From Nitrospira sp. CR1.2 (GTDB taxonomy: Bacteria > Nitrospirota > Nitrospiria > Nitrospirales > Nitrospiraceae), in the NCBI GenBank assembly GCA_014055495.1, contig WIAG01000020.1, positions 1 to 59,286 of the forward strand: 59,286 nucleotides of DNA, read 5' to 3'. Of the stretch, positions 1 to 59,286 are shown one piece after another (position 1 is the stretch's first letter; every line of letters begins with the position of its first letter). The translations under genes and the position numbers were made by a program. Below the pieces are notes generated by a model. That model saw only the letters and a program-made list of their open reading frames with translations. It was not told where the DNA came from and made no database searches.

Positions 1-3000
1 GTTCGGCGAGAAATGTCGGCAGCACGCTTCCTTCCGCATAGCCCGACATGAACAGGACTCGCAGATCCGGCCATTGTCGGCGGAGGCGCTCGGCCAGGGC
101 CGGCCCTGTCATCTGCGGCATCACCACATCGGTGAGCAGGATGTGGATGGGTGTTTTGGCCGCGGCGACGAGCCGGAGCGCCTCCTGTCCGCTGGAGGCT
201 TCCAGCAGGGTATACCCGTAATCGGACAGTGCCTGAGTCAGCAGCAGCCGCACGGCCTGTTGGTCTTCCACGAGCAAGATGGTTTCCCGGCCGCAATGCG
301 GTCGGGAGGCGGGTGGTGGCACGGCGGCTGGGGCGGGTGCCTCGGCCGCCGGAAAATAAATGTCGAATGTGGTGCCCTCCCCGGGGTTGCTGTCCGCGAA
401 GACGAATCCCTGGCTTTGTTTGACGATCCCGTAGACCGTCGCCAGTCCGAGTCCCGTGCCCTTGCCTTCCTCCTTGGTCGTGAAGAACGGCTCGAAGATA
501 TGTGACAGGGTCGTGCGGTCCATGCCTGTTCCGGAGTCGCGGACCGAGAGGTGCGTGTAGCTCCCCGGAAGCAGGGCCGGATGTGGCACCGGCGTCTCCT
601 CGGTGATGAGCAGGATGCCTGTGCTGAGCGTAAGGGTACCTCCCTGAGGCATCGCGTCCTTGGCATTGACCGCCAGATTCAGGATCACCTGATCGATCTG
701 CCCCCGGTCTGCGCGAATGATGCATGGTTGCGGTGTCAGGTCGCGGATGAGAGCAATATCCTCACCGATCAGCCGCTCGATCATGGAACTGATCGACGAC
801 AGCGCCTCGTTCAAATCGAAGACCTGGAAGGTCAGAACCTGTCTCCGGCTGAAGGCGAGGAGTTGCTTGGTGAGCGCCGCCGCCCGCTGTCCGGCGGTCA
901 GGATCTCCGTCAGCGAGCGACGCAGCGGATCTTCGGCCCGCACCTGGTCCAGGACCAGAGTCGCGCAGCCGTTGATGACCGTCAGCAGATTGTTGAAGTC
1001 GTGGGCGACGCCGCCGGCCAGCCGGCCGATGCCTTCCATTTTGTGCGCTTGCCGGAGTTGCTCCTCCAGTTGTTTGTGTTGGGTGACGTCGATGAAGAAG
1101 CCGATGGATCCTGTGGTCTGCCCGCCGGGGCCCTGCAGCAGCGTGCCCCACATGTTGACATCGATGACGGTGCCTTCCTTGCGCTTCCGGCGTAGTTCCA
1201 GGCCTCGTGGCGCCCCCCCACCCATAACTGAAGCCCACAATTCATCGGACTCCCGTTCCTGTCCCGGCGGTACGTAGGGAAGTTCCTGGCCAATGACCTC
1301 CTCTCTGGTCCACCCGAACAAGGAAGTGGCGGCCGCATTCCACGTTGTGACATGGCCGGCTTGGTCGAGTTCGATCATGGCCAGCGGGGATTCTTCGATG
1401 ATGGTCTGCAGGTGTGCGGTCATGCGTCGGAGTTCGCCGGTACGCTCACGGACATGTTGCTCCAACGCTTCTTGCGCCTGTCGGCGGTCGGCGGCTTCCA
1501 ACGTGAGGGTGGCCATGGCGGCCAGGGAGGCGGCAAACGCCTCTTCCTCGCTGGTCCAGGTTTTTGGTGGCCCGATATGTTCGAGGCACAACACCCCGAC
1601 CACGCGTCCGTGCCGGCGGATCGGTGCATCCAGCATCGCCACGATGCCGAGCGGAGCCAGGTAGGACGACGTGAGTTCGCAGGTGCGCGGGTCGGTCTGG
1701 GCGGCATGGGCCGCCAGGGAATAGGGTTCGGTTTCCAGCGCGTGAAGGTACGCCGGGTATTGTGTGGTGGACAGGGTGACTCCACGCAGGTGGCGTTTCG
1801 ACGTGGCGTCGAACAGGTCTTGCAGGACGAGGGTGGTTTGCGTTTCGTCGAAGAGCCAGATGCTCGCTCGCTCGACGGCGAAGGTGGCGGCGGCGAGTTC
1901 GGTCATGGCGGGAAACGCCTGTTGCGGATGCCCGCTATGTATGGCCGGATTCTCGGCCAGTTTGTGCAGTACCGTTTGCTGTGTGGCGAGTTGCCCCAGG
2001 CGCAGCTGCTCAACTTCCTGTCGCTGCTTCTGATCCGTGATGTCTTCCGAAATGCCCAGGAGGTACCGTGGCACGCCGGCGTGATCGTAGAGGGGAAGTT
2101 TCTTGGTGTGGAGCCAACGCAATCCGTGGTCCTTCGTTTGGATCGGCTCGGCTGGAATGTCCAGGAGGGCTCCGCCGGTCAGCACCTCGCGATCCCGTGC
2201 GGTGAAAAATTCCGCCTGTTCGCGAGGAAAGAAATCAAAATCGTTCTTTCCGAGGAGTGTTTCCCGCGGAATGCCGATCAGCTGCTCACCGGCTTTGTTG
2301 AACTGCACGAACCGCAACTCCCGCGCGTCTTTCAGGAAGACCATGTGGGGAATGTGTTCGACGATTGATTCGAGCAGTTGACGCGTGTGGGTCAAGGCAT
2401 CTTCCATGCCCTTGCGCTCGGTCACGTTTTCGCAGACGATGACGATGTCGAATCGTCCGTCCGGGTTCCGGACAGCCCGCGCGGCTTCTCTTACCCAGAG
2501 ATGGCTGCCGTCCTTCCTGATTATCCGGAACTCCCCGCGAAGCACGTCGCCCGGCCGGGCGAGACAATCGTCGAAATGCTGCTGCATTCTGGTCTGATCG
2601 TCCGAGTGGACGATCAGGGACACGGGCTGACCGATTAAGGCGTCTGCCTCATGCCCGAGTTCCGTAGCAGCGGTGGCATTGACCGTGAGGAGTGCGCCCT
2701 TCGCGTCGACGGTCAGCAGCATCTCAGGGCTGCTCTCATACAACGCCCGGTAGCGTTCCTGGCTGAAGCGCAACGCTTCTTCGGCCTGCTTGCGTGAAGA
2801 GATGTCACGCATCACGGCCTGGAATCCGATGACTTCCTGATCGCGCAGGAGGAGCTGCACGTTCTGGCCGACCCACAGCACCTGGCGGTTTCGAGTGACG
2901 ACCGGGAATTCGTAGTAGGTGCTGGGAATTTTTCGGAGAAACTGACGAATGTAAAAATGTTCCGTGGTCCGGCGGTACTTCGTATGGACGAGATCCAGGG

Positions 3001-3862
3001 CGCGGTGCCCGAGCATTTCTGTCTCGTGATACCCCAGCAGACGGATCACGGCGGGATTGATGAACGTGAATCGGCCGCTGCGGTTGGTGCGGTAAATGAT
3101 GTCCTGTGCGTACTCCATGATGAAGCGATAGTGTTCGGAGTGGACGTTCAGGAGCAGCGCGGTCTGTTCCCCCTCCTCCAATTGCGAGGAGAGTTGATCC
3201 ACGAGTTGGGCGTTGTGGTATTTCAGCCGGAGCGTTTCGAGATGGGTATTCGAGCTTCTGGAGGCAGTGTAGATCATGAGCAGGGAAAACAAGAGAATGC
3301 AGACGGCCATGGGAAGGGCCTGCTCATGATTGAGAAAGAGGAAACGCAGAATGAGCGGCGTCAGGGTCGGCAGGGCGAACGAGAGAAACGCGTCGAAGCG
3401 AGCGGACAGCGTAGAGGAGGCACCGGCCGAGACCCCTGCCAGCACGAATGCCAGGAACACCTGATGAGTGGGGGATGACTCGGGAAACAGGATCAGCGCC
3501 GACGCACCCCATCCGACTCCAGCTAAGGTGGTGCCGGTCAGGAATGCTCGGTGCCAGCGTCGGCTCGTGGTCGCGGTCGGCCTGGTAGCCCTGAAGGATC
3601 GCGCTAGGAAGTATCGACCTGCAGCGAGCACGACGTGATAGGTCAGCCAGGCGAGCAATCGGTTGTGGGGGAGTACGTTCCAGTTGACGACCACCAGCGC
3701 GAGTGCACAGCCGAGCCCCGCCACGAGAGCCGCCGGCATGCCCTCGTAGAGCAGCGTGACCCGCTGCAACATCAGGGTGGCGTCCATGGCTGCATCGATG
3801 GGATGCGGGGCAGCGGACGTGGAGGAAGGTCGGTCTCCTGGAACCGGTTGCGAGGAAACCAT
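1..3862 (-). CDS. Hybrid sensor histidine kinase with membrane N-terminus, four PAS domains, GAF and receiver (partial)
   Basis: Reading the complement from the ATG at 3862 gives an uninterrupted frame of about 1287 residues that runs off the left edge, so the C-terminus is missing. GGGAG sits 8 nt before the ATG. In order there are about six hydrophobic segments (residues 40-205), a short coiled linker, PAS domains near 247-357, 367-480 and 497-607, a GAF domain near 655-790, and a fourth PAS near 815-930. A HisKA domain follows, with the phospho-acceptor His in GGVAHDFNNLL near residue 954. A HATPase_c domain carries NLAVNAKDAMP near 1063, DSGTGM and GTGLGLATVYG. A receiver domain begins near 1190 (ILLVEDQQ, acceptor Asp in LLTDVVMP). 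The protein should autophosphorylate on His and relay to its own receiver. The signal sensed is unknown. The methyltransferase gene lies 165 nt upstream on the same strand. Confidence 0.93.
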   Translation of the reverse strand, partial: MVSSQPVPGDRPSSTSAAPHPIDAAMDATLMLQRVTLLYEGMPAALVAGLGCALALVVVNWNVLPHNRLLAWLTYHVVLAAGRYFLARSFRATRPTATTSRRWHRAFLTGTTLAGVGWGASALILFPESSPTHQVFLAFVLAGVSAGASSTLSARFDAFLSFALPTLTPLILRFLFLNHEQALPMAVCILLFSLLMIYTASRSSNTHLETLRLKYHNAQLVDQLSSQLEEGEQTALLLNVHSEHYRFIMEYAQDIIYRTNRSGRFTFINPAVIRLLGYHETEMLGHRALDLVHTKYRRTTEHFYIRQFLRKIPSTYYEFPVVTRNRQVLWVGQNVQLLLRDQEVIGFQAVMRDISSRKQAEEALRFSQERYRALYESSPEMLLTVDAKGALLTVNATAATELGHEADALIGQPVSLIVHSDDQTRMQQHFDDCLARPGDVLRGEFRIIRKDGSHLWVREAARAVRNPDGRFDIVIVCENVTERKGMEDALTHTRQLLESIVEHIPHMVFLKDARELRFVQFNKAGEQLIGIPRETLLGKNDFDFFPREQAEFFTARDREVLTGGALLDIPAEPIQTKDHGLRWLHTKKLPLYDHAGVPRYLLGISEDITDQKQRQEVEQLRLGQLATQQTVLHKLAENPAIHSGHPQQAFPAMTELAAATFAVERASIWLFDETQTTLVLQDLFDATSKRHLRGVTLSTTQYPAYLHALETEPYSLAAHAAQTDPRTCELTSSYLAPLGIVAMLDAPIRRHGRVVGVLCLEHIGPPKTWTSEEEAFAASLAAMATLTLEAADRRQAQEALEQHVRERTGELRRMTAHLQTIIEESPLAMIELDQAGHVTTWNAAATSLFGWTREEVIGQELPYVPPGQERESDELWASVMGGGAPRGLELRRKRKEGTVIDVNMWGTLLQGPGGQTTGSIGFFIDVTQHKQLEEQLRQAHKMEGIGRLAGGVAHDFNNLLTVINGCATLVLDQVRAEDPLRRSLTEILTAGQRAAALTKQLLAFSRRQVLTFQVFDLNEALSSISSMIERLIGEDIALIRDLTPQPCIIRADRGQIDQVILNLAVNAKDAMPQGGTLTLSTGILLITEETPVPHPALLPGSYTHLSVRDSGTGMDRTTLSHIFEPFFTTKEEGKGTGLGLATVYGIVKQSQGFVFADSNPGEGTTFDIYFPAAEAPAPAAVPPPASRPHCGRETILLVEDQQAVRLLLTQALSDYGYTLLEASSGQEALRLVAAAKTPIHILLTDVVMPQMTGPALAERLRRQWPDLRVLFMSGYAEGSVLPTFLAE

Positions 3863-3919
3863 CGGGATCACTCCCGCTTTGGAAAAGGACGACTGCAAGG
3901 CACGTGCGTCATAGGCTGC

Positions 3920-3948
3920 AGTCTACAAAATTGCCGTGAGGGATACAA
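3920..3948 (-). promoter_or_regulatory. Possible sigma70-type promoter for the hybrid kinase
   Basis: On the complement, TTGTAT is followed after 17 nt by TAGACT, about 58 nt upstream of the kinase start codon. The -35 box matches consensus poorly, so this is a weak call. Confidence 0.25.
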
Positions 3949-4027
3949 TCGAGAGAGCTCGTTGGTTCCCATTAAGGGATGCTGCTAGCCTACATTATTC
4001 GGGACGAATCGTCAGGAGGCAGGCGGA

Positions 4028-4636
4028 CTAGGGGCTTGCGCTGCCGCGGTAGAGCTCACCGCCGACTCTCGGCACGCCGGGCAGAAGGTCTCGGTCGAGC
4101 TGTTCGATCTGAAAACCCGCCTCGATGACCAACCGATCGATCTGCCGGTTGAGATTGCAGCCGCATGCCAGTCGACGTTGCAGCGGATTGAGGCGGTCTT
4201 GCCAACGGGCCGTCGCGGGATCGTCGCTCCGGCCATGTTCCAGGAACAGAAACTGTCCGTGTGGCTTGAGGACTCGCCGGACTTCTCGCAATGACCGCAG
4301 CGGGTCCGGGATGGTGCAGAGGGTGAAGGTGCTGACCGCGCAGTCAAAGGCGGCATTTTCGTATGGCAGTTCTTCTGCGGTCACATGCTGAAGATGGACC
4401 GGAAAGGGAGCGCTCGAGACTCGCTGCGCCACACGATCGGGAAGGAGCGGGGCGGGGTCGACCGCATACAAGGTGGTGACGGTTGGAGGGTAGTGCGGGA
4501 GGTTCAGCCCGGTTCCGAAGCCGATCTCCACCACCATACCATGAGCAGCGGCGAGCAGGCGCCGTCGCTCGGTTTGGAAGCGTGCTCCCCGGAGCACCCA
4601 ATCCATGAGTCGGGGGAAGATCTGGGTCGTGTACAT
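4028..4636 (-). CDS. Class I SAM-dependent methyltransferase
   Basis: This is a 202-residue methyltransferase of the Methyltransf_11 type. SAM-binding motif I is VVEIGFGTGLNLPHY near residues 34-48. An acidic post-I residue follows (YAVDPAP), then the family signature AFDCAVSTFTLCTIPDP and RVLKPHGQFLFLEHG. I chose the ATG at 4636 (MYTTQIFPRL) because family members start just before the Rossmann fold. The frame stays open upstream to 4720 (TTG), and none of the candidate starts has a convincing Shine-Dalgarno site. The substrate cannot be told from sequence. Related proteins are annotated as generic or phospholipid/ubiquinone-like methyltransferases. It is divergent from leuS. Confidence 0.85.
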   Translation of the reverse strand: MYTTQIFPRLMDWVLRGARFQTERRRLLAAAHGMVVEIGFGTGLNLPHYPPTVTTLYAVDPAPLLPDRVAQRVSSAPFPVHLQHVTAEELPYENAAFDCAVSTFTLCTIPDPLRSLREVRRVLKPHGQFLFLEHGRSDDPATARWQDRLNPLQRRLACGCNLNRQIDRLVIEAGFQIEQLDRDLLPGVPRVGGELYRGSASP

Positions 4637-4757
4637 GGCGAGGAGTGTATCCCGGCGATGGCTGAGGCACTGTGTCGTGGTCTGGTGCGGCATTTGACCA
4701 GGAGTCGACCTCGGGATCAAGAGGCGTGGATGAGTACCGCATGCGCCGCCCTCATCC

Positions 4758-4786
4758 TTGTCGCTCCGTGCCGCGTATGCTAGAGT
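4758..4786 (+). promoter_or_regulatory. Probable extended -10 promoter of leuS
   Basis: TTGTCG (4758-4763) is followed by a 17-nt spacer and TAGAGT (4781-4786), with TG one base upstream of the -10 box (TGCTAGAGT). The predicted start site near 4793 leaves a leader of about 47 nt before the leuS ATG. Confidence 0.45.
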
Positions 4787-4839
4787 CGTCCGTTCTCTCG
4801 CTGAGTGCGAATGGGCGCCTCGCGTGTGATGTGAGTAGG

Positions 4840-7275
4840 ATGAGTAAATCGTACGATCACCAAGCTCTTGAATCCAAGTGGCAGGCCTATTGGGAGACGC
4901 ATCGTCCGTTCCGGGCGTCGGATGATCCCTCGAAGCCGAAGTTTTATTGTCTGGATATGTTCCCCTATCCCTCCGGGTCCGGTCTGCATGTCGGGCATTT
5001 GGAAGGGTATACCGCCACCGACATTGTGTCCCGGTATAAACGGATGTGCGGGTTTAATGTGTTGCACCCCATGGGCTGGGATGCATTCGGGCTGCCGGCC
5101 GAACAGTATGCAGTCAAAACCGGGGTTCATCCCGCCATCACCACGGCGCAAAATATTGCGACCTTCAAGCGACAAATGAAGCGCGCGGGCCTGTCCTACG
5201 ACTGGGAACGCGAACTCAGCACGACCGACCAGGATTACTATCGGTGGACGCAGTGGATCTTCCTGAAGCTGTTCGAGCGCGGGCTGGCCTATGTGGCCGA
5301 GGTCCCGGTCAATTGGTGCCCGGCGTTGTCGACGGTGCTGGCCAATGAGGAGATCGTCGACGGCAAAAGCGAAGTCGGCGGATTCGATGTCATCCGCAAA
5401 CCGATGCGGCAATGGGTGTTGAAAATTACCGCCTACGCGGAGCGATTGCTGGAAGACTTGAGTCTCGTGGAGTGGCCGACCAGTACGCTGGAGATGCAGA
5501 AAAACTGGATCGGGCGCTCTATCGGTGCCGAGGTCGACTTTGCCCTTGCTGACGCACCGGGACATCTTCGTGTCTTTACCACCCGCCCCGATACGCTCTT
5601 CGGTGCCACGTACATGGTGCTGGCTCCCGAACATCCGCTGGTCGAGGTCGTGACGACTCCCTCGCACCGGGCGCAGGTGATGGAGTATCGCGACGCCGCG
5701 GCACGCAAGAGCGACTTGCAGCGCCAGGAATTGGAGAAGGTCAAAAGCGGCGTCTTCACCGGCGGCTACGCGATCAATCCCGTCAATCACGAACGCCTGC
5801 CGATTTGGATCGCCGACTATGTGCTGATGAGTTACGGCACCGGCGCCATTATGGCCGTGCCGGCTCATGATGCGCGCGATTGGGCCTTCGCCATGCAGTA
5901 CCGGCTTCCGATTCGCGAAGTGATTCACGGTGGGCAAGTCGATAAGGCCGCCTTTGTCGACACGGATCGCGGGCGCGTCATCAACTCGACCACTCCGGAC
6001 GGGTCTTGTTCGCTCGACGGGTTGTTGCCCGGCGACGCGATCCCCAAAATGACCACCTGGCTTGAGACCGTGGGGAAGGGCAAAAAGACCATCAATTACA
6101 AACTCCGGGACTGGCTGTTTGCCCGGCAGCGCTATTGGGGCGAGCCCTTTCCGATCGTGTGGGTCGACGGAGAGCCCCGGCCATTGCCGGAGGAGCAGTT
6201 GCCGCTGCCGTTGCCCGAGACGAAGAACTTCAAACCGTCCGGAAGCGGCGAGAGCCCGTTGGCCAATCTGGAGGAATGGTTGAACGCGACGGATCCCGCC
6301 ACCGGGAAACCGGCGAGACGCGAGACGAACACCATGCCGCAGTGGGCCGGGTCCTGCTGGTATTACCTGCGGTTCATTGATCCGAAGAATTCCCGGCTGA
6401 TGGTCGACCCGGTGAAGGAGCGATATTGGATGCCGGTGGACCTGTACATCGGCGGCAGTGAACATGCGGTGTTGCATCTGCTCTACAGCCGGTTCTGGCA
6501 CAAAGTGCTGTTCGATGCGGGAGTGGTCAGCACACCGGAACCGTTCAAGAAGTTGGTGCATCAGGGCATCGTGTTGGGGGAAGACAATCAGAAGATGTCC
6601 AAATCGCGCGGCAACGTGGTCAACCCGGACGACATGATCGATCAGTTCGGTGCCGATGCGGTGCGATTGTATGAAATGTTCATGGGACCGTTGGAATCCA
6701 TGAAGCCGTGGAGCACACGCGGGGTCGAAGGCATTACACGATTCCTGGATCGCGTCTGGAGGTTGATGATCGGTGAGGATGGGGCATTGAGTGCAGCGGT
6801 GACAGGTGCGGTACCGACGCCCGAGCAGCAGCGGCTACTGCACTACACGATCAAGAAGGTCACCGACGATATCGATGCGCTGCGGTTCAACACGGCCATT
6901 TCGCAGATGATGGTCTTTACGAACGAGATGACCAAGCTGGAGCAGCGCCCTCGACAATTGCTGGAACCCTTCGTCCTGCTGCTGTTGCCCTTCGCGCCCC
7001 ACCTCAGCGAAGAACTCTGGGAACGTCTCGGTCATGCCCCAAGCGCCGGTCAGCAGCCCTGGCCGGAGTTCGATCCGGCACTGGTCGTCAGCGACCGCTG
7101 GACGATTCCGATTCAGGTCAACGGCAAACTTCGGGGCAAGCTGGAGGTCGACGCCGGCACATCCCGCGATCAGCTCGAGCCCCTGGCCAAGCAGGAAATT
7201 GCTGAGTGGCTGCAAGGGAAAGAGCCGAAGAAAGTGATCTACGTCGAGAAGAAGTTGATCAATTTCGTGGTGTGA
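4840..7275 (+). CDS. leuS: Leucine--tRNA ligase
   Basis: The 811-residue product charges tRNA-Leu with leucine in the cytoplasm. The class I signature HVGH is at residues 50-53 and KMSKS at 585-589. Between them lies the CP1 editing domain with the threonine-rich [12 protein letters not shown] segment and the Asp-containing [11 protein letters not shown] segment that bacterial LeuRS uses to hydrolyse mischarged tRNA. The C-terminus has the usual small anticodon/tRNA-binding extension ending [12 protein letters not shown]. Length fits bacterial LeuRS. The frame is open upstream to 4672, but homology starts at [11 protein letters not shown], so ATG 4840 is taken. lptE starts 2 nt after the stop, suggesting co-transcription. 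Confidence 0.97.
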
Positions 7276-7276
7276 G

Positions 7277-7969
7277 ATGGTGCGTCTGCACACAGGGAAC
7301 AGGAATTATGGGTACCTGCGGGGCTCGGGCGTTCCCGGGTATGCGTTCCGTGCGACCGGTGTCGTGGTCCTGAGCCTGTTGCTCAGTGCGTGCGGCTATC
7401 AGTTTCGGGTGCAAGGCGCCGGTCCGACGGTCGGCGGGGCGGCGGAGACGACGACCAAGCGGACGCAGACTCCACGACTGGCCATTCTTCCTATTTCCAA
7501 TACCACGTATGAGCCGAATTTTGAGATCAAGCTCGCGAACTATCTGCGTCGGGAGTTTTCTGCCGGGGCGGGGGCGGAGATTGTCGGCCCGTCGGCCGGA
7601 GCCGACCTGTTTTTGTCAGGGCAGATCATGCAAATCCTCCTCCCGACGCTGAGTTTCGATCAAACCACGACCTTTGAAAGCCGTGTGGAAATGCTGGTGA
7701 GTGTGAAGATCGAGGAGGCAAAGACCAAGCGTGTGGTCTGGTCGCAGGTCGCCAAGGGCACCTCGGAGTTTTTCCTCACCCAGGACCTGCAATTTAACCG
7801 TGTGTTGCAAAATCGGGCGCTGGAGCAGGCGGGACGTTTTGTGGCGGAAGATCTTGCGTCGCGCTTTTTGCTGTTTCTGGATGCGGGTGAGTTAGACAAG
7901 GTGCTCAAGCGCCCGGTGAAGGCGGAGGCTGGTCAGGGGATTCAGCCAGGGCCCGAGTCGGTACGATAA
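7277..7969 (+). CDS. lptE: LptE-like LPS assembly outer-membrane lipoprotein
   Basis: This 230-residue lipoprotein has a hydrophobic signal peptide and a lipobox LLLSAC with acylated Cys39, followed by GYQFRVQGAG, the opening typical of LptE (RlpB). LptE plugs the LptD barrel and helps insert lipopolysaccharide into the outer leaflet. The segment LAILPISNTTYEPNFEIKLA near 70-90 matches the family core, where a short strand precedes the helix. leuS-lptE-holA is the classic order in many Gram-negative genomes, which supports the call despite low family conservation. The signal peptide is long because translation is assumed to start at the ATG 2 nt after leuS. Confidence 0.88.
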   Translation: MVRLHTGNRNYGYLRGSGVPGYAFRATGVVVLSLLLSACGYQFRVQGAGPTVGGAAETTTKRTQTPRLAILPISNTTYEPNFEIKLANYLRREFSAGAGAEIVGPSAGADLFLSGQIMQILLPTLSFDQTTTFESRVEMLVSVKIEEAKTKRVVWSQVAKGTSEFFLTQDLQFNRVLQNRALEQAGRFVAEDLASRFLLFLDAGELDKVLKRPVKAEAGQGIQPGPESVR

Positions 7970-7982
7970 GGAGACGGAAGGG

Positions 7983-9104
7983 TTGTCACGGATGAGTGCC
8001 TCGGTCACGAGTCTGGAGTTGCCTCAGGCGCTTGCGCGAAGCGGGGTCGGCGCGCTGTATGCGGTTGTCGGAGAGGAGGATTATCTTCGCGACCAGGCCG
8101 TCGCCGCGTTGCGAGCCGCCGCTCTCGGTTCAGCCTCGGACAGTGGATTCAATTACGATGTCTTTCATGGCGACGATGCGGCGGTTGAGGACGTGTTGGC
8201 CTGCGCGGCGGAGATTCCGGTCTTCGCCGAGCGCCGTGTCGTGGTCTACAAAACGGTGGAAAAAGTTTCGGCGCGTGAGGGGGAAAAGCTCCTGCCTTAT
8301 TTTTCAGCTCCGAATGACACGACGACGCTGGTCGTCGTCGCGGTGAAGTTGGATGGGCGGCTCAAGTGGACGCAAGCACTGACCAAGCAGGCGGTGTCGG
8401 TCAATTGCGCACCGCTGCGTGACGCCCAGCTGTCGACATGGATTCGTCAGGAAGCAGCGGCCGTCGGGGTACGCATGCAGGATGATGCGATTCAGTTGCT
8501 CAAAGAAGTGGGCAGCGAGTCGCTCTACGCCGTGAAGCGAGAGTTGGAAAAACTGGCTGCGTATGTGCCGTCCGAGCGAACCGTCCGGTCGGCGGAAGTG
8601 GAGGCGTTGCGGGGAACCGAGCCCGGCGCGTCGGTGTTTGACCTGATGGATGCCATCGGGGGCCATGATCATGGTCGGGCAATGAGGATTTTGGCGCGCA
8701 ATGTGGAGAATGGAGAGGCGCCGCTGCGTATTCTGGGAGCGTTGGTCTGGCAGTATCGGCGACTGTGGAAATTGAAAGAGCAGATGAAGTCGGGGGGGCG
8801 TGAGGGCGAGGCGGCGCGAACCTTCAGGATGGACCCCTCACAGGTGCGTGGGTTCTTCGCGCAATTTCCGGACGCGCAGTTGACGCAGGCGTTTCACTGG
8901 TTCTTGGACACGGATTCGAAGCTCAAGGGCGGGAGCGGGAGCAGTCCGGTCCGTGTGATGGAGGATCTGTTGTTCAGACTCTGCGGACCGCCGTTGAAGA
9001 CGACGGCATTGAGGGAACGGCTACAGACAGCGCCACCGGCCCCGCGCCCGTCGGGCTCGAGACCGGTGTCGAATGTCAGAACGGTTACGACGCGGAAGCG
9101 GTGA
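7983..9104 (+). CDS. holA: DNA polymerase III subunit delta
   Basis: HolA is the clamp-loader subunit that opens the beta sliding clamp. The 373-residue frame shows the N-terminal AAA-like domain (GALYAVVGEEDYLRDQAV) and the middle domain with the FDLMDAIGGHDHGRAMRIL segment, then the C-terminal oligomerisation region. AAGGAG at 7968-7973 lies 9 nt before a TTG at 7983. An ATG at 7992 is in frame and preceded by GGAAGGG, so the exact start is uncertain by three codons. The 3' end overlaps the 3' end of the convergent rpsT by 20 nt. Confidence 0.93.
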   Translation: MSRMSASVTSLELPQALARSGVGALYAVVGEEDYLRDQAVAALRAAALGSASDSGFNYDVFHGDDAAVEDVLACAAEIPVFAERRVVVYKTVEKVSAREGEKLLPYFSAPNDTTTLVVVAVKLDGRLKWTQALTKQAVSVNCAPLRDAQLSTWIRQEAAAVGVRMQDDAIQLLKEVGSESLYAVKRELEKLAAYVPSERTVRSAEVEALRGTEPGASVFDLMDAIGGHDHGRAMRILARNVENGEAPLRILGALVWQYRRLWKLKEQMKSGGREGEAARTFRMDPSQVRGFFAQFPDAQLTQAFHWFLDTDSKLKGGSGSSPVRVMEDLLFRLCGPPLKTTALRERLQTAPPAPRPSGSRPVSNVRTVTTRKR

Positions 9105-9363
9105 GCGCGTTCACTCGGACGGCGAGCCGGGACACGCGGCGTGAGGCCGTGTTGGGCTTCAGGACACCCTTGGTGACCGCTTTACCCAAAGCTGCCGTCG
9201 CGTCACGCAACGTTGCCTTGGCTTCTTCCGGCTTCTTTGCCGTGATCGCATCCTGGACCTTGCGGAGGATACTCCGGACCGAGCTCAGGGTAGCGCGATT
9301 GCGCAGCCGACGTTTTTCAGATTGACGGGCCCGACGAATCGTGGATTTGTGGACAACAGGCAT
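9085..9363 (-). CDS. rpsT: 30S ribosomal protein S20
   Basis: The 92-residue, Lys/Arg/Ala-rich helical protein matches bS20: it opens with STIRRARQSEKRRLRNR, and the middle reads ATLRDATAALGKAVTKGVL. S20 binds 16S rRNA early in 30S assembly. TAGGAG precedes the ATG by 7 nt. holA and rpsT are often adjacent and convergent in bacteria, as here, and their coding ends overlap. Confidence 0.96.
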   Translation of the reverse strand: MPVVHKSTIRRARQSEKRRLRNRATLSSVRSILRKVQDAITAKKPEEAKATLRDATAALGKAVTKGVLKPNTASRRVSRLAVRVNALTASAS

Positions 9364-9391
9364 ACGGAATCTCCTACGTTCAAAGCTTGAG

Positions 9392-9421
9392 CTTGTAGCA
9401 CAGGTTGAGAAGATAGGTCAA
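9392..9421 (-). promoter_or_regulatory. Probable promoter of rpsT
   Basis: On the complement TTGACC (9421-9416) is followed by an 18-nt spacer and TACAAG (9397-9392), about 28 nt upstream of the rpsT start codon. Confidence 0.4.
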
Positions 9422-9489
9422 GGAGAGTCAACGAGGGAAAGGAGTCAGCCGGGCCGCAGGGGGGCTTCCCTGCCGGCTGCGGCGGAGTT

Positions 9490-10224
9490 ATGAAGATGCA
9501 AATCGATGCTCGAGATCGGTTGATTGTCGCACTCGATGTCCCCTCGGCCGCCGAAGCGGAACGACTGGTCGATCGCATGGGGGACCAGGTGCGGTTCGTG
9601 AAAGTGGGGCTGGAGCTCTATACGGTGGCGGGCCCCGATATCGTACGGAAATTCGTGGACCGTGGAAAGCGTGTCTTTCTCGACCTCAAATTTCTTGATA
9701 TCGAAGAAACCGTCCGGCGTGCGACTGCCAGGGTTGCCGCCATGGGAGCCACGTTTTTGACTGTGCACGCGAATCGCAAGGCGTTGCTGGCTGCTGTGCA
9801 AGGGCGGGGACAGTCGGATCTCAAATTGCTTGCGGTGACGGTCTTGACGAACTTCGACGGAGAAGATCTGCGTGATATGGGCATTCAGCGGAGCGTCAAG
9901 GATCTGGTGACGGCCCGGGCCCAGTTGGCGGCGGAGGTGGGCTGCGATGGTGTCGTCGCATCGGGAGAGGAACCTGCGGCAATTCGTGTCACGGTAGGTC
10001 CAGAGCTGATCATCGTCACCCCCGGGGTCAGGCCGGCGGGAAAGGGGACCGACGACCATGCCCGAGCGACCACTCCGACCCAGACCATCGTGGCCGGTGC
10101 CGATTATCTGGTCATTGGTCGACCCATTCGTGACGCGGAGGATCCTGCGCTCGCGACGGCGGCGATCCTGGCTGAAATGCAGGCGGCGTTCGATCGCCGA
10201 ATTGGAGAGGGGGCCAGGTCCTGA
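9490..10224 (+). CDS. pyrF: Orotidine 5'-phosphate decarboxylase
   Basis: PyrF catalyses the last step of UMP synthesis, decarboxylation of OMP. The 244-residue protein has the start LIVALDVPSA and the catalytic DLKFLDIEETV (the Asp-x-Lys-x-x-Asp array) near residues 68-78. It also has the phosphate-binding segments ITPGVRP-like (VTPGVRPAG) and YLVIGRPI near the C-terminus. Length is normal for group I bacterial PyrF. GGCGGAG lies upstream of the ATG. It stands alone between rpsT and the tRNA gene, with no other pyr genes in the window. Confidence 0.96.
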   Translation: MKMQIDARDRLIVALDVPSAAEAERLVDRMGDQVRFVKVGLELYTVAGPDIVRKFVDRGKRVFLDLKFLDIEETVRRATARVAAMGATFLTVHANRKALLAAVQGRGQSDLKLLAVTVLTNFDGEDLRDMGIQRSVKDLVTARAQLAAEVGCDGVVASGEEPAAIRVTVGPELIIVTPGVRPAGKGTDDHARATTPTQTIVAGADYLVIGRPIRDAEDPALATAAILAEMQAAFDRRIGEGARS

Positions 10225-10335
10225 TGCTCTCGCCCTGCTCGCCGTCCAGAGGTATCAGCTTCTTTGGAGATGGGGCGGGCGGTTGCGACTGTTCTTCGTG
10301 GTTTGTTAAGATGCGCGTCCCTGTGGGTGTGTGCG

Positions 10336-10412
10336 GTGGGTGTAGCTCAGCTGGTTAGAGCGCCGGATTGTGGATCCGGAGGTCGCGGGTTCGAAACCCG
10401 TCACTCACCCCA
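10336..10412 (+). tRNA. tRNA-His (anticodon GTG)
   Basis: The cloverleaf folds cleanly. The acceptor stem GTGGGTG pairs with CACTCAC (one G-U pair), the D arm is GCTC/GAGC, the anticodon arm CCGGA/TCCGG has GTG at 10370-10372, and the T arm is GCGGG/CCCGT around TTCGAAA. The base before position 1 is G and the discriminator is C, the G-1:C73 identity pair of histidine tRNA. The CCA end is encoded (10410-10412). Confidence 0.97.
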
Positions 10413-10436
10413 ACCTGGTGAAGCCGGAATGTTCGA

Positions 10437-10823
10437 ATGGGTACTATGATGACCGGTGGCGACAAACCTCTGGCTCCGCCGGTTCCCTCCTGCCCCCCGG
10501 TCGCGCTCAGTACCCGCTTTCAGGTTCGATCATTTCGGCGCTTTCCAGTTCAATGTTCTGTGTATTATTCCTGTGATGCGTTTCAAGGCAGCGGGATGGC
10601 CTGGAACCTCTCCCTCAACGGCTGGCGGGTCGATGGTACGCATCCGGTGGAGCCTGGGATGACGGTCACGCTCTGTATCTTTCTCCCTGATCACCATCCC
10701 ACGGTCTTTGTTGATCGGGCGGTGGTGCGTTGGTCACGCGGCCAGGAGTTCGGGATTGAAGTTGATGCCATCAAAGCCGATGAACGGGCCCGGCTCGAAC
10801 AGTTTGTGACGGCGCTCGTCTAG
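10437..10823 (+). CDS. PilZ-domain protein 1
   Basis: This 128-residue protein is essentially a single PilZ domain, the c-di-GMP receptor fold. It shows RSFRR (RxxxR, residues 31-35) and NLSLNG (residues 57-62, the D/NxSxxG motif), followed by the strand pattern ending in VVRWSRGQEFGIEV. The N-terminal 30 residues look disordered. It is the first of three adjacent PilZ genes on the same strand with no other domain attached, so it probably acts by docking onto a partner when c-di-GMP binds. The start codon is uncertain: ATGs also lie at 10446 and 10449, and no clear ribosome binding site is visible. Confidence 0.85.
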   Translation: MGTMMTGGDKPLAPPVPSCPPVALSTRFQVRSFRRFPVQCSVYYSCDAFQGSGMAWNLSLNGWRVDGTHPVEPGMTVTLCIFLPDHHPTVFVDRAVVRWSRGQEFGIEVDAIKADERARLEQFVTALV

Positions 10824-10979
10824 TTCCTCCCCTGCCGGTGTTTCCACACCCGTGCCTGCGCATCGCGACGGGTGCGTGTGCCGGGAACCAGAATCTCCTT
10901 GGTCATTCTTCGCAAGTTGAGTAGACTCGAGCATGGTCGAGGGTCGTCTCGTCCTCAGTCAACATCGTTGCTCAAGACT

Positions 10980-11324
10980 ATGGCCAAGCCACACACATCT
11001 CGTTCCCATTCGCGCGTGCCGGTCAGCTGCTTTCTTTATTACCTCGGGGAAGGGCTGGTCGGGACCGGCAAGGTCTGTGATTTGTCCGTCAAGGGCTGGC
11101 GGATCGAGGGCGATAAGCCGGTCACGGTGGGTATGAAACTCACCCTGCGGGTTTTTCTGCCTGATCAACCCAAGGCCATCGATGTGGAAGGGGTGACGGT
11201 TCAGTGGGTGAAGGGTCGCGTGTTCGGTCTCGAAACGGTCAGAATGAACGCCGGCGCAGAAGCACGCATTCACAGATTTGTTGAGTCGGTAGTGACGTCT
11301 TCGGATTCCTCCCGCGTCGCCTGA
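10980..11324 (+). CDS. PilZ-domain protein 2
   Basis: This 114-residue PilZ protein has RSHSR (RxxxR, residues 8-12) and DLSVKG (residues 34-39), so both halves of the c-di-GMP site are present. It shares the pattern GW(R)-x-G...GM-L-L-FLPDQP...VEGVTVQWVKG-FGLE with the preceding gene, which suggests tandem duplication. A longer frame from GTG 10872 exists, but the ATG at 10980 places the RxxxR motif near the N-terminus as in related proteins. Confidence 0.83.
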   Translation: MAKPHTSRSHSRVPVSCFLYYLGEGLVGTGKVCDLSVKGWRIEGDKPVTVGMKLTLRVFLPDQPKAIDVEGVTVQWVKGRVFGLETVRMNAGAEARIHRFVESVVTSSDSSRVA

Positions 11325-11478
11325 CGGGGACGGCACGTCCCTCCTTTCCTCCGGTCGTCTCGGCCTTCCTGCCTGTCCTCGTTCCGCAATCAGTCGGCTC
11401 TTGCAGAGGCCCCCACTTTCGGGGACTATCGCGCACTCTGTTGTTTTTCATATTCTGCCGAGGCCTTTGCTTGGAGAA

Positions 11479-11847
11479 ATGATGGAACAACAGAATCGCC
11501 CGCGGTTTATTGTCGAGTGTACCGGATCGCGTTCCGAAGATGGATTGCTCGTGTGGAATGGTCGAATGCTGGACCTTTCCATTCCGGGCTGGTCGCGAAC
11601 CGGACTCAAAGGGTTGCAAGCCGGAGATCTTCTCCAATTGCATCTGCATATTCCCGGACAGTCGAAGCCGCTGTCCGTGAGGTTGGCAGCGATCCGTTGG
11701 GCGAACGACTCTCGGCTCGGGGTCGATCCCATTCTCATGGATGCCGATGATCAACTTCGTCTCAACGATTTCGTGAGCGCACACGCTCCGCTACCGTCGT
11801 TCAACAGCGATCGACGAGAGCAGATTGTCATTTCGGATGCCACATAA
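11479..11847 (+). CDS. PilZ-like protein 3 with degenerate RxxxR motif
   Basis: This 122-residue protein is the third and most diverged member of the tandem set. DLSIPG (residues 32-37) and the downstream strand pattern (LHIPGQSKPLSVRLAAIRWAND) mark it as PilZ-like. The N-terminal arginines are spaced RPR rather than RxxxR, so c-di-GMP binding may be weakened or lost. GGAG lies just upstream of two consecutive ATGs (11479, 11482). The open frame continues upstream to 11401, but that part shows no domain similarity. Confidence 0.75.
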   Translation: MMEQQNRPRFIVECTGSRSEDGLLVWNGRMLDLSIPGWSRTGLKGLQAGDLLQLHLHIPGQSKPLSVRLAAIRWANDSRLGVDPILMDADDQLRLNDFVSAHAPLPSFNSDRREQIVISDAT

Positions 11848-12168
11848 TGCCATCACACCCCGTCCCATCTGAGCGGTTCCTCTTCCTGCCGTCGCTCGAA
11901 TTCCTCGCTGCACTCATATTTCAGGCGTGAATGTATCAATTCAATGTGCGGGTGCCGCCTCGCTATGAGGAAAACCGTGCGGTGTGCGTCGCTCGCTCCC
12001 GCACGGATATTCAACCAACGGTCGGCGTGGCAGCTGATTGGCTTGACATCGCCGGGTAAGATGGTGTCTCTTAGCTGAGAGACATTTGTACGCACACCTG
12101 CTTTTCGCCGCTTCTGTTCGGTCATGTCACAATAGTATTGCCAGGGCGGAGGCGTGCGGGAACAACGT
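11848..12168 (+). other. Intergenic region with a hairpin upstream of the glycosyltransferase
   Basis: No gene is recognised here. TTGACA occurs at 12043-12048 without a good -10 box at the right spacing. A perfect 7-bp hairpin, TGTCTCT (12065-12071) with AGAGACA (12078-12084) around a 6-nt loop, lies about 85 nt before the next start codon and could be part of a structured leader. Confidence 0.35.
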
Positions 12169-13470
12169 ATGACGCCTGGCTCCCAGCTTCCTGATATAAC
12201 CCATACCACGCCCCTGACGCCGGAAACGGAGGCGCAGGTCGACCAATTCGCCCAGACGGATATTTTGGTCGGCATTCCCAGCTTCAATAACGTCGAAACG
12301 ATCGGTCATGTGGTCAAGGCGGTGAGTGCCGGCCTGGCGAAATATTTCCCCGAGGCCCGTGCGGTCTTGGTGAATTCGGACGGCGGGTCCACCGACGGCA
12401 CGCAAGACGTGGTCGCTCAGGCCGTCGTCGATCTCAAGACCCTCTTTATCGGGGATCAACAGAGTTCGCTCCATAAGATCATTACGCCCTATCACGGGAT
12501 CCCCGGAAAGGGCAGCGCATTCCGGACGATCTTTGAAATCGCGCGCCGCTTGAGGGCCAAGGCTTGTGCCGTCGTGGACTCGGACTTGCGCAGCATTACC
12601 CCGGAGTGGATCGAACTGCTGGTGAGTCCGGTGTTTGAGCAGGGGTTCGACTATGTCGCGCCCTATTACCTGAGGCACAAATATGACGGGACCATCACCA
12701 ACAGCATCGTATATCCGTTGACGCGCACGCTCTACGGGCACCGGATCAGGCAGCCGATCGGCGGGGACTTCGGATTCTCCGGCCAACTGGCCCAGCACTA
12801 TTTGGACAAACATGTGTGGGAGTCCGAAGTCGCGAAGTTCGGGATCGACATCTGGATGACGACGGAAGCCATCGCCAGTGGGGCGAGGGTGTGCCAAAGC
12901 TTTCTGGGTGCCAAGATCCACAATCCTAAGGACCCAGCCGCCGACTTGTCGGCGATGTTGGTGCAGGTACTCGGCGCGGTGTTCGCCCTCATGGAAGATC
13001 ATTACGCCGTGTGGGGCAAGACGGACGGCTCGAATGCGGTGCCCCTGTTCGGGTTTCAGTACGAAGTCGGCGTGGAACCGGTCAACGTGAATGTCGATCG
13101 CATGATCAGCACCTTCCGCCAAGGATTGAGCGACCTGGGGACGATCTGGGATCAAATTCTCGCACCAGGAACCAGACAAAGCCTGCGACCGTTGGGGACC
13201 TGCGCGTTACAGGATTTCCGCATCGCCGATAGTCTGTGGGCGCGAGTCGTGTATGACGCGGCCGTCGCCTACCGCAATCGTGTGTTGCCGCGTGATCATG
13301 TGTTGAAGGCGTTTACTCCCTTATATCTGGGGCGGACCGCCTCGTTCGTGCTGGATACTCAGGGGCTGACATCGGGCGAAGCCGAAGGCCGAATCGAGGC
13401 GCTGTGTCAGGCGTTTGAAAAGGATAAGTCGTACCTGGTGGCGCGCTGGAGCGAAACGCATACTAGTTGA
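12169..13470 (+). CDS. GT-A glycosyltransferase resembling mannosyl/glucosylglycerate synthases (GT78/GT81-like)
   Basis: The 433-residue protein has a GT-A fold start (DILVGIPSFNN), a nucleotide-sugar segment NSDGGSTDGT, a PGKGSAFRTIFEIA segment and a metal-binding DSD at residues 137-139. Further motifs are QPIGGDFGFSG and FGIDIWMTTEAI. From memory, the order and spacing of PGKG, DxD, QPxGG and GID follow the Rhodothermus mannosylglycerate synthase pattern. The downstream mechanosensitive channel and MPGP-like phosphatase make a role in making a glycosylglycerate-type compatible solute plausible. This is inference: other GT2-like acceptors are possible. The start could also be GTG 12154, but GGGA lies 7 nt before ATG 12169. 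Confidence 0.8.
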   Translation: MTPGSQLPDITHTTPLTPETEAQVDQFAQTDILVGIPSFNNVETIGHVVKAVSAGLAKYFPEARAVLVNSDGGSTDGTQDVVAQAVVDLKTLFIGDQQSSLHKIITPYHGIPGKGSAFRTIFEIARRLRAKACAVVDSDLRSITPEWIELLVSPVFEQGFDYVAPYYLRHKYDGTITNSIVYPLTRTLYGHRIRQPIGGDFGFSGQLAQHYLDKHVWESEVAKFGIDIWMTTEAIASGARVCQSFLGAKIHNPKDPAADLSAMLVQVLGAVFALMEDHYAVWGKTDGSNAVPLFGFQYEVGVEPVNVNVDRMISTFRQGLSDLGTIWDQILAPGTRQSLRPLGTCALQDFRIADSLWARVVYDAAVAYRNRVLPRDHVLKAFTPLYLGRTASFVLDTQGLTSGEAEGRIEALCQAFEKDKSYLVARWSETHTS

Positions 13471-13527
13471 TGGTCGCGATTCCGTCCATCTGAAGGCAGG
13501 CTGTAGTCGAGGCCGGAGGAGGGAGCT

Positions 13528-14235
13528 ATGAAGGAATTTTTCGAGAAGGGTCTCCTCGACCCTCTGGAGTTGATGGCGCGGCAGGTGCTTGCGGTGTTGC
13601 CGAGCCTCCTGGCGATGTCCATCATTTTCTTCGCGGGCCTCGTGGTGGCGTGGACCGCCAGTCAGGCGCTTGAACGATTGTTGCGTGTGGTCGGGCTGGA
13701 TCGGTTGTTCGATCGATTAGGGGTCACCGGCGCCTTGCTTCGCGGTGGGGTGAAGACCGATCCCTCGCGATTGATCGGGCAAGCCGCCTATTGGCTGGTG
13801 ATGATTTTTGCCACCGTCGCCGCGTTGGGTGCGCTGAACCTCCAACCGATCAACGATTTTGCCAAGTCGTTCCTGGCCTACGTGCCGCACTTGGTGACGG
13901 CCAGTCTGATCTTGATCGCCGGGTGGCTGCTGTCCAACTTCGTTTCCCAGGCGGTGCTGATCGCCGCGGTCAACGCAGGACTGCCTCCCGCGCGCCTGGT
14001 GGCGACGTGTTCCCGCTGGGGCATTCAATTGTTGGCCGTGGCCATGGCGCTGGAGCAACTGGGCATTGCACAAAATATCGTGGTCGTCGGGTTCGGCATT
14101 ACATTGGGCGGAATCGTCATGGCGGGGGCGATTGCCTTCGGTCTGGGTGCAAAGGATTTGGCTAAAGACTACCTTGAGCGGGGGTTGTCGGTTCGCACGC
14201 GCAATGGCGCGCCTGATGATTTGAGGCACTTATGA
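13528..14235 (+). CDS. Mechanosensitive ion channel family protein (conserved TM-helix/MscS-like)
   Basis: This 235-residue membrane protein has five hydrophobic segments near residues 22-46, 86-107, 124-146, 168-187 and 190-215. The last contains Gly/Ala-rich GITLGGIVMAGAIAFGLGAKDLAKDY, which resembles the pore-lining helix of small MscS/CmpX-type channels. It lacks the large beta and C-terminal cytoplasmic domains of full MscS. Such channels release solutes during osmotic downshock or modulate membrane stress. GGAGGAGGGAG precedes the ATG. The gene follows the glycosyltransferase by 57 nt and overlaps the next gene by 4 nt (ATGA), indicating one transcript. Confidence 0.85.
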   Translation: MKEFFEKGLLDPLELMARQVLAVLPSLLAMSIIFFAGLVVAWTASQALERLLRVVGLDRLFDRLGVTGALLRGGVKTDPSRLIGQAAYWLVMIFATVAALGALNLQPINDFAKSFLAYVPHLVTASLILIAGWLLSNFVSQAVLIAAVNAGLPPARLVATCSRWGIQLLAVAMALEQLGIAQNIVVVGFGITLGGIVMAGAIAFGLGAKDLAKDYLERGLSVRTRNGAPDDLRHL

Positions 14236-14483
14236 CGGCTGAGCATGCGTATGAGGGACATGGGATGACCAATAAAATCTCGGAAATCGATGGTGAAGCA
14301 AAGGCACGACGCTGGTTGGGCGGGGAGGCGGCGGTGCCCCGCTACCCGCACCGGCGTCAGAATCCGTTTCGGTTCAACCGCTCGTTGTTGGGGTTGGTGG
14401 CCTTCGCCGTCGGGTTAGGATTTGCCGGTGGGTTGTTGATAGGATTGCAGAGCCGTCGCCCCACTGTCCCACCGAAGGGCTAA
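14232..14483 (+). CDS. Small single-span membrane protein
   Basis: The 83-residue product has a charged N-terminal half and one transmembrane helix near residues 52-72 (LLGLVAFAVGLGFAGGLLIGL), then a short basic tail. Its ATG overlaps the stop of the channel gene, so the two are translationally coupled. I do not recognise a family. It may be an accessory subunit of the channel, which is inference from position only. Confidence 0.6.
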   Translation: MTAEHAYEGHGMTNKISEIDGEAKARRWLGGEAAVPRYPHRRQNPFRFNRSLLGLVAFAVGLGFAGGLLIGLQSRRPTVPPKG

Positions 14484-14544
14484 TCATGCGTCGACCGCTG
14501 TATCGTTGGCTCAAGGTGGTGCGAGAGTGCCGCTCGGCAGAGCC

Positions 14545-15369
14545 TCACAGACGAGACAAGAGAGCGGTGAGACTTCGGTTCCATCCGACCGGGCCGACTC
14601 CATCAGCGCGGATGAGGTGGGGAAGCTGCACATCCGGGTCGTAGGAGCCGTCGGGTTTCCGGACCAGGATGGGATAGTCGACTTCCGCCAACATGGGACG
14701 ATCATTGAGGCTGTCCCCGATGCCGATGGTCACCGGCCGCTGCCCGTTCCGCTCCGCTAACCGCTCATACCACGACATAAGCCTTCTACTCGCTATTCCT
14801 TTATCGTTCGCGCCCATCACGTGATAAAACCGTCCTCCCTTGGTGCAGCGCAACCCCTGCGTGGCCACCGCGGCAAGGAGCCGATCCCAGGCGACTCCTT
14901 TGTCTTCCAGAATAAACGGCTCGTCATACTCACGCTGAGTCGCTAAGAGGGCCTCGGCGGTTGGCAAACCAGTCAAGTGGGCGACTTCTTCAACGGTGAG
15001 ATCGCCGAATCCCCGCAACCGGCAACCGAGTTCCTCTCGAATGCGGTTCAAGGCTGCTCGAAGCGTGACATAGGGGGTGCCGATTTCGACGACCTCGTAT
15101 CCATCCCGAGTGGATGCCTCTGCAATCGGAAAGGAAAAAGTGCCTCTGGGAATGAACAGGGCCCCGCCGTTTTCGACAATAAAGGGATGGTGATTGTTCA
15201 GTCGGCGGCGCAGCGGCTCCATTTCCGACCTGGTTTTGCTGGACACCAGAATAAGCGTCGCGCCGCGTTGTTCGAGCAGCGCGAGTGCTTCAGCAGCGGC
15301 CTCGTGGGAATAGGTCTCCGTGTCGAGCAGGCTCCCGTCTAGGTCTGTAAAAATGAGGATGCGGCGCAT
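14545..15369 (-). CDS. Mannosyl-3-phosphoglycerate phosphatase-like HAD hydrolase
   Basis: The 274-residue HAD IIB (Cof-type) enzyme has motif I FTDLDGSLLD, motif II LVSSKT, the cap region, KG in HVMGANDKG and motif IV GIGDSLNDRPML. The SSKTRSEM and VENGGALFIP segments are characteristic of MPGP/YedP, which dephosphorylates mannosyl-3-phosphoglycerate to mannosylglycerate. It is convergent with the glycosyltransferase-channel genes. AAGGAG lies 14 nt before the ATG. If the neighbouring glycosyltransferase makes a phosphorylated intermediate, this would be the second step. Glucosyl-3-phosphoglycerate or mannosyl-3-phosphoglycerate are both possible substrates. Confidence 0.85.
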   Translation of the reverse strand: MRRILIFTDLDGSLLDTETYSHEAAAEALALLEQRGATLILVSSKTRSEMEPLRRRLNNHHPFIVENGGALFIPRGTFSFPIAEASTRDGYEVVEIGTPYVTLRAALNRIREELGCRLRGFGDLTVEEVAHLTGLPTAEALLATQREYDEPFILEDKGVAWDRLLAAVATQGLRCTKGGRFYHVMGANDKGIASRRLMSWYERLAERNGQRPVTIGIGDSLNDRPMLAEVDYPILVRKPDGSYDPDVQLPHLIRADGVGPVGWNRSLTALLSRL

Positions 15370-16112
15370 GATGGCAGAGGCACTCCTTCACGGAAGTATA
15401 CGGAACTCCTGCCTGCGGAGAAACCCCCGTGCCGGCGGATGACCGACAGGGTCTTGCCGGTTCGCCTAGCCGGGCTGGAAGCCCAGTGGTTCAGCTTGGA
15501 CTGTGTGGCGGCGCACGCAGGACTCCGTCCCCATCCGGCTTGCTCGAGCTATCCCGCCGGCGGCTCAGGAGCCTGTCCGAGTCATCCTTCGTCGCGAGAC
15601 GAAGGAGATGCCGGCGGATGCGAGGCCGCAGGCTCGAAAAAACCGGAAGCGTATCCGCTGAATACGTTGAGGATTTTTACGGGCCGAGAACGAGGCCGAT
15701 GCAGGCAGATCGTTCGTTGCAGCAGAACGGCATTACTCGGACAGACTCCTAGCACACCCCCTCCATGTACCTGGCCGCCATATTGTGGATGAGCTGTGGC
15801 CTGGCCTCGGCTGTATCAGAATTGGCACAGAAAAATCCCCGATCAAGATCGTGCCTCGAGATGCCGACAAGGATAGTCACATGGCACTGTCGCATCATCT
15901 GGCAAACAGGCAGGGCCCTGAACGGCAGTTCCGACCCCCCCGTGCGCCATGGCTCAGAAGAGGACCATTGTTGTGGCCAAGGCACTTCCTTTGCTCTTCT
16001 CGAACGCCCCCGCGCTTCTGGCAGGATTGCTCGCACGATCCGGGCGGAACGGCTGTTCCTTCACTGCAGTCTTGGCGCGAACAACACATCCGTAAGATCA
16101 TAGGGTTACCCC
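15370..16112 (+). other. 743-nt intergenic region containing a MITE-like repeat
   Basis: Apart from the repeat at 15564-15752, I see no convincing gene. Short frames on both strands (for example 15765-16103 plus and 15749-16036 minus) overlap one another and show no domain-like pattern. Confidence 0.5.
15564..15752 (-). repeat. MITE-like dispersed repeat, copy A
   Basis: The ends form an imperfect inverted repeat: CTCAGGAGCCTGTCCGAGT at 15564-15582 and ACTCGGACAGACTCCTAG at 15735-15752. Inside is a perfect 9-bp hairpin (15585-15593 with 15598-15606). Its core on the complement shares TCGTTCTCGGC, AAATCCTCAACGTA, TACGC-TCCGGTTT and GCCTGCGGCCTCG with the element at 26203-26327, so both belong to one family. 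It carries no transposase, so it is either a non-autonomous element or a structured intergenic repeat. Confidence 0.8.
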
Positions 16113-19100
16113 GTGCGATTCGATAAAAAACCGCCCCTCAAATCCGACAAGAAAGCCTCGCCAAAGACCCAGAAGAAGGGCAGCATCGGCTACAACAAAA
16201 AGTCGGCGTTGCTCGAAGACGCCATTACACAGATGAACGCGGGCAAGTATGGCCGCGCTTCAGCCGCCCTGAAAGACCTTCTTGCGCTTGACCCGCTCAA
16301 TGCCGAAGCTCGACGGCTATTTGCCACGCTGCATTTGCGACTAGGCAGTCTCATGAGCGCCAGGACGGCGTTCGAATCGTTGGCCCGGGAAGCCATGGAG
16401 CGTCAGGATTATTGGTTGGCAGAGTCGCTCTTGCGTGAATACCTCACGGCGGGCCCGCGGTATGTCCCTTTCCTGGACATGCTGGGACATGTCTATGAAG
16501 AAAAGGGCGACGTCATGGCCGCGGTGGCCGAATACGGCAAGGCGGTCGAAGTGTTGCTGGAAGACCCCGATGCTGAGAAGCCAAACCGGCCCGGTGAACT
16601 CTTTGCGCGCATTCGTTCGCTCGCGCCCGGGAGTCCGGTCGCCTTCCGCTTTGCTGCCATGTTTGACACCGTGACGGGGCAAGTGTTGCAGGCGACTCCC
16701 CAGCCTGCGCCTGCCGATGTGGCAAGTGAACCGGTTGCTGCCGAGGCGGTGCCGGACTCGACCGAGGAGCACACCGGGCTCATGCCGTGGGAGCACATGG
16801 ACCCGGTCCAGGTCAGTCCAGTGACGACGGAGGTGTCGTCTGCCTCTGTAGCGGAGCCATCACCGGAGGCTCTGGATGCGGTCGCGTCTACGGCCCTACC
16901 GGTTGAAGCAGCGTCAGTGGCTGGTCCAGAGGAGGCGCTCGCCGATAGGTCGACACCGGCGAAAGCCGTGGCGTCGGATGCCACGCCGGAACCTGAGGTG
17001 TCTGTCGAACCGGCACTCACCCTTTCAGTTGGTGCGGCAGAGCCTCTCGAAGTCGTCGTTCAGGATCTCCCGCCGGTGAGCCACAAGACTGCTGCGTCGA
17101 CGGAAGAGATGGCGTGGCCTGCCTTGCCGGTTGGGGACATGCCCCAGCCTGTGATCGAAGTCCAGAGGGAACCCAATCCGCAGCCGATAGCCCAGGCGCC
17201 GACCGGGCCCACAGCGATGCCATGGGATCAGGTCGAGGAGGATGTGGTTGTCATCGACCCCGTCTCTCAAGGTCTGGAACCGAGCGCGACGGAAGAGGCC
17301 ATGACACCAGCTCCTGCGCAGTCAGCTGAGTCGACCTTGGCCCCAGCATCTGTGGTTCTCCCGGTTCCTCCTGTCCTTGAGGTGTTGGCGCAGAGTGGGA
17401 GTCACCCGATTGCCGAGATGCCCAAGAGTCCGGCACCTATGCCTTGGGATCAAGTGGAGGAGGCGGCCATCCTGATTCCAGCGCCGACCGAGCCTTCGGC
17501 ATCGGTCACAGAAAACAGCGAAGCGGTGCCGGCGGTAGAGCCTGAAGCGGCATCAGCACCGACTGAGACGACGCGTCCCACCATCGAAATCCTCGCGCAG
17601 ACCAGCAGTCATCCGATTGCCCAGGCATCGACGAGCCCGGCCTCCATGCCATGGGACCAAGTTCAGGAGGGGACGGATTCGACGTCGGCAGCTGCTGAGC
17701 GCGCAGGTGAGGACCCCGGCGTGGGGCTCACCCCGCCCAGCGAGACCGCAGTGGACCGGGCCGTGGCGGATACTCCTGCGACCGTTGAGCAGGCCGCTGG
17801 ACAGGCCCGCTCTGAAGTCACCTCCTCAGGCATGACGTGGGACGAAATTCTTGCGGCGGTCGCGGCCATGCAAACTCCCCCTGAGCCAGCATCACCCCAG
17901 GTCCATGAGCCGCCGGTGACGGTGTCCGACCAGCCTCCAGCGGCATCATCTGTTCCCGTTCACACTGACTCTGCTGATGCTGTTCATCCAGCCCCGTTGT
18001 CGACCGATGTGTCGGCGGTAGAGCCCTCGGTTGATTTGGCCGTGGCCGCTCCCTCCTTGTCGGCGCCCATGCCGTGGGAGCAGCTCGAAGTTGAGCAAGT
18101 CTCGATTCCGCAGCAGGAGCCGGAAGTAGAAGTCGCCCCCATCACGGTTGAGGTCGCGGGGGTTGAGCAGGAGGCCGGCCGGGTGTCGGCAGCTGCCTCG
18201 GAGCCGTCCGAGCCGGAGACGGCGGTGGAGGTCGCCGAACAACAGAGCATGGTCGTCCCTGCCCTGGATGCGCATGCCGATGTCGCATCGGGGGAAACAA
18301 TTCCGTCTGCAGACGGTGCGATGGCGCTACAACGTGAATCGATCCTGTTGCCCGTAGAGACAGAGCACAGGATAGAGGCACTCCGAACGATTCATGAGCC
18401 GCCGCCGGATCTGTTACCCGAAGAGTTGCCGAAAGCTGACTCGCCCTCGAACGCCACGGAAGTGCAGTCTGCGGAGCCGTCTTTCCGCTTTGCCGAGAAC
18501 ACCATGCTGCCGCCTTCGGCAGCAGAGGGACCGTCTCCTCTCGACATGGAGCCGGTTGCAGATTTCGTGATTGCCGAAAGCCACCAGGGATCTGTGGAAG
18601 GCTCTTCGTCCGACGTGGGTTCACCCGTGGGGGAACCTGTTGAGGCGACGGTCGTGCAGGAGGTCGCCGAGCCGGATCGGATCGATATCGCTCCGGATTC
18701 GCCTGTCTCGTCCGTCTCGCCTGAGCCATTCGTCGAGCCCCTCGTCGCCGAAACGGAAGAGACCGGGGTGCCGCCGCTGGCTACTGCCGAACCCGAGAGT
18801 CCGTCGGTACCGGAGGATACTCTCGTTCTTGCGCAGGAATCGATGCTCCTTCCCGAGGCCGACAACCCGTCTCAGGCTCCGGCGGACGAATCCGTCGACG
18901 AACATTCCGAGCGCCGGCCTGTGTCGACCGAGGTCATGCAAGAGCTGTCGGCGGTTTCGGATATTCATGAAGCAACGTCGGCTCCTGAGGAAGCAGCGGG
19001 CCCGGCTCCCATCCCGGTTGAGTCTGTGGATGTCCCGCAGTCCATGATGTCAGACGGTGTTGCAGAGGTGGAGGTGCCGCTTGAACCTGTCGTGGTTCTG

Positions 19101-20903
19101 TCAGGAGAAGTGCCCACGCCTACGGCACCGGTCCCCTCCGAACCGGTTGCCGATGACAGTGTGAAAATTCTCTGGGAAGATGCCTCCGCGCCGCCCGCCG
19201 CAGCCTCTGGCGGAAACATGCTGACCCGCTGGTTCAAAAAATCCGCAACGACGGTCCCCGCCGACGCCGGTGCGGTGGCAGAGGAAGCACCGGCTGTCGA
19301 CGAACCATCCCTTGCGGCGGAAGCTCCGCTGCCGTTGCATGAGGAAACTCCCGTCGAGCCTGTGGAGGAGCCCGCGCTCGAGCCGGTCACACAGGCTGCG
19401 CCGGTTCTTGTGCACGAGCCCTCTCCGCGACCTGCGCTCAGCCATCCTGCCGGGAAACCTGTGTGGACTCGCGCGGGAGAGGCGGTGGCCTCGCTCGTCG
19501 GCGCCGGAGTGTCCACGACGCGATCGTTGGTAGTCATGGTGCTGGCCCTGGTCGGGCTTGCGTTGTTCCTTGTCGGGGGAACGGTGGCCTTGGTGGCGCT
19601 CACATGGATGGTTCTCGAGGAGCAGCCGAGTGCCGCCTATCGCAACATGACATCGGTGCCGCAACAGCTGCTGCAGGATTCGACCAAGAACGGTTATTTC
19701 CTTCTCCTCGGCCTGGGTGCGTCCTCGACACAGGATCCGATTCAGGTCGCGATGGACCGACGCGTCGAAGGAGCCGATCAGGCCTTTGCGCATGCCTGCC
19801 TGAACGGGGAAGGCGCAGGGGCCGGCGAGGACCAAAGCGCAGCGGCCGAGGCGGCCGGCAAATGGATCAAGGCCTCAGACCCGGCCTTGCAGATGTCTCA
19901 GAACGCCGGTGGGGTAAAGGGCTTGGTGTCCCAGAACGAGGTCGGGTTGGCACGGTATCGGCAATGGTTGAGCAAGCCGTTTGAAGACGAGGGATACGGA
20001 AAGCCGATCAGCCCGAACTGCGGCCTGATCCTCCAGACCCATCGGCTCCATGTGGCGGAAGGGTTTGCGCAGGATGTCGAGACAGGGGTGGCCCGGCTCG
20101 AAACCGATCTGACGGCGTGGCGAACGGTGTTGGGGAAGTCCAGGACCATGCCGATGAAATTGCTGGCTGCTGCCGCGATGAATGATGACATTGCGATTAT
20201 GGGAGGGCTCCTCCAGCGGCCCGATCTCGATGAACGCCAGATCGGCCGGTTGGCCAAACTGGCGCGGCCGCTTGAGCCGGCGGAGCAATCCGTTCGCTGG
20301 CCGATGCAGAGTCAGTTCGTGCTGGCCACGAACACAGTGGATGAGGCCATCAGCCGTGACCGGGCTGCTACCCGTCCGTTCTACGGCGCGATTGCGGCGG
20401 CGTTGCCCCTGCCCAAACAGCGCCGGTTTAATGCCTACGCCGAATATTATGACGCGGCCGGAAAAGCCGCGGCCGACGGCCGGTATGCCGATTTGCCGAA
20501 GCAATCGCACTATGTGCATGCGCCTCCGTACGGCGTGAGCGATGTTGTGCTGAATCCCATCGAGAGCCTCGTCGGAGTCGATCCCCTTCCCACCTGGGAG
20601 GTCTATGCCGGTCGAGTGCTGGAAACCGATGCGCGCTTGAGACTGGCCTCACTGCAGGCGTGGTTGCGCCGGACACCGACGGAGCAAGACCTGCTGACCA
20701 GGCTCGCCAAGGCCGGACAAGGCGTGTATGACCCCTTCACGGGCCTGCCGATGTTGGTGAATCTTAAGAAAGGTGTCCTCTACAGCGTCGGTTCTGACCT
20801 CAAGGACAATGAAGCGCACGAGCGTCTCGACCTGGTGGCCCAGATTCCGCCGGTTGCCTGGGCCGGCGGAAAGAAGGGGGCTGACCAAAGCGCCCCCAAG
20901 TAA
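16113..20903 (+). CDS. Giant TPR protein with disordered MPWD-repeat region, one membrane span and C-terminal domain
   Basis: The 1596-residue protein starts at a GTG. Residues 1-30 are very Lys-rich, and residues 28-160 form tetratricopeptide-like helices (AITQMNAGKYGRASAALKDLL). Residues 190-1125 are Pro/Ala/Glu/Val-rich and probably disordered. They contain MPW(D/E) motifs at residues 224, 369, 443, 512 and 653 and an MTWDE at 574. Three copies sit in about 29-residue repeats (348-376, 422-451, 491-520) of the form IExxAQxxSHPIAxxxxSPxxMPWDQV. A second motif, ESxLLP, recurs around 735-920. A single transmembrane helix lies near 1138-1166, followed by a 430-residue mostly helical domain. 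The topology suggests a cytoplasmic TPR/tether and an extracytoplasmic C-terminus. I do not recognise the family. The gene stands alone. Confidence 0.85.
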   Translation: MRFDKKPPLKSDKKASPKTQKKGSIGYNKKSALLEDAITQMNAGKYGRASAALKDLLALDPLNAEARRLFATLHLRLGSLMSARTAFESLAREAMERQDYWLAESLLREYLTAGPRYVPFLDMLGHVYEEKGDVMAAVAEYGKAVEVLLEDPDAEKPNRPGELFARIRSLAPGSPVAFRFAAMFDTVTGQVLQATPQPAPADVASEPVAAEAVPDSTEEHTGLMPWEHMDPVQVSPVTTEVSSASVAEPSPEALDAVASTALPVEAASVAGPEEALADRSTPAKAVASDATPEPEVSVEPALTLSVGAAEPLEVVVQDLPPVSHKTAASTEEMAWPALPVGDMPQPVIEVQREPNPQPIAQAPTGPTAMPWDQVEEDVVVIDPVSQGLEPSATEEAMTPAPAQSAESTLAPASVVLPVPPVLEVLAQSGSHPIAEMPKSPAPMPWDQVEEAAILIPAPTEPSASVTENSEAVPAVEPEAASAPTETTRPTIEILAQTSSHPIAQASTSPASMPWDQVQEGTDSTSAAAERAGEDPGVGLTPPSETAVDRAVADTPATVEQAAGQARSEVTSSGMTWDEILAAVAAMQTPPEPASPQVHEPPVTVSDQPPAASSVPVHTDSADAVHPAPLSTDVSAVEPSVDLAVAAPSLSAPMPWEQLEVEQVSIPQQEPEVEVAPITVEVAGVEQEAGRVSAAASEPSEPETAVEVAEQQSMVVPALDAHADVASGETIPSADGAMALQRESILLPVETEHRIEALRTIHEPPPDLLPEELPKADSPSNATEVQSAEPSFRFAENTMLPPSAAEGPSPLDMEPVADFVIAESHQGSVEGSSSDVGSPVGEPVEATVVQEVAEPDRIDIAPDSPVSSVSPEPFVEPLVAETEETGVPPLATAEPESPSVPEDTLVLAQESMLLPEADNPSQAPADESVDEHSERRPVSTEVMQELSAVSDIHEATSAPEEAAGPAPIPVESVDVPQSMMSDGVAEVEVPLEPVVVLSGEVPTPTAPVPSEPVADDSVKILWEDASAPPAAASGGNMLTRWFKKSATTVPADAGAVAEEAPAVDEPSLAAEAPLPLHEETPVEPVEEPALEPVTQAAPVLVHEPSPRPALSHPAGKPVWTRAGEAVASLVGAGVSTTRSLVVMVLALVGLALFLVGGTVALVALTWMVLEEQPSAAYRNMTSVPQQLLQDSTKNGYFLLLGLGASSTQDPIQVAMDRRVEGADQAFAHACLNGEGAGAGEDQSAAAEAAGKWIKASDPALQMSQNAGGVKGLVSQNEVGLARYRQWLSKPFEDEGYGKPISPNCGLILQTHRLHVAEGFAQDVETGVARLETDLTAWRTVLGKSRTMPMKLLAAAAMNDDIAIMGGLLQRPDLDERQIGRLAKLARPLEPAEQSVRWPMQSQFVLATNTVDEAISRDRAATRPFYGAIAAALPLPKQRRFNAYAEYYDAAGKAAADGRYADLPKQSHYVHAPPYGVSDVVLNPIESLVGVDPLPTWEVYAGRVLETDARLRLASLQAWLRRTPTEQDLLTRLAKAGQGVYDPFTGLPMLVNLKKGVLYSVGSDLKDNEAHERLDLVAQIPPVAWAGGKKGADQSAPK

Positions 20904-21316
20904 TCCCTCAGGCGATTCTTGTTTCTCGATGCGCTTGGTGTCCCTCCTGTTCTGGGCATTGGCTCCTCCCATCCCGATCGAATCCCCTCCCCAATCAGGT
21001 CAACCGGAAGCGGCTGTCTGCGTTTTCTCCTCAAGCAGAGGTGGTTCCCCCTGCGTGTCATCGGATCAGAAAGGACGGCCTTCCGGTCGGACGGATTGGG
21101 GAGTGCGCAGATGTGTCCCAGTGTCAGGGTACGAGCTCGGGCGCCGCTTGATTTCATGCTGCCGCAAGCTGAGAATCCACTGCGTCGCATCGGTTCAAGG
21201 ACCGGGTTTCACGAGATTCTGCAGGGTTGTGAGGATGGGCCTGTTTGGCTAGAGGGCATCGGCGACTGGATGAGTCATCGTGATCCTCCGGAAGCCGGCC
21301 ACTCGATGCAGGTGAG
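20904..21316 (+). other. Intergenic region upstream of the ECF sigma gene
   Basis: No gene is recognised. A 10-bp perfect inverted repeat, CTCCCCAATC (20987-20996) and GATTGGGGAG (21094-21103), spans about 117 nt and might form the base of a structured RNA. An overlapping 137-codon frame (20919-21332) lacks protein-like features. Confidence 0.35.
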
Positions 21317-21946
21317 ATGGGTGGGGGAATGAGCGGCTGGCATTCTCCCGCAGCCGTCGATGGACAGCCAGGCAACCGCTGCCTGGGTGAGAGGGTGAGC
21401 GCTCTGGATCGAACCCAGGCATTGGACCGGTTCCTTGCGGGGCTTGAGCGGCGCGCATTCCGCATGGCGCATCTCGCCACGGGGAATGAAGATGAGGCGC
21501 TGGATCTCGTCCAGGATGCCATGCTGAAGCTGGCCCAAAAATATGGTGCGCGGTCGGAAGAAGAATGGGGGCCGCTGTTTCATTGTATTCTTCAAAGCCG
21601 CATTCGTGATTGGTATCGACGGGAACGGGTGCGGAGTCGGTTGCGGGAATTTTTTCGCGGTTCGCAGGACGAAGAGGAGGGGGAAGACCCGCTGGAGCAG
21701 GTCCCTGACTCCACGGTGCCCGCTCCTGATGAAGCGGTGCAGCAAAAGCGGGCCTGTGCGGAACTGGACGTCGCCTTGAGAGCCCTTCCACTCCGCCAGC
21801 AGCAGGCGTTTCTCTTGCGGATCTGGGAGGAACTGGACGTGGCTCAAACGGCGCGGGCGATGGGGTGCTCGGAAGGCAGTGTCAAAACCCATCTGTTTCG
21901 TGCGCTGCAGGTCTTGCGACAGCGATTGGGAGCACATTGGCCATGA
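21317..21946 (+). CDS. ECF-type RNA polymerase sigma factor
   Basis: The 209-residue protein has sigma region 2 (RMAHLATGNEDEALDLVQDAMLKLAQ) and region 4 (LRALPLRQQQAFLLRIWEELD followed by the helix-turn-helix TARAMGCSEGSVKTHLFRAL). These are joined by an acidic linker, with no region 3, as in extracytoplasmic-function sigma factors. It directs RNA polymerase to a stress-type regulon. The true start may be ATG 21317, ATG 21329 or GTG 21395. The homologous region begins after residue 30. Its stop overlaps the next ATG (ATGA), so it is co-translated with the DUF3619-like gene, a likely membrane regulator. Confidence 0.9.
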   Translation: MGGGMSGWHSPAAVDGQPGNRCLGERVSALDRTQALDRFLAGLERRAFRMAHLATGNEDEALDLVQDAMLKLAQKYGARSEEEWGPLFHCILQSRIRDWYRRERVRSRLREFFRGSQDEEEGEDPLEQVPDSTVPAPDEAVQQKRACAELDVALRALPLRQQQAFLLRIWEELDVAQTARAMGCSEGSVKTHLFRALQVLRQRLGAHWP

Positions 21947-22299
21947 ACCAACGATCGGATGAACAGACGGATCCCCTGGCGGCGACGGCGAAGCGTCTGC
22001 TCGATCGGGATGTCGAGGCGCTCGATCGGAAGACGGTCTTATCGCTGCAGCGTGCGCGGCTGGATGCCCTGAGCCTGGCACGCGCATGCCGACCCTGGCC
22101 TCGCTGGGTTCCTGCACTGGTCTTGGCCTCGATGGCCGCTCTCGCGGTGACGATGTGGATGTGGCAAGCGAATGGCGTCAACCACTCGCCCTTGCTGTTG
22201 GAAGATCTCGAATTGATGCAATCGCCGGAGAATCTCGAATTGTCCGAGGATCTCGAATTTTACGATTGGCTGGCTGATGGTACGGCCACAACCGGGTAG
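21943..22299 (+). CDS. DUF3619-like single-span membrane protein, possible sigma regulator
   Basis: The 118-residue product has an N-terminal soluble part (LLDRDVEALDRKTVLSLQRARLDAL), one transmembrane helix near 52-70 and an acidic C-terminal tail. The tail holds three near repeats, EDLEL, ENLEL and EDLEF, encoded by repeated ATCTCGAATT stretches. The order sigma factor, DUF3619, DUF3106 is a recurring cluster in Proteobacteria. The position and topology suggest an anti-sigma or accessory role, which is inference. Confidence 0.75.
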   Translation: MNQRSDEQTDPLAATAKRLLDRDVEALDRKTVLSLQRARLDALSLARACRPWPRWVPALVLASMAALAVTMWMWQANGVNHSPLLLEDLELMQSPENLELSEDLEFYDWLADGTATTG

Positions 22300-22609
22300 A
22301 TCGGGACTGGTATTCCTGGTCTGTCTGGCGGTCGGGGTTGCGGAAGCAGCATCGGTACAGGCACCACCGGTAGAAGAGCTCGATGCCGAGTTGCTCGATT
22401 TTCTGGGAAGTTGGCAGGACGACCAAGGCCGCTGGGTCGATCCGTTTACCATAACCGAAACCGACAATCCTGCTGCGCCGGCTCCTGCGGAGCCGAAACT
22501 GAAGCACAACGGAATGCCCGCAGCAACTCGCAAGCCCACACAGGACACTCCGTCGACGTCTGGCCACGACCGTCCGCATGACCCACTGAGAATGGAAACT
22601 GGCCCATGA
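22277..22609 (+). CDS. Secreted hypothetical protein of the sigma operon
   Basis: The 110-residue product has a signal peptide (residues 1-25, GLVFLVCLAVGVAEA), an acidic segment EELDAELLDFLGSWQDDQGRWVDP and a Pro-rich tail. The LLDFLGSWQDDQGRW motif is seen in small proteins that sit between DUF3619 and DUF3106 genes. I know no function. It overlaps the preceding gene by 23 nt and the next by 4 nt, so it is part of the operon. Confidence 0.65.
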   Translation: MVRPQPGRSGLVFLVCLAVGVAEAASVQAPPVEELDAELLDFLGSWQDDQGRWVDPFTITETDNPAAPAPAEPKLKHNGMPAATRKPTQDTPSTSGHDRPHDPLRMETGP

Positions 22610-23115
22610 ACGTACTGTTGGTAGGAACCATGCTGCTGTTGATCGGGGCGATGCCTGCCTTGGCGCAGGGTGATCCGGCGGGGGTGCCATGGAACGAGTT
22701 GAGCCCGGGAGAGCAGCAACTGTTGCAGCGGTTCAGCGACAACTGGAATCAGTTCCCGCCGCGCAAACAGCAACGTTTGCGGAAGGGCGCCCAACAGTGG
22801 GGCACCATGACACCTGAAGAGCGTCAGGAGGCGAAACAACGCTTCAAGCAGTGGCGGTCGCTTCCGCCGGAACAACAACAGCAGATGCGCGAACGTTTTC
22901 AACAGTTTCGTCAGCTACCGCCGGAACAGCGCGAGTCGGTGCGCAATGCCAGGCGATGGTTTCGGTCGCTCCCTCCCGAACAGCGGAAGGCATTGCGGGA
23001 AAAGTTTCAGAATATGTCTCCGGAGGAGCGGCGCGCCTATCGACGGGAACTCCGCCGCCAGTACGGTGGGGACGGCGGCAATCAGGTTCCGGACGGGACA
23101 TCTCCGCGCCAGTAG
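22606..23115 (+). CDS. DUF3106-family periplasmic protein
   Basis: The 169-residue secreted protein has a signal peptide (cleavage after MPALAQ) and about four helical repeats built on PPEQR/SPEER: WNQFPPRKQQRL, WRSLPPEQQQQM, FRQLPPEQRESV, FRSLPPEQRKAL. This is the DUF3106 pattern, reminiscent of CpxP/LTXXQ-type periplasmic sensors. It is the last gene of the ECF sigma operon and overlaps the previous gene by 4 nt. A role in envelope-stress sensing is plausible but inferred. Confidence 0.85.
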   Translation: MNVLLVGTMLLLIGAMPALAQGDPAGVPWNELSPGEQQLLQRFSDNWNQFPPRKQQRLRKGAQQWGTMTPEERQEAKQRFKQWRSLPPEQQQQMRERFQQFRQLPPEQRESVRNARRWFRSLPPEQRKALREKFQNMSPEERRAYRRELRRQYGGDGGNQVPDGTSPRQ

Positions 23116-23160
23116 CGAAGCAGCCTCCAGTGCCTCAGTTCCCCGTGTGTGCACAAATGG

Positions 23161-24138
23161 CTATGCCGCGTGTGAGCCGGAGGCTGGGTCTTCGGCCTCT
23201 GTCTTTCGGTTGTCTTTCAGGTAGACGCTGCCTGGTTGGCTCTTGGCAAGCTTCTTCAGTTCGGAGGCAATCTTGCTGACATCGCCAGGGTGGGAGATGG
23301 TGCGATGTTCATTGGTCACGACGGCGATCGACAGGCTCATGATCGGAAAGCGTTCGTGGTTGCCGCGCCGGTCGATCGAGTCGATAAAGCCTTTGGCGCG
23401 ATCCTCCGGATCGTAGAAGTCCGGAATCACCAAGTCGAACCGTTTGATCAGGGTCTGACAGATGGCTTCAATGGTGGCCGGTACGCTCATAAACACAAAA
23501 TCGTCCCCGCCCACATGGCCGACGAATCCGTCCGTTCCGGCCAGTTCGCTCACGACGGTCGTAAGAATCCGGCAGGTGACCACCAACACTTCATCGCCCC
23601 GGGCGTACCCGTAGCGGTCGTTGAACGATTTAAAGTTGTCGATGTCCAGGTAGGCGAGCGCGAAGGGCGCGCCGCTGTCAATCCGTGCCGTCGTTTCGTG
23701 AAGAATGGTGCTGTTACCCGGCAGGCGAGTGAGTGGATTGGCGTCCAGCGAACGCTCAAGCCGGCTGAGGCACAGACGCACCCGTTGAGGGACTTCCTCC
23801 GGGCGGTAGGGCACGGCAATGTAGTCGTCAATGCCGAGTGTCGCCCAGTCCAAATCGTTGACCCGGATATCCCGCACCAGGATAATCAACGGCAGCCGCC
23901 CTAAAAAAGGATCGCTGCGTAGCTCCCGGGCCAGCGTATCAGCCGAGCGCCCGTTCGTGCCTTCCGCCGCCAACACCAGACACGGCGGATCGTGCACCAG
24001 TTCATGCATGGCCAACCGCCCCGCATCGGCAGCGACTACGCTGAAGCCCGACCGGTCAAGCCCCGTCGTCAATCGTTCGATTTCGACCGGGTCGTTGTGC
24101 AGGAGCAGGATTCGTCGATTGGCAGAAAGCCCACTCAT
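23161..24138 (-). CDS. Pseudo-receiver/GGDEF diguanylate-cyclase-like protein
   Basis: The 325-residue protein has an N-terminal receiver-like domain (RILLLHNDPVEIERLTT...DDYIAVPYRPEEV) and a C-terminal GGDEF domain (residues 140-300). At the phospho-acceptor position the sequence reads CLVLAAEG, so the Asp is missing and the domain is likely a pseudo-receiver. The active-site loop is GHVGGDDFVF, a GGDDF variant, with no RxxD inhibitory site five residues before it. It may make c-di-GMP unregulated by product, or be degenerate. Its ATG overlaps the stop of the HDOD gene (ATGA). The upstream frame continues past this start, but homology begins at MSGLSANRRI. Confidence 0.88.
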   Translation of the reverse strand: MSGLSANRRILLLHNDPVEIERLTTGLDRSGFSVVAADAGRLAMHELVHDPPCLVLAAEGTNGRSADTLARELRSDPFLGRLPLIILVRDIRVNDLDWATLGIDDYIAVPYRPEEVPQRVRLCLSRLERSLDANPLTRLPGNSTILHETTARIDSGAPFALAYLDIDNFKSFNDRYGYARGDEVLVVTCRILTTVVSELAGTDGFVGHVGGDDFVFMSVPATIEAICQTLIKRFDLVIPDFYDPEDRAKGFIDSIDRRGNHERFPIMSLSIAVVTNEHRTISHPGDVSKIASELKKLAKSQPGSVYLKDNRKTEAEDPASGSHAA

Positions 24139-24971
24139 AAATAGTCGTCGATGGTTTGAAATTCTTCCGTAGCCTGGGCAAGACACCCGGCGAGACTCTG
24201 TGCGTCCAAGCCGACCAGTTCCCAGGCCTGGCGCGAGAGCGGGGGGACAAGATCGTCGCCGGGGTTTCCGCAGGCCAGTCCCTTCACCAACACATCGGCC
24301 ACGTGTACGATAGCGGTTTGTAGTTTTGCGTCTTGCGCTGCCGCCGGGGTGTGATGATGGAGGATGGGTTCCCGCAGGCTGGTCGGCAAATGCCAGGCGG
24401 TGGCGAGCCACCCCCCCACGTCCGCATGCGTCACCTCGAACAACGCCTGTTCGGTTTCCATCAGGGAATGGGAGGTGCTTCTGGTCGCCTGCGTGATCTG
24501 CTGGCCGACGTCGGGCCATTTTACGTACAGCACGACCTTGCCGATATCGTGCAGGAGTCCGCCGACAAACACTTCTTCCGGATTCTTCATGCCCGCCTTC
24601 GTGCCGAGAATGTGCGACGTGATGGCGACGCCCAAGGAGTGGCGCCACAGTTCGTTCATGCCGGCGTTGCGCATCATGTCGAAGGCCGTGGCGCACAGCG
24701 TCAGACCCTTCACGACATTGAGGCCCAGCACCACCACCGCATGGGCGACCGAGGCGATGCGTGAGGGGAATCCGTAAAACGGCGAATTCGCCAGGCGCAG
24801 GACTTTGGCCGACAGGACTTGGTCTTTTTCGATCAGGATGCCGATCTCCTCGGCGGAGACATTGGGGCGGCCGATCATGGAAGCGAGTTTCTGCACGACA
24901 TGGGGCAGGGTCGGCAGTTCGCCCACCTGTTCAATCCGTCGTCGCAGATCGACGTTGGCCGAAGGACTCAT
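24135..24971 (-). CDS. HDOD-domain signalling protein
   Basis: The 278-residue HDOD protein starts with RRIEQVGELPTLPHVVQKL and contains ILIEKDQVLSAKVLRLANSPFYG, typical of the family. The middle HD-like part reads GGLLHDIGKVVLYVKWPD, then HADVGGWLATAWHLP and ILHHHTP. HDOD proteins are non-enzymatic relatives of HD domains that act in chemotaxis, c-di-GMP and stress signalling. The HD pair is retained here, so residual hydrolase activity cannot be excluded. It overlaps both operon neighbours by 4 nt, pointing to a signalling module with the GGDEF protein. Confidence 0.9.
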   Translation of the reverse strand: MSPSANVDLRRRIEQVGELPTLPHVVQKLASMIGRPNVSAEEIGILIEKDQVLSAKVLRLANSPFYGFPSRIASVAHAVVVLGLNVVKGLTLCATAFDMMRNAGMNELWRHSLGVAITSHILGTKAGMKNPEEVFVGGLLHDIGKVVLYVKWPDVGQQITQATRSTSHSLMETEQALFEVTHADVGGWLATAWHLPTSLREPILHHHTPAAAQDAKLQTAIVHVADVLVKGLACGNPGDDLVPPLSRQAWELVGLDAQSLAGCLAQATEEFQTIDDYL

Positions 24972-25303
24972 GTGGTCGGCGGTGCCTCCGAAGGATCGGT
25001 CACTCCGTGCGTCGCCCGGAGTTGGAGGCGAATCGCTTCACGGAGCTGGTATTGGATCGGGTCGTCGATCACGCGCCGGAAGCGATGATCGAGCTCGGCC
25101 TCCAACTCGGCGAGGGTCTTCCCACTTGCGTCACCGGCCTCGCCTTCCACGTAGACAGAGGGGAGTCCCAGGCGTTGGAGCCGGGCAAGGGTCGCGTCAT
25201 CCAGTTCGGCGCCGATGGGGAGCACGACCAGGCCCGTGCTGTTGGTGACAGGCTTCGCCAGGATCATCCCCGGCGTCAGTTCTTCGATCACGACGCGTTT
25301 CAT
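24968..25303 (-). CDS. DUF3391-like N-terminal domain protein (detached from HD-GYP)
   Basis: The 111-residue protein starts MKRVVIEELTPGMILAKPV and continues with GLVVLPIGAELDDATLARLQRLGLPSVYV. This is the small domain usually fused to the N-terminus of HD-GYP c-di-GMP phosphodiesterases. Here it stands alone, with a charged helical C-terminus and no HD-GYP. It is the first gene of the operon with the HDOD and GGDEF proteins and may act as a separate adaptor. Confidence 0.75.
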   Translation of the reverse strand: MKRVVIEELTPGMILAKPVTNSTGLVVLPIGAELDDATLARLQRLGLPSVYVEGEAGDASGKTLAELEAELDHRFRRVIDDPIQYQLREAIRLQLRATHGVTDPSEAPPTT

Positions 25304-25446
25304 GTGACTGGTCTATGCTGGGGTGAACGGTGCTAAGACCCTGATACGGTAGTGTCTTATCGGTCGATTCCGTCCGAAGCTGAAGGGGAACAGGACGCCG
25401 AGAGCGGAGCGCGTCGAGGCTGGTCCGACGGCATTGTGTCGTTGGC

Positions 25447-25475
25447 TTGACAGGATCGGGGACATTCCACAGAAT
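25447..25475 (+). promoter_or_regulatory. Probable sigma70 promoter of the AIM24-family gene
   Basis: A perfect TTGACA (25447-25452) is followed by a 17-nt spacer and CAGAAT (25470-25475). The start codon is 45 nt downstream with GGAAGGGAG in the leader. Confidence 0.45.
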
Positions 25476-25519
25476 CATGCCGGTCATCAGGGACTGTGGT
25501 TTGAGGAAGGGAGCGATCG

Positions 25520-26203
25520 ATGAAGTGTGAGATTCTGTATCCGGGGGCTTTTCCGATGGTGCGGGTGTATCTGGATGCCAATGAGACAGTGAAGGCCGAA
25601 TCCGGGGCCATGGTGGCCGCCTCGCCGACCATCGACATTGAGAGCAAGATGGAAGGCGGATTCCTGGGTGCGTTGTCACGCAAGATGTTAAGTGGTGAAA
25701 AGTTTTTCTTTCAGACCCTCAGGGCCAGCCGCGGGGCAGGCGAGGTCTTGCTGGCGCCGACGGTGCCGGGCGAGATTGTCTTGCTGGAGCTCGACGGTGT
25801 GAATGAATACATGGTGCAGAAGGATGGGTTCCTGGCAGGCGCGGAGGGCGTGAAGATCGAGAGCAAGATGCAAGGCTTGACGCGTGGGCTGCTGGGCGGA
25901 GAAGGGTTTTTTATTTTGAAGATCGGCGGGACCGGACAGCTGGTTCTCAACAGTTTCGGCGCCATTCATAAAATCGACCTGAAACCGAACGAAGAATATA
26001 TCGTCGACAACAGCCACCTGGTGGCCTGGACGTCCACCACGACGTACAATATCGACAAGGCCTCGTCCGGCTGGATCGCCAGCCTCACGTCTGGTGAAGG
26101 GTTGGTGTGCCGCTTCCGCGGTCCCGGTGTCGTGTACATTCAAAGCCGCAATCCCGGCAGTTTTGGAAGTTGGATACGACAATTCATCCCAGTATCCGAA
26201 TAG
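25520..26203 (+). CDS. AIM24/TIGR00266 family protein
   Basis: The 227-residue protein matches the TIGR00266/AIM24 beta-helix-like family: it starts MKCEILYPGAFPMVRVYL and has VKAESGAMVAASP. It also has GGEGFFILKIGGTGQLVLNSFG and the C-terminal SGEGLVCRFRGPGVVYIQSRNP. Bacterial members have been linked to membrane or stress roles, but no biochemical activity is established. GGAAGGGAG precedes the ATG. Its stop codon abuts repeat copy B. Confidence 0.92.
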   Translation: MKCEILYPGAFPMVRVYLDANETVKAESGAMVAASPTIDIESKMEGGFLGALSRKMLSGEKFFFQTLRASRGAGEVLLAPTVPGEIVLLELDGVNEYMVQKDGFLAGAEGVKIESKMQGLTRGLLGGEGFFILKIGGTGQLVLNSFGAIHKIDLKPNEEYIVDNSHLVAWTSTTTYNIDKASSGWIASLTSGEGLVCRFRGPGVVYIQSRNPGSFGSWIRQFIPVSE

Positions 26204-26327
26204 CGGCTGTCCAAAATGCTCGTGCACTTCGTTCTCGGCTCACGACAAATCCTCAACGTACCGCTGAGGGTACGCCTCCGGTTTGCGTTCGCCTGCGGCC
26301 TCGTTCACAACCTTTTTGATCAGCCGC
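26203..26327 (+). repeat. MITE-like dispersed repeat, copy B
   Basis: The element runs from the last base of the AIM24 stop codon to 13 nt before the M48 start codon. The ends GCGGCTGTCCAAAA (26203-26216) and TTTTTGATCAGCCGC (26313-26327) are imperfect inverted repeats. The core matches copy A over four blocks. The central hairpin CGTACC-GGTACG corresponds to CGTAT-ATACG in copy A, a compensatory change that argues for conserved secondary structure. Confidence 0.75.
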
Positions 26328-26340
26328 AAGATCGAATCCG

Positions 26341-27474
26341 ATGAATCCTATTCCCAACGCCCTCTGCTTTGGTGACGGGTTGCCGGCCTCGGGTGCGCCT
26401 TGTGTGGTGGCAGTGTCTGTAGAGGGCCTGCGTGTCAGTCCTATGGGCGAGTCTCCGGTCGTGGAGCACGTTGTCGCCTTTGCAGACATGTCGGTGGAGG
26501 CCGGAGGGTTGGACCATGATCAGTTGGTGGTGTCGTGGGGCGAGGGCTCGTCGCGCAGGACCCTGTATCTCAAAGATCCGGCCTTGATCGCTGCGTTCCG
26601 CCGCGCAGCCCCGTCACAGTTGACGGCGCATCTGGAGCGGGCTGCTGAGCAGGTCCGGCGCGCACGACGCAGCCATCGTCTGCTGTGGAGCAGTGCCGTG
26701 GGAGTCCTGACCGGCCTGGTCCTGTTCCTGTGGTTCGGGTCCGATCTGATCGTCGAATGGGCGGTCGCCAGAATTCCCATCGAATGGGAACAGAAACTAG
26801 GCGAATCGGTGTACCAGGACTTCCTGTCCAAGGAAACAATCCTGAAAGAAGGGCCGGCGGTCAGCGCCGTGCAGGAAATGACACAGCGGCTGACTGAGAA
26901 GATTCCCAACAATCCTTACACATTTCAGGTGTCGGTGGTGCAGAGCCCCGTGGTGAACGCCTTTGCCTTACCCGGAGGTTATGTGGTGGTGTTTGCCGGT
27001 TTGATGAACAAGGCAGAAAGCGGCGAGGAGGTTGCCGGGGTCTTGAGCCATGAGTTGAACCATGTGCTGCAGCGGCACGGGCTGGAGCGTATGGTCAAAA
27101 TGCTGGGGTTGGCCGCGGTGGTCGGCATTGTGTTGGGGGATCAGCAGGGCGTGCTTGGCCTGGCCAAGCAGTTGGGCATGGAGTTGGCGACGCTGAAGTT
27201 CGGTCGCGCACAGGAGACGGAAGCCGATCTCACCGGTCTTCGGTTGCTCTCCGATGCGCGGATTGCTCCGGACGGCATGATCCGATTTTTTGAACGCTTG
27301 TCTGAGAAGGACGACGCGCGCGTCGAACTGTTCTCCACCCATCCGATGAGCGCGGCCCGTGCGGAACGATTGAAAGCCGAATTGGCGGCATTGCCAAAAC
27401 AAACGCCGAACCCGTTCACGTTCGAGTGGAAGCAGGTGCAGGACTCATTGGCCTTGTCCGGGCCGAAACAATAG
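26341..27474 (+). CDS. M48-family membrane zinc metallopeptidase
   Basis: The 377-residue protein has an N-terminal cytoplasmic domain of about 110 residues, one transmembrane helix near 112-134, and an M48 peptidase domain. The zinc motif HELNH is at residues 237-241, and the third ligand is in QETEADLTGLRLL. NAFALPGGYVVVFAGLM is the usual upstream family signature. Related M48 proteins (BepA/LoiP-like) degrade misfolded envelope proteins. There is no visible Shine-Dalgarno site: the leader is almost wholly repeat copy B. The phosphodiesterase gene follows by 13 nt. Confidence 0.9.
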   Translation: MNPIPNALCFGDGLPASGAPCVVAVSVEGLRVSPMGESPVVEHVVAFADMSVEAGGLDHDQLVVSWGEGSSRRTLYLKDPALIAAFRRAAPSQLTAHLERAAEQVRRARRSHRLLWSSAVGVLTGLVLFLWFGSDLIVEWAVARIPIEWEQKLGESVYQDFLSKETILKEGPAVSAVQEMTQRLTEKIPNNPYTFQVSVVQSPVVNAFALPGGYVVVFAGLMNKAESGEEVAGVLSHELNHVLQRHGLERMVKMLGLAAVVGIVLGDQQGVLGLAKQLGMELATLKFGRAQETEADLTGLRLLSDARIAPDGMIRFFERLSEKDDARVELFSTHPMSAARAERLKAELAALPKQTPNPFTFEWKQVQDSLALSGPKQ

Positions 27475-27487
27475 GCCGGAGCTGCTG

Positions 27488-27973
27488 ATGCACATTGGAG
27501 TGATTTCCGATACCCACGGATTGTTCGATCGGGCGATTCTGGGTCATTTTGCCGGGGTCGATCATATTCTCCATGCTGGTGATATCGGCCGAGGGGATGT
27601 CCTCGCGCAGCTTCAACGAATCGCCCCGGTGACGGCGGTCTCGGGCAATGTGGACGGATTCGAGGCGAGCGGCGTTCCGGTCGAGCAGCTCGTCGAGTTG
27701 GCGGGCCATCGAATTGCGATCTACCATCGTCTGTACGACGGCGGCCGGATGACGAGGGAGGGGATGGAGCTGTTGGCACGCCTCCGTCCAGCGGTATGTG
27801 TGTATGGGCATACCCATCAGCCGAAGGCCGAACGGCGAGACGGGGTCTTGTTGTTCAATCCGGGTTCCGCCGGGCCGAAGCGGTTTCACTTGCCCCGAGC
27901 GGTAGGAGTGCTCCTGCTCGAGCACGATACCGTTGAATCACGCCACATCTTCTTAGCCGATCGAGCGGAGTAG
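27488..27973 (+). CDS. YfcE/MJ0936-type metallophosphoesterase
   Basis: The 161-residue single-domain calcineurin-like phosphoesterase has SDTHG, HAGDIG, GNVD and YGHTHQP metal-binding motifs and the NPGSAGPKR loop. The family hydrolyses phosphodiesters with two metal ions. Physiological substrates are unknown. The position usually holding HG is here YHRLYDGG, and the His is kept. It lies 13 nt after the M48 gene and is probably co-transcribed. Confidence 0.9.
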   Translation: MHIGVISDTHGLFDRAILGHFAGVDHILHAGDIGRGDVLAQLQRIAPVTAVSGNVDGFEASGVPVEQLVELAGHRIAIYHRLYDGGRMTREGMELLARLRPAVCVYGHTHQPKAERRDGVLLFNPGSAGPKRFHLPRAVGVLLLEHDTVESRHIFLADRAE

Positions 27974-27999
27974 CCGAGGCTGGACAGAGGATTTTTTGC

Positions 28000-28028
28000 T
28001 CTACATGCTGCGGAGGCTTGGCTATAAT
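28000..28028 (+). promoter_or_regulatory. Probable promoter of the DUF3015 gene
   Basis: TCTACA (28000-28005), a 17-nt spacer and a consensus TATAAT (28023-28028) lie about 65 nt before the transcript-start-distal ATG at 28100. Confidence 0.55.
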
Positions 28029-28099
28029 GCGCCAGGCCGTCTGATTGTCCGACGGTCGAACCAGCGAAATTATTCACGTGTTGAGGAGGAGGAAGACGT

Positions 28100-28609
28100 A
28101 TGCTGAGACAAGTCATCGTTGCGTTGGGTGTGGTCGCTGTTGCGTCGCAGGCAGGCCTGGTCATGGCGGCCAATCCTGATACCGGACCGGGGTGCGGTCT
28201 GGGAAAGTTGGCCTGGGCGGACTATAAGAACCAGAAAAACATTGCGCCGCAGGTCATGATGGCTACGACCAACGGCACGTTCGGCAGCGGCACGTTCGGC
28301 ATCAGCTCCGGCACGTCGGGCTGCACGAATGATGGGCAGGTCATGGCTGATCAGAAGACCACGATGTTCGCGCTGTTGAACTTCGAGAACCTGACGCAGG
28401 AAATGGCGCAGGGGAAAGGTGAACACCTGGCCTCCCTGGCGACCCTGATGGGCGTACCGAGCGAGCAACATGCGGCCTTCTTCGCCTTGACCCAGGAGCG
28501 GTACACCGCGCTGGTGCAGGACGGTGACACCGCATCGGTCGCGCTGGTGAAGACGTTGAATGACGCGGTCTCCAAGAGCCCCGTTCTCGCCCAAGTCGTC
28601 AGCCGCTGA
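28100..28609 (+). CDS. DUF3015-family periplasmic protein
   Basis: The 169-residue secreted protein has a signal peptide cleaved after GLVMA and then the DUF3015 pattern: PDTGPGCGLGKLAW, SGTFGISSGTSGC, and a helical C-terminus (LATLMGVPSEQHAAFFALTQERYTAL). GAGGAGGAGGAAG is a strong ribosome binding site. Function is unknown. In many Proteobacteria this family neighbours a DUF4105 gene, as here. A terminator-like hairpin lies between the two genes. Confidence 0.9.
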   Translation: MLRQVIVALGVVAVASQAGLVMAANPDTGPGCGLGKLAWADYKNQKNIAPQVMMATTNGTFGSGTFGISSGTSGCTNDGQVMADQKTTMFALLNFENLTQEMAQGKGEHLASLATLMGVPSEQHAAFFALTQERYTALVQDGDTASVALVKTLNDAVSKSPVLAQVVSR

Positions 28610-28622
28610 TTCATATCCGAGC

Positions 28623-28660
28623 AGGGCTCCGGTCATCGACCGGGGCCCTGTGTTGTTCTG
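28623..28660 (+). terminator. Terminator-like hairpin after DUF3015
   Basis: AGGGCTCCGGTC (28623-28634) pairs with GACCGGGGCCCT (28638-28649) around a 3-nt loop, with one T-G mismatch in the stem. A partly T-rich tail (TGTTGTTCT) follows. It may attenuate transcription into the DUF4105 gene. Confidence 0.6.
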
Positions 28661-28669
28661 CTCCCGATC

Positions 28670-30571
28670 GTGCAACTCCTATCTATCCTGCTGACTGTCT
28701 GTCTCTGGGCGATCTCTGTGCACGCAGAAGAGACGCCGCCGTCGTATCTCTCTCAACTTCTTCAACGGGCTCACCAAGCGCATCTGGCTGATGAGCGTGA
28801 GTGGCATCTGCTGCTCCACTATCGCGCAAATTTGTTCGGCGGGTTTACGAGCGAGCAGGACGAGCCCGGTTTCTTTCTTTCCCCCGAAGGGAAGACCGAT
28901 CCTCAGACTGAACTCGACGCCACCCTGACGCAATTCTTTTCACCGGAGTTGGTCGGTCGATCGAAGCAGCCGGCTCAATGTGCGTTTGTGGCGCGGTCTA
29001 TCTGGTTGAAGGAGCGCCTGAGTATCGATCCGGGTCAGCTCCCGCCTATGCGTTGCGAGCGCTTCGAACGATGGTTCGAAGAGTTTCACGCTCAATCGAT
29101 CACGCTCGTGTTTCCATCGGCGTTCATGAACAACCCTGCCTCCATGTTCGGCCACACGCTGCTCCGAATCGATCAAGAAGGGCAGACGCCTCAGACGCGT
29201 ATTCTGGCCTACACCATTAACTTTGCCGCCGATGTCCCGAAGGACGAAGGCCTGGCCTATCCCGTGCGCGGGATTTTCGGTGGGTACCGGGGATATTTTT
29301 CGACCATCCCCTACTACCTCAAAGTGCAGGAATATCGGGACATCGAGAATCGCGATATCTGGGAGTACCGACTGAACTTTGGCGAGCCGCAGATCCGTCG
29401 ATTGCTCATGCACGCCTGGGAATTGGGGAACGCCTCATTCGATTATTTTTTCTTCAAGGAAAATTGTTCCTACCATCTCCTGTCCTTGTTGGAATATGCC
29501 GACCCCTCCCTTCGCCTGACCGAGCATTTCGGCTTCTGGACCATCCCCGCAGATACTGTGCGCCTGCTCGCCGCTCAACCGGGTTTGGTCACCGATATCG
29601 CGTTTCGTCCCTCCAGAGTCACACTCATTCGCCGGAAGCGGGAACATCTCACGGCTGCTGAACATGAGTTGGTCACGCGAGTCGTACGCGATGCGACAGT
29701 CGCGCAGTCTGACGATGTGCGGAGCTTGCCCTTGTCGCGCCAGGCGTTTGTGCTCGATATGGCATCGGACTATGTGCGGTATACGGGTGAACGCGATGAG
29801 ACGCAGGCGGCAATAGCCCGCGAGCACAATCGGCAGATTCTGACCGCACGGAGTCTTCTCCGTATTCCTTCGGAAGATCTGTCGATTCTTCCCTTTGCCA
29901 CGCAGCCGGATGTAGGCCACCGCACGTCCCGTGCGTCGCTTGGAGGAGGCTGGCGCAACAATGATACGTTCGAAGAAGTCTCCGTCCGGGCCGCCTATCA
30001 TGATCTCCTCGATTCGGAGCCCGGGTATACGCCGGATGCGCAGATCGAAGTGGGTTCCCTGAGCCTGCGCCACTACAACCGGGCCGAGCAGGCCAGAATC
30101 GAGCGTGCGACCGTACTCAATGTGCTGTCGTTGTCTCCGATCGACGGCCTGTTTCGTGCGCCGTCGTGGAAATTGAATCTGGGCATGCAGACCATCAAGC
30201 ACCGGTGGTGCGAGCTCTGCAGTAACTGGAGCGTCAACGGCGGGATCGGCGCGTCGGCTGAAACGCATCTGTTGCGGCGCGAAGTCTTCTTTGCCTTTGC
30301 GGAGGTGGAGGGGAATTACAGCCGCGCCTATGAGGAACGTCATCGGGTCGGAGGTGGTGCCTCGGTGGGGTTCTATGCCGACCTTGCCGAGCGGTGGCGG
30401 CTCCTCGCGTCGGCCGGCTACGTACGGTATGCATTAGGTGAGATGTCCGACGATGTGCGCTGGTCGGTGGGGCAGCGGTATACGCTCGGGCAGAATTGGG
30501 CGCTTCGTCTGGAGTATAACCATCGGGATCACGACAATGATGTGCTGTTCACCGTACAGGCGTTTTTCTAG
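28670..30571 (+). CDS. DUF4105 (Lnb N-terminal-like) protein with C-terminal outer-membrane barrel
   Basis: The 633-residue protein starts at GTG with a signal peptide. The DUF4105 domain (about residues 125-300) contains FPSAFMNNPASMFGHTLLRID and FFKENCSYHLLSLLEYADP, with a conserved His and Cys resembling a papain-like/NlpC-P60 arrangement. From about residue 410 the sequence shows alternating amphipathic strands and ends VLFTVQAFF with terminal Phe, typical of a beta-barrel. It is probably an outer-membrane protein exposing the catalytic-like domain to the periplasm. Enzymatic activity is not established. It pairs with DUF3015. Confidence 0.88.
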   Translation: MQLLSILLTVCLWAISVHAEETPPSYLSQLLQRAHQAHLADEREWHLLLHYRANLFGGFTSEQDEPGFFLSPEGKTDPQTELDATLTQFFSPELVGRSKQPAQCAFVARSIWLKERLSIDPGQLPPMRCERFERWFEEFHAQSITLVFPSAFMNNPASMFGHTLLRIDQEGQTPQTRILAYTINFAADVPKDEGLAYPVRGIFGGYRGYFSTIPYYLKVQEYRDIENRDIWEYRLNFGEPQIRRLLMHAWELGNASFDYFFFKENCSYHLLSLLEYADPSLRLTEHFGFWTIPADTVRLLAAQPGLVTDIAFRPSRVTLIRRKREHLTAAEHELVTRVVRDATVAQSDDVRSLPLSRQAFVLDMASDYVRYTGERDETQAAIAREHNRQILTARSLLRIPSEDLSILPFATQPDVGHRTSRASLGGGWRNNDTFEEVSVRAAYHDLLDSEPGYTPDAQIEVGSLSLRHYNRAEQARIERATVLNVLSLSPIDGLFRAPSWKLNLGMQTIKHRWCELCSNWSVNGGIGASAETHLLRREVFFAFAEVEGNYSRAYEERHRVGGGASVGFYADLAERWRLLASAGYVRYALGEMSDDVRWSVGQRYTLGQNWALRLEYNHRDHDNDVLFTVQAFF

Positions 30572-30718
30572 GACACCGACTTTCGGACACACATTGTGAC
30601 GGCGGGTGTCGGGATGACATTTTGAATCGAACCGAGACAGCTGCTACGCAATGGAGTCATATGGCCCTAGGGTTTGTACTGCCAGCCTCCGCCCGGTGTC
30701 CACAAACCGGCTTTGCGA

Positions 30719-30747
30719 TTGACAAGCCTGGAGAGCTTACCTATACT
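30719..30747 (+). promoter_or_regulatory. Strong sigma70 promoter of the TRL-like lipoprotein gene
   Basis: TTGACA (30719-30724), exactly 17 nt of spacer, and TATACT (30742-30747). The predicted leader is about 54 nt. Confidence 0.75.
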
Positions 30748-30807
30748 CCGGCCACGTAGAGCCCCAACTTGGTGGGCGCCATCAACTAACCTCGAGAGGG
30801 AGGACTT

Positions 30808-31134
30808 ATGAAGAAGGTGACCGTCTTGTTTTCTCTGAGCCTGATCAGCGCGGCGTATCTCAGCCTCACGGGCTGTCAGATCGTGGCGTCTCCGATGGCG
30901 GGTGGAATCTACAACGAAACGAAGTACGGCGATGTGGCCACGACTCACAACAGCGCGACCAAGGAAGGCAAGGCCTGCGGTACGTCCATCCTCGGTTGGG
31001 TGGCGACCGGTGATGCCAGCGTCTCGGCGGCGAAAGCGGCCGGCGGAATCACCACGGTGGCGTCGGTCGATCATTCGGCGAAGAACATCCTCGGCATCCT
31101 TGGTGAATGGTGCACGATCGTTAAGGGCAGCTGA
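30808..31134 (+). CDS. TRL-like family lipoprotein
   Basis: The 108-residue lipoprotein has a lipobox LTGC (Cys22) and the TRL pattern: GGIYNETKYGDVATTHNS, KEGKACGTSILGWVATGDASVSAAKAAGGI, VASVDHSAKNILGILGEWC. The family was named after tRNA-linked loci in Leptospira and has no known activity. The conserved GDAS-AAK part resembles small outer-membrane-associated proteins. GAGAGGGAGG precedes the ATG. A near-consensus promoter and a strong intrinsic terminator frame it as a single-gene, probably highly expressed, unit. Confidence 0.88.
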   Translation: MKKVTVLFSLSLISAAYLSLTGCQIVASPMAGGIYNETKYGDVATTHNSATKEGKACGTSILGWVATGDASVSAAKAAGGITTVASVDHSAKNILGILGEWCTIVKGS

Positions 31135-31157
31135 TCACGCTTGTTGTCCCTCTGAGG

Positions 31158-31196
31158 AAAAGGGTCTTCGGGAGTTTCTCCCGAAGACCCTTTTTT
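31158..31196 (+). terminator. Rho-independent terminator after the TRL gene
   Basis: A 17-bp perfect stem (31158-31174 with 31178-31194, core GGGTCTTCGGGAG) with a TTT loop runs into six T residues. It may also serve the opposite strand because of the matching A run. Confidence 0.92.
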
Positions 31197-31240
31197 CGTT
31201 CTTCGCCCCGCCGCCTTTTGCATGGTACGGTAGTCGGTGT

Positions 31241-31873
31241 ATGTGGGTCCCCATCCTGATCCTCGTTTTGATCGGTTCTGCCTGGCATCCCGTATCCGGC
31301 AGGAGCGCAGAATTCGGGGAGATCAATGTAGGCGCCTATCTGTTGGGTAGCTGGCCGCGCGATCAGCCGATTTTCAATCAGGGCAGCACGGTGACGGGTT
31401 CGATTCGGCAGGGGGTTGGCGCGGGCCTGAAAATCGGGCTGTTCCCTCACGCCACACATCGGATGCTGGGCATCGAAATCGATTCGTCCGCGCATGGCGG
31501 CGCCTTGTCCTTTCCCAATATCGCGAACGGACAGCACAACGGAACCGGGCGCTCGAATATGTTGGTGCTGAATACCATGTTCAATCTGGTGCTCAGATAT
31601 CCCGGTGAGGTGGTGACTCCCTACATCGGCATCGGAGGCGGCTGGTCGCACGGGACGTTGCTCAATCCTAATATCATCGGCCGACACGACCGGGATTTCG
31701 ATTCCGCCCGCGCCTTCGGGCATCAGTACCTGGCCGGCGCTCAGGTGATGGTAAGCCTGAGGGTGTTCGTGTTCGGCGAGTATCGATACTTTTCGGCCAA
31801 CTATCACTGGGACAGTCTCGCGCTGGACTTTCGTGCGCACTACGGGTTGTTTGGTGCGGGGCTCCGTTTCTGA
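31241..31873 (+). CDS. Small outer-membrane beta-barrel protein
   Basis: The 210-residue secreted protein has a signal peptide (VPILILVLIGSAWHPVSGRSA), then about eight alternating strands such as EINVGAYLLGSW, GAGLKIGLFPH, TPYIGIGGGWSHG and VFVFGEYRYFSA. It ends GLFGAGLRF with terminal Phe. This fits an OmpA/OmpW-like eight-stranded barrel. ATG 31241 is taken because the signal peptide begins there. The frame is open further upstream. An alpha/beta hydrolase gene starts 6 nt after the stop. Confidence 0.82.
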   Translation: MWVPILILVLIGSAWHPVSGRSAEFGEINVGAYLLGSWPRDQPIFNQGSTVTGSIRQGVGAGLKIGLFPHATHRMLGIEIDSSAHGGALSFPNIANGQHNGTGRSNMLVLNTMFNLVLRYPGEVVTPYIGIGGGWSHGTLLNPNIIGRHDRDFDSARAFGHQYLAGAQVMVSLRVFVFGEYRYFSANYHWDSLALDFRAHYGLFGAGLRF

Positions 31874-31879
31874 GACGTC

Positions 31880-32641
31880 ATGGGTCTGCTCGATCAATTT
31901 TTCGTCTATCATCCGCATCCGTGGGAAGAGCGTGATTGGTCCGCCGCCGGCGGTGTGCCGTTGGAGGATGTCTGGTTCCAGGCCGCCGACGGCACAAGAC
32001 TTTTCGGATGGTATGCGGAGCATGCGGCCACGTCCGCGGTCCTGCTCTGGTGCCACGGCAATGCCGGCAATATGACCCATCGGCTGGAGAATCTGCGCGC
32101 CTTGCATCGGCTCGGCCTGTCCGTGTTTCTCTTCGACTATCGCGGGTACGGGAAAAGTCAGGGACGGCCGACTGAAGACGGGCTCTATCAGGATGCGATC
32201 GGGGCGTACGACTATCTCACGCGGGTGCGTCGCGTGAGGCCGGAGCGGTTGGTGATCTTTGGTCGATCGCTGGGTGGGGCTGTGGCTGGAGAACTGGCAA
32301 CGCAACGCCCGGCGATGGGCCTGTTGCTGGAATCGTGTTTCCCTTCGATTGAGGCAGTCGCGCGCCACCATTACCTGGGATTGCCGGTCCATTGGTTGCT
32401 CGGGGCCGCGTTCCGTCTGGAAGATCGGTTGCCTCATCTCTCCTTGCCCAAGTTGTTTGTGCACGGCGATCGTGACGACATCATTCCGATTGAATTGGGA
32501 CGACGGGCCTACGCTGCCGCAACATCGCCGAAGGAGTGGTATGTCGTACAGGGGGCCGATCACAACGATGTGCCGTCGGTCGGAGGGCGGACCTATTTTA
32601 CGAAGCTGTTTGAGTTTGTTTCGGACTCGATCGGTCGATGA
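31880..32641 (+). CDS. Alpha/beta hydrolase (BEM46-like serine hydrolase)
   Basis: The 253-residue hydrolase has the oxyanion segment WCHGNAGNM, FDYRGYGKSQG, the nucleophile elbow GRSLGG, the acid in HGDRDDIIP and the catalytic His in QGADHNDV. This pattern fits the BEM46/ABHD13-like group. The substrate is unknown. It lies 6 nt downstream of the barrel gene and is likely in the same transcript. Confidence 0.9.
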   Translation: MGLLDQFFVYHPHPWEERDWSAAGGVPLEDVWFQAADGTRLFGWYAEHAATSAVLLWCHGNAGNMTHRLENLRALHRLGLSVFLFDYRGYGKSQGRPTEDGLYQDAIGAYDYLTRVRRVRPERLVIFGRSLGGAVAGELATQRPAMGLLLESCFPSIEAVARHHYLGLPVHWLLGAAFRLEDRLPHLSLPKLFVHGDRDDIIPIELGRRAYAAATSPKEWYVVQGADHNDVPSVGGRTYFTKLFEFVSDSIGR

Positions 32642-32858
32642 TCGGGCATTGTCTGCGCTGTCGCGTCGGTGTTTTTTTCTGTTCATGGGCGGATCGCTTG
32701 GTAAGATGCATCACGTAGAGTCGGTGCGCCCCTGCGACGGATGGTCGGAAGACGACTCCTCGTGTGGCGAGCGCCGAATCATTCTGGTAGAGTGCGACCG
32801 CTTGCCGCGCTGATCATGTGCGGCGGGGGAACGGTGTCTGGTGTCAGTGCAAGGAGGC

Positions 32859-33839
32859 ATGGTGCAGCGGACAGGTATGCGCGGGACGGGGATCGCGAGT
32901 CTGGTGTCTGTGGTGGCGCTGTTGTTGATGGCAGGATGTGCCGGCGGGCCGGGACGACCGACCCTGAATGCCGGTTCGGACGAACGGCTTGTGGCATCGG
33001 AGAAGCAGTCGAATGCCCGCTCCGAATCAGCTGAGCGCGCCGCGTCCCAGGTGGCCTCACCACAAGTCGTGTTGATCGGCAACGCGGCTGTTCCGGCCGA
33101 CAAGAAGGCCTCGGAGGCCGAGCCGGCCGAAGATCCATTCTACGATCCGTTTGCGAAGGGCGACGAGCCGCCGGGGGGAGAGGAGTACGACCCCTGGGAA
33201 CCGCTCAACACCAAGGTCTTCGAGTTTAATCGTCAGGTGGATCGGTGGGTGCTCAAGCCGGTCGCACAGGGCTATAACACGGTGGTGCCGAATCCCGTGC
33301 AAATCGGCATCAGCAATCTCTTCTACAACATCCGGTTTCCCTCGCGATTGATCAATAACCTGGCCCAGGGGAAACTCTCCGGAGCTGGGACCGAAGTCGG
33401 CCGGTTCTTGCTGAACAGCACGTTCGGGTTGGGCGGGCTGGTCGATGTGGCCAAGTACATGGACATCAACACGCCGGAGGAGGATACGGGGCAGACGCTG
33501 GGATTTTACGGGGTGAAGCCGGGCCCCTACGTGGTGTTGCCGTTCCTGCCGCCGTTTACCCTGCGGGATCTCGTCGGGTACGTCGGCGACATCGCCTTGA
33601 ATCCGATCAACTGGATGGTGTTTCCGCTCATTGAAGTCGACGGTATTCCTTCCTTGGTTGCCCATCACAATCGGACGACGTCGTCCATTGCCCAGATCGG
33701 CGGTCGCGTCGAAGAGATTCTGAACGATCGCTCCTTGAATCTGGAGAAATTTCAGGGGGTAGAGGAAGCGACCCTTGATCTGTATACGGCGGTGAAAAAC
33801 GCCTACATCCAGAAGCGGCGGAACGCGATCCGGGAATGA
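32859..33839 (+). CDS. mlaA: MlaA/VacJ-family phospholipid-transport lipoprotein
   Basis: The 326-residue lipoprotein has a lipobox (LLLMAGC), an acidic linker and the MlaA core: DPWEPLNTKVFEFNRQVDRWVLKPVA, NLFYNIRFPSRLINNLAQGK, LNSTFGLGGLVDVAKYM, and DTGQTLGFYGVKPGPYVVLPFL. MlaA sits in the outer membrane and removes mislocalised phospholipids from the outer leaflet via the Mla pathway. No mlaBCDEF genes are nearby. AAGGAGG ends one nt before this ATG, so the in-frame GTG at 32862 or the ATG at 32877 could be used instead. The 3' end is 4 nt from the convergent kbl end. Confidence 0.92.
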   Translation: MVQRTGMRGTGIASLVSVVALLLMAGCAGGPGRPTLNAGSDERLVASEKQSNARSESAERAASQVASPQVVLIGNAAVPADKKASEAEPAEDPFYDPFAKGDEPPGGEEYDPWEPLNTKVFEFNRQVDRWVLKPVAQGYNTVVPNPVQIGISNLFYNIRFPSRLINNLAQGKLSGAGTEVGRFLLNSTFGLGGLVDVAKYMDINTPEEDTGQTLGFYGVKPGPYVVLPFLPPFTLRDLVGYVGDIALNPINWMVFPLIEVDGIPSLVAHHNRTTSSIAQIGGRVEEILNDRSLNLEKFQGVEEATLDLYTAVKNAYIQKRRNAIRE

Positions 33840-33843
33840 CCGT

Positions 33844-35034
33844 CTAACGAATCACGTTGAGCTCGCGGCCTACGGCTGCGAAAGCGGCCACGGCTCGTTC
33901 GAGTTGCGCGCGGGTATGGGCCGCGGAGAGTTGCAGGCGAATCCGCGCCTGTCCCTTGGGCACCACCGGATAACTGAACCCCACGACATAGATACCTTCC
34001 CGCAGCAGGCGGTCGGCCATGTTCGCGGCCATCGTTGCGTCTCCTAGCATGACCGGAATGATCGGATGGTGGCCGGGCACGAGTGTGAAGCCGAGGGCCG
34101 TGAGCCGGCTCCGGAGCCACTGGGCCTGTTCCATCAGGGTGGCGCGCAGATGCTCGCCCTCCTCGACCAGGGTCAGGGCCTTCAGTGCGGCGGCGGCGAT
34201 CACCGGCGGCAGGCTGTTCGAAAAGAGGTAGGGTCGTGAGCGTTGCCGCAACAATTCGATGAGTTCCTTGCGGCCGGTGGTAAAGCCGCCGGCTGCGCCC
34301 CCGAGCGCCTTGCCCAATGTGCTGGTGATGAGGTCTATCCGTTCGGCCACACCGAAATGATCGGGAGTCCCGCGTCCGCCCTTGCCCAATACGCCGGTGG
34401 CATGACTGTCGTCCACGACCACCGCGGCCTCGTAACGATCAGCCAGGTCCGCGATGCGGTTCAGTTTGGCCAGATCGCCGTCCATCGAAAACACCCCGTC
34501 CGTCACGATCATCCGCACGCGGCTCCCTGCCGATCCAGCCAATCGCGCTTCGAGCTCAGCCATGTCGGCGTGGGCATACCGCAGGCGGCCGGCCTTGCAG
34601 AGACGAATGCCGTCGATCAGGCTGGCATGGTTCAAGGCATCGCTGATGATGGTGTCTCGTTCATCGAGCAGCGTTTCGAACAGTCCCCCATTGGCATCGA
34701 AACAGGAACTGTAGAGAATGCTATCACCGGTGCCGAAAAACGCGCTGATGGCCTGCTCCAGCCGCTTATGTAGCTGCTGTGTCCCGCAGATAAACCGCAC
34801 GGAGGCCATTCCGTAGCCGAATTCCTTGAGGCCGTCCTCGGCTGCCTGTTTGACTTCCGGATGATTGGCCAGGCCGAGGTAGTTGTTGGCGCAGAGATTC
34901 ACGACCTCGCCTTGCGCCACACGGATTTCGGTGCTCTGCGGGCTCAAAATCTGCCGTTCGGTCTTGTAGAGGCCCGCCGAGCGGATCTCCGCCAATTGCT
35001 GTTCCGCCGCGAGCTTGAGCGATGTGTAGGCCAT
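33844..35034 (-). CDS. kbl: 2-amino-3-ketobutyrate CoA ligase (glycine C-acetyltransferase)
   Basis: The 396-residue PLP enzyme of the alpha-oxoamine synthase family splits 2-amino-3-oxobutyrate with CoA into glycine and acetyl-CoA. It shows the N-terminal substrate region [18 protein letters not shown], the PLP-contact [20 protein letters not shown] and the Schiff-base Lys in [22 protein letters not shown] precedes ATG 35034. It lies 65 nt downstream of tdh on the same strand, making the classical threonine catabolic pair. Confidence 0.95.
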
Positions 35035-35099
35035 CGTCCTCGTGAGATGACACGTGAAAGGTACAATGTGAAACGTGAACGATAAAAGGGAAACCGGAG

Positions 35100-36134
35100 T
35101 TATGGAAACAGGACTACTTTGCCGCATTGGCCGGACTTGATCAATTCAAATCCTTGCGCGAAGTCCTTGAGCGGGAAGGTGTGGGTCAGGACCGGGCGGA
35201 TGTCCAGACCGGCTTTGAAGAGCCCGGCCAGGCGATACCAGGTGCTGAAGAGGCGGCGGCCGGTGATGCCGTGGACGCGAATGCCTTTAAAGATCAGTTC
35301 ATTGGCGAGGTCGAAGGTGACGGGCCCCGTGGGAATGCCGAACAAGGTGACCCGGCCGCCGTTTTTCACGGATCGAAAGGCATGGTGCAGCGCGGTCGGG
35401 TGTCCCGACATTTCCAGTGAGGCATCGACACCTTCGCCGTTGGTGATCTCTTGAATGGCGGCGGCGATGGCTTCCGGACTGTCGGCCGCTGCGTTCAAGA
35501 TGTGATCCACTCCCACCTGCTTGGCCAATCCCAGGCGATAGTCGCTGACGTCGGTGGCGATAATCGTGGCGGCTCCGGCCGTGCGCGCGACTGCGGCGGC
35601 GAAGAGGCCGGTCGGGCCGCAGCCGGTGATCAGGACGGTGTGGCCGGTCAAGTCTTCCACGAGCGCTGCATCGACGGCATTCCCCAACGGTTCTTGCAGG
35701 CAGGCGAGCTCCGGAGGAATCTCCGGTGAGGTCTTCCAGAGGACGGTTTCGGGCAACACAATGAACTCGGCGAAGGAGCCATCGAGATCCACGCCGAGGA
35801 TGCGGTAGTTCTTGCAGACATGGGCTTGTCCGGTTCGGCATTGAAAACACGCGCCGCAGGTGAGGTGCGACTCTGCCGCAACATAGTCGCCCACGCGGAC
35901 AAGGGTGACGTCTGCGCCGACGGCCACCACCTCACCGCACATCTCATGTCCGATTGTCCGTGGCGGATGAATCCGGCTGTGAGCCCAGGCATCCCAATTG
36001 TAGATATGGGCATCGGTTCCGCAGAGAGACGTCGCCTTGACCCGGATGACGGCATCGTTGGGGCCAGGCGTCGGATCGTGGCGTTCGGTGTACGTGAGGC
36101 CGGGTTGAGCGGCAGTTTTGACGAGCGCACGCAT
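35100..36134 (-). CDS. tdh: L-threonine 3-dehydrogenase
   Basis: The 344-residue zinc-dependent medium-chain dehydrogenase oxidises L-threonine to 2-amino-3-oxobutyrate with NAD+. Catalytic zinc ligands are in [12 protein letters not shown] and GHEMCGEVV. Structural zinc cysteines are in [15 protein letters not shown]. The Rossmann motif is [12 protein letters not shown], and LEMSGHP is a Tdh hallmark. ATG 36134 has no Shine-Dalgarno sequence and lies 6 nt from a TATAAT, suggesting a leaderless transcript. kbl follows. Confidence 0.95.
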
Positions 36135-36140
36135 CGGTTC

Positions 36141-36149
36141 ATTATAACA
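36141..36149 (-). promoter_or_regulatory. Extended -10 promoter of tdh, probably giving a leaderless mRNA
   Basis: The complement reads TGTTATAAT, a consensus extended -10 element, then GAACCG and the tdh ATG. The predicted start site coincides with the start codon within one base. Confidence 0.6.
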
Positions 36150-36367
36150 AGACGGTGTGAAATGCCTAGCCAAGGAGTGAAAGAGGCAGCGTGCGCGGTG
36201 CGTGAGGCGGTCCGGCTGCTGCGCCGGAGTGTGACTCAGCGGAATGCCGGGGCCTGTCTCTAGCGGTCCGGACGTTTTTGCGCCTATGCGAGCATAGCGT
36301 GGCAGGGCCTTCGTGAGGACGGAAAAAACGGGTTGAACTGGGGTAGGCTCCTGGGTAGGATGCCAGA

Positions 36368-37393
36368 ATGCAGCACCAGTTGACGTTTTGCAGGGGGCTG
36401 ATCGGGGCGGTGGCGTTGTGGCTTTGCGTCGGTGTGCCTGTGGTCGATGTCCTGGCTGGTCCTTCTGCCAGCCCGGTTCCGGCTGCGCCCAAACGATGGG
36501 CCCAGTTCGACTTGGTCAGCACCGAGCCTGACGGGTCGGTCCAGGCCGGGAAAGATGTGGTGTTGAGTATCACGTTGGGCGGTGTGCCGGCCGGAACGGA
36601 ATCCGTCATGGCCATCATCGAGTCCAACGGGTTTCAAAGCCAGACGGTGTCTCTGAGCGAAGAGCCGACGGCGTCGGTCTACCAGGGCACGGTCATTCTT
36701 GAGCCGAACTCAACGTTGAAGAGCCGCACTACGGTGCATCCGAAGGCCGTGCGAGTTCGGGTGTCGTTTGCGCGCGCCAAGATCACCGGGTTGGAAGAGT
36801 TTTTGAAACGTGATGTCTATGTCACACTGGGTGAACCGCCCCCGAGCGATTCCGAGACCGAAGTCCAACCGGGGCCGGTGGCCGAAAATCTTGATGCCGA
36901 TGCCGCGGCCGTCCAAAAGGCGACGGAGCAGGTCTTGGCCGTGAACGCGACGATCGCCGAGGAAGATTTGCTGCCCCTGCCTCCGCCCGGCGAATCGAAG
37001 GCCTATTGGAAACAGGTCAGCGATTTGATCAGCCGGAATTGGAGCCGGCAAATCCGTTCCATCCGCCGCGCGCCCAGCAGCGAAACGGTTCGAGTCCACT
37101 TCAAAATGTATGCGAGCGGCGTGGCCCAAGTGATTCAGCTAGAAAAGAGTTCCGGAGCACGAGATGTCAACGAGGCGGGATTACAGACCATTATCCACGC
37201 CCAGCCGTTCCCTCCGATTCCGTCTGATCTGGGCAGCGATGTGGTCGATGTGCATGTGCGTATGCGAACGGGGGCGAAAGTCGCCACGCGCGATGTGCAG
37301 ATGACGGTAGAGAAAAGGCCGTCCAAGTCTGCGCCGCCCGCATCCTCAACACCGAAGGACGGAACTGCACCGAGTGGTTCCTCAAAGGAGTAG
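36368..37393 (+). CDS. Secreted TonB-C/AgmX-like protein
   Basis: The 341-residue protein has a signal peptide, an N-terminal beta-rich domain (residues 40-160, FDLVSTEPDGSVQAGKDVVL) and an acidic linker. A C-terminal TonB-like domain covers about 225-310 (YWKQVSDLISRNWSRQI, VRVHFKMYASGVAQVIQLEKSSG, NEAGLQTIIHAQPFPPIP). It has no transmembrane anchor besides the signal, so it is unlikely to be an energy transducer. It may be a periplasmic adaptor. TAGGA precedes the ATG. yceI starts 2 nt after the stop. Confidence 0.8.
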   Translation: MQHQLTFCRGLIGAVALWLCVGVPVVDVLAGPSASPVPAAPKRWAQFDLVSTEPDGSVQAGKDVVLSITLGGVPAGTESVMAIIESNGFQSQTVSLSEEPTASVYQGTVILEPNSTLKSRTTVHPKAVRVRVSFARAKITGLEEFLKRDVYVTLGEPPPSDSETEVQPGPVAENLDADAAAVQKATEQVLAVNATIAEEDLLPLPPPGESKAYWKQVSDLISRNWSRQIRSIRRAPSSETVRVHFKMYASGVAQVIQLEKSSGARDVNEAGLQTIIHAQPFPPIPSDLGSDVVDVHVRMRTGAKVATRDVQMTVEKRPSKSAPPASSTPKDGTAPSGSSKE

Positions 37394-37395
37394 CT

Positions 37396-38007
37396 ATGAC
37401 GAAAACGATCGGTCGTGTGGTCGCCATGTGGTGTCTTGGAGCCGGGATGCTGCTCGGTACAACAGTTGCGCAGGCGGAAACGGCCCGGTATGACGTCGAC
37501 CTGGATCATTCGATCGTCGAGTTCAAGGTGGCACATATGGTGGTGTCCAAAACGACCGGGCACTTCAAAGATTACACCGGATTCATCGAGATGGATCCCG
37601 AGGCCGGGACGGTGAAGGCGCTTGAAGCGACGATCAAGACGGCCTCGGTGACCACCAATCACGAAAAGCGCGATGCGCATCTGCGGAACCCCGATTTTTT
37701 TGATGTCGAGAAATATCCGACCATTACCTACAAGATGAAAAGCTACAAGAAAGCCGGCGACGGCTACGTTGCGGTCGGCGATCTGACGCTGCATGGTGTC
37801 ACGAAGGAAGTTACGCTGGAGGGGACGTTTAACGGCGTAACCAAAGATCCGTGGGGCAATACCCGTGCCGGATTCACGGCTGAAGGGAAAGTGAACCGTA
37901 AAGATTTCGGCATGGTGTGGAACAAGGCCCTCGATAGCGGCGGGCTGGTGGTCGGCGACGAGGTATTTATTAAGTTGGACATCGAATGTATTAAGGCGAA
38001 ATCGTAG
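37396..38007 (+). CDS. YceI-family periplasmic lipocalin-like protein
   Basis: The 203-residue secreted protein has a signal peptide cleaved near AQA and the YceI core: YDVDLDHSIVEFKVAHM, VSKTTGHFKDYTGFI, VTTNHEKRDAHLRNPDFFDVEKYPTITYK, DLTLHGVTKEVTL. YceI proteins bind long-chain isoprenoids in a beta-barrel pocket. AAAGGAG overlaps the preceding stop, so it is co-transcribed with the TonB-C-like gene. Confidence 0.94.
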   Translation: MTKTIGRVVAMWCLGAGMLLGTTVAQAETARYDVDLDHSIVEFKVAHMVVSKTTGHFKDYTGFIEMDPEAGTVKALEATIKTASVTTNHEKRDAHLRNPDFFDVEKYPTITYKMKSYKKAGDGYVAVGDLTLHGVTKEVTLEGTFNGVTKDPWGNTRAGFTAEGKVNRKDFGMVWNKALDSGGLVVGDEVFIKLDIECIKAKS

Positions 38008-38354
38008 GTCGAACACCCGCTCTCCTAAGGGCGACATGCCTGCCCCGTTTTCTGCCGGGCAGGCAGAACCAGCAACGGCGCATGTGGCGGGGTATCTCTG
38101 AACCAGGGATGCAGGCCGCCCCCATCTCGTGGCGTCGATCTCAGCAGGCACAGCAGCTGGTGAATGTGTAGCGAGGATGCCCCCGAGCGTCCTGTTCGCG
38201 ATCGGGGCTCGGCGCGCCGGTTTCATCCCAGGCTGAGAGTCGGGGATGGGTGGCGGGGGCGAGTGAGTGAGAGGAAGGCGAGGCTTCAAGGGACATGGTG
38301 ATGGGCATCGAGCAGACTGGAAAACATAGACAGGTCATCGGTAGGATAGGACGC
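38008..38354 (+). other. Intergenic region with two hairpins
   Basis: TGCCTGCCC (38037-38045) can pair with GGGCAGGCA (38057-38065) just after yceI, without a following T run. Another short stem is CCCCGA/TCGGGG near 38180-38206. No gene is evident. Alternative in-frame starts of the next gene lie at 38295 and 38301. Confidence 0.35.
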
Positions 38355-38951
38355 ATGTGGTCTTGGAAGCTGGCCGGGGCGCTGGCCTTATCATGGACGA
38401 TCGGCATCGGTGAGGCCGGGGCGCTGGAATTTACGGCCGACCAGATCACCAAGATCAATGGCCGGACTCAGAAAGCCAACATCTACTATCGCGACAATAT
38501 GTGGCGGATCGAGCATCACACGATGGGACCCGTCAACATCAGCATTGTCCGGAAAGACAAGCAGGTGGTCTGGCTCCTGTTGTCGAGGATGAAACACTTC
38601 AAGACCGTGCCGTACAAGCCCGAGCAGGATCTCAAAGTGACGGAGCATCTGGAAGGCGAGGTGTCGCGAGAGGAAATCGGGACGGAAACGCGCGAGGGGC
38701 ACCCGACGACTCTGTATGAGGTGACGGTGAAGGAGGGCGAGCGGACCGAAGTGTACTACCAGTGGCTCGCGACCGATATTCGTTTTCCGATGAAATTGGC
38801 CAAGAAGGACGGAAGTTGGATCGTCGAGTACCAGCATGTGAAATTCCGGCCCTTGATCGATTATTTGTTTCAGCTCCCGCTCAATTTCGAGCCATTGGAA
38901 GAATTCGATCACCAGCCGGCTGCTGCGGAGCCGAATCACCAGCCGATGTAG
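38355..38951 (+). CDS. DUF4412-like secreted protein
   Basis: The 198-residue product has a signal peptide (WKLAGALALSWTIGIGEAGA). The mature part has an outer-membrane-lipoprotein-sorting-like beta pattern: FTADQITKINGRTQKANIYYRDNMWRIE, then NISIVRKDKQVVWLLLSRMKHFKTVPY and EVSREEIGTETREGHPTTLYEVTV. This fits the DUF4412/LolA-like superfamily. Function is unknown. TAGGA 5 nt before ATG 38355 supports this start, but an earlier ATG is possible. Confidence 0.75.
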   Translation: MWSWKLAGALALSWTIGIGEAGALEFTADQITKINGRTQKANIYYRDNMWRIEHHTMGPVNISIVRKDKQVVWLLLSRMKHFKTVPYKPEQDLKVTEHLEGEVSREEIGTETREGHPTTLYEVTVKEGERTEVYYQWLATDIRFPMKLAKKDGSWIVEYQHVKFRPLIDYLFQLPLNFEPLEEFDHQPAAAEPNHQPM

Positions 38952-38981
38952 GGAACGATCAGCAGATAAAGGAGTGGCATC

Positions 38982-39908
38982 GTGCGTACACGAGGTCTCG
39001 TAGGGTGGGTGGTAGGTGCGACGTTACTGGGGATGAGCGGTTCTCTCCAAGCGTTGGATGTCGCGGACGTGGTTCGCGAATGGACGCCGGAAGGGAAGAA
39101 GGTGGCGATGAAGCGTGCCAAGTTGCCGGCGCACGACGAGATGATCCGTATCCCGGCGGGTGAGTTCCTCATGGGCAGCGATAAAAAGATCGACAGGAAT
39201 TCCTACCTGGTGGAGTTTCCGCAGCGGAAGGTCTATCTCGATGCCTATGACATCGACAAGCACGAGGTGACGACCGTACAGTTCCTGAAGTTTGTCCTGG
39301 CGACGAACCGCGATCCCTTGATCGATTGGCAGTACGACGGCGGGAATTTTCAGGAGACCATGGTCAGCCATCCGGTGATGCATGTGTCCTGGTTCGATGC
39401 CGACGCCTACTGCAAGTGGGCGGGGAAACGATTGCCTTCGGAAGCGGAATGGGAAAAGGCCGCGCGCGGTGAGGATGGGCGCATCTATCCGTGGGGCAAT
39501 CAAATGGCCGGGCTCTCGCGGGCGAATTACGGCCGGACCGGTCTGTCGGGGCCAGTGCGGGATCGTCCCGAACGACTGTTGCTCTACCCGCCCATTATTT
39601 CCGTAGACAAGTATGACAACGCCGCCAGCCCCTATGGCGTGCTTCAAATGGCGGGCAATGTGGCGGAATGGGTGAACGATTGGTACGACCCGAAGTACTA
39701 CAGCACGGGACCGGACAAGAATCCGAAAGGTCCGGAGACCGGAAGTCAACGGGGCTTTCGCGGCGGCGGCTGGATCGACAGCACGCCCAGCGTGCGGGTG
39801 GCGCAACGGAACGGGACGGATCCCAATACCAAAATGAACTGGATGGGGTTCCGCTGCGCGAGGGATGCCAAGGAGGGGGCTGGGACACCGCAGGCGGACG
39901 CCAGATAA
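38982..39908 (+). CDS. Secreted SUMF1/FGE-like domain protein without catalytic cysteines
   Basis: The 308-residue protein starts at GTG with AAAGGAG upstream and has a signal peptide. The SUMF1 domain shows IRIPAGEFLMGSD, DIDKHEVTTVQFLKFV, HVSWFDADAYCKWAGKRLPSEAEWEKAARG, GNVAEWVNDWYDP and the C-terminal MGFRCARD. In true formylglycine-generating enzymes the segment after the last RGG carries the Cys pair. Here GGGWIDSTPSVRVAQR has none, so sulfatase activation is unlikely. A binding or structural role in the periplasm is more probable. Confidence 0.88.
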   Translation: MRTRGLVGWVVGATLLGMSGSLQALDVADVVREWTPEGKKVAMKRAKLPAHDEMIRIPAGEFLMGSDKKIDRNSYLVEFPQRKVYLDAYDIDKHEVTTVQFLKFVLATNRDPLIDWQYDGGNFQETMVSHPVMHVSWFDADAYCKWAGKRLPSEAEWEKAARGEDGRIYPWGNQMAGLSRANYGRTGLSGPVRDRPERLLLYPPIISVDKYDNAASPYGVLQMAGNVAEWVNDWYDPKYYSTGPDKNPKGPETGSQRGFRGGGWIDSTPSVRVAQRNGTDPNTKMNWMGFRCARDAKEGAGTPQADAR

Positions 39909-39999
39909 CGACAGATCGGGCTCCGATCCTTGTTTGGATTCCAACCAACCAGGAATTCCAGGGGTACCAGTGTGGAACATTCCATCTCTGGCAAAGGTA

Positions 40000-40512
40000 A
40001 TGACTGTCGCGCCAGAATTGAGACGGGGCAAGCTCGCTAGGGCCGTGCTGGTCGCAGTCCTGTTCCTGGCTGCCTGTCAGATAGAAGCCATCGAAATTGA
40101 TATTCTTACTAGCGAGGGATCAGTCTTGTTTGCCATTCACGAAAAAGATTCCCGAGAGGCGGCCCCTATACATACCTTTGGTGTTTCTGATTTTTCTGGT
40201 AATCGGTGGGAGATTGCGACATTTGAAATGTCATCTCTGTACAAGGTTCAGGATGGCAAGAACGTGCTGAAACCGATTGATGAGTTGCCCAAGATTGATG
40301 TCATTGCAGTTGGGAAAATAAAGTTTGGACAGGTCCCGTCAGGTTTTTTGTTGGACGGCCCTGCAGAAAATAGAATTGTGACGTTGGAGGAAGGGAAAGT
40401 CTACCAAGCGTATGCCTCTCGAGGTGCTCATCAGGGGCATATCTCATTCAAGATTGAAAATGGGGTAGGAGTCAACCTCCCAAATGTTACGCGCGCGGTT
40501 TCTTCTCAATAA
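40000..40512 (+). CDS. AT-rich putative lipoprotein of unknown function
   Basis: The 170-residue product has a hydrophobic N-terminus with a lipobox LFLAAC and then a beta-rich sequence (IEIDILTSEGSVLFAIHEKD, KIDVIAVGKIKFGQVPSGF, YASRGAHQGHISFKIENGVGV). I do not recognise a family. Base composition is lower in G+C than its surroundings (27 of 60 in 40141-40200). Codon choice differs too, suggesting recent acquisition or weak selection. AAAGG lies close before the ATG. The 3' end overlaps the convergent hemD end by 26 nt. Confidence 0.7.
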   Translation: MTVAPELRRGKLARAVLVAVLFLAACQIEAIEIDILTSEGSVLFAIHEKDSREAAPIHTFGVSDFSGNRWEIATFEMSSLYKVQDGKNVLKPIDELPKIDVIAVGKIKFGQVPSGFLLDGPAENRIVTLEEGKVYQAYASRGAHQGHISFKIENGVGVNLPNVTRAVSSQ

Positions 40513-41329
40513 GACCCCAGGCCTTCTCGCTACATTCCTTGACCAGTATCCCCATCTTGCCGTGTGATGGTTCGAGATCCACCGGGAGCCCGTGGCTGCG
40601 GATGCGTTCGCTGGCGGTGGGACCGATGGAGGCCATCACCAACTTCTTGCACGCTTTCTGGAACGCGTCGGTCCGGCCTTCCTGTTCCACCATCTGCATG
40701 ACATGGTCGATCTGGGCGGCATTGGTCACCAGCATCACCTGAACTCGCCCGTCGAGGATCTCCCCAACGACGTGCTTCAGCGGAGCGGTATCTTCCGGGA
40801 GGGCCCATCGGTAGACCGGGACGGGAGTGACTAGGGCTCCCCGCTGCTTCAACGTCTCCAGCAGGTCACGGTTGGGGAGGCCGTACTCCTGCACCGCTAC
40901 ACGCAGGCCGGTGAGTGGTCGATGCGCATCCAATGTAGAGACCACATCAACCCAGGTATTGGGTTCGGGGACGGTCAAGGTGGGTTGGAAGCCCAGGGCC
41001 TTGAGGGCGCTGACCGGCTTAGGGCCGCGGGCGATCAGCACGGTATTGCGCAGGGCTGCGGCGAGCCGGTCGTTGGAATAGCGACGATGCAGCACCTCAA
41101 ACAGAGTGGTCGTACCGGCGCCGGTCATCAACACCAGCACGTCGAGCCCTTCGGTCAGTAACTGCTCCCCGAACTGCAACGCGGCGGAATTGTCCTCCAG
41201 CGGAACCTCGCGCAAGGCCGGCGCCACCAGCGGTGTGCCGCCGTGGCGCTCGATCAGCCGCCTCATGTCGGTCGCCATGCGCGATTCGAAAGCCGCGACG
41301 GTCAACCCGTGCAATCCTGCAGTAGCCAT
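40487..41329 (-). CDS. hemD: Uroporphyrinogen-III synthase
   Basis: The 280-residue protein matches the two-domain HemD fold: GLTVAAFESRMATDMRRLIERHGGTP, LDVLVLMTGAGTTTLFEVL, VLIARGPKPVSALKALGFQP, the inter-domain TGLRVAVQEYG, VMLVTNAAQIDHVM and MASIGPTASERIRSHGLPVDLEPSH. It cyclises hydroxymethylbilane to uroporphyrinogen III for haem, sirohaem and related tetrapyrroles. HemD sequences diverge strongly, so the call rests on the ordered motifs. ATG 41329 is chosen as the homologous start. No other hem genes are in the window. Confidence 0.9.
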   Translation of the reverse strand: MATAGLHGLTVAAFESRMATDMRRLIERHGGTPLVAPALREVPLEDNSAALQFGEQLLTEGLDVLVLMTGAGTTTLFEVLHRRYSNDRLAAALRNTVLIARGPKPVSALKALGFQPTLTVPEPNTWVDVVSTLDAHRPLTGLRVAVQEYGLPNRDLLETLKQRGALVTPVPVYRWALPEDTAPLKHVVGEILDGRVQVMLVTNAAQIDHVMQMVEQEGRTDAFQKACKKLVMASIGPTASERIRSHGLPVDLEPSHGKMGILVKECSEKAWGLIEKKPRA

Positions 41330-41370
41330 CGTCCTGTCTGATTCACCCGCGGACAACGAAGCCGGTTGAA

Positions 41371-42210
41371 CTACTTGGCATCCATGGCGCATCGAAATCC
41401 GGTGGATTCGTTTCGGATGGTGGGGTCGCTGTCCACGCGGGTGAAGATGCGGACTGTTGGTGTCTCATTCTGCCAGCCGGCCCCCCGGATGACCTTCTTC
41501 TCGCCGCTGTCCGGGCCCGGCGGATTCTTGTCGGGGCTCTTTTCGTAGTACCTTGGATCATACCAGTCGTTGACCCATTCCCAGACATTGCCGGCCATGT
41601 CGTAGACCCCGTACGGGCTCTTGCCCTTCTCGTAACTGCCCACCGGCATCAGCGTCTTTTCGCCGATCCATTTTTGATTGAAATTGAGATGTCCGTCGGT
41701 CGGCTCCACATTGCCCCAGGGGAAGCGCCAATCGTTGCTGCCCTTAGCGGCTTTCTCCCATTCGGCCTCACGGGGCAAGCGACGGCCGGCCCATTTGCAG
41801 TAGGCGTCGGCGTCGGCCCAGTCTACATTGATGACGGGCCGGTCGGCCAAGGAGGCTGGGATGCCGATGCCATCCCAGAGGTTCCGGGTCGGGTTCTTCG
41901 GATTTTGCGGCACGCGGTGATTGGTGGCCTTCACAAATTCCAAGTACCGTCCATTGGTGACCTCATACTTGTCGATATAGAACGGATCGATCTCGATGAC
42001 ATGGCGGGGATATTCATCGCGTCCGCCGTCACGGTCGCCGGTCGGAACCCCCATGGGATAGGAGCCCGCGGGAATCAGCACGAGCGGTGCCCCGTCTTTT
42101 CCCGTGATTTCCTTGGACAGCGCCGCCTGCTCCGCAGCAAGTGTGGGAGAGCCCATTCCGTTGAGTCCGATGAGCGCCACCATGAATGCGAGGATGGATC
42201 GTGCCAACAT
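41371..42210 (-). CDS. Secreted SUMF1/FGE-like domain protein without catalytic cysteines (second)
   Basis: The 279-residue protein has a signal peptide (ILAFMVALIGLNGMGSPTLAA) and a full SUMF1 domain: LVLIPAGSYPMGVPTGDRDGG, YIDKYEVTNGRYLEFV, NVDWADADAYCKWAGRRLPREAEWEKAAKG, GNVWEWVNDWYDPRYY and STGFRCAMD. The segment RGAGWQNETPTVRIFTR lacks the catalytic Cys pair. It is a paralogue of the protein at 38982-39908, sharing YYxxxPDKNPxGP. GGAGCT lies upstream of the ATG. hemD lies 41 nt downstream on the same strand. Confidence 0.9.
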   Translation of the reverse strand: MLARSILAFMVALIGLNGMGSPTLAAEQAALSKEITGKDGAPLVLIPAGSYPMGVPTGDRDGGRDEYPRHVIEIDPFYIDKYEVTNGRYLEFVKATNHRVPQNPKNPTRNLWDGIGIPASLADRPVINVDWADADAYCKWAGRRLPREAEWEKAAKGSNDWRFPWGNVEPTDGHLNFNQKWIGEKTLMPVGSYEKGKSPYGVYDMAGNVWEWVNDWYDPRYYEKSPDKNPPGPDSGEKKVIRGAGWQNETPTVRIFTRVDSDPTIRNESTGFRCAMDAK

Positions 42211-42383
42211 AGCTCCAAGCTCCTTTGGTTCGTAAGAAACGATTCCCGATCGTACCACAGCCGTGGAGGTTTCAAACATGACCGGGCAATGCAAAATCAT
42301 CACCGGTGGGCTGCCTCTACCGGTGAATGAGGATTGACGCGATGGTGGGCCCGCACCTACTATACGCGCCAGGAGAGTGCGGC

Positions 42384-42809
42384 ATGACGGCTCATCGAGG
42401 CTTACGACATTTGGCGCTTCGTGTCACGAATCTGGCACGGTCGCGGGTGTTTTACGAGCAGCTTCTCGGCATGAAGATCGTCTGGGAGCCGGATCCGGAC
42501 AATGTGTACTTCAGTTCGGGGACGGACAATCTCGCCCTGCATCAAATCGGCCCGGCCGAGCTGTCCCAGTACCAGCCGCCGCGAGGCCAGTTACTCGACC
42601 ACTTCGGCGTGATCCTCGAAAGTCCCGCTCATGTTGATGCGATGTTTCGCGAGGTGCAACGGGACGGGTCTCAGTTCGGCGCTGCGATTGCCAAGCCTCC
42701 CAAGCAGCATCGTGACGGCAGCTACTCCTTTTATTTTACCGACCCGGACGGCAACGTCATTCAAGCGTTGTACGAGCCGACAATCAGCCGGATGGACCTG
42801 AAGCCGTAG
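42384..42809 (+). CDS. VOC-family (glyoxalase-like) metalloenzyme
   Basis: The 141-residue VOC protein has HRGLRHLALRVTNLARSRVFYEQLLGM, NVYFSSGTDNLALHQIG, LLDHFGVILESPAHVDAMF and the C-terminal SYSFYFTDPDGNVIQALYEP. His and Glu metal ligands are in the positions used by glyoxalase/dioxygenase relatives. The substrate is unknown. AGGAG lies 9 nt before ATG 42384. The MBL-fold gene follows 23 nt later, perhaps in one transcript. Confidence 0.9.
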   Translation: MTAHRGLRHLALRVTNLARSRVFYEQLLGMKIVWEPDPDNVYFSSGTDNLALHQIGPAELSQYQPPRGQLLDHFGVILESPAHVDAMFREVQRDGSQFGAAIAKPPKQHRDGSYSFYFTDPDGNVIQALYEPTISRMDLKP

Positions 42810-42832
42810 GCGACGGCTCAGGCCTGTGACGC

Positions 42833-44455
42833 ATGGGACTGTGGGACGCATTGCCGCGAGATCAGTATGTGGGGTTGGCCCCCTGGGTCTGGGTGCAGCT
42901 TGAAAGCAACCAGTCGCCCGGACCGTTTCCATTTGTGGGCGGGGTGGCGCCGGAAGTCGTGGCGAGTCTGCATGAGGCCCACGGCCTCTTTCTGGCCTGT
43001 GTGGAAACCGCGATCAGCGATGTGTTTTCCCGCCGCGCGACGCTCGGCGACCTGCAGACCCGGGTGCGGCTGGAGGATGCCTATGCCGAACTGGTCAATT
43101 CCCGGCAGCAACTGAGTCAGCACATTACGGCTCGGCGAGAACCTGACGGGCAATTCCACTGGTCGCATCCCTTCGATCCCACGAAGTCCGCTACCGTCGT
43201 CAATACCGGTCTGCGCATCTTCAATTCCGTGAAGCGGCAGGCGATCCCTGTGCCCTTCGAACGTCCGATGGGCCCGGTGGTCGGCAAACTCCTGGGCATG
43301 CTGGATGGCACGCAGCAGGCCGGGGCGATTCGGACCATCGTGACGACGGCGGGACGCGAAGCCGAACGGCTGCTCACCAAATTGATGGAGCTGTTCGTTC
43401 AATACGAGTGCCTCACCCCCACGACGCAGTCCTCGGTTCGCAATCACTGGTTGCAGCAGACGAAAGATCGAGACACGGTGCATCTCGGTCATGCCGCGTT
43501 GCTCTACCGGCAGCGCGATCAATTTCTGCTCTTCGACCCTTGGCTGTTGCCCTGGTTTGCGGAATCCAATGTGCCGAGCCTCTGGGTGTCGTTACTGCCG
43601 AAGCCGGCCGCGATCTTCCTGACGCATGACCATGACGATCATGTGGACCCTCGCACGCTGTTGCATGTGCCGAAGGATGTCCCGATCGTCATCCCCAGTC
43701 GTCGGAATCGCAAGAAATTCTTTTATGACTATCTGCCGTTGCTCCGGGAGCTGGGGTTCAGCCACATCATCGAACTCGCGCATGGCGAGAGCTGGAATTT
43801 TGACGGCGGTGCCGTGGTCTCGGTGCCGTTCTACGGTGAAGATCCCTGCGATCTGGAGATGCCGAGAAATTGTTACCTCGTGACCGATCGGGGGCAAAAT
43901 GTCCTGGTGCATGCGGACAGTGGCCCGACGAACAGCGGCCGGTCCGCCATTCAGGAAGGGGTCATTCAGCAGCTGGTCCACAAATATGGTCCGCTGTCGC
44001 TCGTGCTGGCCTCGCAACAGCAATTGCAGGAGATTCGCAGCTATGCCGCTCACGCGCCGTTGTCGCACCCGGGTCAGTGGCTCGACGTGGGAGAGAACGG
44101 ATACCTCACCAATCGATACCTGGATGAGTTGTGCGCCACTGCGCAGGCGCGGCTGTTCGTGTCCTATGCCACCGGCGGAGCCGACTGGTATCCCGACCAC
44201 CTGTCGTTTATGTTCAGCCACCGGAATCCGGCGCGCACCGCCCTGCTCACCGCGCATTGGGAGCCGCCTGAAAAGCTGAAAGATCTTCTGGTGCAACACG
44301 ATTGCCGGTATCATCGCGCTCAGGCGCTGGACCTGTTCCGCAGTGTCGGCGATGGATCGGTGCAGGTCCTCTCTGCCGCTGATGTCTTGACCCCGCTGCC
44401 GCTCTACCGGGTGGATCACGGGGACCCATCGTTTATGAAGCGCGGGGGCCGATAA
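42833..44455 (+). CDS. MBL-fold metallohydrolase with long N-terminal domain
   Basis: The 540-residue protein has an N-terminal domain of about 210 residues without a recognised family ([33 protein letters not shown]). A metallo-beta-lactamase domain follows, with the zinc motif [12 protein letters not shown] near residues 261-272. Further motifs are [28 protein letters not shown] and the C-terminal [17 protein letters not shown]. The MBL part resembles UlaG/CMP-NeuAc-hydroxylase-like hydrolases (wide open HxHxDH with PIVIPSR). The unusual N-terminus suggests a composite enzyme. The substrate is unknown. Confidence 0.85.
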
Positions 44456-44577
44456 GCCACCGGCCTGTTTGTGAGCATGTCCGTGTCTCTGTGAGACATG
44501 CACCGGTATCCTGCCCTGGTGTGTCCTGTGGCCTCGCCGGTCGGACCCGCACATTGCCTATGAAAAGGAGAGCCGTT

Positions 44578-45600
44578 ATGGGGGATTCAAAAGGGGTGGT
44601 GCTCGTCACCGGTGCCGCCGGGTTTATCGGATCTCATGTGGCCAGGCGATTGCTGGATCGCGGGGAGGCCGTGCTGGGTCTGGACAACCTGAACGATTAC
44701 TACGACGTCTGCCTGAAGGCGGCACGCCTGGCGCGCCTGCAGTCGCATCCGCAATTTCAGTTTGTGAAACTGGATGTGTCGGATCGGCCTGGTATGGCAG
44801 CCCTCTTCGAGCAGCAAGCCATTCGGCGGGTGGTGCATTTGGCGGCACAGGCCGGTGTGCGGTATTCGCTCGTGAATCCCCATGCCTACACGGCGAGCAA
44901 TGTCGACGGGTTTCTGAACATCCTGGAAGGGTGCCGGCATCACCGGGTCGAGCATCTGGTCTATGCCTCCACGAGTTCGGTCTATGGCGGCCATACGAAA
45001 ATGCCGTTTTCGGTGCATGACAACGTCGATCATCCGGTCTCGCTGTATGCGGCGACGAAGAAGGCCAACGAGTTGATGGCGCACTGTTATGCGCACTTGT
45101 ACCGGTTCCCGATCACGGGGCTGCGGTTCTTCACCGTCTATGGTCCTTGGGGTCGTCCGGATATGGCGCTGTTCTTGTTCACGAAGGCGATTCTCGAAGG
45201 TAAACCCATCGATGTCTTCAATCACGGGAAGATGCAACGGGACTTCACCTATGTCGACGATATCGCCGAGGGCGTCTTGCGCACGCTCGATCGGCCCGCT
45301 CAGGCCGATCCGCACTGGGTGAGCGACAACCCCGACCCAGGAAGCAGCTCCGCCCCCTACCGGCTGTACAACATCGGTAATCATCAGCCGGTCGAACTGT
45401 TGCGATTTATCGAGGTGCTGGAACAGACGCTGGGCATGAAAGCCCAAAAGAACTTCTTGCCTCTCCAGGCAGGCGATGTGCCGGCCACCTATGCCGACGT
45501 CGCGGATTTGATGCGCGATACCGGTTTTAAGCCTGCTACGTCGATCGAAACCGGGATCGCCCGATTCGTCGAGTGGTACCGGGAGTATTACAAGATCTAG
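44578..45600 (+). CDS. NAD-dependent epimerase, UDP-glucuronate 4-epimerase-like
   Basis: The 340-residue short-chain dehydrogenase/reductase has [27 protein letters not shown] and the catalytic Ser/Tyr-x-x-x-Lys ([18 protein letters not shown]). [46 protein letters not shown] is characteristic of the LpsL/GAE UDP-glucuronate 4-epimerase group. It interconverts UDP-glucuronate and UDP-galacturonate for surface polysaccharide. AAAAGGAG precedes ATG 44578. The glycosidase-like/SUMF1 gene follows. Confidence 0.93.
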
Positions 45601-45759
45601 CTCGGTCCTGCACACTGCCTACGCATAGACGATCTGCTTGTACGCAGAGAAAGAGTATTGCCATCGACAGGCTGTCGTGTAAGTGATGGTCAGGTGGCAA
45701 TTGGACAAGTAGAGCGGTCTCCGACCGCTGCTCAGCCTCCAGCTCACTTCGCTTGCACC

Positions 45760-47934
45760 ATGAATCATCAGCCAGAATGTTCCCGTCGACAGCTGATCAA
45801 GGCTCTCATCGGACTTGGGTTCGTAGTTGTGGCACGTTCACCCGGTGCTCTTTTTGCGGAGGGATCGATTGAGTCAAAGGTTGATGGCGCCGCTCCGCTG
45901 ATTCACGCACCGACGGACCCCCGGCTATGGCCTTCCTGGAAGAACGGACTGAAGGAATGGCGGGATCGTGCACGCGCAGCTCTGAGATACGACGGTCGGC
46001 GCTACCACGAACCAGCTCAGGCCTGGAGTGTATCCAGCTTTTGCAGTTGTTTTCTCATGTTGTATGACCAGACCTTCTTCAATCAGCAATCCGGTCGATA
46101 TGAGGTAGAAGCCTTCTTGCGAAAGAGCATGGAGGACTTCGGTGGCTTTGACAACCTTATTCTGTGGCAGGCCTATCCGCGAATCGGAGTAGATGACCGC
46201 AATCAATTCGACTTTTACCGGGATATGCCAGGAGGGCTCCCCGGCATTCGAGATGTTGTCAGGCGCTGTCACCGGCTTGGGGTGAAAGCGTTGGTTGTGT
46301 ACAAACCGTGGGATCTTGGAACCAGGCGTGAGGCTGTATCCGATATCGAAGCATTAGCAGCATTGGTCGGAGAGACTGAGGCAGACGGCGTGTATCTCGA
46401 TACGATGTCCGAGGCACCAGGGGGCCTGCGTGCCGTTCTTGACGGAGTTGGTTCTGGGCTCGTTCTAGAAGGGGAAGGCGCGCTGCCGCTTGAGCGTGTG
46501 CATGACCATCTCATGTCTTGGGCACAAAACTTTGGTGACGGTGACGTTCCAGGCATTCTCAGGAACAAGTGGTTGGAGCGCCGACATATGATGCATCAGA
46601 CGGCACGATGGCAGCGCGATCGTTATCGCCAGCTACAGACTGCGTGGATGAACGGCAGTGGCGTGGTCGTCTGGGAGAATGTATTTGGTTCATGGGTTGG
46701 GTGGTCGGCTCGGGACCGGGCGACCTTGCGCACCATGCTCCGGATTCAAAGGCATTTTGCCGACATTTTTTCAGGAGAAGGCTGGACGCCGCTCGTTCAG
46801 ACCGAAGTTCCTGGTGTCTATGCCACGCTGTGGGAAAAGGGGGGCATCAAACTCTGGACATTGATCAATCGTCAAGACCAGCCGGTTTCAGGGGTGGTGT
46901 TGAAGATACCAGCGGTGGAGCATGCAAGTTATTACGATGTGGTGATGGGCGAAAAGCTTGATCCTCCGGTCGAGCATGGACACGTGTTGCTCTATGGAAA
47001 GCTGGAATCTCACGGCATCGGCGGTTTTGTGGCGGGAACTTCAGGACCGCTCGGGTCCGATTTTGAGCGACTGATAGCCCTACAGCGAGGTCATCAAACG
47101 AGTGTGGCCGGGCTTGGAAATTTCCCACAGCGCCCTGTGCTGCTCATCAGTGAACCATTGCACTATGGTCGCGAGACCGACCGTACTCTTTCAGGCATGG
47201 TTAGGATCCCATCCGCGAGCCTGATCATGCGAGTGCAAATCCGGACGAGAGAATGCGGATTCTATGGCAATGAACTTGAACAAGATGAACTGTACGGTAA
47301 TTTGAATAAACCTCGGCTCTTCGAGCGCCGGGTTACAGTGCCAGCCTTTGCCATTGATGCCACTCCCGTCACCAATGCGCAGTATGCTGAGTTTCTTCGG
47401 GCTACTGGTTATACACCTCATTTTCGAGAAAACTTTCTGAAACATTGGACTGGTGGGAGCGTGCCTGTCGGCAAGGAAGACCACCCGGTGGTGTATGTCA
47501 GTTTGGACGATGCTCGCGCGTATGCGCGTTGGTCAGCGAAGGCCATCCCGAGCGAAGAACAGTGGCAATATGCGGCTCAAGGCCCGGAAGGGCTCACGTA
47601 CCCTTGGGGCAACACGATGGAGCCCGGCCGGTGCAACGGCGGTCAATCGGGTGGGACAACGGGCGTGCGGGCATTTCCCGCAGGGCGATCGCCGTTCGGG
47701 TGTTATGACTTCTGCGGCAATGTGTGGGAATGGACAGAAAGTGAACGTACGGATGGTCGCACGCGATTCTGCATGATTCGAGGTGGCTCCTATTACACCG
47801 CGGAGGGGTCTCATTGGTACATGGATGGCGGCCCCCGGCCCACTAACTATGCGGCCAAGTTTCTCCTGTTGTGGCCTGGATTGGATCGCTGCGCGACAAT
47901 CGGTTTTCGGTGCGTCGCCCCCCTGCAACAATAG
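45760..47934 (+). CDS. Tat-signal protein fusing glycosidase-like and SUMF1 domains
   Basis: The 724-residue protein starts with a twin-arginine signal (CSRRQLIKALIGLG). Residues about 60-360 look like a TIM-barrel glycosidase: FDNLILWQAYPRIGVDDRN, GVKALVVYKPWDLGTR, EADGVYLDTMSEAPGG with candidate Asp near 209, and VLEGEGALP with candidate Glu near 237. A beta-sandwich-like segment (KLWTLINRQDQPVSGVVLKIP) follows. A SUMF1 domain covers about 520-722 (VPAFAIDATPVTNAQYAEF, IPSEEQWQYAAQG, CGNVWEWTES, IGFRCVAPL). The SUMF1 part lacks the FGE cysteine pair. I cannot name the glycosidase family. Composition is slightly more AT-rich than its neighbours. A longer frame from 45658 is rejected because the Tat signal begins at 45760. 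Confidence 0.8.
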   Translation: MNHQPECSRRQLIKALIGLGFVVVARSPGALFAEGSIESKVDGAAPLIHAPTDPRLWPSWKNGLKEWRDRARAALRYDGRRYHEPAQAWSVSSFCSCFLMLYDQTFFNQQSGRYEVEAFLRKSMEDFGGFDNLILWQAYPRIGVDDRNQFDFYRDMPGGLPGIRDVVRRCHRLGVKALVVYKPWDLGTRREAVSDIEALAALVGETEADGVYLDTMSEAPGGLRAVLDGVGSGLVLEGEGALPLERVHDHLMSWAQNFGDGDVPGILRNKWLERRHMMHQTARWQRDRYRQLQTAWMNGSGVVVWENVFGSWVGWSARDRATLRTMLRIQRHFADIFSGEGWTPLVQTEVPGVYATLWEKGGIKLWTLINRQDQPVSGVVLKIPAVEHASYYDVVMGEKLDPPVEHGHVLLYGKLESHGIGGFVAGTSGPLGSDFERLIALQRGHQTSVAGLGNFPQRPVLLISEPLHYGRETDRTLSGMVRIPSASLIMRVQIRTRECGFYGNELEQDELYGNLNKPRLFERRVTVPAFAIDATPVTNAQYAEFLRATGYTPHFRENFLKHWTGGSVPVGKEDHPVVYVSLDDARAYARWSAKAIPSEEQWQYAAQGPEGLTYPWGNTMEPGRCNGGQSGGTTGVRAFPAGRSPFGCYDFCGNVWEWTESERTDGRTRFCMIRGGSYYTAEGSHWYMDGGPRPTNYAAKFLLLWPGLDRCATIGFRCVAPLQQ

Positions 47935-48390
47935 AAATACTTCACTGTGTCTCCGATACCTCTCCCTCGATTCATTCTCGGTGTAGGCCAAATTGTCCGG
48001 CCCTGAGAGCATTCGCCCCCTGCACATGAGGATGTACTCGATCAAGGGGGCTGCCTCGTACTACACGGCTTGGCGCTAGTGAGATGGGGAAACGGGCCGT
48101 TCCTTCATCATCAGCCGAACGGCAAAGTGCGCCAGGAGCGAACGGAACAGCACCAGCCTTGAAACATGCTCCATGGTTGGAAGACCGTATCGTGTCGACA
48201 ATTCTCTGTTCTTCGAAGTTGGCGGTTCGTGCCAAGTGCAACTGAGAATCTTTTATTATCGATCGCGGTGAAGCGGCAGACGATTTGAATGGTGGGCTCC
48301 TCCATCCCATCGCCAGTCGCTGGCAGAGTACTTTGGACGACGTCAAGCGCGCCCTTGTTGCTGTCGGATGGATGGAGTAAAGTGAAGATC
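47935..48390 (+). other. 456-nt intergenic region
   Basis: No gene, tRNA or strong hairpin is visible. Small frames on both strands overlap and look random. Confidence 0.4.
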
Positions 48391-48798
48391 ATGCAACTCG
48401 GCATTCGGAAAGTGTCGACAGTAGGCGCTCTGGTTGTGTCAGGCTTGCTGCATGTCGGCGGGATGGGCGCGGCACTGGCGGATTCAACTTCGACCGATAC
48501 CCCGGCGTGGACCGAGTTACGGACCCAGGCGTCGAGCGAGGGAACGCAAGCTCTCGCAGCAAGCGATCAGCGATCGGATCTGTTCCGTCAGGCACCCACG
48601 GTGAGCGGTCAGGTGCGCGTCAATGAGCAGACCCTGATTCCCTACATCGGTGCCGGCTTTGGAGGAGGGTTCGTCACCGAGCGTGACCGGGCGTTGAATC
48701 TTCAGCCGGTGCTACCGCAGCAGAGTCTCTTCGGCGATTCCATGGGGAAGAGCATGATGCCGAACGAGTTCCAGATGGGCGTCCGCATTCCATTCTAG
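48391..48798 (+). CDS. Small secreted hypothetical protein
   Basis: The 135-residue product has a signal peptide (VGALVVSGLLHVGGMGAALA), a Gln/Ser-rich region and a C-terminal GAGFGGGFVTERDRALNLQPVLPQ segment. It ends FQMGVRIPF with a terminal Phe, which hints at a beta-strand that could enter the outer membrane. I do not recognise a family. A GTG at 48382, with GGAG 4 nt upstream, may be the true start, adding three residues. Confidence 0.65.
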   Translation: MQLGIRKVSTVGALVVSGLLHVGGMGAALADSTSTDTPAWTELRTQASSEGTQALAASDQRSDLFRQAPTVSGQVRVNEQTLIPYIGAGFGGGFVTERDRALNLQPVLPQQSLFGDSMGKSMMPNEFQMGVRIPF

Positions 48799-48843
48799 TC
48801 CCAATCCATACCCCACATGATCGTGCGGATCTCGGTGCGTGCC

Positions 48844-49539
48844 TCAATCACCGGGTGGAAAGAGTCGTCGGGCCAAGTCTTTCGGCTGGATTCCGTCCAG
48901 GGAGGAAACGACCCAATGCGCGTCGGTGAGTTGCGCCGCCGGGTAGGTGGTCGCAACCGCAAGCACGCGCATGCCGGCCTTCAACGCCGCCTGAATCCCG
49001 GCGCGGGAATCTTCTATCACCACACATTTGCTTGACCGAAGGAGCGGTGGTCTGGGGCGGCGGGCGTTGAGTTGTCGCAGGGCAAATTCGTAGATCGCGG
49101 GGTCGGGCTTGCCGATGGCACATTCGTCGGCGGATACGATGAGTTCGAAACACTGTTCGATGGCCGTTCCCGCAAGGGCGGAGATAATCTGTTCCCGTCG
49201 TCCCCCCGAGGCGATGGCCAGCCGGTATTGTCCCACGGCCTGTTCCACAAACCCCGGTACCCAGGGAAACAGTGCCGGCTTCTGTGCCGCAGTATGGTCA
49301 CGGAAGAGAGCCGCCTTGCGCTCGGCGATCCGGGCTTGGATCGAGGGATCGCATCGGCCGTCCCGTTTCAGAAGCAGGGCGGCGGCACATGTCCGCTCAT
49401 CCATCCCGAGGTAGGTGCCGTAGTATTCCTCCTTGCTCAGCATGAGTCCGGAGTCGGCCAGCGCCTGTTGAAAACATTCCAGATGCGGGGTTTTGTCGTC
49501 GGCAATGACGCCGTTGAAATCGAACACGATGGCGCGCAG
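48844..49539 (-). CDS. HAD-superfamily hydrolase (beta-phosphoglucomutase-like)
   Basis: The approximately 231-residue HAD IA protein has motif I VFDFNGVIAD, motif II AIASGG, a Lys in AIGKPDPAIY and motif IV VIEDSRAGIQAALKAGM, with a helical cap after motif I. Motif I reads DFNG rather than DLDG, so the second Asp (general acid/base) is replaced by Asn. The start is unusual: AAAGGAG on the complement lies 7 nt before an in-frame CTG at 49539, and no in-frame ATG/GTG/TTG has good spacing. A GTG at 49527 is the alternative. Substrate is probably a phospho-sugar. Confidence 0.85.
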   Translation of the reverse strand: MRAIVFDFNGVIADDKTPHLECFQQALADSGLMLSKEEYYGTYLGMDERTCAAALLLKRDGRCDPSIQARIAERKAALFRDHTAAQKPALFPWVPGFVEQAVGQYRLAIASGGRREQIISALAGTAIEQCFELIVSADECAIGKPDPAIYEFALRQLNARRPRPPLLRSSKCVVIEDSRAGIQAALKAGMRVLAVATTYPAAQLTDAHWVVSSLDGIQPKDLARRLFPPGD

Positions 49540-49707
49540 AGCAACTCTCCTTTGTGCAGTGCAGACCGGATGGACCGGCGCATCACTGTAATCGAGTGCC
49601 GGGCGTAGGACAACGGGAACGCCTTGTTCCAGCGAGGCCCCTACGGTATGCTGCGTCCCGAATCTGCATTGTAGCCTTTCACGCGGTGTACCGGCCCAAT
49701 TTCCTCT

Positions 49708-51732
49708 ATGAGTGACTACGCAGTTCTCGGCGACCTGTTGGTGATCTATGCAGTGTCCACTGCAGTCGTCTTCACGTTCCACCAATTCCGCCTGCCGTCG
49801 ATCGCCGGCTTTCTTGTGGCCGGGGCCCTGATCGGCCCGCACGGGTTGCATCTGATTCCCGATGTGTCGCAGGTCCAGGTGCTGGCGGAGATCGGCATCG
49901 TGTTGTTGTTGTTCACGATCGGCATGGAGTTTTCGTCCGCGCATTTTGCGGCGGCCCGCCGTACGCTGATGGTGGCGGCACCGGTGCAGACCGGAGGGGT
50001 CCTCATTCTCGCGCTGCTCGGGGCGTTGGTTGTCGGGCTGTCCTACCAGCAGGGCATTTTCTGGGGGTTCCTGCTCTCGCTCAGCAGCACGGCCATTGTC
50101 TTGAAAGCCCTCTCGGAGCAGGGAGAGAGCGATTCATTCCACGGCCGTGCCACGGTGGCGATCTTGATTTTCCAGGACCTTGCGGTCGTCCCGATGATGC
50201 TCATCACGCCGATTCTGGCCACGCCCAGCGGGAGTGCGATGGGGATGGTGCTGATGACACTGGTGAAAGCGGCGGTCGTGGTCGGGTTGATCGTCGCAGC
50301 GGCCTGGTATTTGGTGCCGCGCCTATTGCGGCATATCGTGCGGAGTCGAAGCCGCGAATTGTTCCTGCTTTCGATCATAGTGTTGTGCCTGGGGATTGCC
50401 TGGTTGACGTCGTTGGGCGGCTTGTCGCTCGCCTTGGGTGCCTTCATCGCGGGGCTGGTGATGTCGGAGTCGGAGTACAGTCACCAAGCGTTGGCGGAGG
50501 TCCTGCCGTTCCGCGACAGCTTTAATAGTTTGTTTTTCGTGTCGATCGGCGTCTTGATGGACCTGCGGGTGGTGTTGGACCATCCCTTCATCGTCTTGGG
50601 TCTGTTGCTGGCCGTGATCACCGGCAAGCTGCTCACCGGCGCTGGGGCAATGGTGGCGGCAGGGGCTCCTCCAAGGTCGGCATTGCTGGTTGGAGTCGCG
50701 CTTGCGCAGGTCGGAGAGTTCAGCTTCATCCTTGCGCAGCAGGGGCAGGACGCCGGCCTCTTTACGGGGGATCAGTACCAGTTGTTCCTCGCGGTGTCGG
50801 TGTTGACGATGGTGGTGACGCCCTTCGGCATGCAGTGGTCTCCCCATCTGGGGAGGAGGATCGAGGCGTTACAACGGGTTCGAGGGTGGATGCCGACGCG
50901 CACGGCGGCGCACGTTGAGCAATTGGAGGGCACGCAGGTCCGCATCAAGGACCATGTCATCATTGTGGGCTATGGGCTCAATGGTCGCAACCTGGCTCGC
51001 GTGCTGGGTGAAACGGAAATTCCGCATGTGGCGCTGGATTTGGACGGCGAGACCGTGCGTCGCGAGGCGCGCCATGGCGTGCCGATCTATTACGGCGACG
51101 GCTCAAACGCCAATGTGCTACGGCATATGAAGATCGAAGACGCCAAAGTGCTGGTCGTCGCCCTGTCCGATCCCTTTACCGCGCGAAGGACGGTCAAGGT
51201 CGCGAAGGGTCTGAATGCGAAGTTACACATCGTGGTGCGGACGCGGTACCTCCGGGAGCTGGAAGAGCTGCACCAGTTGGGTGCGGATGACGTGGTGCCG
51301 GAAGAATTTGAGACGTCGATCGAGATTTTTGCCCTGGTGCTGCGCACCTACAGCCTGCCGCAGGAATTCGTGGCGCGCAAGGCCGAGCAGATCCGACGGG
51401 AAGGGTATGCCTTGCTGCGGCGCAGTGAAATGCCGGAATTGGCGCATCACCTCCGTGGCGGGACATTGACCGATGTCGAGGTGGAAACCTGCCGGATCGA
51501 TGATGAAGCGCCGGCGGTGGGAAAATCGTTGGCGGAACTGTCCATTCGCCCGCGGACCGGTGCCTCGGTGATCGCCTGGACCCGGAGTCAGGTGACGCAA
51601 TCCAATCCGTCGGAGCAGGTGCGCCTGCAGGCCGGTGATGTGGTCACACTGCTTGGAGCCCGCGACCAGATTCGCCGGGCCATGGCGCTCTTGAATGAAC
51701 CCAACCACGGTACGAGCCACCCGATGGGCTAG
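49708..51732 (+). CDS. CPA2-family cation/proton antiporter with TrkA domains (KefB/C-like)
   Basis: The 674-residue membrane protein has an N-terminal antiporter domain of about 12 helices (residues 5-380, IAGFLVAGALIGPHGLHLIP, LLLFTIGMEFS, VAILIFQDLAVVPMMLI). A cytoplasmic TrkA-N (RCK) domain starts near 415 with HVIIVGYGLNGRNLARVL and the Asp of ALDLDGE. A TrkA-C domain near 580-665 ends the protein (LRGGTLTDVEVETCRIDDE, VRLQAGDVVTLLG). It probably exchanges K+ or Na+ for protons under nucleotide control and is relevant to ion homeostasis. Confidence 0.94.
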   Translation: MSDYAVLGDLLVIYAVSTAVVFTFHQFRLPSIAGFLVAGALIGPHGLHLIPDVSQVQVLAEIGIVLLLFTIGMEFSSAHFAAARRTLMVAAPVQTGGVLILALLGALVVGLSYQQGIFWGFLLSLSSTAIVLKALSEQGESDSFHGRATVAILIFQDLAVVPMMLITPILATPSGSAMGMVLMTLVKAAVVVGLIVAAAWYLVPRLLRHIVRSRSRELFLLSIIVLCLGIAWLTSLGGLSLALGAFIAGLVMSESEYSHQALAEVLPFRDSFNSLFFVSIGVLMDLRVVLDHPFIVLGLLLAVITGKLLTGAGAMVAAGAPPRSALLVGVALAQVGEFSFILAQQGQDAGLFTGDQYQLFLAVSVLTMVVTPFGMQWSPHLGRRIEALQRVRGWMPTRTAAHVEQLEGTQVRIKDHVIIVGYGLNGRNLARVLGETEIPHVALDLDGETVRREARHGVPIYYGDGSNANVLRHMKIEDAKVLVVALSDPFTARRTVKVAKGLNAKLHIVVRTRYLRELEELHQLGADDVVPEEFETSIEIFALVLRTYSLPQEFVARKAEQIRREGYALLRRSEMPELAHHLRGGTLTDVEVETCRIDDEAPAVGKSLAELSIRPRTGASVIAWTRSQVTQSNPSEQVRLQAGDVVTLLGARDQIRRAMALLNEPNHGTSHPMG

Positions 51733-51764
51733 CCTCACCGGTCTTGCCCGAGTTCCCCGCCCTG

Positions 51765-52853
51765 CTAACTTCTCCAGCGAAGCGTGACGCGGTCTTTCAA
51801 CGGATGGTCCAACGGGGTTCCCGTTTGCACCGAGGTCAGGTAGGCGGCCTTCAGTTTGTAGTACCACTTGGCGGGGGTGTCGGCGTCGTCGATCAGCATC
51901 AGTGCCGGTTTGTATTTCAATCCCACCGCTTGCCGTTCCATGGCCTGTTTGTCCTGCTTCATGAAAATATTGGCGAAATACCGGAAGAGGGGCTTGGCGA
52001 GCGGGAGCCAAGGAAGGATGTTCCAGGCGGCGGCAAAGTCGATTCGGCATTGCTGCTCCCCCACCGGTGTCACGGTGGCACGAGAGGAGACGAACATCGA
52101 ACCACACTGCACGAACTCAAACCGTTGATTGGGGAGGACGAAGTCGATGGTCGTCGTCAGCGGCCCGCCGTAGAGTGTGTTGAGCAGCTTGTACGGTCCG
52201 CTGTTCTTGGAGGGCGCGTGCGGCACCATCCGGAACCCGTTGGGGATGGGCTCGAAGGTCTTGGCCTTGTCGTGCATACTGGCTTGTGTTCGCCACCACG
52301 AGCTTTGGTGGACGAAGGGGCCGTGTGCCGGATCCATGAGACCCACGATACCGTCGTCGATGGTGCAGTCCAGGATCGTGGAGATGTGGACCATGCGATA
52401 GGGTGTGGACGGCAGCGGAAGGCGTGGGAGTTCCGGCACTGGCAGATCTGGCCGTTGCGGATCGGGCAGATAGACCCACACGTACCCGTCTGCTTCCTGG
52501 CATGGGTAGGAGGTGATCCCGATCTTCTCCGGTCGAAGCGCCGATCCCTCGACAAGGGCCGGAATATGACGACAGCGACCGCCTGTATCGAATTGCCATC
52601 CGTGATAGGCGCACTCGACCCGTTCTCCGTCGAAGTGACCGAACGACAAGGGCATGCCGCGATGCGGACAAATATCTCGCATGGCCGCCACGGCACCTTG
52701 CCGGTCACGGCACACGAGAATCGGCTGCCCCAACATGACCTGGGTCTGCATCTGGCCGACGGCCAAGGCCTCGCTGGTTACGGCAGGATACCAGAAACCG
52801 AACAGGGGGGCGCTTTTCGTCGGTTTGAGTTCCGTGATGAGGTCTGTGTTCAT
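51765..52853 (-). CDS. Rieske 2Fe-2S oxygenase (VanA/PaO-like)
   Basis: The 362-residue oxygenase alpha subunit has a Rieske domain with CPH at residues 62-64 and CAYH at 81-84. A mononuclear iron domain follows, with DGIVGLMDPAHGPFVH giving the His ligands and bridging Asp. The length and layout resemble vanillate demethylase or pheophorbide a oxygenase types, which use separate reductases. No reductase gene is adjacent. The substrate is unknown. ATG 52853 is used (MNTDLITELK). A TTGACC-17-TATAGT promoter lies 35-70 nt upstream. Confidence 0.92.
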   Translation of the reverse strand: MNTDLITELKPTKSAPLFGFWYPAVTSEALAVGQMQTQVMLGQPILVCRDRQGAVAAMRDICPHRGMPLSFGHFDGERVECAYHGWQFDTGGRCRHIPALVEGSALRPEKIGITSYPCQEADGYVWVYLPDPQRPDLPVPELPRLPLPSTPYRMVHISTILDCTIDDGIVGLMDPAHGPFVHQSSWWRTQASMHDKAKTFEPIPNGFRMVPHAPSKNSGPYKLLNTLYGGPLTTTIDFVLPNQRFEFVQCGSMFVSSRATVTPVGEQQCRIDFAAAWNILPWLPLAKPLFRYFANIFMKQDKQAMERQAVGLKYKPALMLIDDADTPAKWYYKLKAAYLTSVQTGTPLDHPLKDRVTLRWRS

Positions 52854-52893
52854 GGAAGACCAGGCAAGCTTCCGAGGCTGAATGAATGAGTGG

Positions 52894-52922
52894 ACTATAA
52901 CGGCGGGCCCGCAACAGGTCAA
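52894..52922 (-). promoter_or_regulatory. Promoter of the Rieske oxygenase gene
   Basis: On the complement, TTGACC (52922-52917), 17 nt of spacer and TATAGT (52899-52894). It is divergent from the DsrE2 promoter about 100 nt away. Confidence 0.65.
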
Positions 52923-52998
52923 GCAACCGCCTGTGTTGGCTGAAGTCAGCGCCGTGGCGATGCCTCTGCGGGGAGGCCATGGTCCAGGGGCGCATTTC

Positions 52999-53028
52999 TT
53001 GACAAGAAAAAGAAGCGGAGACTATAGT
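52999..53028 (+). promoter_or_regulatory. Promoter of the dsrE2-tusA pair
   Basis: A perfect TTGACA (52999-53004), 18 nt of A/G-rich spacer and TATAGT (53023-53028). The start codon is at 53082. Confidence 0.7.
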
Positions 53029-53081
53029 CCTTTTCAGTAGTTTACCCTGTTCTCACTGTGGCTTGAGAGGCGAGGGATGCG

Positions 53082-53612
53082 ATGACGACCGCACAAATCG
53101 AACCGACAGCGGCTCTGGCGGAACTCCGTGACTCTAAGGCGGAACGCGTCACGATCGTTCTCCTGAGCGGAGATCTGGATAAGGCCATGGCCGCGTTTAT
53201 TATTGCGACGGGCGCCGCTGCCATGGGTATGCAGGTGACGGTGTTCTTCACCTTCTGGGGCCTTAACACGATCCGCAAGAAGGGGGCGAGCAGTTCCGCG
53301 TCGGACTGGCTGCGCCGGATGTTCGGTCTTCTGAACAAGGGGGGGGCCGACACCTTGCCGCTGTCCCGCTTTCATTTCTGGGGATTGGGCACCAAGATGA
53401 TGCAGGTGGTGATGAGGCAGAATCGGATGCCCGGCGTGCCGGAGTTGATGCAGATGGCGTTGGACCTGGGAGTCCGCTTCATCGCCTGTACGACGACGAT
53501 GGGGTTGATGGGGATTACCAAGGACACCTTGATCGACGGGGTGGATCAGTTTGCCGGGGTGACCACCTACTTGGCGGAGGCCAAGCAAGGCAGTGTCAAT
53601 CTGTTCATTTAA
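53082..53612 (+). CDS. DsrE2-family sulfur-relay protein
   Basis: The 176-residue protein matches DsrE2 (DsrE/F/H-like): VTIVLLSGDLDKAMAAFIIATGAAAMGMQVTVFFTFWGLNTIRK, then DTLPLSRFHFWGLGTKMM, MPGVPELMQMALDLGVRFIACTTTMGLMGI. A conserved Cys in the IACTTTMG loop is the likely sulfur carrier. Two hydrophobic helices suggest membrane association as in other DsrE2 proteins. tusA follows after 19 nt, a pairing known in sulfur-oxidising and sulfur-trafficking bacteria. No hdr, sox or dsrAB genes are nearby. Confidence 0.92.
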   Translation: MTTAQIEPTAALAELRDSKAERVTIVLLSGDLDKAMAAFIIATGAAAMGMQVTVFFTFWGLNTIRKKGASSSASDWLRRMFGLLNKGGADTLPLSRFHFWGLGTKMMQVVMRQNRMPGVPELMQMALDLGVRFIACTTTMGLMGITKDTLIDGVDQFAGVTTYLAEAKQGSVNLFI

Positions 53613-53631
53613 GAAGGGCTGAGGAGATGGC

Positions 53632-53877
53632 ATGATACAGGCGGATGTGAAGCTGGATACGCTCGGGTATTTCTGTCCGATGCCGATCATTCTGACGTCG
53701 AAGAAGATCAAGGAACTGACGATGGGTCAGGTACTGGAAGTGGTTTCGGACGATGAAGGCATCAAGAAAGATATGCCGGCCTGGTGTGAAACGACCGGCC
53801 ATCAAATGGTGGGGTTGGAGGAAGAGCAGAGTTCTTCCAAGCGGATTTACAAGGCATTCGTCAAGAAGGCCAAGTAA
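53632..53877 (+). CDS. tusA: TusA-family sulfurtransferase
   Basis: The 81-residue protein has the TusA signature LDTLGYFCPMPIILTSKKI with the sulfur-carrying Cys at residue 15. The C-terminal half reads VVSDDEGIKKDMPAWCETTGHQMVGLEEE. TusA shuttles persulfide sulfur for tRNA thiolation, molybdenum cofactor or sulfur oxidation. Linkage to DsrE2 points to a DsrE2-TusA relay. GAGGAG precedes the ATG. A terminator follows. Confidence 0.95.
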   Translation: MIQADVKLDTLGYFCPMPIILTSKKIKELTMGQVLEVVSDDEGIKKDMPAWCETTGHQMVGLEEEQSSSKRIYKAFVKKAK

Positions 53878-53918
53878 CAGTCAGCGACAGGCCCACATGC
53901 GAGGCTGTCACGTGTGAG

Positions 53919-53956
53919 CAAGCCGGAGGGGATGACCGCAACCCCCCGGCTTTTTT
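53919..53956 (+). terminator. Rho-independent terminator after tusA
   Basis: AAGCCGG (53920-53926) pairs with CCGGCTT (53946-53952), extended by AGGGG/CCCC, and runs into six T residues. Confidence 0.8.
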
Positions 53957-54016
53957 CTTGTGTTGAAACGCTTCCGGTGAAGGTGCCATGCCTGAAGAGA
54001 TGGGAGTAGCCGCGCA

Positions 54017-55576
54017 GTGAGTCAAATCGTTGAATGTGTGCCGAACTTCAGTGAAGGCCGGAATCCCGACGTGATTCAAGCGCTCGTTGCACTCGTTCGG
54101 TCGGTTCCCGGCGTGGTGTTGCTGGACGAGACCAAGGATCCGGACCACCATCGGGCGGTGCTCACCTTTGCCGGGAGGCCCTACGCTGTGGCGGAGGTTG
54201 CCTTTCAGATGGCACGGCTCGCATCGCAATTGATCGACCTGCGCAGCCATCAGGGCGAACATCCCCGCGTGGGAGCGACGGATGTCATGCCCTTCGTGCC
54301 CATTCGGGACATCAGTATGCAGGACTGCGTGCAGTTGGCTCGCATGGTGGGGCAGCGGATCGGAAACGAGCTGAAAATCCCCGTCTTTCTTTACGAACAA
54401 GCAGCGAGCAAGCCCGAGCGGAAGCAATTAGAATGGATTCGAAAGGGCGGGATGAAGGGGTTGGCAGACCGAATGGCCGCCGATCCCGCATGGGCTCCGG
54501 ATTTCGGGCCGAAGCAGTTGCACCAAACTGCGGGCGCGACCGTGGTGGGGGCTCGATGGCCCCTGATTGCCTTCAACGTGAATCTGAGGAGTCAGGATCT
54601 TTCGATCGCCAAAGCGATTGCGAAGGTGGTCCGTCAGTCGAGCGGAGGGCTTCCCGCTGTGAAAGCCATCGGCATCGACCTGCGCAGCCAGGGGGTTGTG
54701 CAGGTCTCGATGAATCTGACAAACCAGGATGAAACGCCCCTGCACAAGGCGTTCGCCGCCGTGCAGCAAGAGGCTACGGCGCGTGGGGTAGAGGTGGCCG
54801 GAACGGAAATCATCGGCCTGGTTCCCGAACAGGTACTCATCGAGACCGCGCAGCAGGCGCTCTGTCTCGATCGGTTTGATGGGGGCCAGGTGCTTGAAGC
54901 GCGTTTGGAGAGCGTCGAATCGCGATCGGCCATCGGGCGCCTGGCTGTTTCACCAGTGCCCAAGGAACAGCCATCCCCCACTCGCGTTGGGATGCCTGAA
55001 GTGTGGGAAACTGCCGAGTCTGCGGTAACCGGAGGCAGCGTCGGTGCCCGCTCGGCGGCGGCAGCGGCTGCGTTAGGGATCATGGTGGCAAAGTTGAATC
55101 GCGCGCGTGCGGTGGAAACGCGTTTGTCTGAAATTTGTACCAGACTCCATGAATTGGTGCAGGCGGATCGGGATGCCTACGCCCGGGTGTTGCAGGCCAG
55201 GAAGCTTCCACCGAATCATCCCGATCGTGCCATCGCCCTCTCGTCCGGTCTCTTGGGCGCCATCGAGACGCCGTTGGAAATTGTGAAGCTCTCCTGTGAA
55301 CTCATCCCGCTGTTGCGTGGCCTTATGGCGCAGGCGAAGTCCGAAGTGCATCCGGATCTGACGATGGGGTTGCGGCTTGCCGATGCGGTCATAGATGGCT
55401 GTGTGGCCATGGTTGAGGCGAACATAAAATCTCAACCGAATCAGCAACTTATTACGTCTCTGAGTCAGCGGTTTTCACGGGTGGAACAAATGCTTGTGGA
55501 TGCGAAATCGCTATGCTACACTCCGCCCTTCGATTCCTGGGCTCAAAACATGTTGAATATCCTGAAACTTCGGTGA
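54017..55576 (+). CDS. Glutamate formimidoyltransferase/formimidoyltetrahydrofolate cyclodeaminase fusion (FTCD-like)
   Basis: The 519-residue protein starts at GTG. Residues 1-300 are a formiminotransferase domain: IVECVPNFSEGRNPDVIQAL, PDHHRAVLTFAG, RSHQGEHPRVGATDVMPFVPI, and GWR-like KAIGIDLRSQGVVQVSMNLT. Residues 325-510 are a cyclodeaminase domain (ESAVTGGSVGARSAAAAAALGIMVAKL, EVHPDLTMGLRLADAVIDG). In histidine degradation it moves the formimino group to tetrahydrofolate and releases ammonia. No hut genes are seen, so the role may be folate one-carbon supply. The rpsU promoter appears to lie inside its 3' end. Confidence 0.9.
   Translation: MSQIVECVPNFSEGRNPDVIQALVALVRSVPGVVLLDETKDPDHHRAVLTFAGRPYAVAEVAFQMARLASQLIDLRSHQGEHPRVGATDVMPFVPIRDISMQDCVQLARMVGQRIGNELKIPVFLYEQAASKPERKQLEWIRKGGMKGLADRMAADPAWAPDFGPKQLHQTAGATVVGARWPLIAFNVNLRSQDLSIAKAIAKVVRQSSGGLPAVKAIGIDLRSQGVVQVSMNLTNQDETPLHKAFAAVQQEATARGVEVAGTEIIGLVPEQVLIETAQQALCLDRFDGGQVLEARLESVESRSAIGRLAVSPVPKEQPSPTRVGMPEVWETAESAVTGGSVGARSAAAAAALGIMVAKLNRARAVETRLSEICTRLHELVQADRDAYARVLQARKLPPNHPDRAIALSSGLLGAIETPLEIVKLSCELIPLLRGLMAQAKSEVHPDLTMGLRLADAVIDGCVAMVEANIKSQPNQQLITSLSQRFSRVEQMLVDAKSLCYTPPFDSWAQNMLNILKLR
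55494..55522 (+). promoter_or_regulatory. Extended -10 promoter of rpsU inside the FTCD gene
   Basis: TTGTGG (55494-55499), 17 nt, then TACACT (55517-55522) with TG one base upstream (TGCTACACT). The predicted leader before rpsU is about 70 nt. Confidence 0.4.
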
Positions 55577-55599
55577 AAGAGAGTCGAAGGTAGCTGACG

Positions 55600-55794
55600 A
55601 TGGAAATTAAGGTTTTCAATAACAACGTTGAAAAAGCCCTGAAGGTCGCCAAGAAGAAGTTGGCGGGCGAAGGATTGTTCCGCGAACTGAAGCGCCGCCG
55701 GTATTACGAAAAGCCGAGTGTCCGCAAGAAGGCAAAAGAGCGCGAGGCGCAACGTCGGCGGCAAAAATGGCTTGCGAAGCGACGGCCTGAATAG
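55600..55794 (+). CDS. rpsU: 30S ribosomal protein S21
   Basis: The 64-residue bS21 is recognised by MEIKVFNNNVEKALKVAKKKL, FRELKRRRYYEKPSVRKK and the basic C-terminus REAQRRRQKWLAKR. It aids translation initiation on the 30S subunit. Length is typical of the short bS21 form. Confidence 0.97.
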   Translation: MEIKVFNNNVEKALKVAKKKLAGEGLFRELKRRRYYEKPSVRKKAKEREAQRRRQKWLAKRRPE

Positions 55795-55864
55795 TCGTCG
55801 GGTACTCCTTCCTTCGGACGACTGGTTCGATCACTCCAGCTGAGCTCCCCATTCCGGCAGATCC

Positions 55865-56524
55865 ATGCAGGCGCATCAGATCCACGCCGCCATCCGTACG
55901 GTCAAGCGGGAGATTGCCCGCTGGCCTGATCCGGTGGTGGGGGTGGTGGCCAAGGAGAGCGGCCGCGATCCGTTCCTGGTCCTGATGTCCTGCCTCCTCA
56001 GTTTACGGACCAAAGACAAGACCACTGCCGAAGCCAGTGCGCGGCTCTTTGCGTTGGCCTCCACTCCGGCCACGATGCGGCAGCTCACGCTGCCGGCTGT
56101 TGAAAAGGCGGTATACCCCGTCGGGTTTTACCGAACCAAGGCGAAACAGATCCGGCAGATTTGCACCCAGTTGCTTGAACGCTACGAGGGGCGCGTGCCG
56201 GACTGCATCGACGAGTTGTTGACCTTGCCGGGTGTCGGCCGAAAGACGGCGAATCTGGTAGTCACGGTTGGATATGAGAAGCCGGGGATTTGTGTCGACA
56301 TTCACGTCCACCGGATCAGCAACCGATGGGGGTACGTGAGTACGAAGACACCGGACGAGACAGAGCAGGCGCTTCGCGGAAAACTGCCCCGCAAATATTG
56401 GATCACCTTCAATGATCTGCTTGTGCCATACGGGCAGCACCTCTGCCAGCCGGTCTCGCCGTTGTGCAGTCAGTGCAAGATTGTGAAGTATTGCGATCGG
56501 GTGGGCGTGACGAAGAGCCGTTAA
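55865..56524 (+). CDS. nth: Endonuclease III
   Basis: The 219-residue DNA glycosylase/AP lyase removes oxidised pyrimidines. The helix-hairpin-helix with catalytic Lys is LPGVGRKTANLVV, the catalytic Asp is in CVDIHVHRISNRWG, and the 4Fe-4S cysteines are spaced CQPVSPLCSQCKIVKYC near the C-terminus. Length is slightly longer than E. coli Nth because of an N-terminal extension. Confidence 0.95.
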   Translation: MQAHQIHAAIRTVKREIARWPDPVVGVVAKESGRDPFLVLMSCLLSLRTKDKTTAEASARLFALASTPATMRQLTLPAVEKAVYPVGFYRTKAKQIRQICTQLLERYEGRVPDCIDELLTLPGVGRKTANLVVTVGYEKPGICVDIHVHRISNRWGYVSTKTPDETEQALRGKLPRKYWITFNDLLVPYGQHLCQPVSPLCSQCKIVKYCDRVGVTKSR

Positions 56525-56576
56525 ACGTGGAGCGCCGATACGTCCCCAGTCACCAGCCGCTCAGCGAGAGACACGA

Positions 56577-56996
56577 TCAAATAAACAGCGTGGTTTCCGC
56601 CTGCGCTGTCAGTGACAGGATGGAGGGCAGGCCGAGCACTTCGTCGACGTTTCGCTCGACCGCACCAGCTTCCACTCCCATGTATTCGAGACCCGCGCTG
56701 CAGGCGATGAGGCGGAATCGGCCCACGAGCCGAGCTTCGTGAAACATGTCGGAGATCGTGGGGACGTTTTTTTCTTTCAAGAGGCGAGCGACTTGTTCGG
56801 CGGAGGCGGCATATTCCTGGGGGAAGTCGATCTGATTGATCTTGCCCTCGGCCAGCTTCTTGATTGTCCAGAACAGCAACACGACGATGACGTCTTTGCC
56901 CATCGCCGCGGCGGTCAGACCGAGGGTGGCCACCTGGTGGAGTTTATCGTACGTGGCATTGTGGGCGAAGATGACGAACTTGGGTTTCTCAGCCAT
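56577..56996 (-). CDS. DsrE-family protein
   Basis: The 139-residue cytoplasmic DsrE/F-like protein has FVIFAHNATYDKLHQVATLGLTAAAMGKDVIVVLLFW, VPTISDMFHEARLVGRFRLIACSAGLEYMGVEAG and the C-terminus LTAQAETTLFI. The Cys in LIACSAGLEYMG corresponds to the sulfur-carrying position. It resembles the DsrE2 protein at 53082-53612 in its final third and may be a second relay component. The next gene on the strand starts upstream at 57382 and ends 5 nt from this start. Confidence 0.9.
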   Translation of the reverse strand: MAEKPKFVIFAHNATYDKLHQVATLGLTAAAMGKDVIVVLLFWTIKKLAEGKINQIDFPQEYAASAEQVARLLKEKNVPTISDMFHEARLVGRFRLIACSAGLEYMGVEAGAVERNVDEVLGLPSILSLTAQAETTLFI

Positions 56997-57001
56997 GGCG
57001 G

Positions 57002-57382
57002 CTATTTGACCTTTTGTTGAGTCTTGACGCTGTTCACGAAATCCGTAATGGCCGCATCCACCTCCGCGGGAGTCATGGCGCGATCGTGCACTTCGCTCTC
57101 GTCAAGCAGGTAGCGCTCGCCTTCTTTTTGCTGTCGCACCACCACGGAATTTTCCGGCGTGACCTCCACCCGCATGAACCATTCTTTCCTGCCTTTGGTA
57201 ATCACCACTTCTTTGCCGAGGCCGATCCGAGTGATGTCGATCTGCAGTTCCGAGTCGGCAGATCCGTCAGCCGCCTGTGCGGCCTCGTCGCTGAATCCCA
57301 CCGGGCACAGCGAGAGGGCGAGTGCGAGTACAGCCGGGCCGGCTTTCATCAGTTGCGCGCAGCGGGGTCGTATCGGCAGCAT
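57002..57382 (-). CDS. Small secreted hypothetical protein
   Basis: The 126-residue product has a signal peptide (GPAVLALALSLCPVGFS) and a short beta/helix domain (QIDITRIGLGKEVVITKGRKEWFMRVEVTPENSVVV, then MTPAEVDAAITDFVNSV). I do not recognise a family. ATG 57382 lies 8 nt from a TATAAT and has no Shine-Dalgarno site, so the mRNA may be leaderless. ATG 57349 is an alternative start. It is likely co-transcribed with the DsrE gene downstream. Confidence 0.72.
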   Translation of the reverse strand: MLPIRPRCAQLMKAGPAVLALALSLCPVGFSDEAAQAADGSADSELQIDITRIGLGKEVVITKGRKEWFMRVEVTPENSVVVRQQKEGERYLLDESEVHDRAMTPAEVDAAITDFVNSVKTQQKVK

Positions 57383-57390
57383 GGTGCGGA

Positions 57391-57419
57391 ATTATAGCTG
57401 GCGGAGCCGGCAACGTAAA
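57391..57419 (-). promoter_or_regulatory. Promoter of the small secreted protein/dsrE operon
   Basis: On the complement TTTACG (57419-57414), a 17-nt spacer and a consensus TATAAT (57396-57391), followed by only 8 nt before the ATG. Confidence 0.6.
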
Positions 57420-57457
57420 CCGGCCGGTCGACACTCTTTTCGTCGTGCAAAGCCCCA

Positions 57458-57466
57458 TGCTAGGAT
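57458..57466 (+). promoter_or_regulatory. Extended -10 element of the PGPGW-like membrane protein gene
   Basis: TGCTAGGAT lies 6 nt before the GTG at 57473. The -35 region is weak. It is divergent from the promoter at 57391-57419. Confidence 0.35.
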
Positions 57467-57472
57467 GCGCGG

Positions 57473-57907
57473 GTGATATCCGACGTGTTAGCGCAGATCG
57501 AATCCTACGTGCCGGCGAATGTGCTCATTTGGTTCGCTGTCTCCTCCGTGTTCATGTTCGTCGGGACCCTCATCGCGATTCCCGTCATTCTCATGCGGCT
57601 GCCGGCCGATTATTTCGATATCCGCAAGCCACGCCCGTGGATGGAAAATCACCATCCGATTCTTCGGCTGTTGGGGCACATTGTGAAAAATGTCGTCGGG
57701 GCGATTTTCCTCTTCGCCGGGTTTCTCATGCTGTTTCTGCCGGGACAGGGGCTGTTGACGATGTTGATCGGCCTGTCGCTGATTGAATTTCCCGGTAAGC
57801 GGCGGGTCGAGGCGAAGGTCGTGGGGCAGTCCACCGTGCTGAGCACGATCAACAGCATGCGAGCCAAGTTCGGTAAACCACCGTTGATTATTGCGCCGGA
57901 TCGATAG
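57473..57907 (+). CDS. PGPGW-like small membrane protein
   Basis: The 144-residue product starts at GTG and has a transmembrane helix near 17-41 and a second hydrophobic stretch near 70-97. It carries the PGQGLLTMLIGLSLIEFPGKRR motif of the PGPGW family of membrane proteins. Function is unknown. No Shine-Dalgarno site is visible. Confidence 0.82.
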   Translation: MISDVLAQIESYVPANVLIWFAVSSVFMFVGTLIAIPVILMRLPADYFDIRKPRPWMENHHPILRLLGHIVKNVVGAIFLFAGFLMLFLPGQGLLTMLIGLSLIEFPGKRRVEAKVVGQSTVLSTINSMRAKFGKPPLIIAPDR

Positions 57908-58052
57908 TCGTCCGCCGTCGGTTCTTCGCGCGCAGAATCTCAAACCGCCGCGAGGAAAGAGTCGACGGTATGTGTGATCGCGTTCGTTCCAGCCGGAATG
58001 GACATACCCGAACCGTCGCTCGCTCGAGCACTGCAATCTGAGGCCTGTTCAC

Positions 58053-59286
58053 GTGCCCACTCTCTATCTCATTGACGGTAGCGCCTACATCTATCGGGCG
58101 TTTTTTGCCCTGCCTCCCCTGTCGAATTCCAAGGGCCTGCAAACCAACGCGGTCTATGGATTTACGACCATGTTGCTCAAAGTCCTGCGCGATCATCGAC
58201 CGGACTATGTGGCCGTGGTGTTCGATGAGAAGGGCCCCACCCATCGCCATGAGGCGTTCAAGGAGTACAAGGCGCAACGGCCGCCTATGCCGCAAGGGAT
58301 GAGCGCCCAGATTCCCTACATTCATCGCGTCGTGGAAGCGCTCTCCCTGCCAGTCATCAGGCAAGCGGGGTATGAGGCGGATGATTTGATCGGCACCCTG
58401 GCGCGAAAAGGCGAGCGTGAAGGGCTCGATGTCGTGATCGTGACCAGTGATAAGGATATGTTCCAGCTGCTGACCCCAAAGACACGGATTTACGATCCGG
58501 TGAAGGACAAGTGGTTCAACGAGGCGGATTCGTTGGTGCGGTTCGGTGTCGAGCCGGCGCGCGTCGTCGAGATCATGGGACTGATGGGCGATACGAGCGA
58601 CAATATTCCCGGCGTCAAAGGAATCGGAGAGAAAACCGCGCTGAAATTAATCTCGCAATTCGGGACGATCGAAGAACTCCTGCGCCGGGTCGAGGAAGTC
58701 ACCCCGGCCAAGACGAAGGCGCTCCTCATGGCGCAAGGCGAAAACGCCAGAATGAGCAGGCAACTGGCGACGATCGAGCTCGATTGTCCGGTGGAATTTG
58801 TTCCAGCCCGGTTTCAGGCGAAGGCGCCGCAGACCGACACGCTGGTCGGTCTGTTGCGAGAATTGGAATTCATGACCCTGGCCAAAGCCTTCCAGGGCGA
58901 CTCCCCGGAGCCGAACAGGCTAGGCGCCGAGATCGTCGACATTCATGATGCTGCGTCCGCCACACAATTCCTGACCCGGCAGAAGGCGGAGCCGTTCCTG
59001 GGAGTGGCCTGTGTGTTGAGTGATGCGCCAGGCGTGCGGGCCGATATTCGAGGTTGTGCGTTGGGTTGGCCGGACGGGGCCGCCGCGTTTGTGCAAGGCG
59101 AAGCCCGTGGGTGGCCTCATCCATTGATCGACTGCCTGCGCGATGGGAGCCGCAGGAAAGTCATTCAAGACCTGAAGCCCGTCCTGCTGGCGCTCCACCG
59201 GCAGGGACTTGAAATGCCGGGGCCCTATTTCGACACGATGGTGGCCGATTACTTGCTGAATCCGAATCGCCGTGCACATACGCTGG
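58053..59286 (+). CDS. polA: DNA polymerase I (partial, N-terminal 411 residues)
   Basis: Translation starts at GTG (TLYLIDGSAYIYRAFFALPPL) with GAGG 9 nt upstream, and the frame is open to the window edge. The 5'-3' exonuclease domain is complete: AVVFDEKGPTHRHEAFKEYKAQRPPMP, GYEADDLIGTLARKGE, VTSDKDMFQLL, and the helix-hairpin-helix GDTSDNIPGVKGIGEKTALKL. The 3'-5' exonuclease-like domain begins near residue 300, and no catalytic Asp-Glu pair is evident in the visible part. Pol I fills gaps and removes RNA primers. Confidence 0.96.
   Translation, partial: MPTLYLIDGSAYIYRAFFALPPLSNSKGLQTNAVYGFTTMLLKVLRDHRPDYVAVVFDEKGPTHRHEAFKEYKAQRPPMPQGMSAQIPYIHRVVEALSLPVIRQAGYEADDLIGTLARKGEREGLDVVIVTSDKDMFQLLTPKTRIYDPVKDKWFNEADSLVRFGVEPARVVEIMGLMGDTSDNIPGVKGIGEKTALKLISQFGTIEELLRRVEEVTPAKTKALLMAQGENARMSRQLATIELDCPVEFVPARFQAKAPQTDTLVGLLRELEFMTLAKAFQGDSPEPNRLGAEIVDIHDAASATQFLTRQKAEPFLGVACVLSDAPGVRADIRGCALGWPDGAAAFVQGEARGWPHPLIDCLRDGSRRKVIQDLKPVLLALHRQGLEMPGPYFDTMVADYLLNPNRRAHTL

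Follow-up and report, generated by a model that had tools for sequence, protein, structure and literature searches.

The synthesis of compatible solutes and their mechanosensitive release are usually regarded as two systems apart from each other. On the synthetic side, the mannosylglycerate synthase (MGS, GT78) of Rhodothermus marinus (PDB 2BO4, 2Y4K) works in one step on D-glycerate. The enzymes of the mannosylglucosylglycerate (MGG) pathway of Petrotoga mobilis are GpgS, MggA and a phosphatase, and to our knowledge no channel partner is known in that pathway. MGG itself exists in both P. mobilis and Rhodopirellula baltica (PMC3694870), and in mycobacteria GpgS, GpgP and a proposed second synthase (for diglucosylglycerate) start the methylglucose lipopolysaccharide, MGLP (PMC4555173). 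The literature that we searched describes no glycosylglycerate (glucosyl- or mannosylglycerate) pathway in Nitrospira, and it held nothing on point tying a glucosylglycerate enzyme to a mechanosensitive channel.

The window analysed here, a stretch of 59,286 nucleotides from Nitrospira sp. CR1.2 (contig WIAG01000020.1), carries a glycosyltransferase (hereafter GT), a small MscS-type channel, a one-TM protein and a phosphatase side by side. We consider it moderately probable that the late reactions leading to a sugar-glycerate osmolyte are encoded at this locus, together with an exit channel. Nitrospira, one of the main nitrite oxidisers, would thereby be credited with a probable osmolyte pathway, and the synthesis and the exit of an osmotic protectant may be handled by one unit, both in this genus and in several other bacterial groups.

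Layout and conservation of the locus

All four open reading frames are confirmed as real and conserved. The GT78-like GT (433 aa, 12169-13470, forward strand) starts at ATG 12169, just upstream of which many relatives have a stop. It is followed on the same strand by the channel of the MscS superfamily (235 aa, 13528-14235) and the one-TM protein, while the HAD-IIB phosphatase (274 aa, 14545-15369, reverse strand) is convergent. The locus genes are present in 23 of the 24 other genomes of the genus, with a gene order that is constant wherever the neighbourhood was mapped, so the grouping that the initial annotation had pointed out extends to the close relatives. Within Nitrospira, identity reaches 94-98% for the GT, 96-100% for the channel and 64-90% for the phosphatase, and the best named relatives are Nitrospira genomes, including Candidatus Nitrospira defluvii. 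The one exception (G024) is without the GT, the phosphatase and this channel, and has a paralogous pair of the type discussed below.

The small protein had been described as an 83-residue membrane protein overlapping the channel. Its single TM segment stands, but the length and the overlap probably do not. The protein probably starts at ATG 14265 (72 aa, 14265-14483, forward strand), the 83-aa reading from 14232 being probably too long: the first 11 residues of that reading are unconserved and the upstream frame is closed by stops in most relatives, which makes a true overlap with the channel improbable, and the relatives share sequence and an AGGA-type ribosome-binding site only from 14265 onward. 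With this start, translational coupling through the overlap is unsupported. Searches of Pfam and NCBIfam found no family match for the protein, and among the mapped loci it occurs only in the window's genus.

Family and predicted fold of the glycosyltransferase

Pfam recognises the generic GT2 domain alone (PF00535) in the GT, and against the GpgS equivalog model of NCBIfam (PRK13915) the protein scores 50.5 bits, far under the cut-off of 262, which leaves it outside the GT81 GpgS equivalog. A structure model built on relatives (pLDDT 75.5) came closest to R. marinus MGS, with a Z of 28.5 over 360 residues, an rmsd of 4.5 and 17% identity; the next matches, ArnC and GpgS, lie at a Z of about 16. 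In this model the GT has the MGS fold over both domains, that is, along the full length including the C-terminal domain. A profile of 29 GT relatives also retrieved MGS first (E 8.8e-8) and GpgS, a related GT-A enzyme, second (8.4e-7). MGS was found with this deeper profile and not with a single-protein PDB search or a smaller GT profile. The Pfam model of the MGS glycosyltransferase domain (PF21969, MGS_GT) matches 13 of the 29 family members, the best at 1.9e-8, and does not match the window protein. Fold and profile together group the GT with MGS and GpgS, in agreement with its first labelling as GT78/GT81-like; a plain GT2 enzyme was rejected, and the GT does not fall into an unrelated GT2 clade.

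Sharing about 16-17% identity, MGS and the GT have in common a GKG lysine, a DxD motif, a (W/F)GID aspartate, a histidine ligand and a PxGG(E/D) donor motif. The GKG, DSD, PIGGD, FGID and AKIH of the GT align on the PGKG, DAD, PLGGE, WGID and KAH of MGS, and by this alignment K114, D137, D139, D227 and H251 correspond to the GKG lysine, the DAD aspartates, the WGID aspartate and the KAH histidine. None of the five varies among 98 core GTs. According to the GpgS structure paper, the MgS counterparts Lys76, Asp100 and Asp192 lie in the donor pocket, and the PLGGE of MgS, which uses mannose, stands against the PLSGE of GpgS, linked to discrimination against mannose (PMC2581804). The PIGG motif, set against the PLSGE of GpgS, is invariant in the GT family, mild evidence pointing to a mannose-tolerant donor pocket.

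Pathway partners

The phosphatase passes TIGR01486 (234.3 bits, cut-off 164.75) and misses the equivalog TIGR02461 (231.5 bits, cut-off 244.35); we therefore assign it to the MPGP family, as first annotated, and not to the mannosyl-3-phosphoglycerate equivalog. Its best solved relative is the mannosyl-3-phosphoglycerate phosphatase 3ztw (E 1.5e-39). The genomes of the phylum that were covered number 245, 104 of them with a core GT. The phosphatase occurs in 99 of these 104 (a count uncorrected for relatedness), and on this co-occurrence the idea of an unrelated neighbour was rejected. Some loci also hold a glycerate 2-kinase, either next to the phosphatase or fused to it; at L112:1302-3494 and L117:6777-8990 an MPGP-family phosphatase and a MOFRL-type glycerate 2-kinase form one protein.

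The described glycosylglycerate module is real, but its extent was drawn too narrowly, the enzyme missed being glucosyl-3-phosphoglycerate synthase (GpgS, GT81), which lies elsewhere in this genome and is adjacent or fused to the GT in relatives. The window-genome copy, unlinked to the locus (G000:C161:23985-25208), is of the archaeal type (NF040724) and, at 354-387 bits, stays under the equivalog cut-off of 700 bits. Archaeal-type GpgS is found in 101 of the 104 core-GT genomes and the remaining three carry a GpgS-GT fusion (again uncorrected for relatedness), while GpgS without a core GT occurs in only three of the 245. The fused GpgS, in three genomes, is of the mycobacterial type, over the curated cut-off, and shares a single open frame with the GT.

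The loci themselves come from a scan of genome contigs; of 565 relatives the best 80 were retained, which reaches down to a GT identity of about 58%. Within these best 80, GpgS lies near the GT in 53, usually just upstream, and the gene orders differ (phosphatase-GpgS-GT-channel, GpgS-GT-channel-phosphatase and others). Seventeen loci without a nearby GpgS were tested, and 14 of them have the gene elsewhere in the genome. Two of the other three (L102 and L116) lie on contigs that start a short way upstream of the cluster; in the third genome (L124), which has the GT, the phosphatase and a glycerate kinase, archaeal-type GpgS was not found and no mycobacterial-type match was over the cut-off. 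GpgS would thus appear, from its distribution, to be almost always in the pathway as the partner of the GT.

In the window's genus GpgS adjoins a thiamine-diphosphate enzyme and two genes of no known family, and 21 of the best 80 of 565 relatives have a similar thiamine-diphosphate gene ahead of the cluster. With this gene standing beside both GpgS and the clusters elsewhere, the window locus is best read as a split cluster from which GpgS was relocated in this genus. The two genes that separate the thiamine-diphosphate enzyme from GpgS in the window genome (L165:4039-6355) are also found beside GpgS in relatives of the genus.

Proposed pathway

Mechanistically, GpgS would join NDP-glucose and 3-phosphoglycerate to glucosyl-3-phosphoglycerate, to which the GT would add a second sugar, giving a diglycosyl-3-phosphoglycerate. 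The phosphatase would then remove the phosphate, leaving an anionic solute of the mannosylglucosylglycerate or diglucosylglycerate type, and the channel would let out this solute or ions on osmotic downshift. By analogy with the MGG pathway of P. mobilis, in which GpgS is likewise followed by a second glycosyltransferase and a phosphatase, we infer that the GT acts second, on glucosyl-3-phosphoglycerate; the likeness drawn here is one of pathway logic, and genes for all three kinds of enzyme are present in the window genome. The second sugar is more likely mannose than glucose, and the product most likely a diglycosyl-glycerate of the MGG kind. Acceptor and donor sugar, like the osmotic role, the cargo of the channel and its physical contact with the GT, are what we infer from these comparisons. 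A GDP-mannose-forming enzyme is only weakly indicated in the window genome, and ADP-glucose- or trehalose-type genes neighbour the GT in some loci.

Since MGS is a one-step enzyme acting on free glycerate, a one-step role of the GT is possible as well: an NDP-sugar and D-glycerate would be joined to mannosyl- or glucosylglycerate, in parallel to the route through GpgS and the phosphatase. This is near the reading of the initial annotation, whose GT78/GT81 type of enzyme holds, and it agrees with MGS being the closest fold and with the glycerate 2-kinase of some clusters, which makes glycerate a relevant metabolite; Fernandes (in 2010) reportedly found two alternative pathways for a related solute in one organism. 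An independent one-step synthase would, however, be expected to turn up often in genomes that lack GpgS, whereas all 104 of the 104 genomes with a core GT have GpgS as well, fusions included, and the two are joined in one protein in three of them. Unlike MGS, the GT family is followed by the channel and tracks GpgS across the phylum, a pattern that is better explained by a second step than by a one-step synthase working on its own, which we consider unlikely. Mycobacterial MGLP, where glucosylglycerate is the primer, together with the glycogen- and trehalose-type genes near some copies, would also allow a pathway that primes an intracellular polysaccharide, with the GT making a diglycosylglycerate primer and the channel being there for another reason. 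Among the recurrent neighbours, however, no sugar-modifying methyltransferase or acyltransferase stood out, and the channel has no evident part in such a pathway, so that this explanation seems very improbable next to our proposal of a second glycosylation followed by dephosphorylation.

Linkage of the channel to the glycosyltransferase

The channel passes NF033912 (107.9 bits, cut-off 100) and matches PF05552 with 57.4 bits, in line with its first description as a small MscS-type channel. Its model is all-helical to residue 226 and ends in a disordered tail. Neither Pfam nor the model revealed an MscS beta domain or cytoplasmic cage in the 235 residues, only the PF05552 helices. The protein is predicted not to be a canonical MscS: it has the TM helices conserved in E. 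coli MscS and the NF033912 channels, but no detected beta domain or cage, and it carries a special C-terminal tail (...DDLRHL). Foldseek with the channel model gave no match under E 0.001; the match to MscS, in the TM part alone (87 columns, rmsd 2.4, probability 0.98, E 2.2), is no more than suggestive.

In each of the 80 loci (the best 80 of 565 relatives) the gene immediately 3' of the GT is the channel, encoded on the same strand at a distance of 15-305 nt; these loci span Nitrospirota, Zixibacteria, Acidobacteria, KSB1, deltaproteobacteria, Gallionellales and others. The pairing also holds in the 15 of these best 80 that have neither GpgS nor the phosphatase nearby. The last six residues of the linked channels read roughly [DE][DE][LIF]x-H-[LI]. 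The histidine at -2, found in 117 of 120 linked channels (one of the three without it is a broken match), is better conserved than any other of the last 30 positions, the preceding linker being variable; the tail is absent from 16 of 16 unlinked homologues. Rooting the channel tree on one outgroup was uninformative, and an unrooted split test divides the linked from the unlinked channels with no error (support 0.973). The GT and channel distances correlate (Mantel r 0.80, with 0 of 999 permutations as high). Genetically, the coupling of synthase and channel is strongly supported.

Paralogous pairs with a degenerate enzyme

Among 26 paralogous GTs, 24 are without one to four of the five catalytic residues, the losses falling mainly on the GKG lysine (replaced by arginine), the second DxD aspartate and the histidine. 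A channel adjoins every residue-losing paralogue except L183, and no channel was detected with L190 and L196, the paralogues that have all five. Pairs of a degenerate GT and an MscS-type channel were seen at L027, L028, L029, L032, L034, L035, L177-L182, L184-L189 and L191-L195. Two genomes with such a pair alone (G121 and G180) were searched for GpgS and the phosphatase, and both were not found. As the pairs are kept despite the catalytic loss, the GT-like protein seems to serve the channel in a way that is separable from catalysis.

A tentative and rather unlikely extension of this idea is that the GT is a cytoplasmic subunit of the channel, which would bind the His-Leu/Ile tail, replace the MscS cage and couple the synthesis or level of the solute to gating; the paralogous enzyme would then be a catalytically dead sensor still controlling its channel. 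The fixed combination of synthase and cage-less channel across phyla, its versions with an inactive enzyme and the shared tail would suggest a metabolic enzyme as channel regulator. Adjacency is no proof of contact, though, and the linked channels form one clade, so the shared tail could be ancestral. It is possible, if somewhat unlikely, that the two genes are adjacent by operon inheritance only, the channel being a general emergency valve unlinked to solute or enzyme, a reading that concerns the coupling alone and is compatible with the proposed pathway. Against it, the pair is found in every one of the 80 loci (the best 80 of 565 relatives) and in several phyla while GpgS and the phosphatase come and go, it is kept as a unit in the paralogues even where the catalytic residues of the GT are lost, and the last residues of the channel are conserved behind a variable linker.

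Neighbouring genes

Three tandem small proteins are encoded just upstream of the GT on the forward strand. The first two (10437-10823 and 10872-11324) are PilZ domains according to Pfam, and the third (11401-11847) looks like a divergent PilZ copy below the Pfam threshold; similar genes stand upstream of the GT in 7 of the 80 loci (the best 80 of 565 relatives). Beyond the phosphatase, a 1596-aa protein (16113-20903, forward strand) has an N-terminal TPR region and a long Pro/Ala/Glu-rich middle that contains repeated MPW(D/E)(Q/H) motifs, and a similar gene recurs in near relatives.
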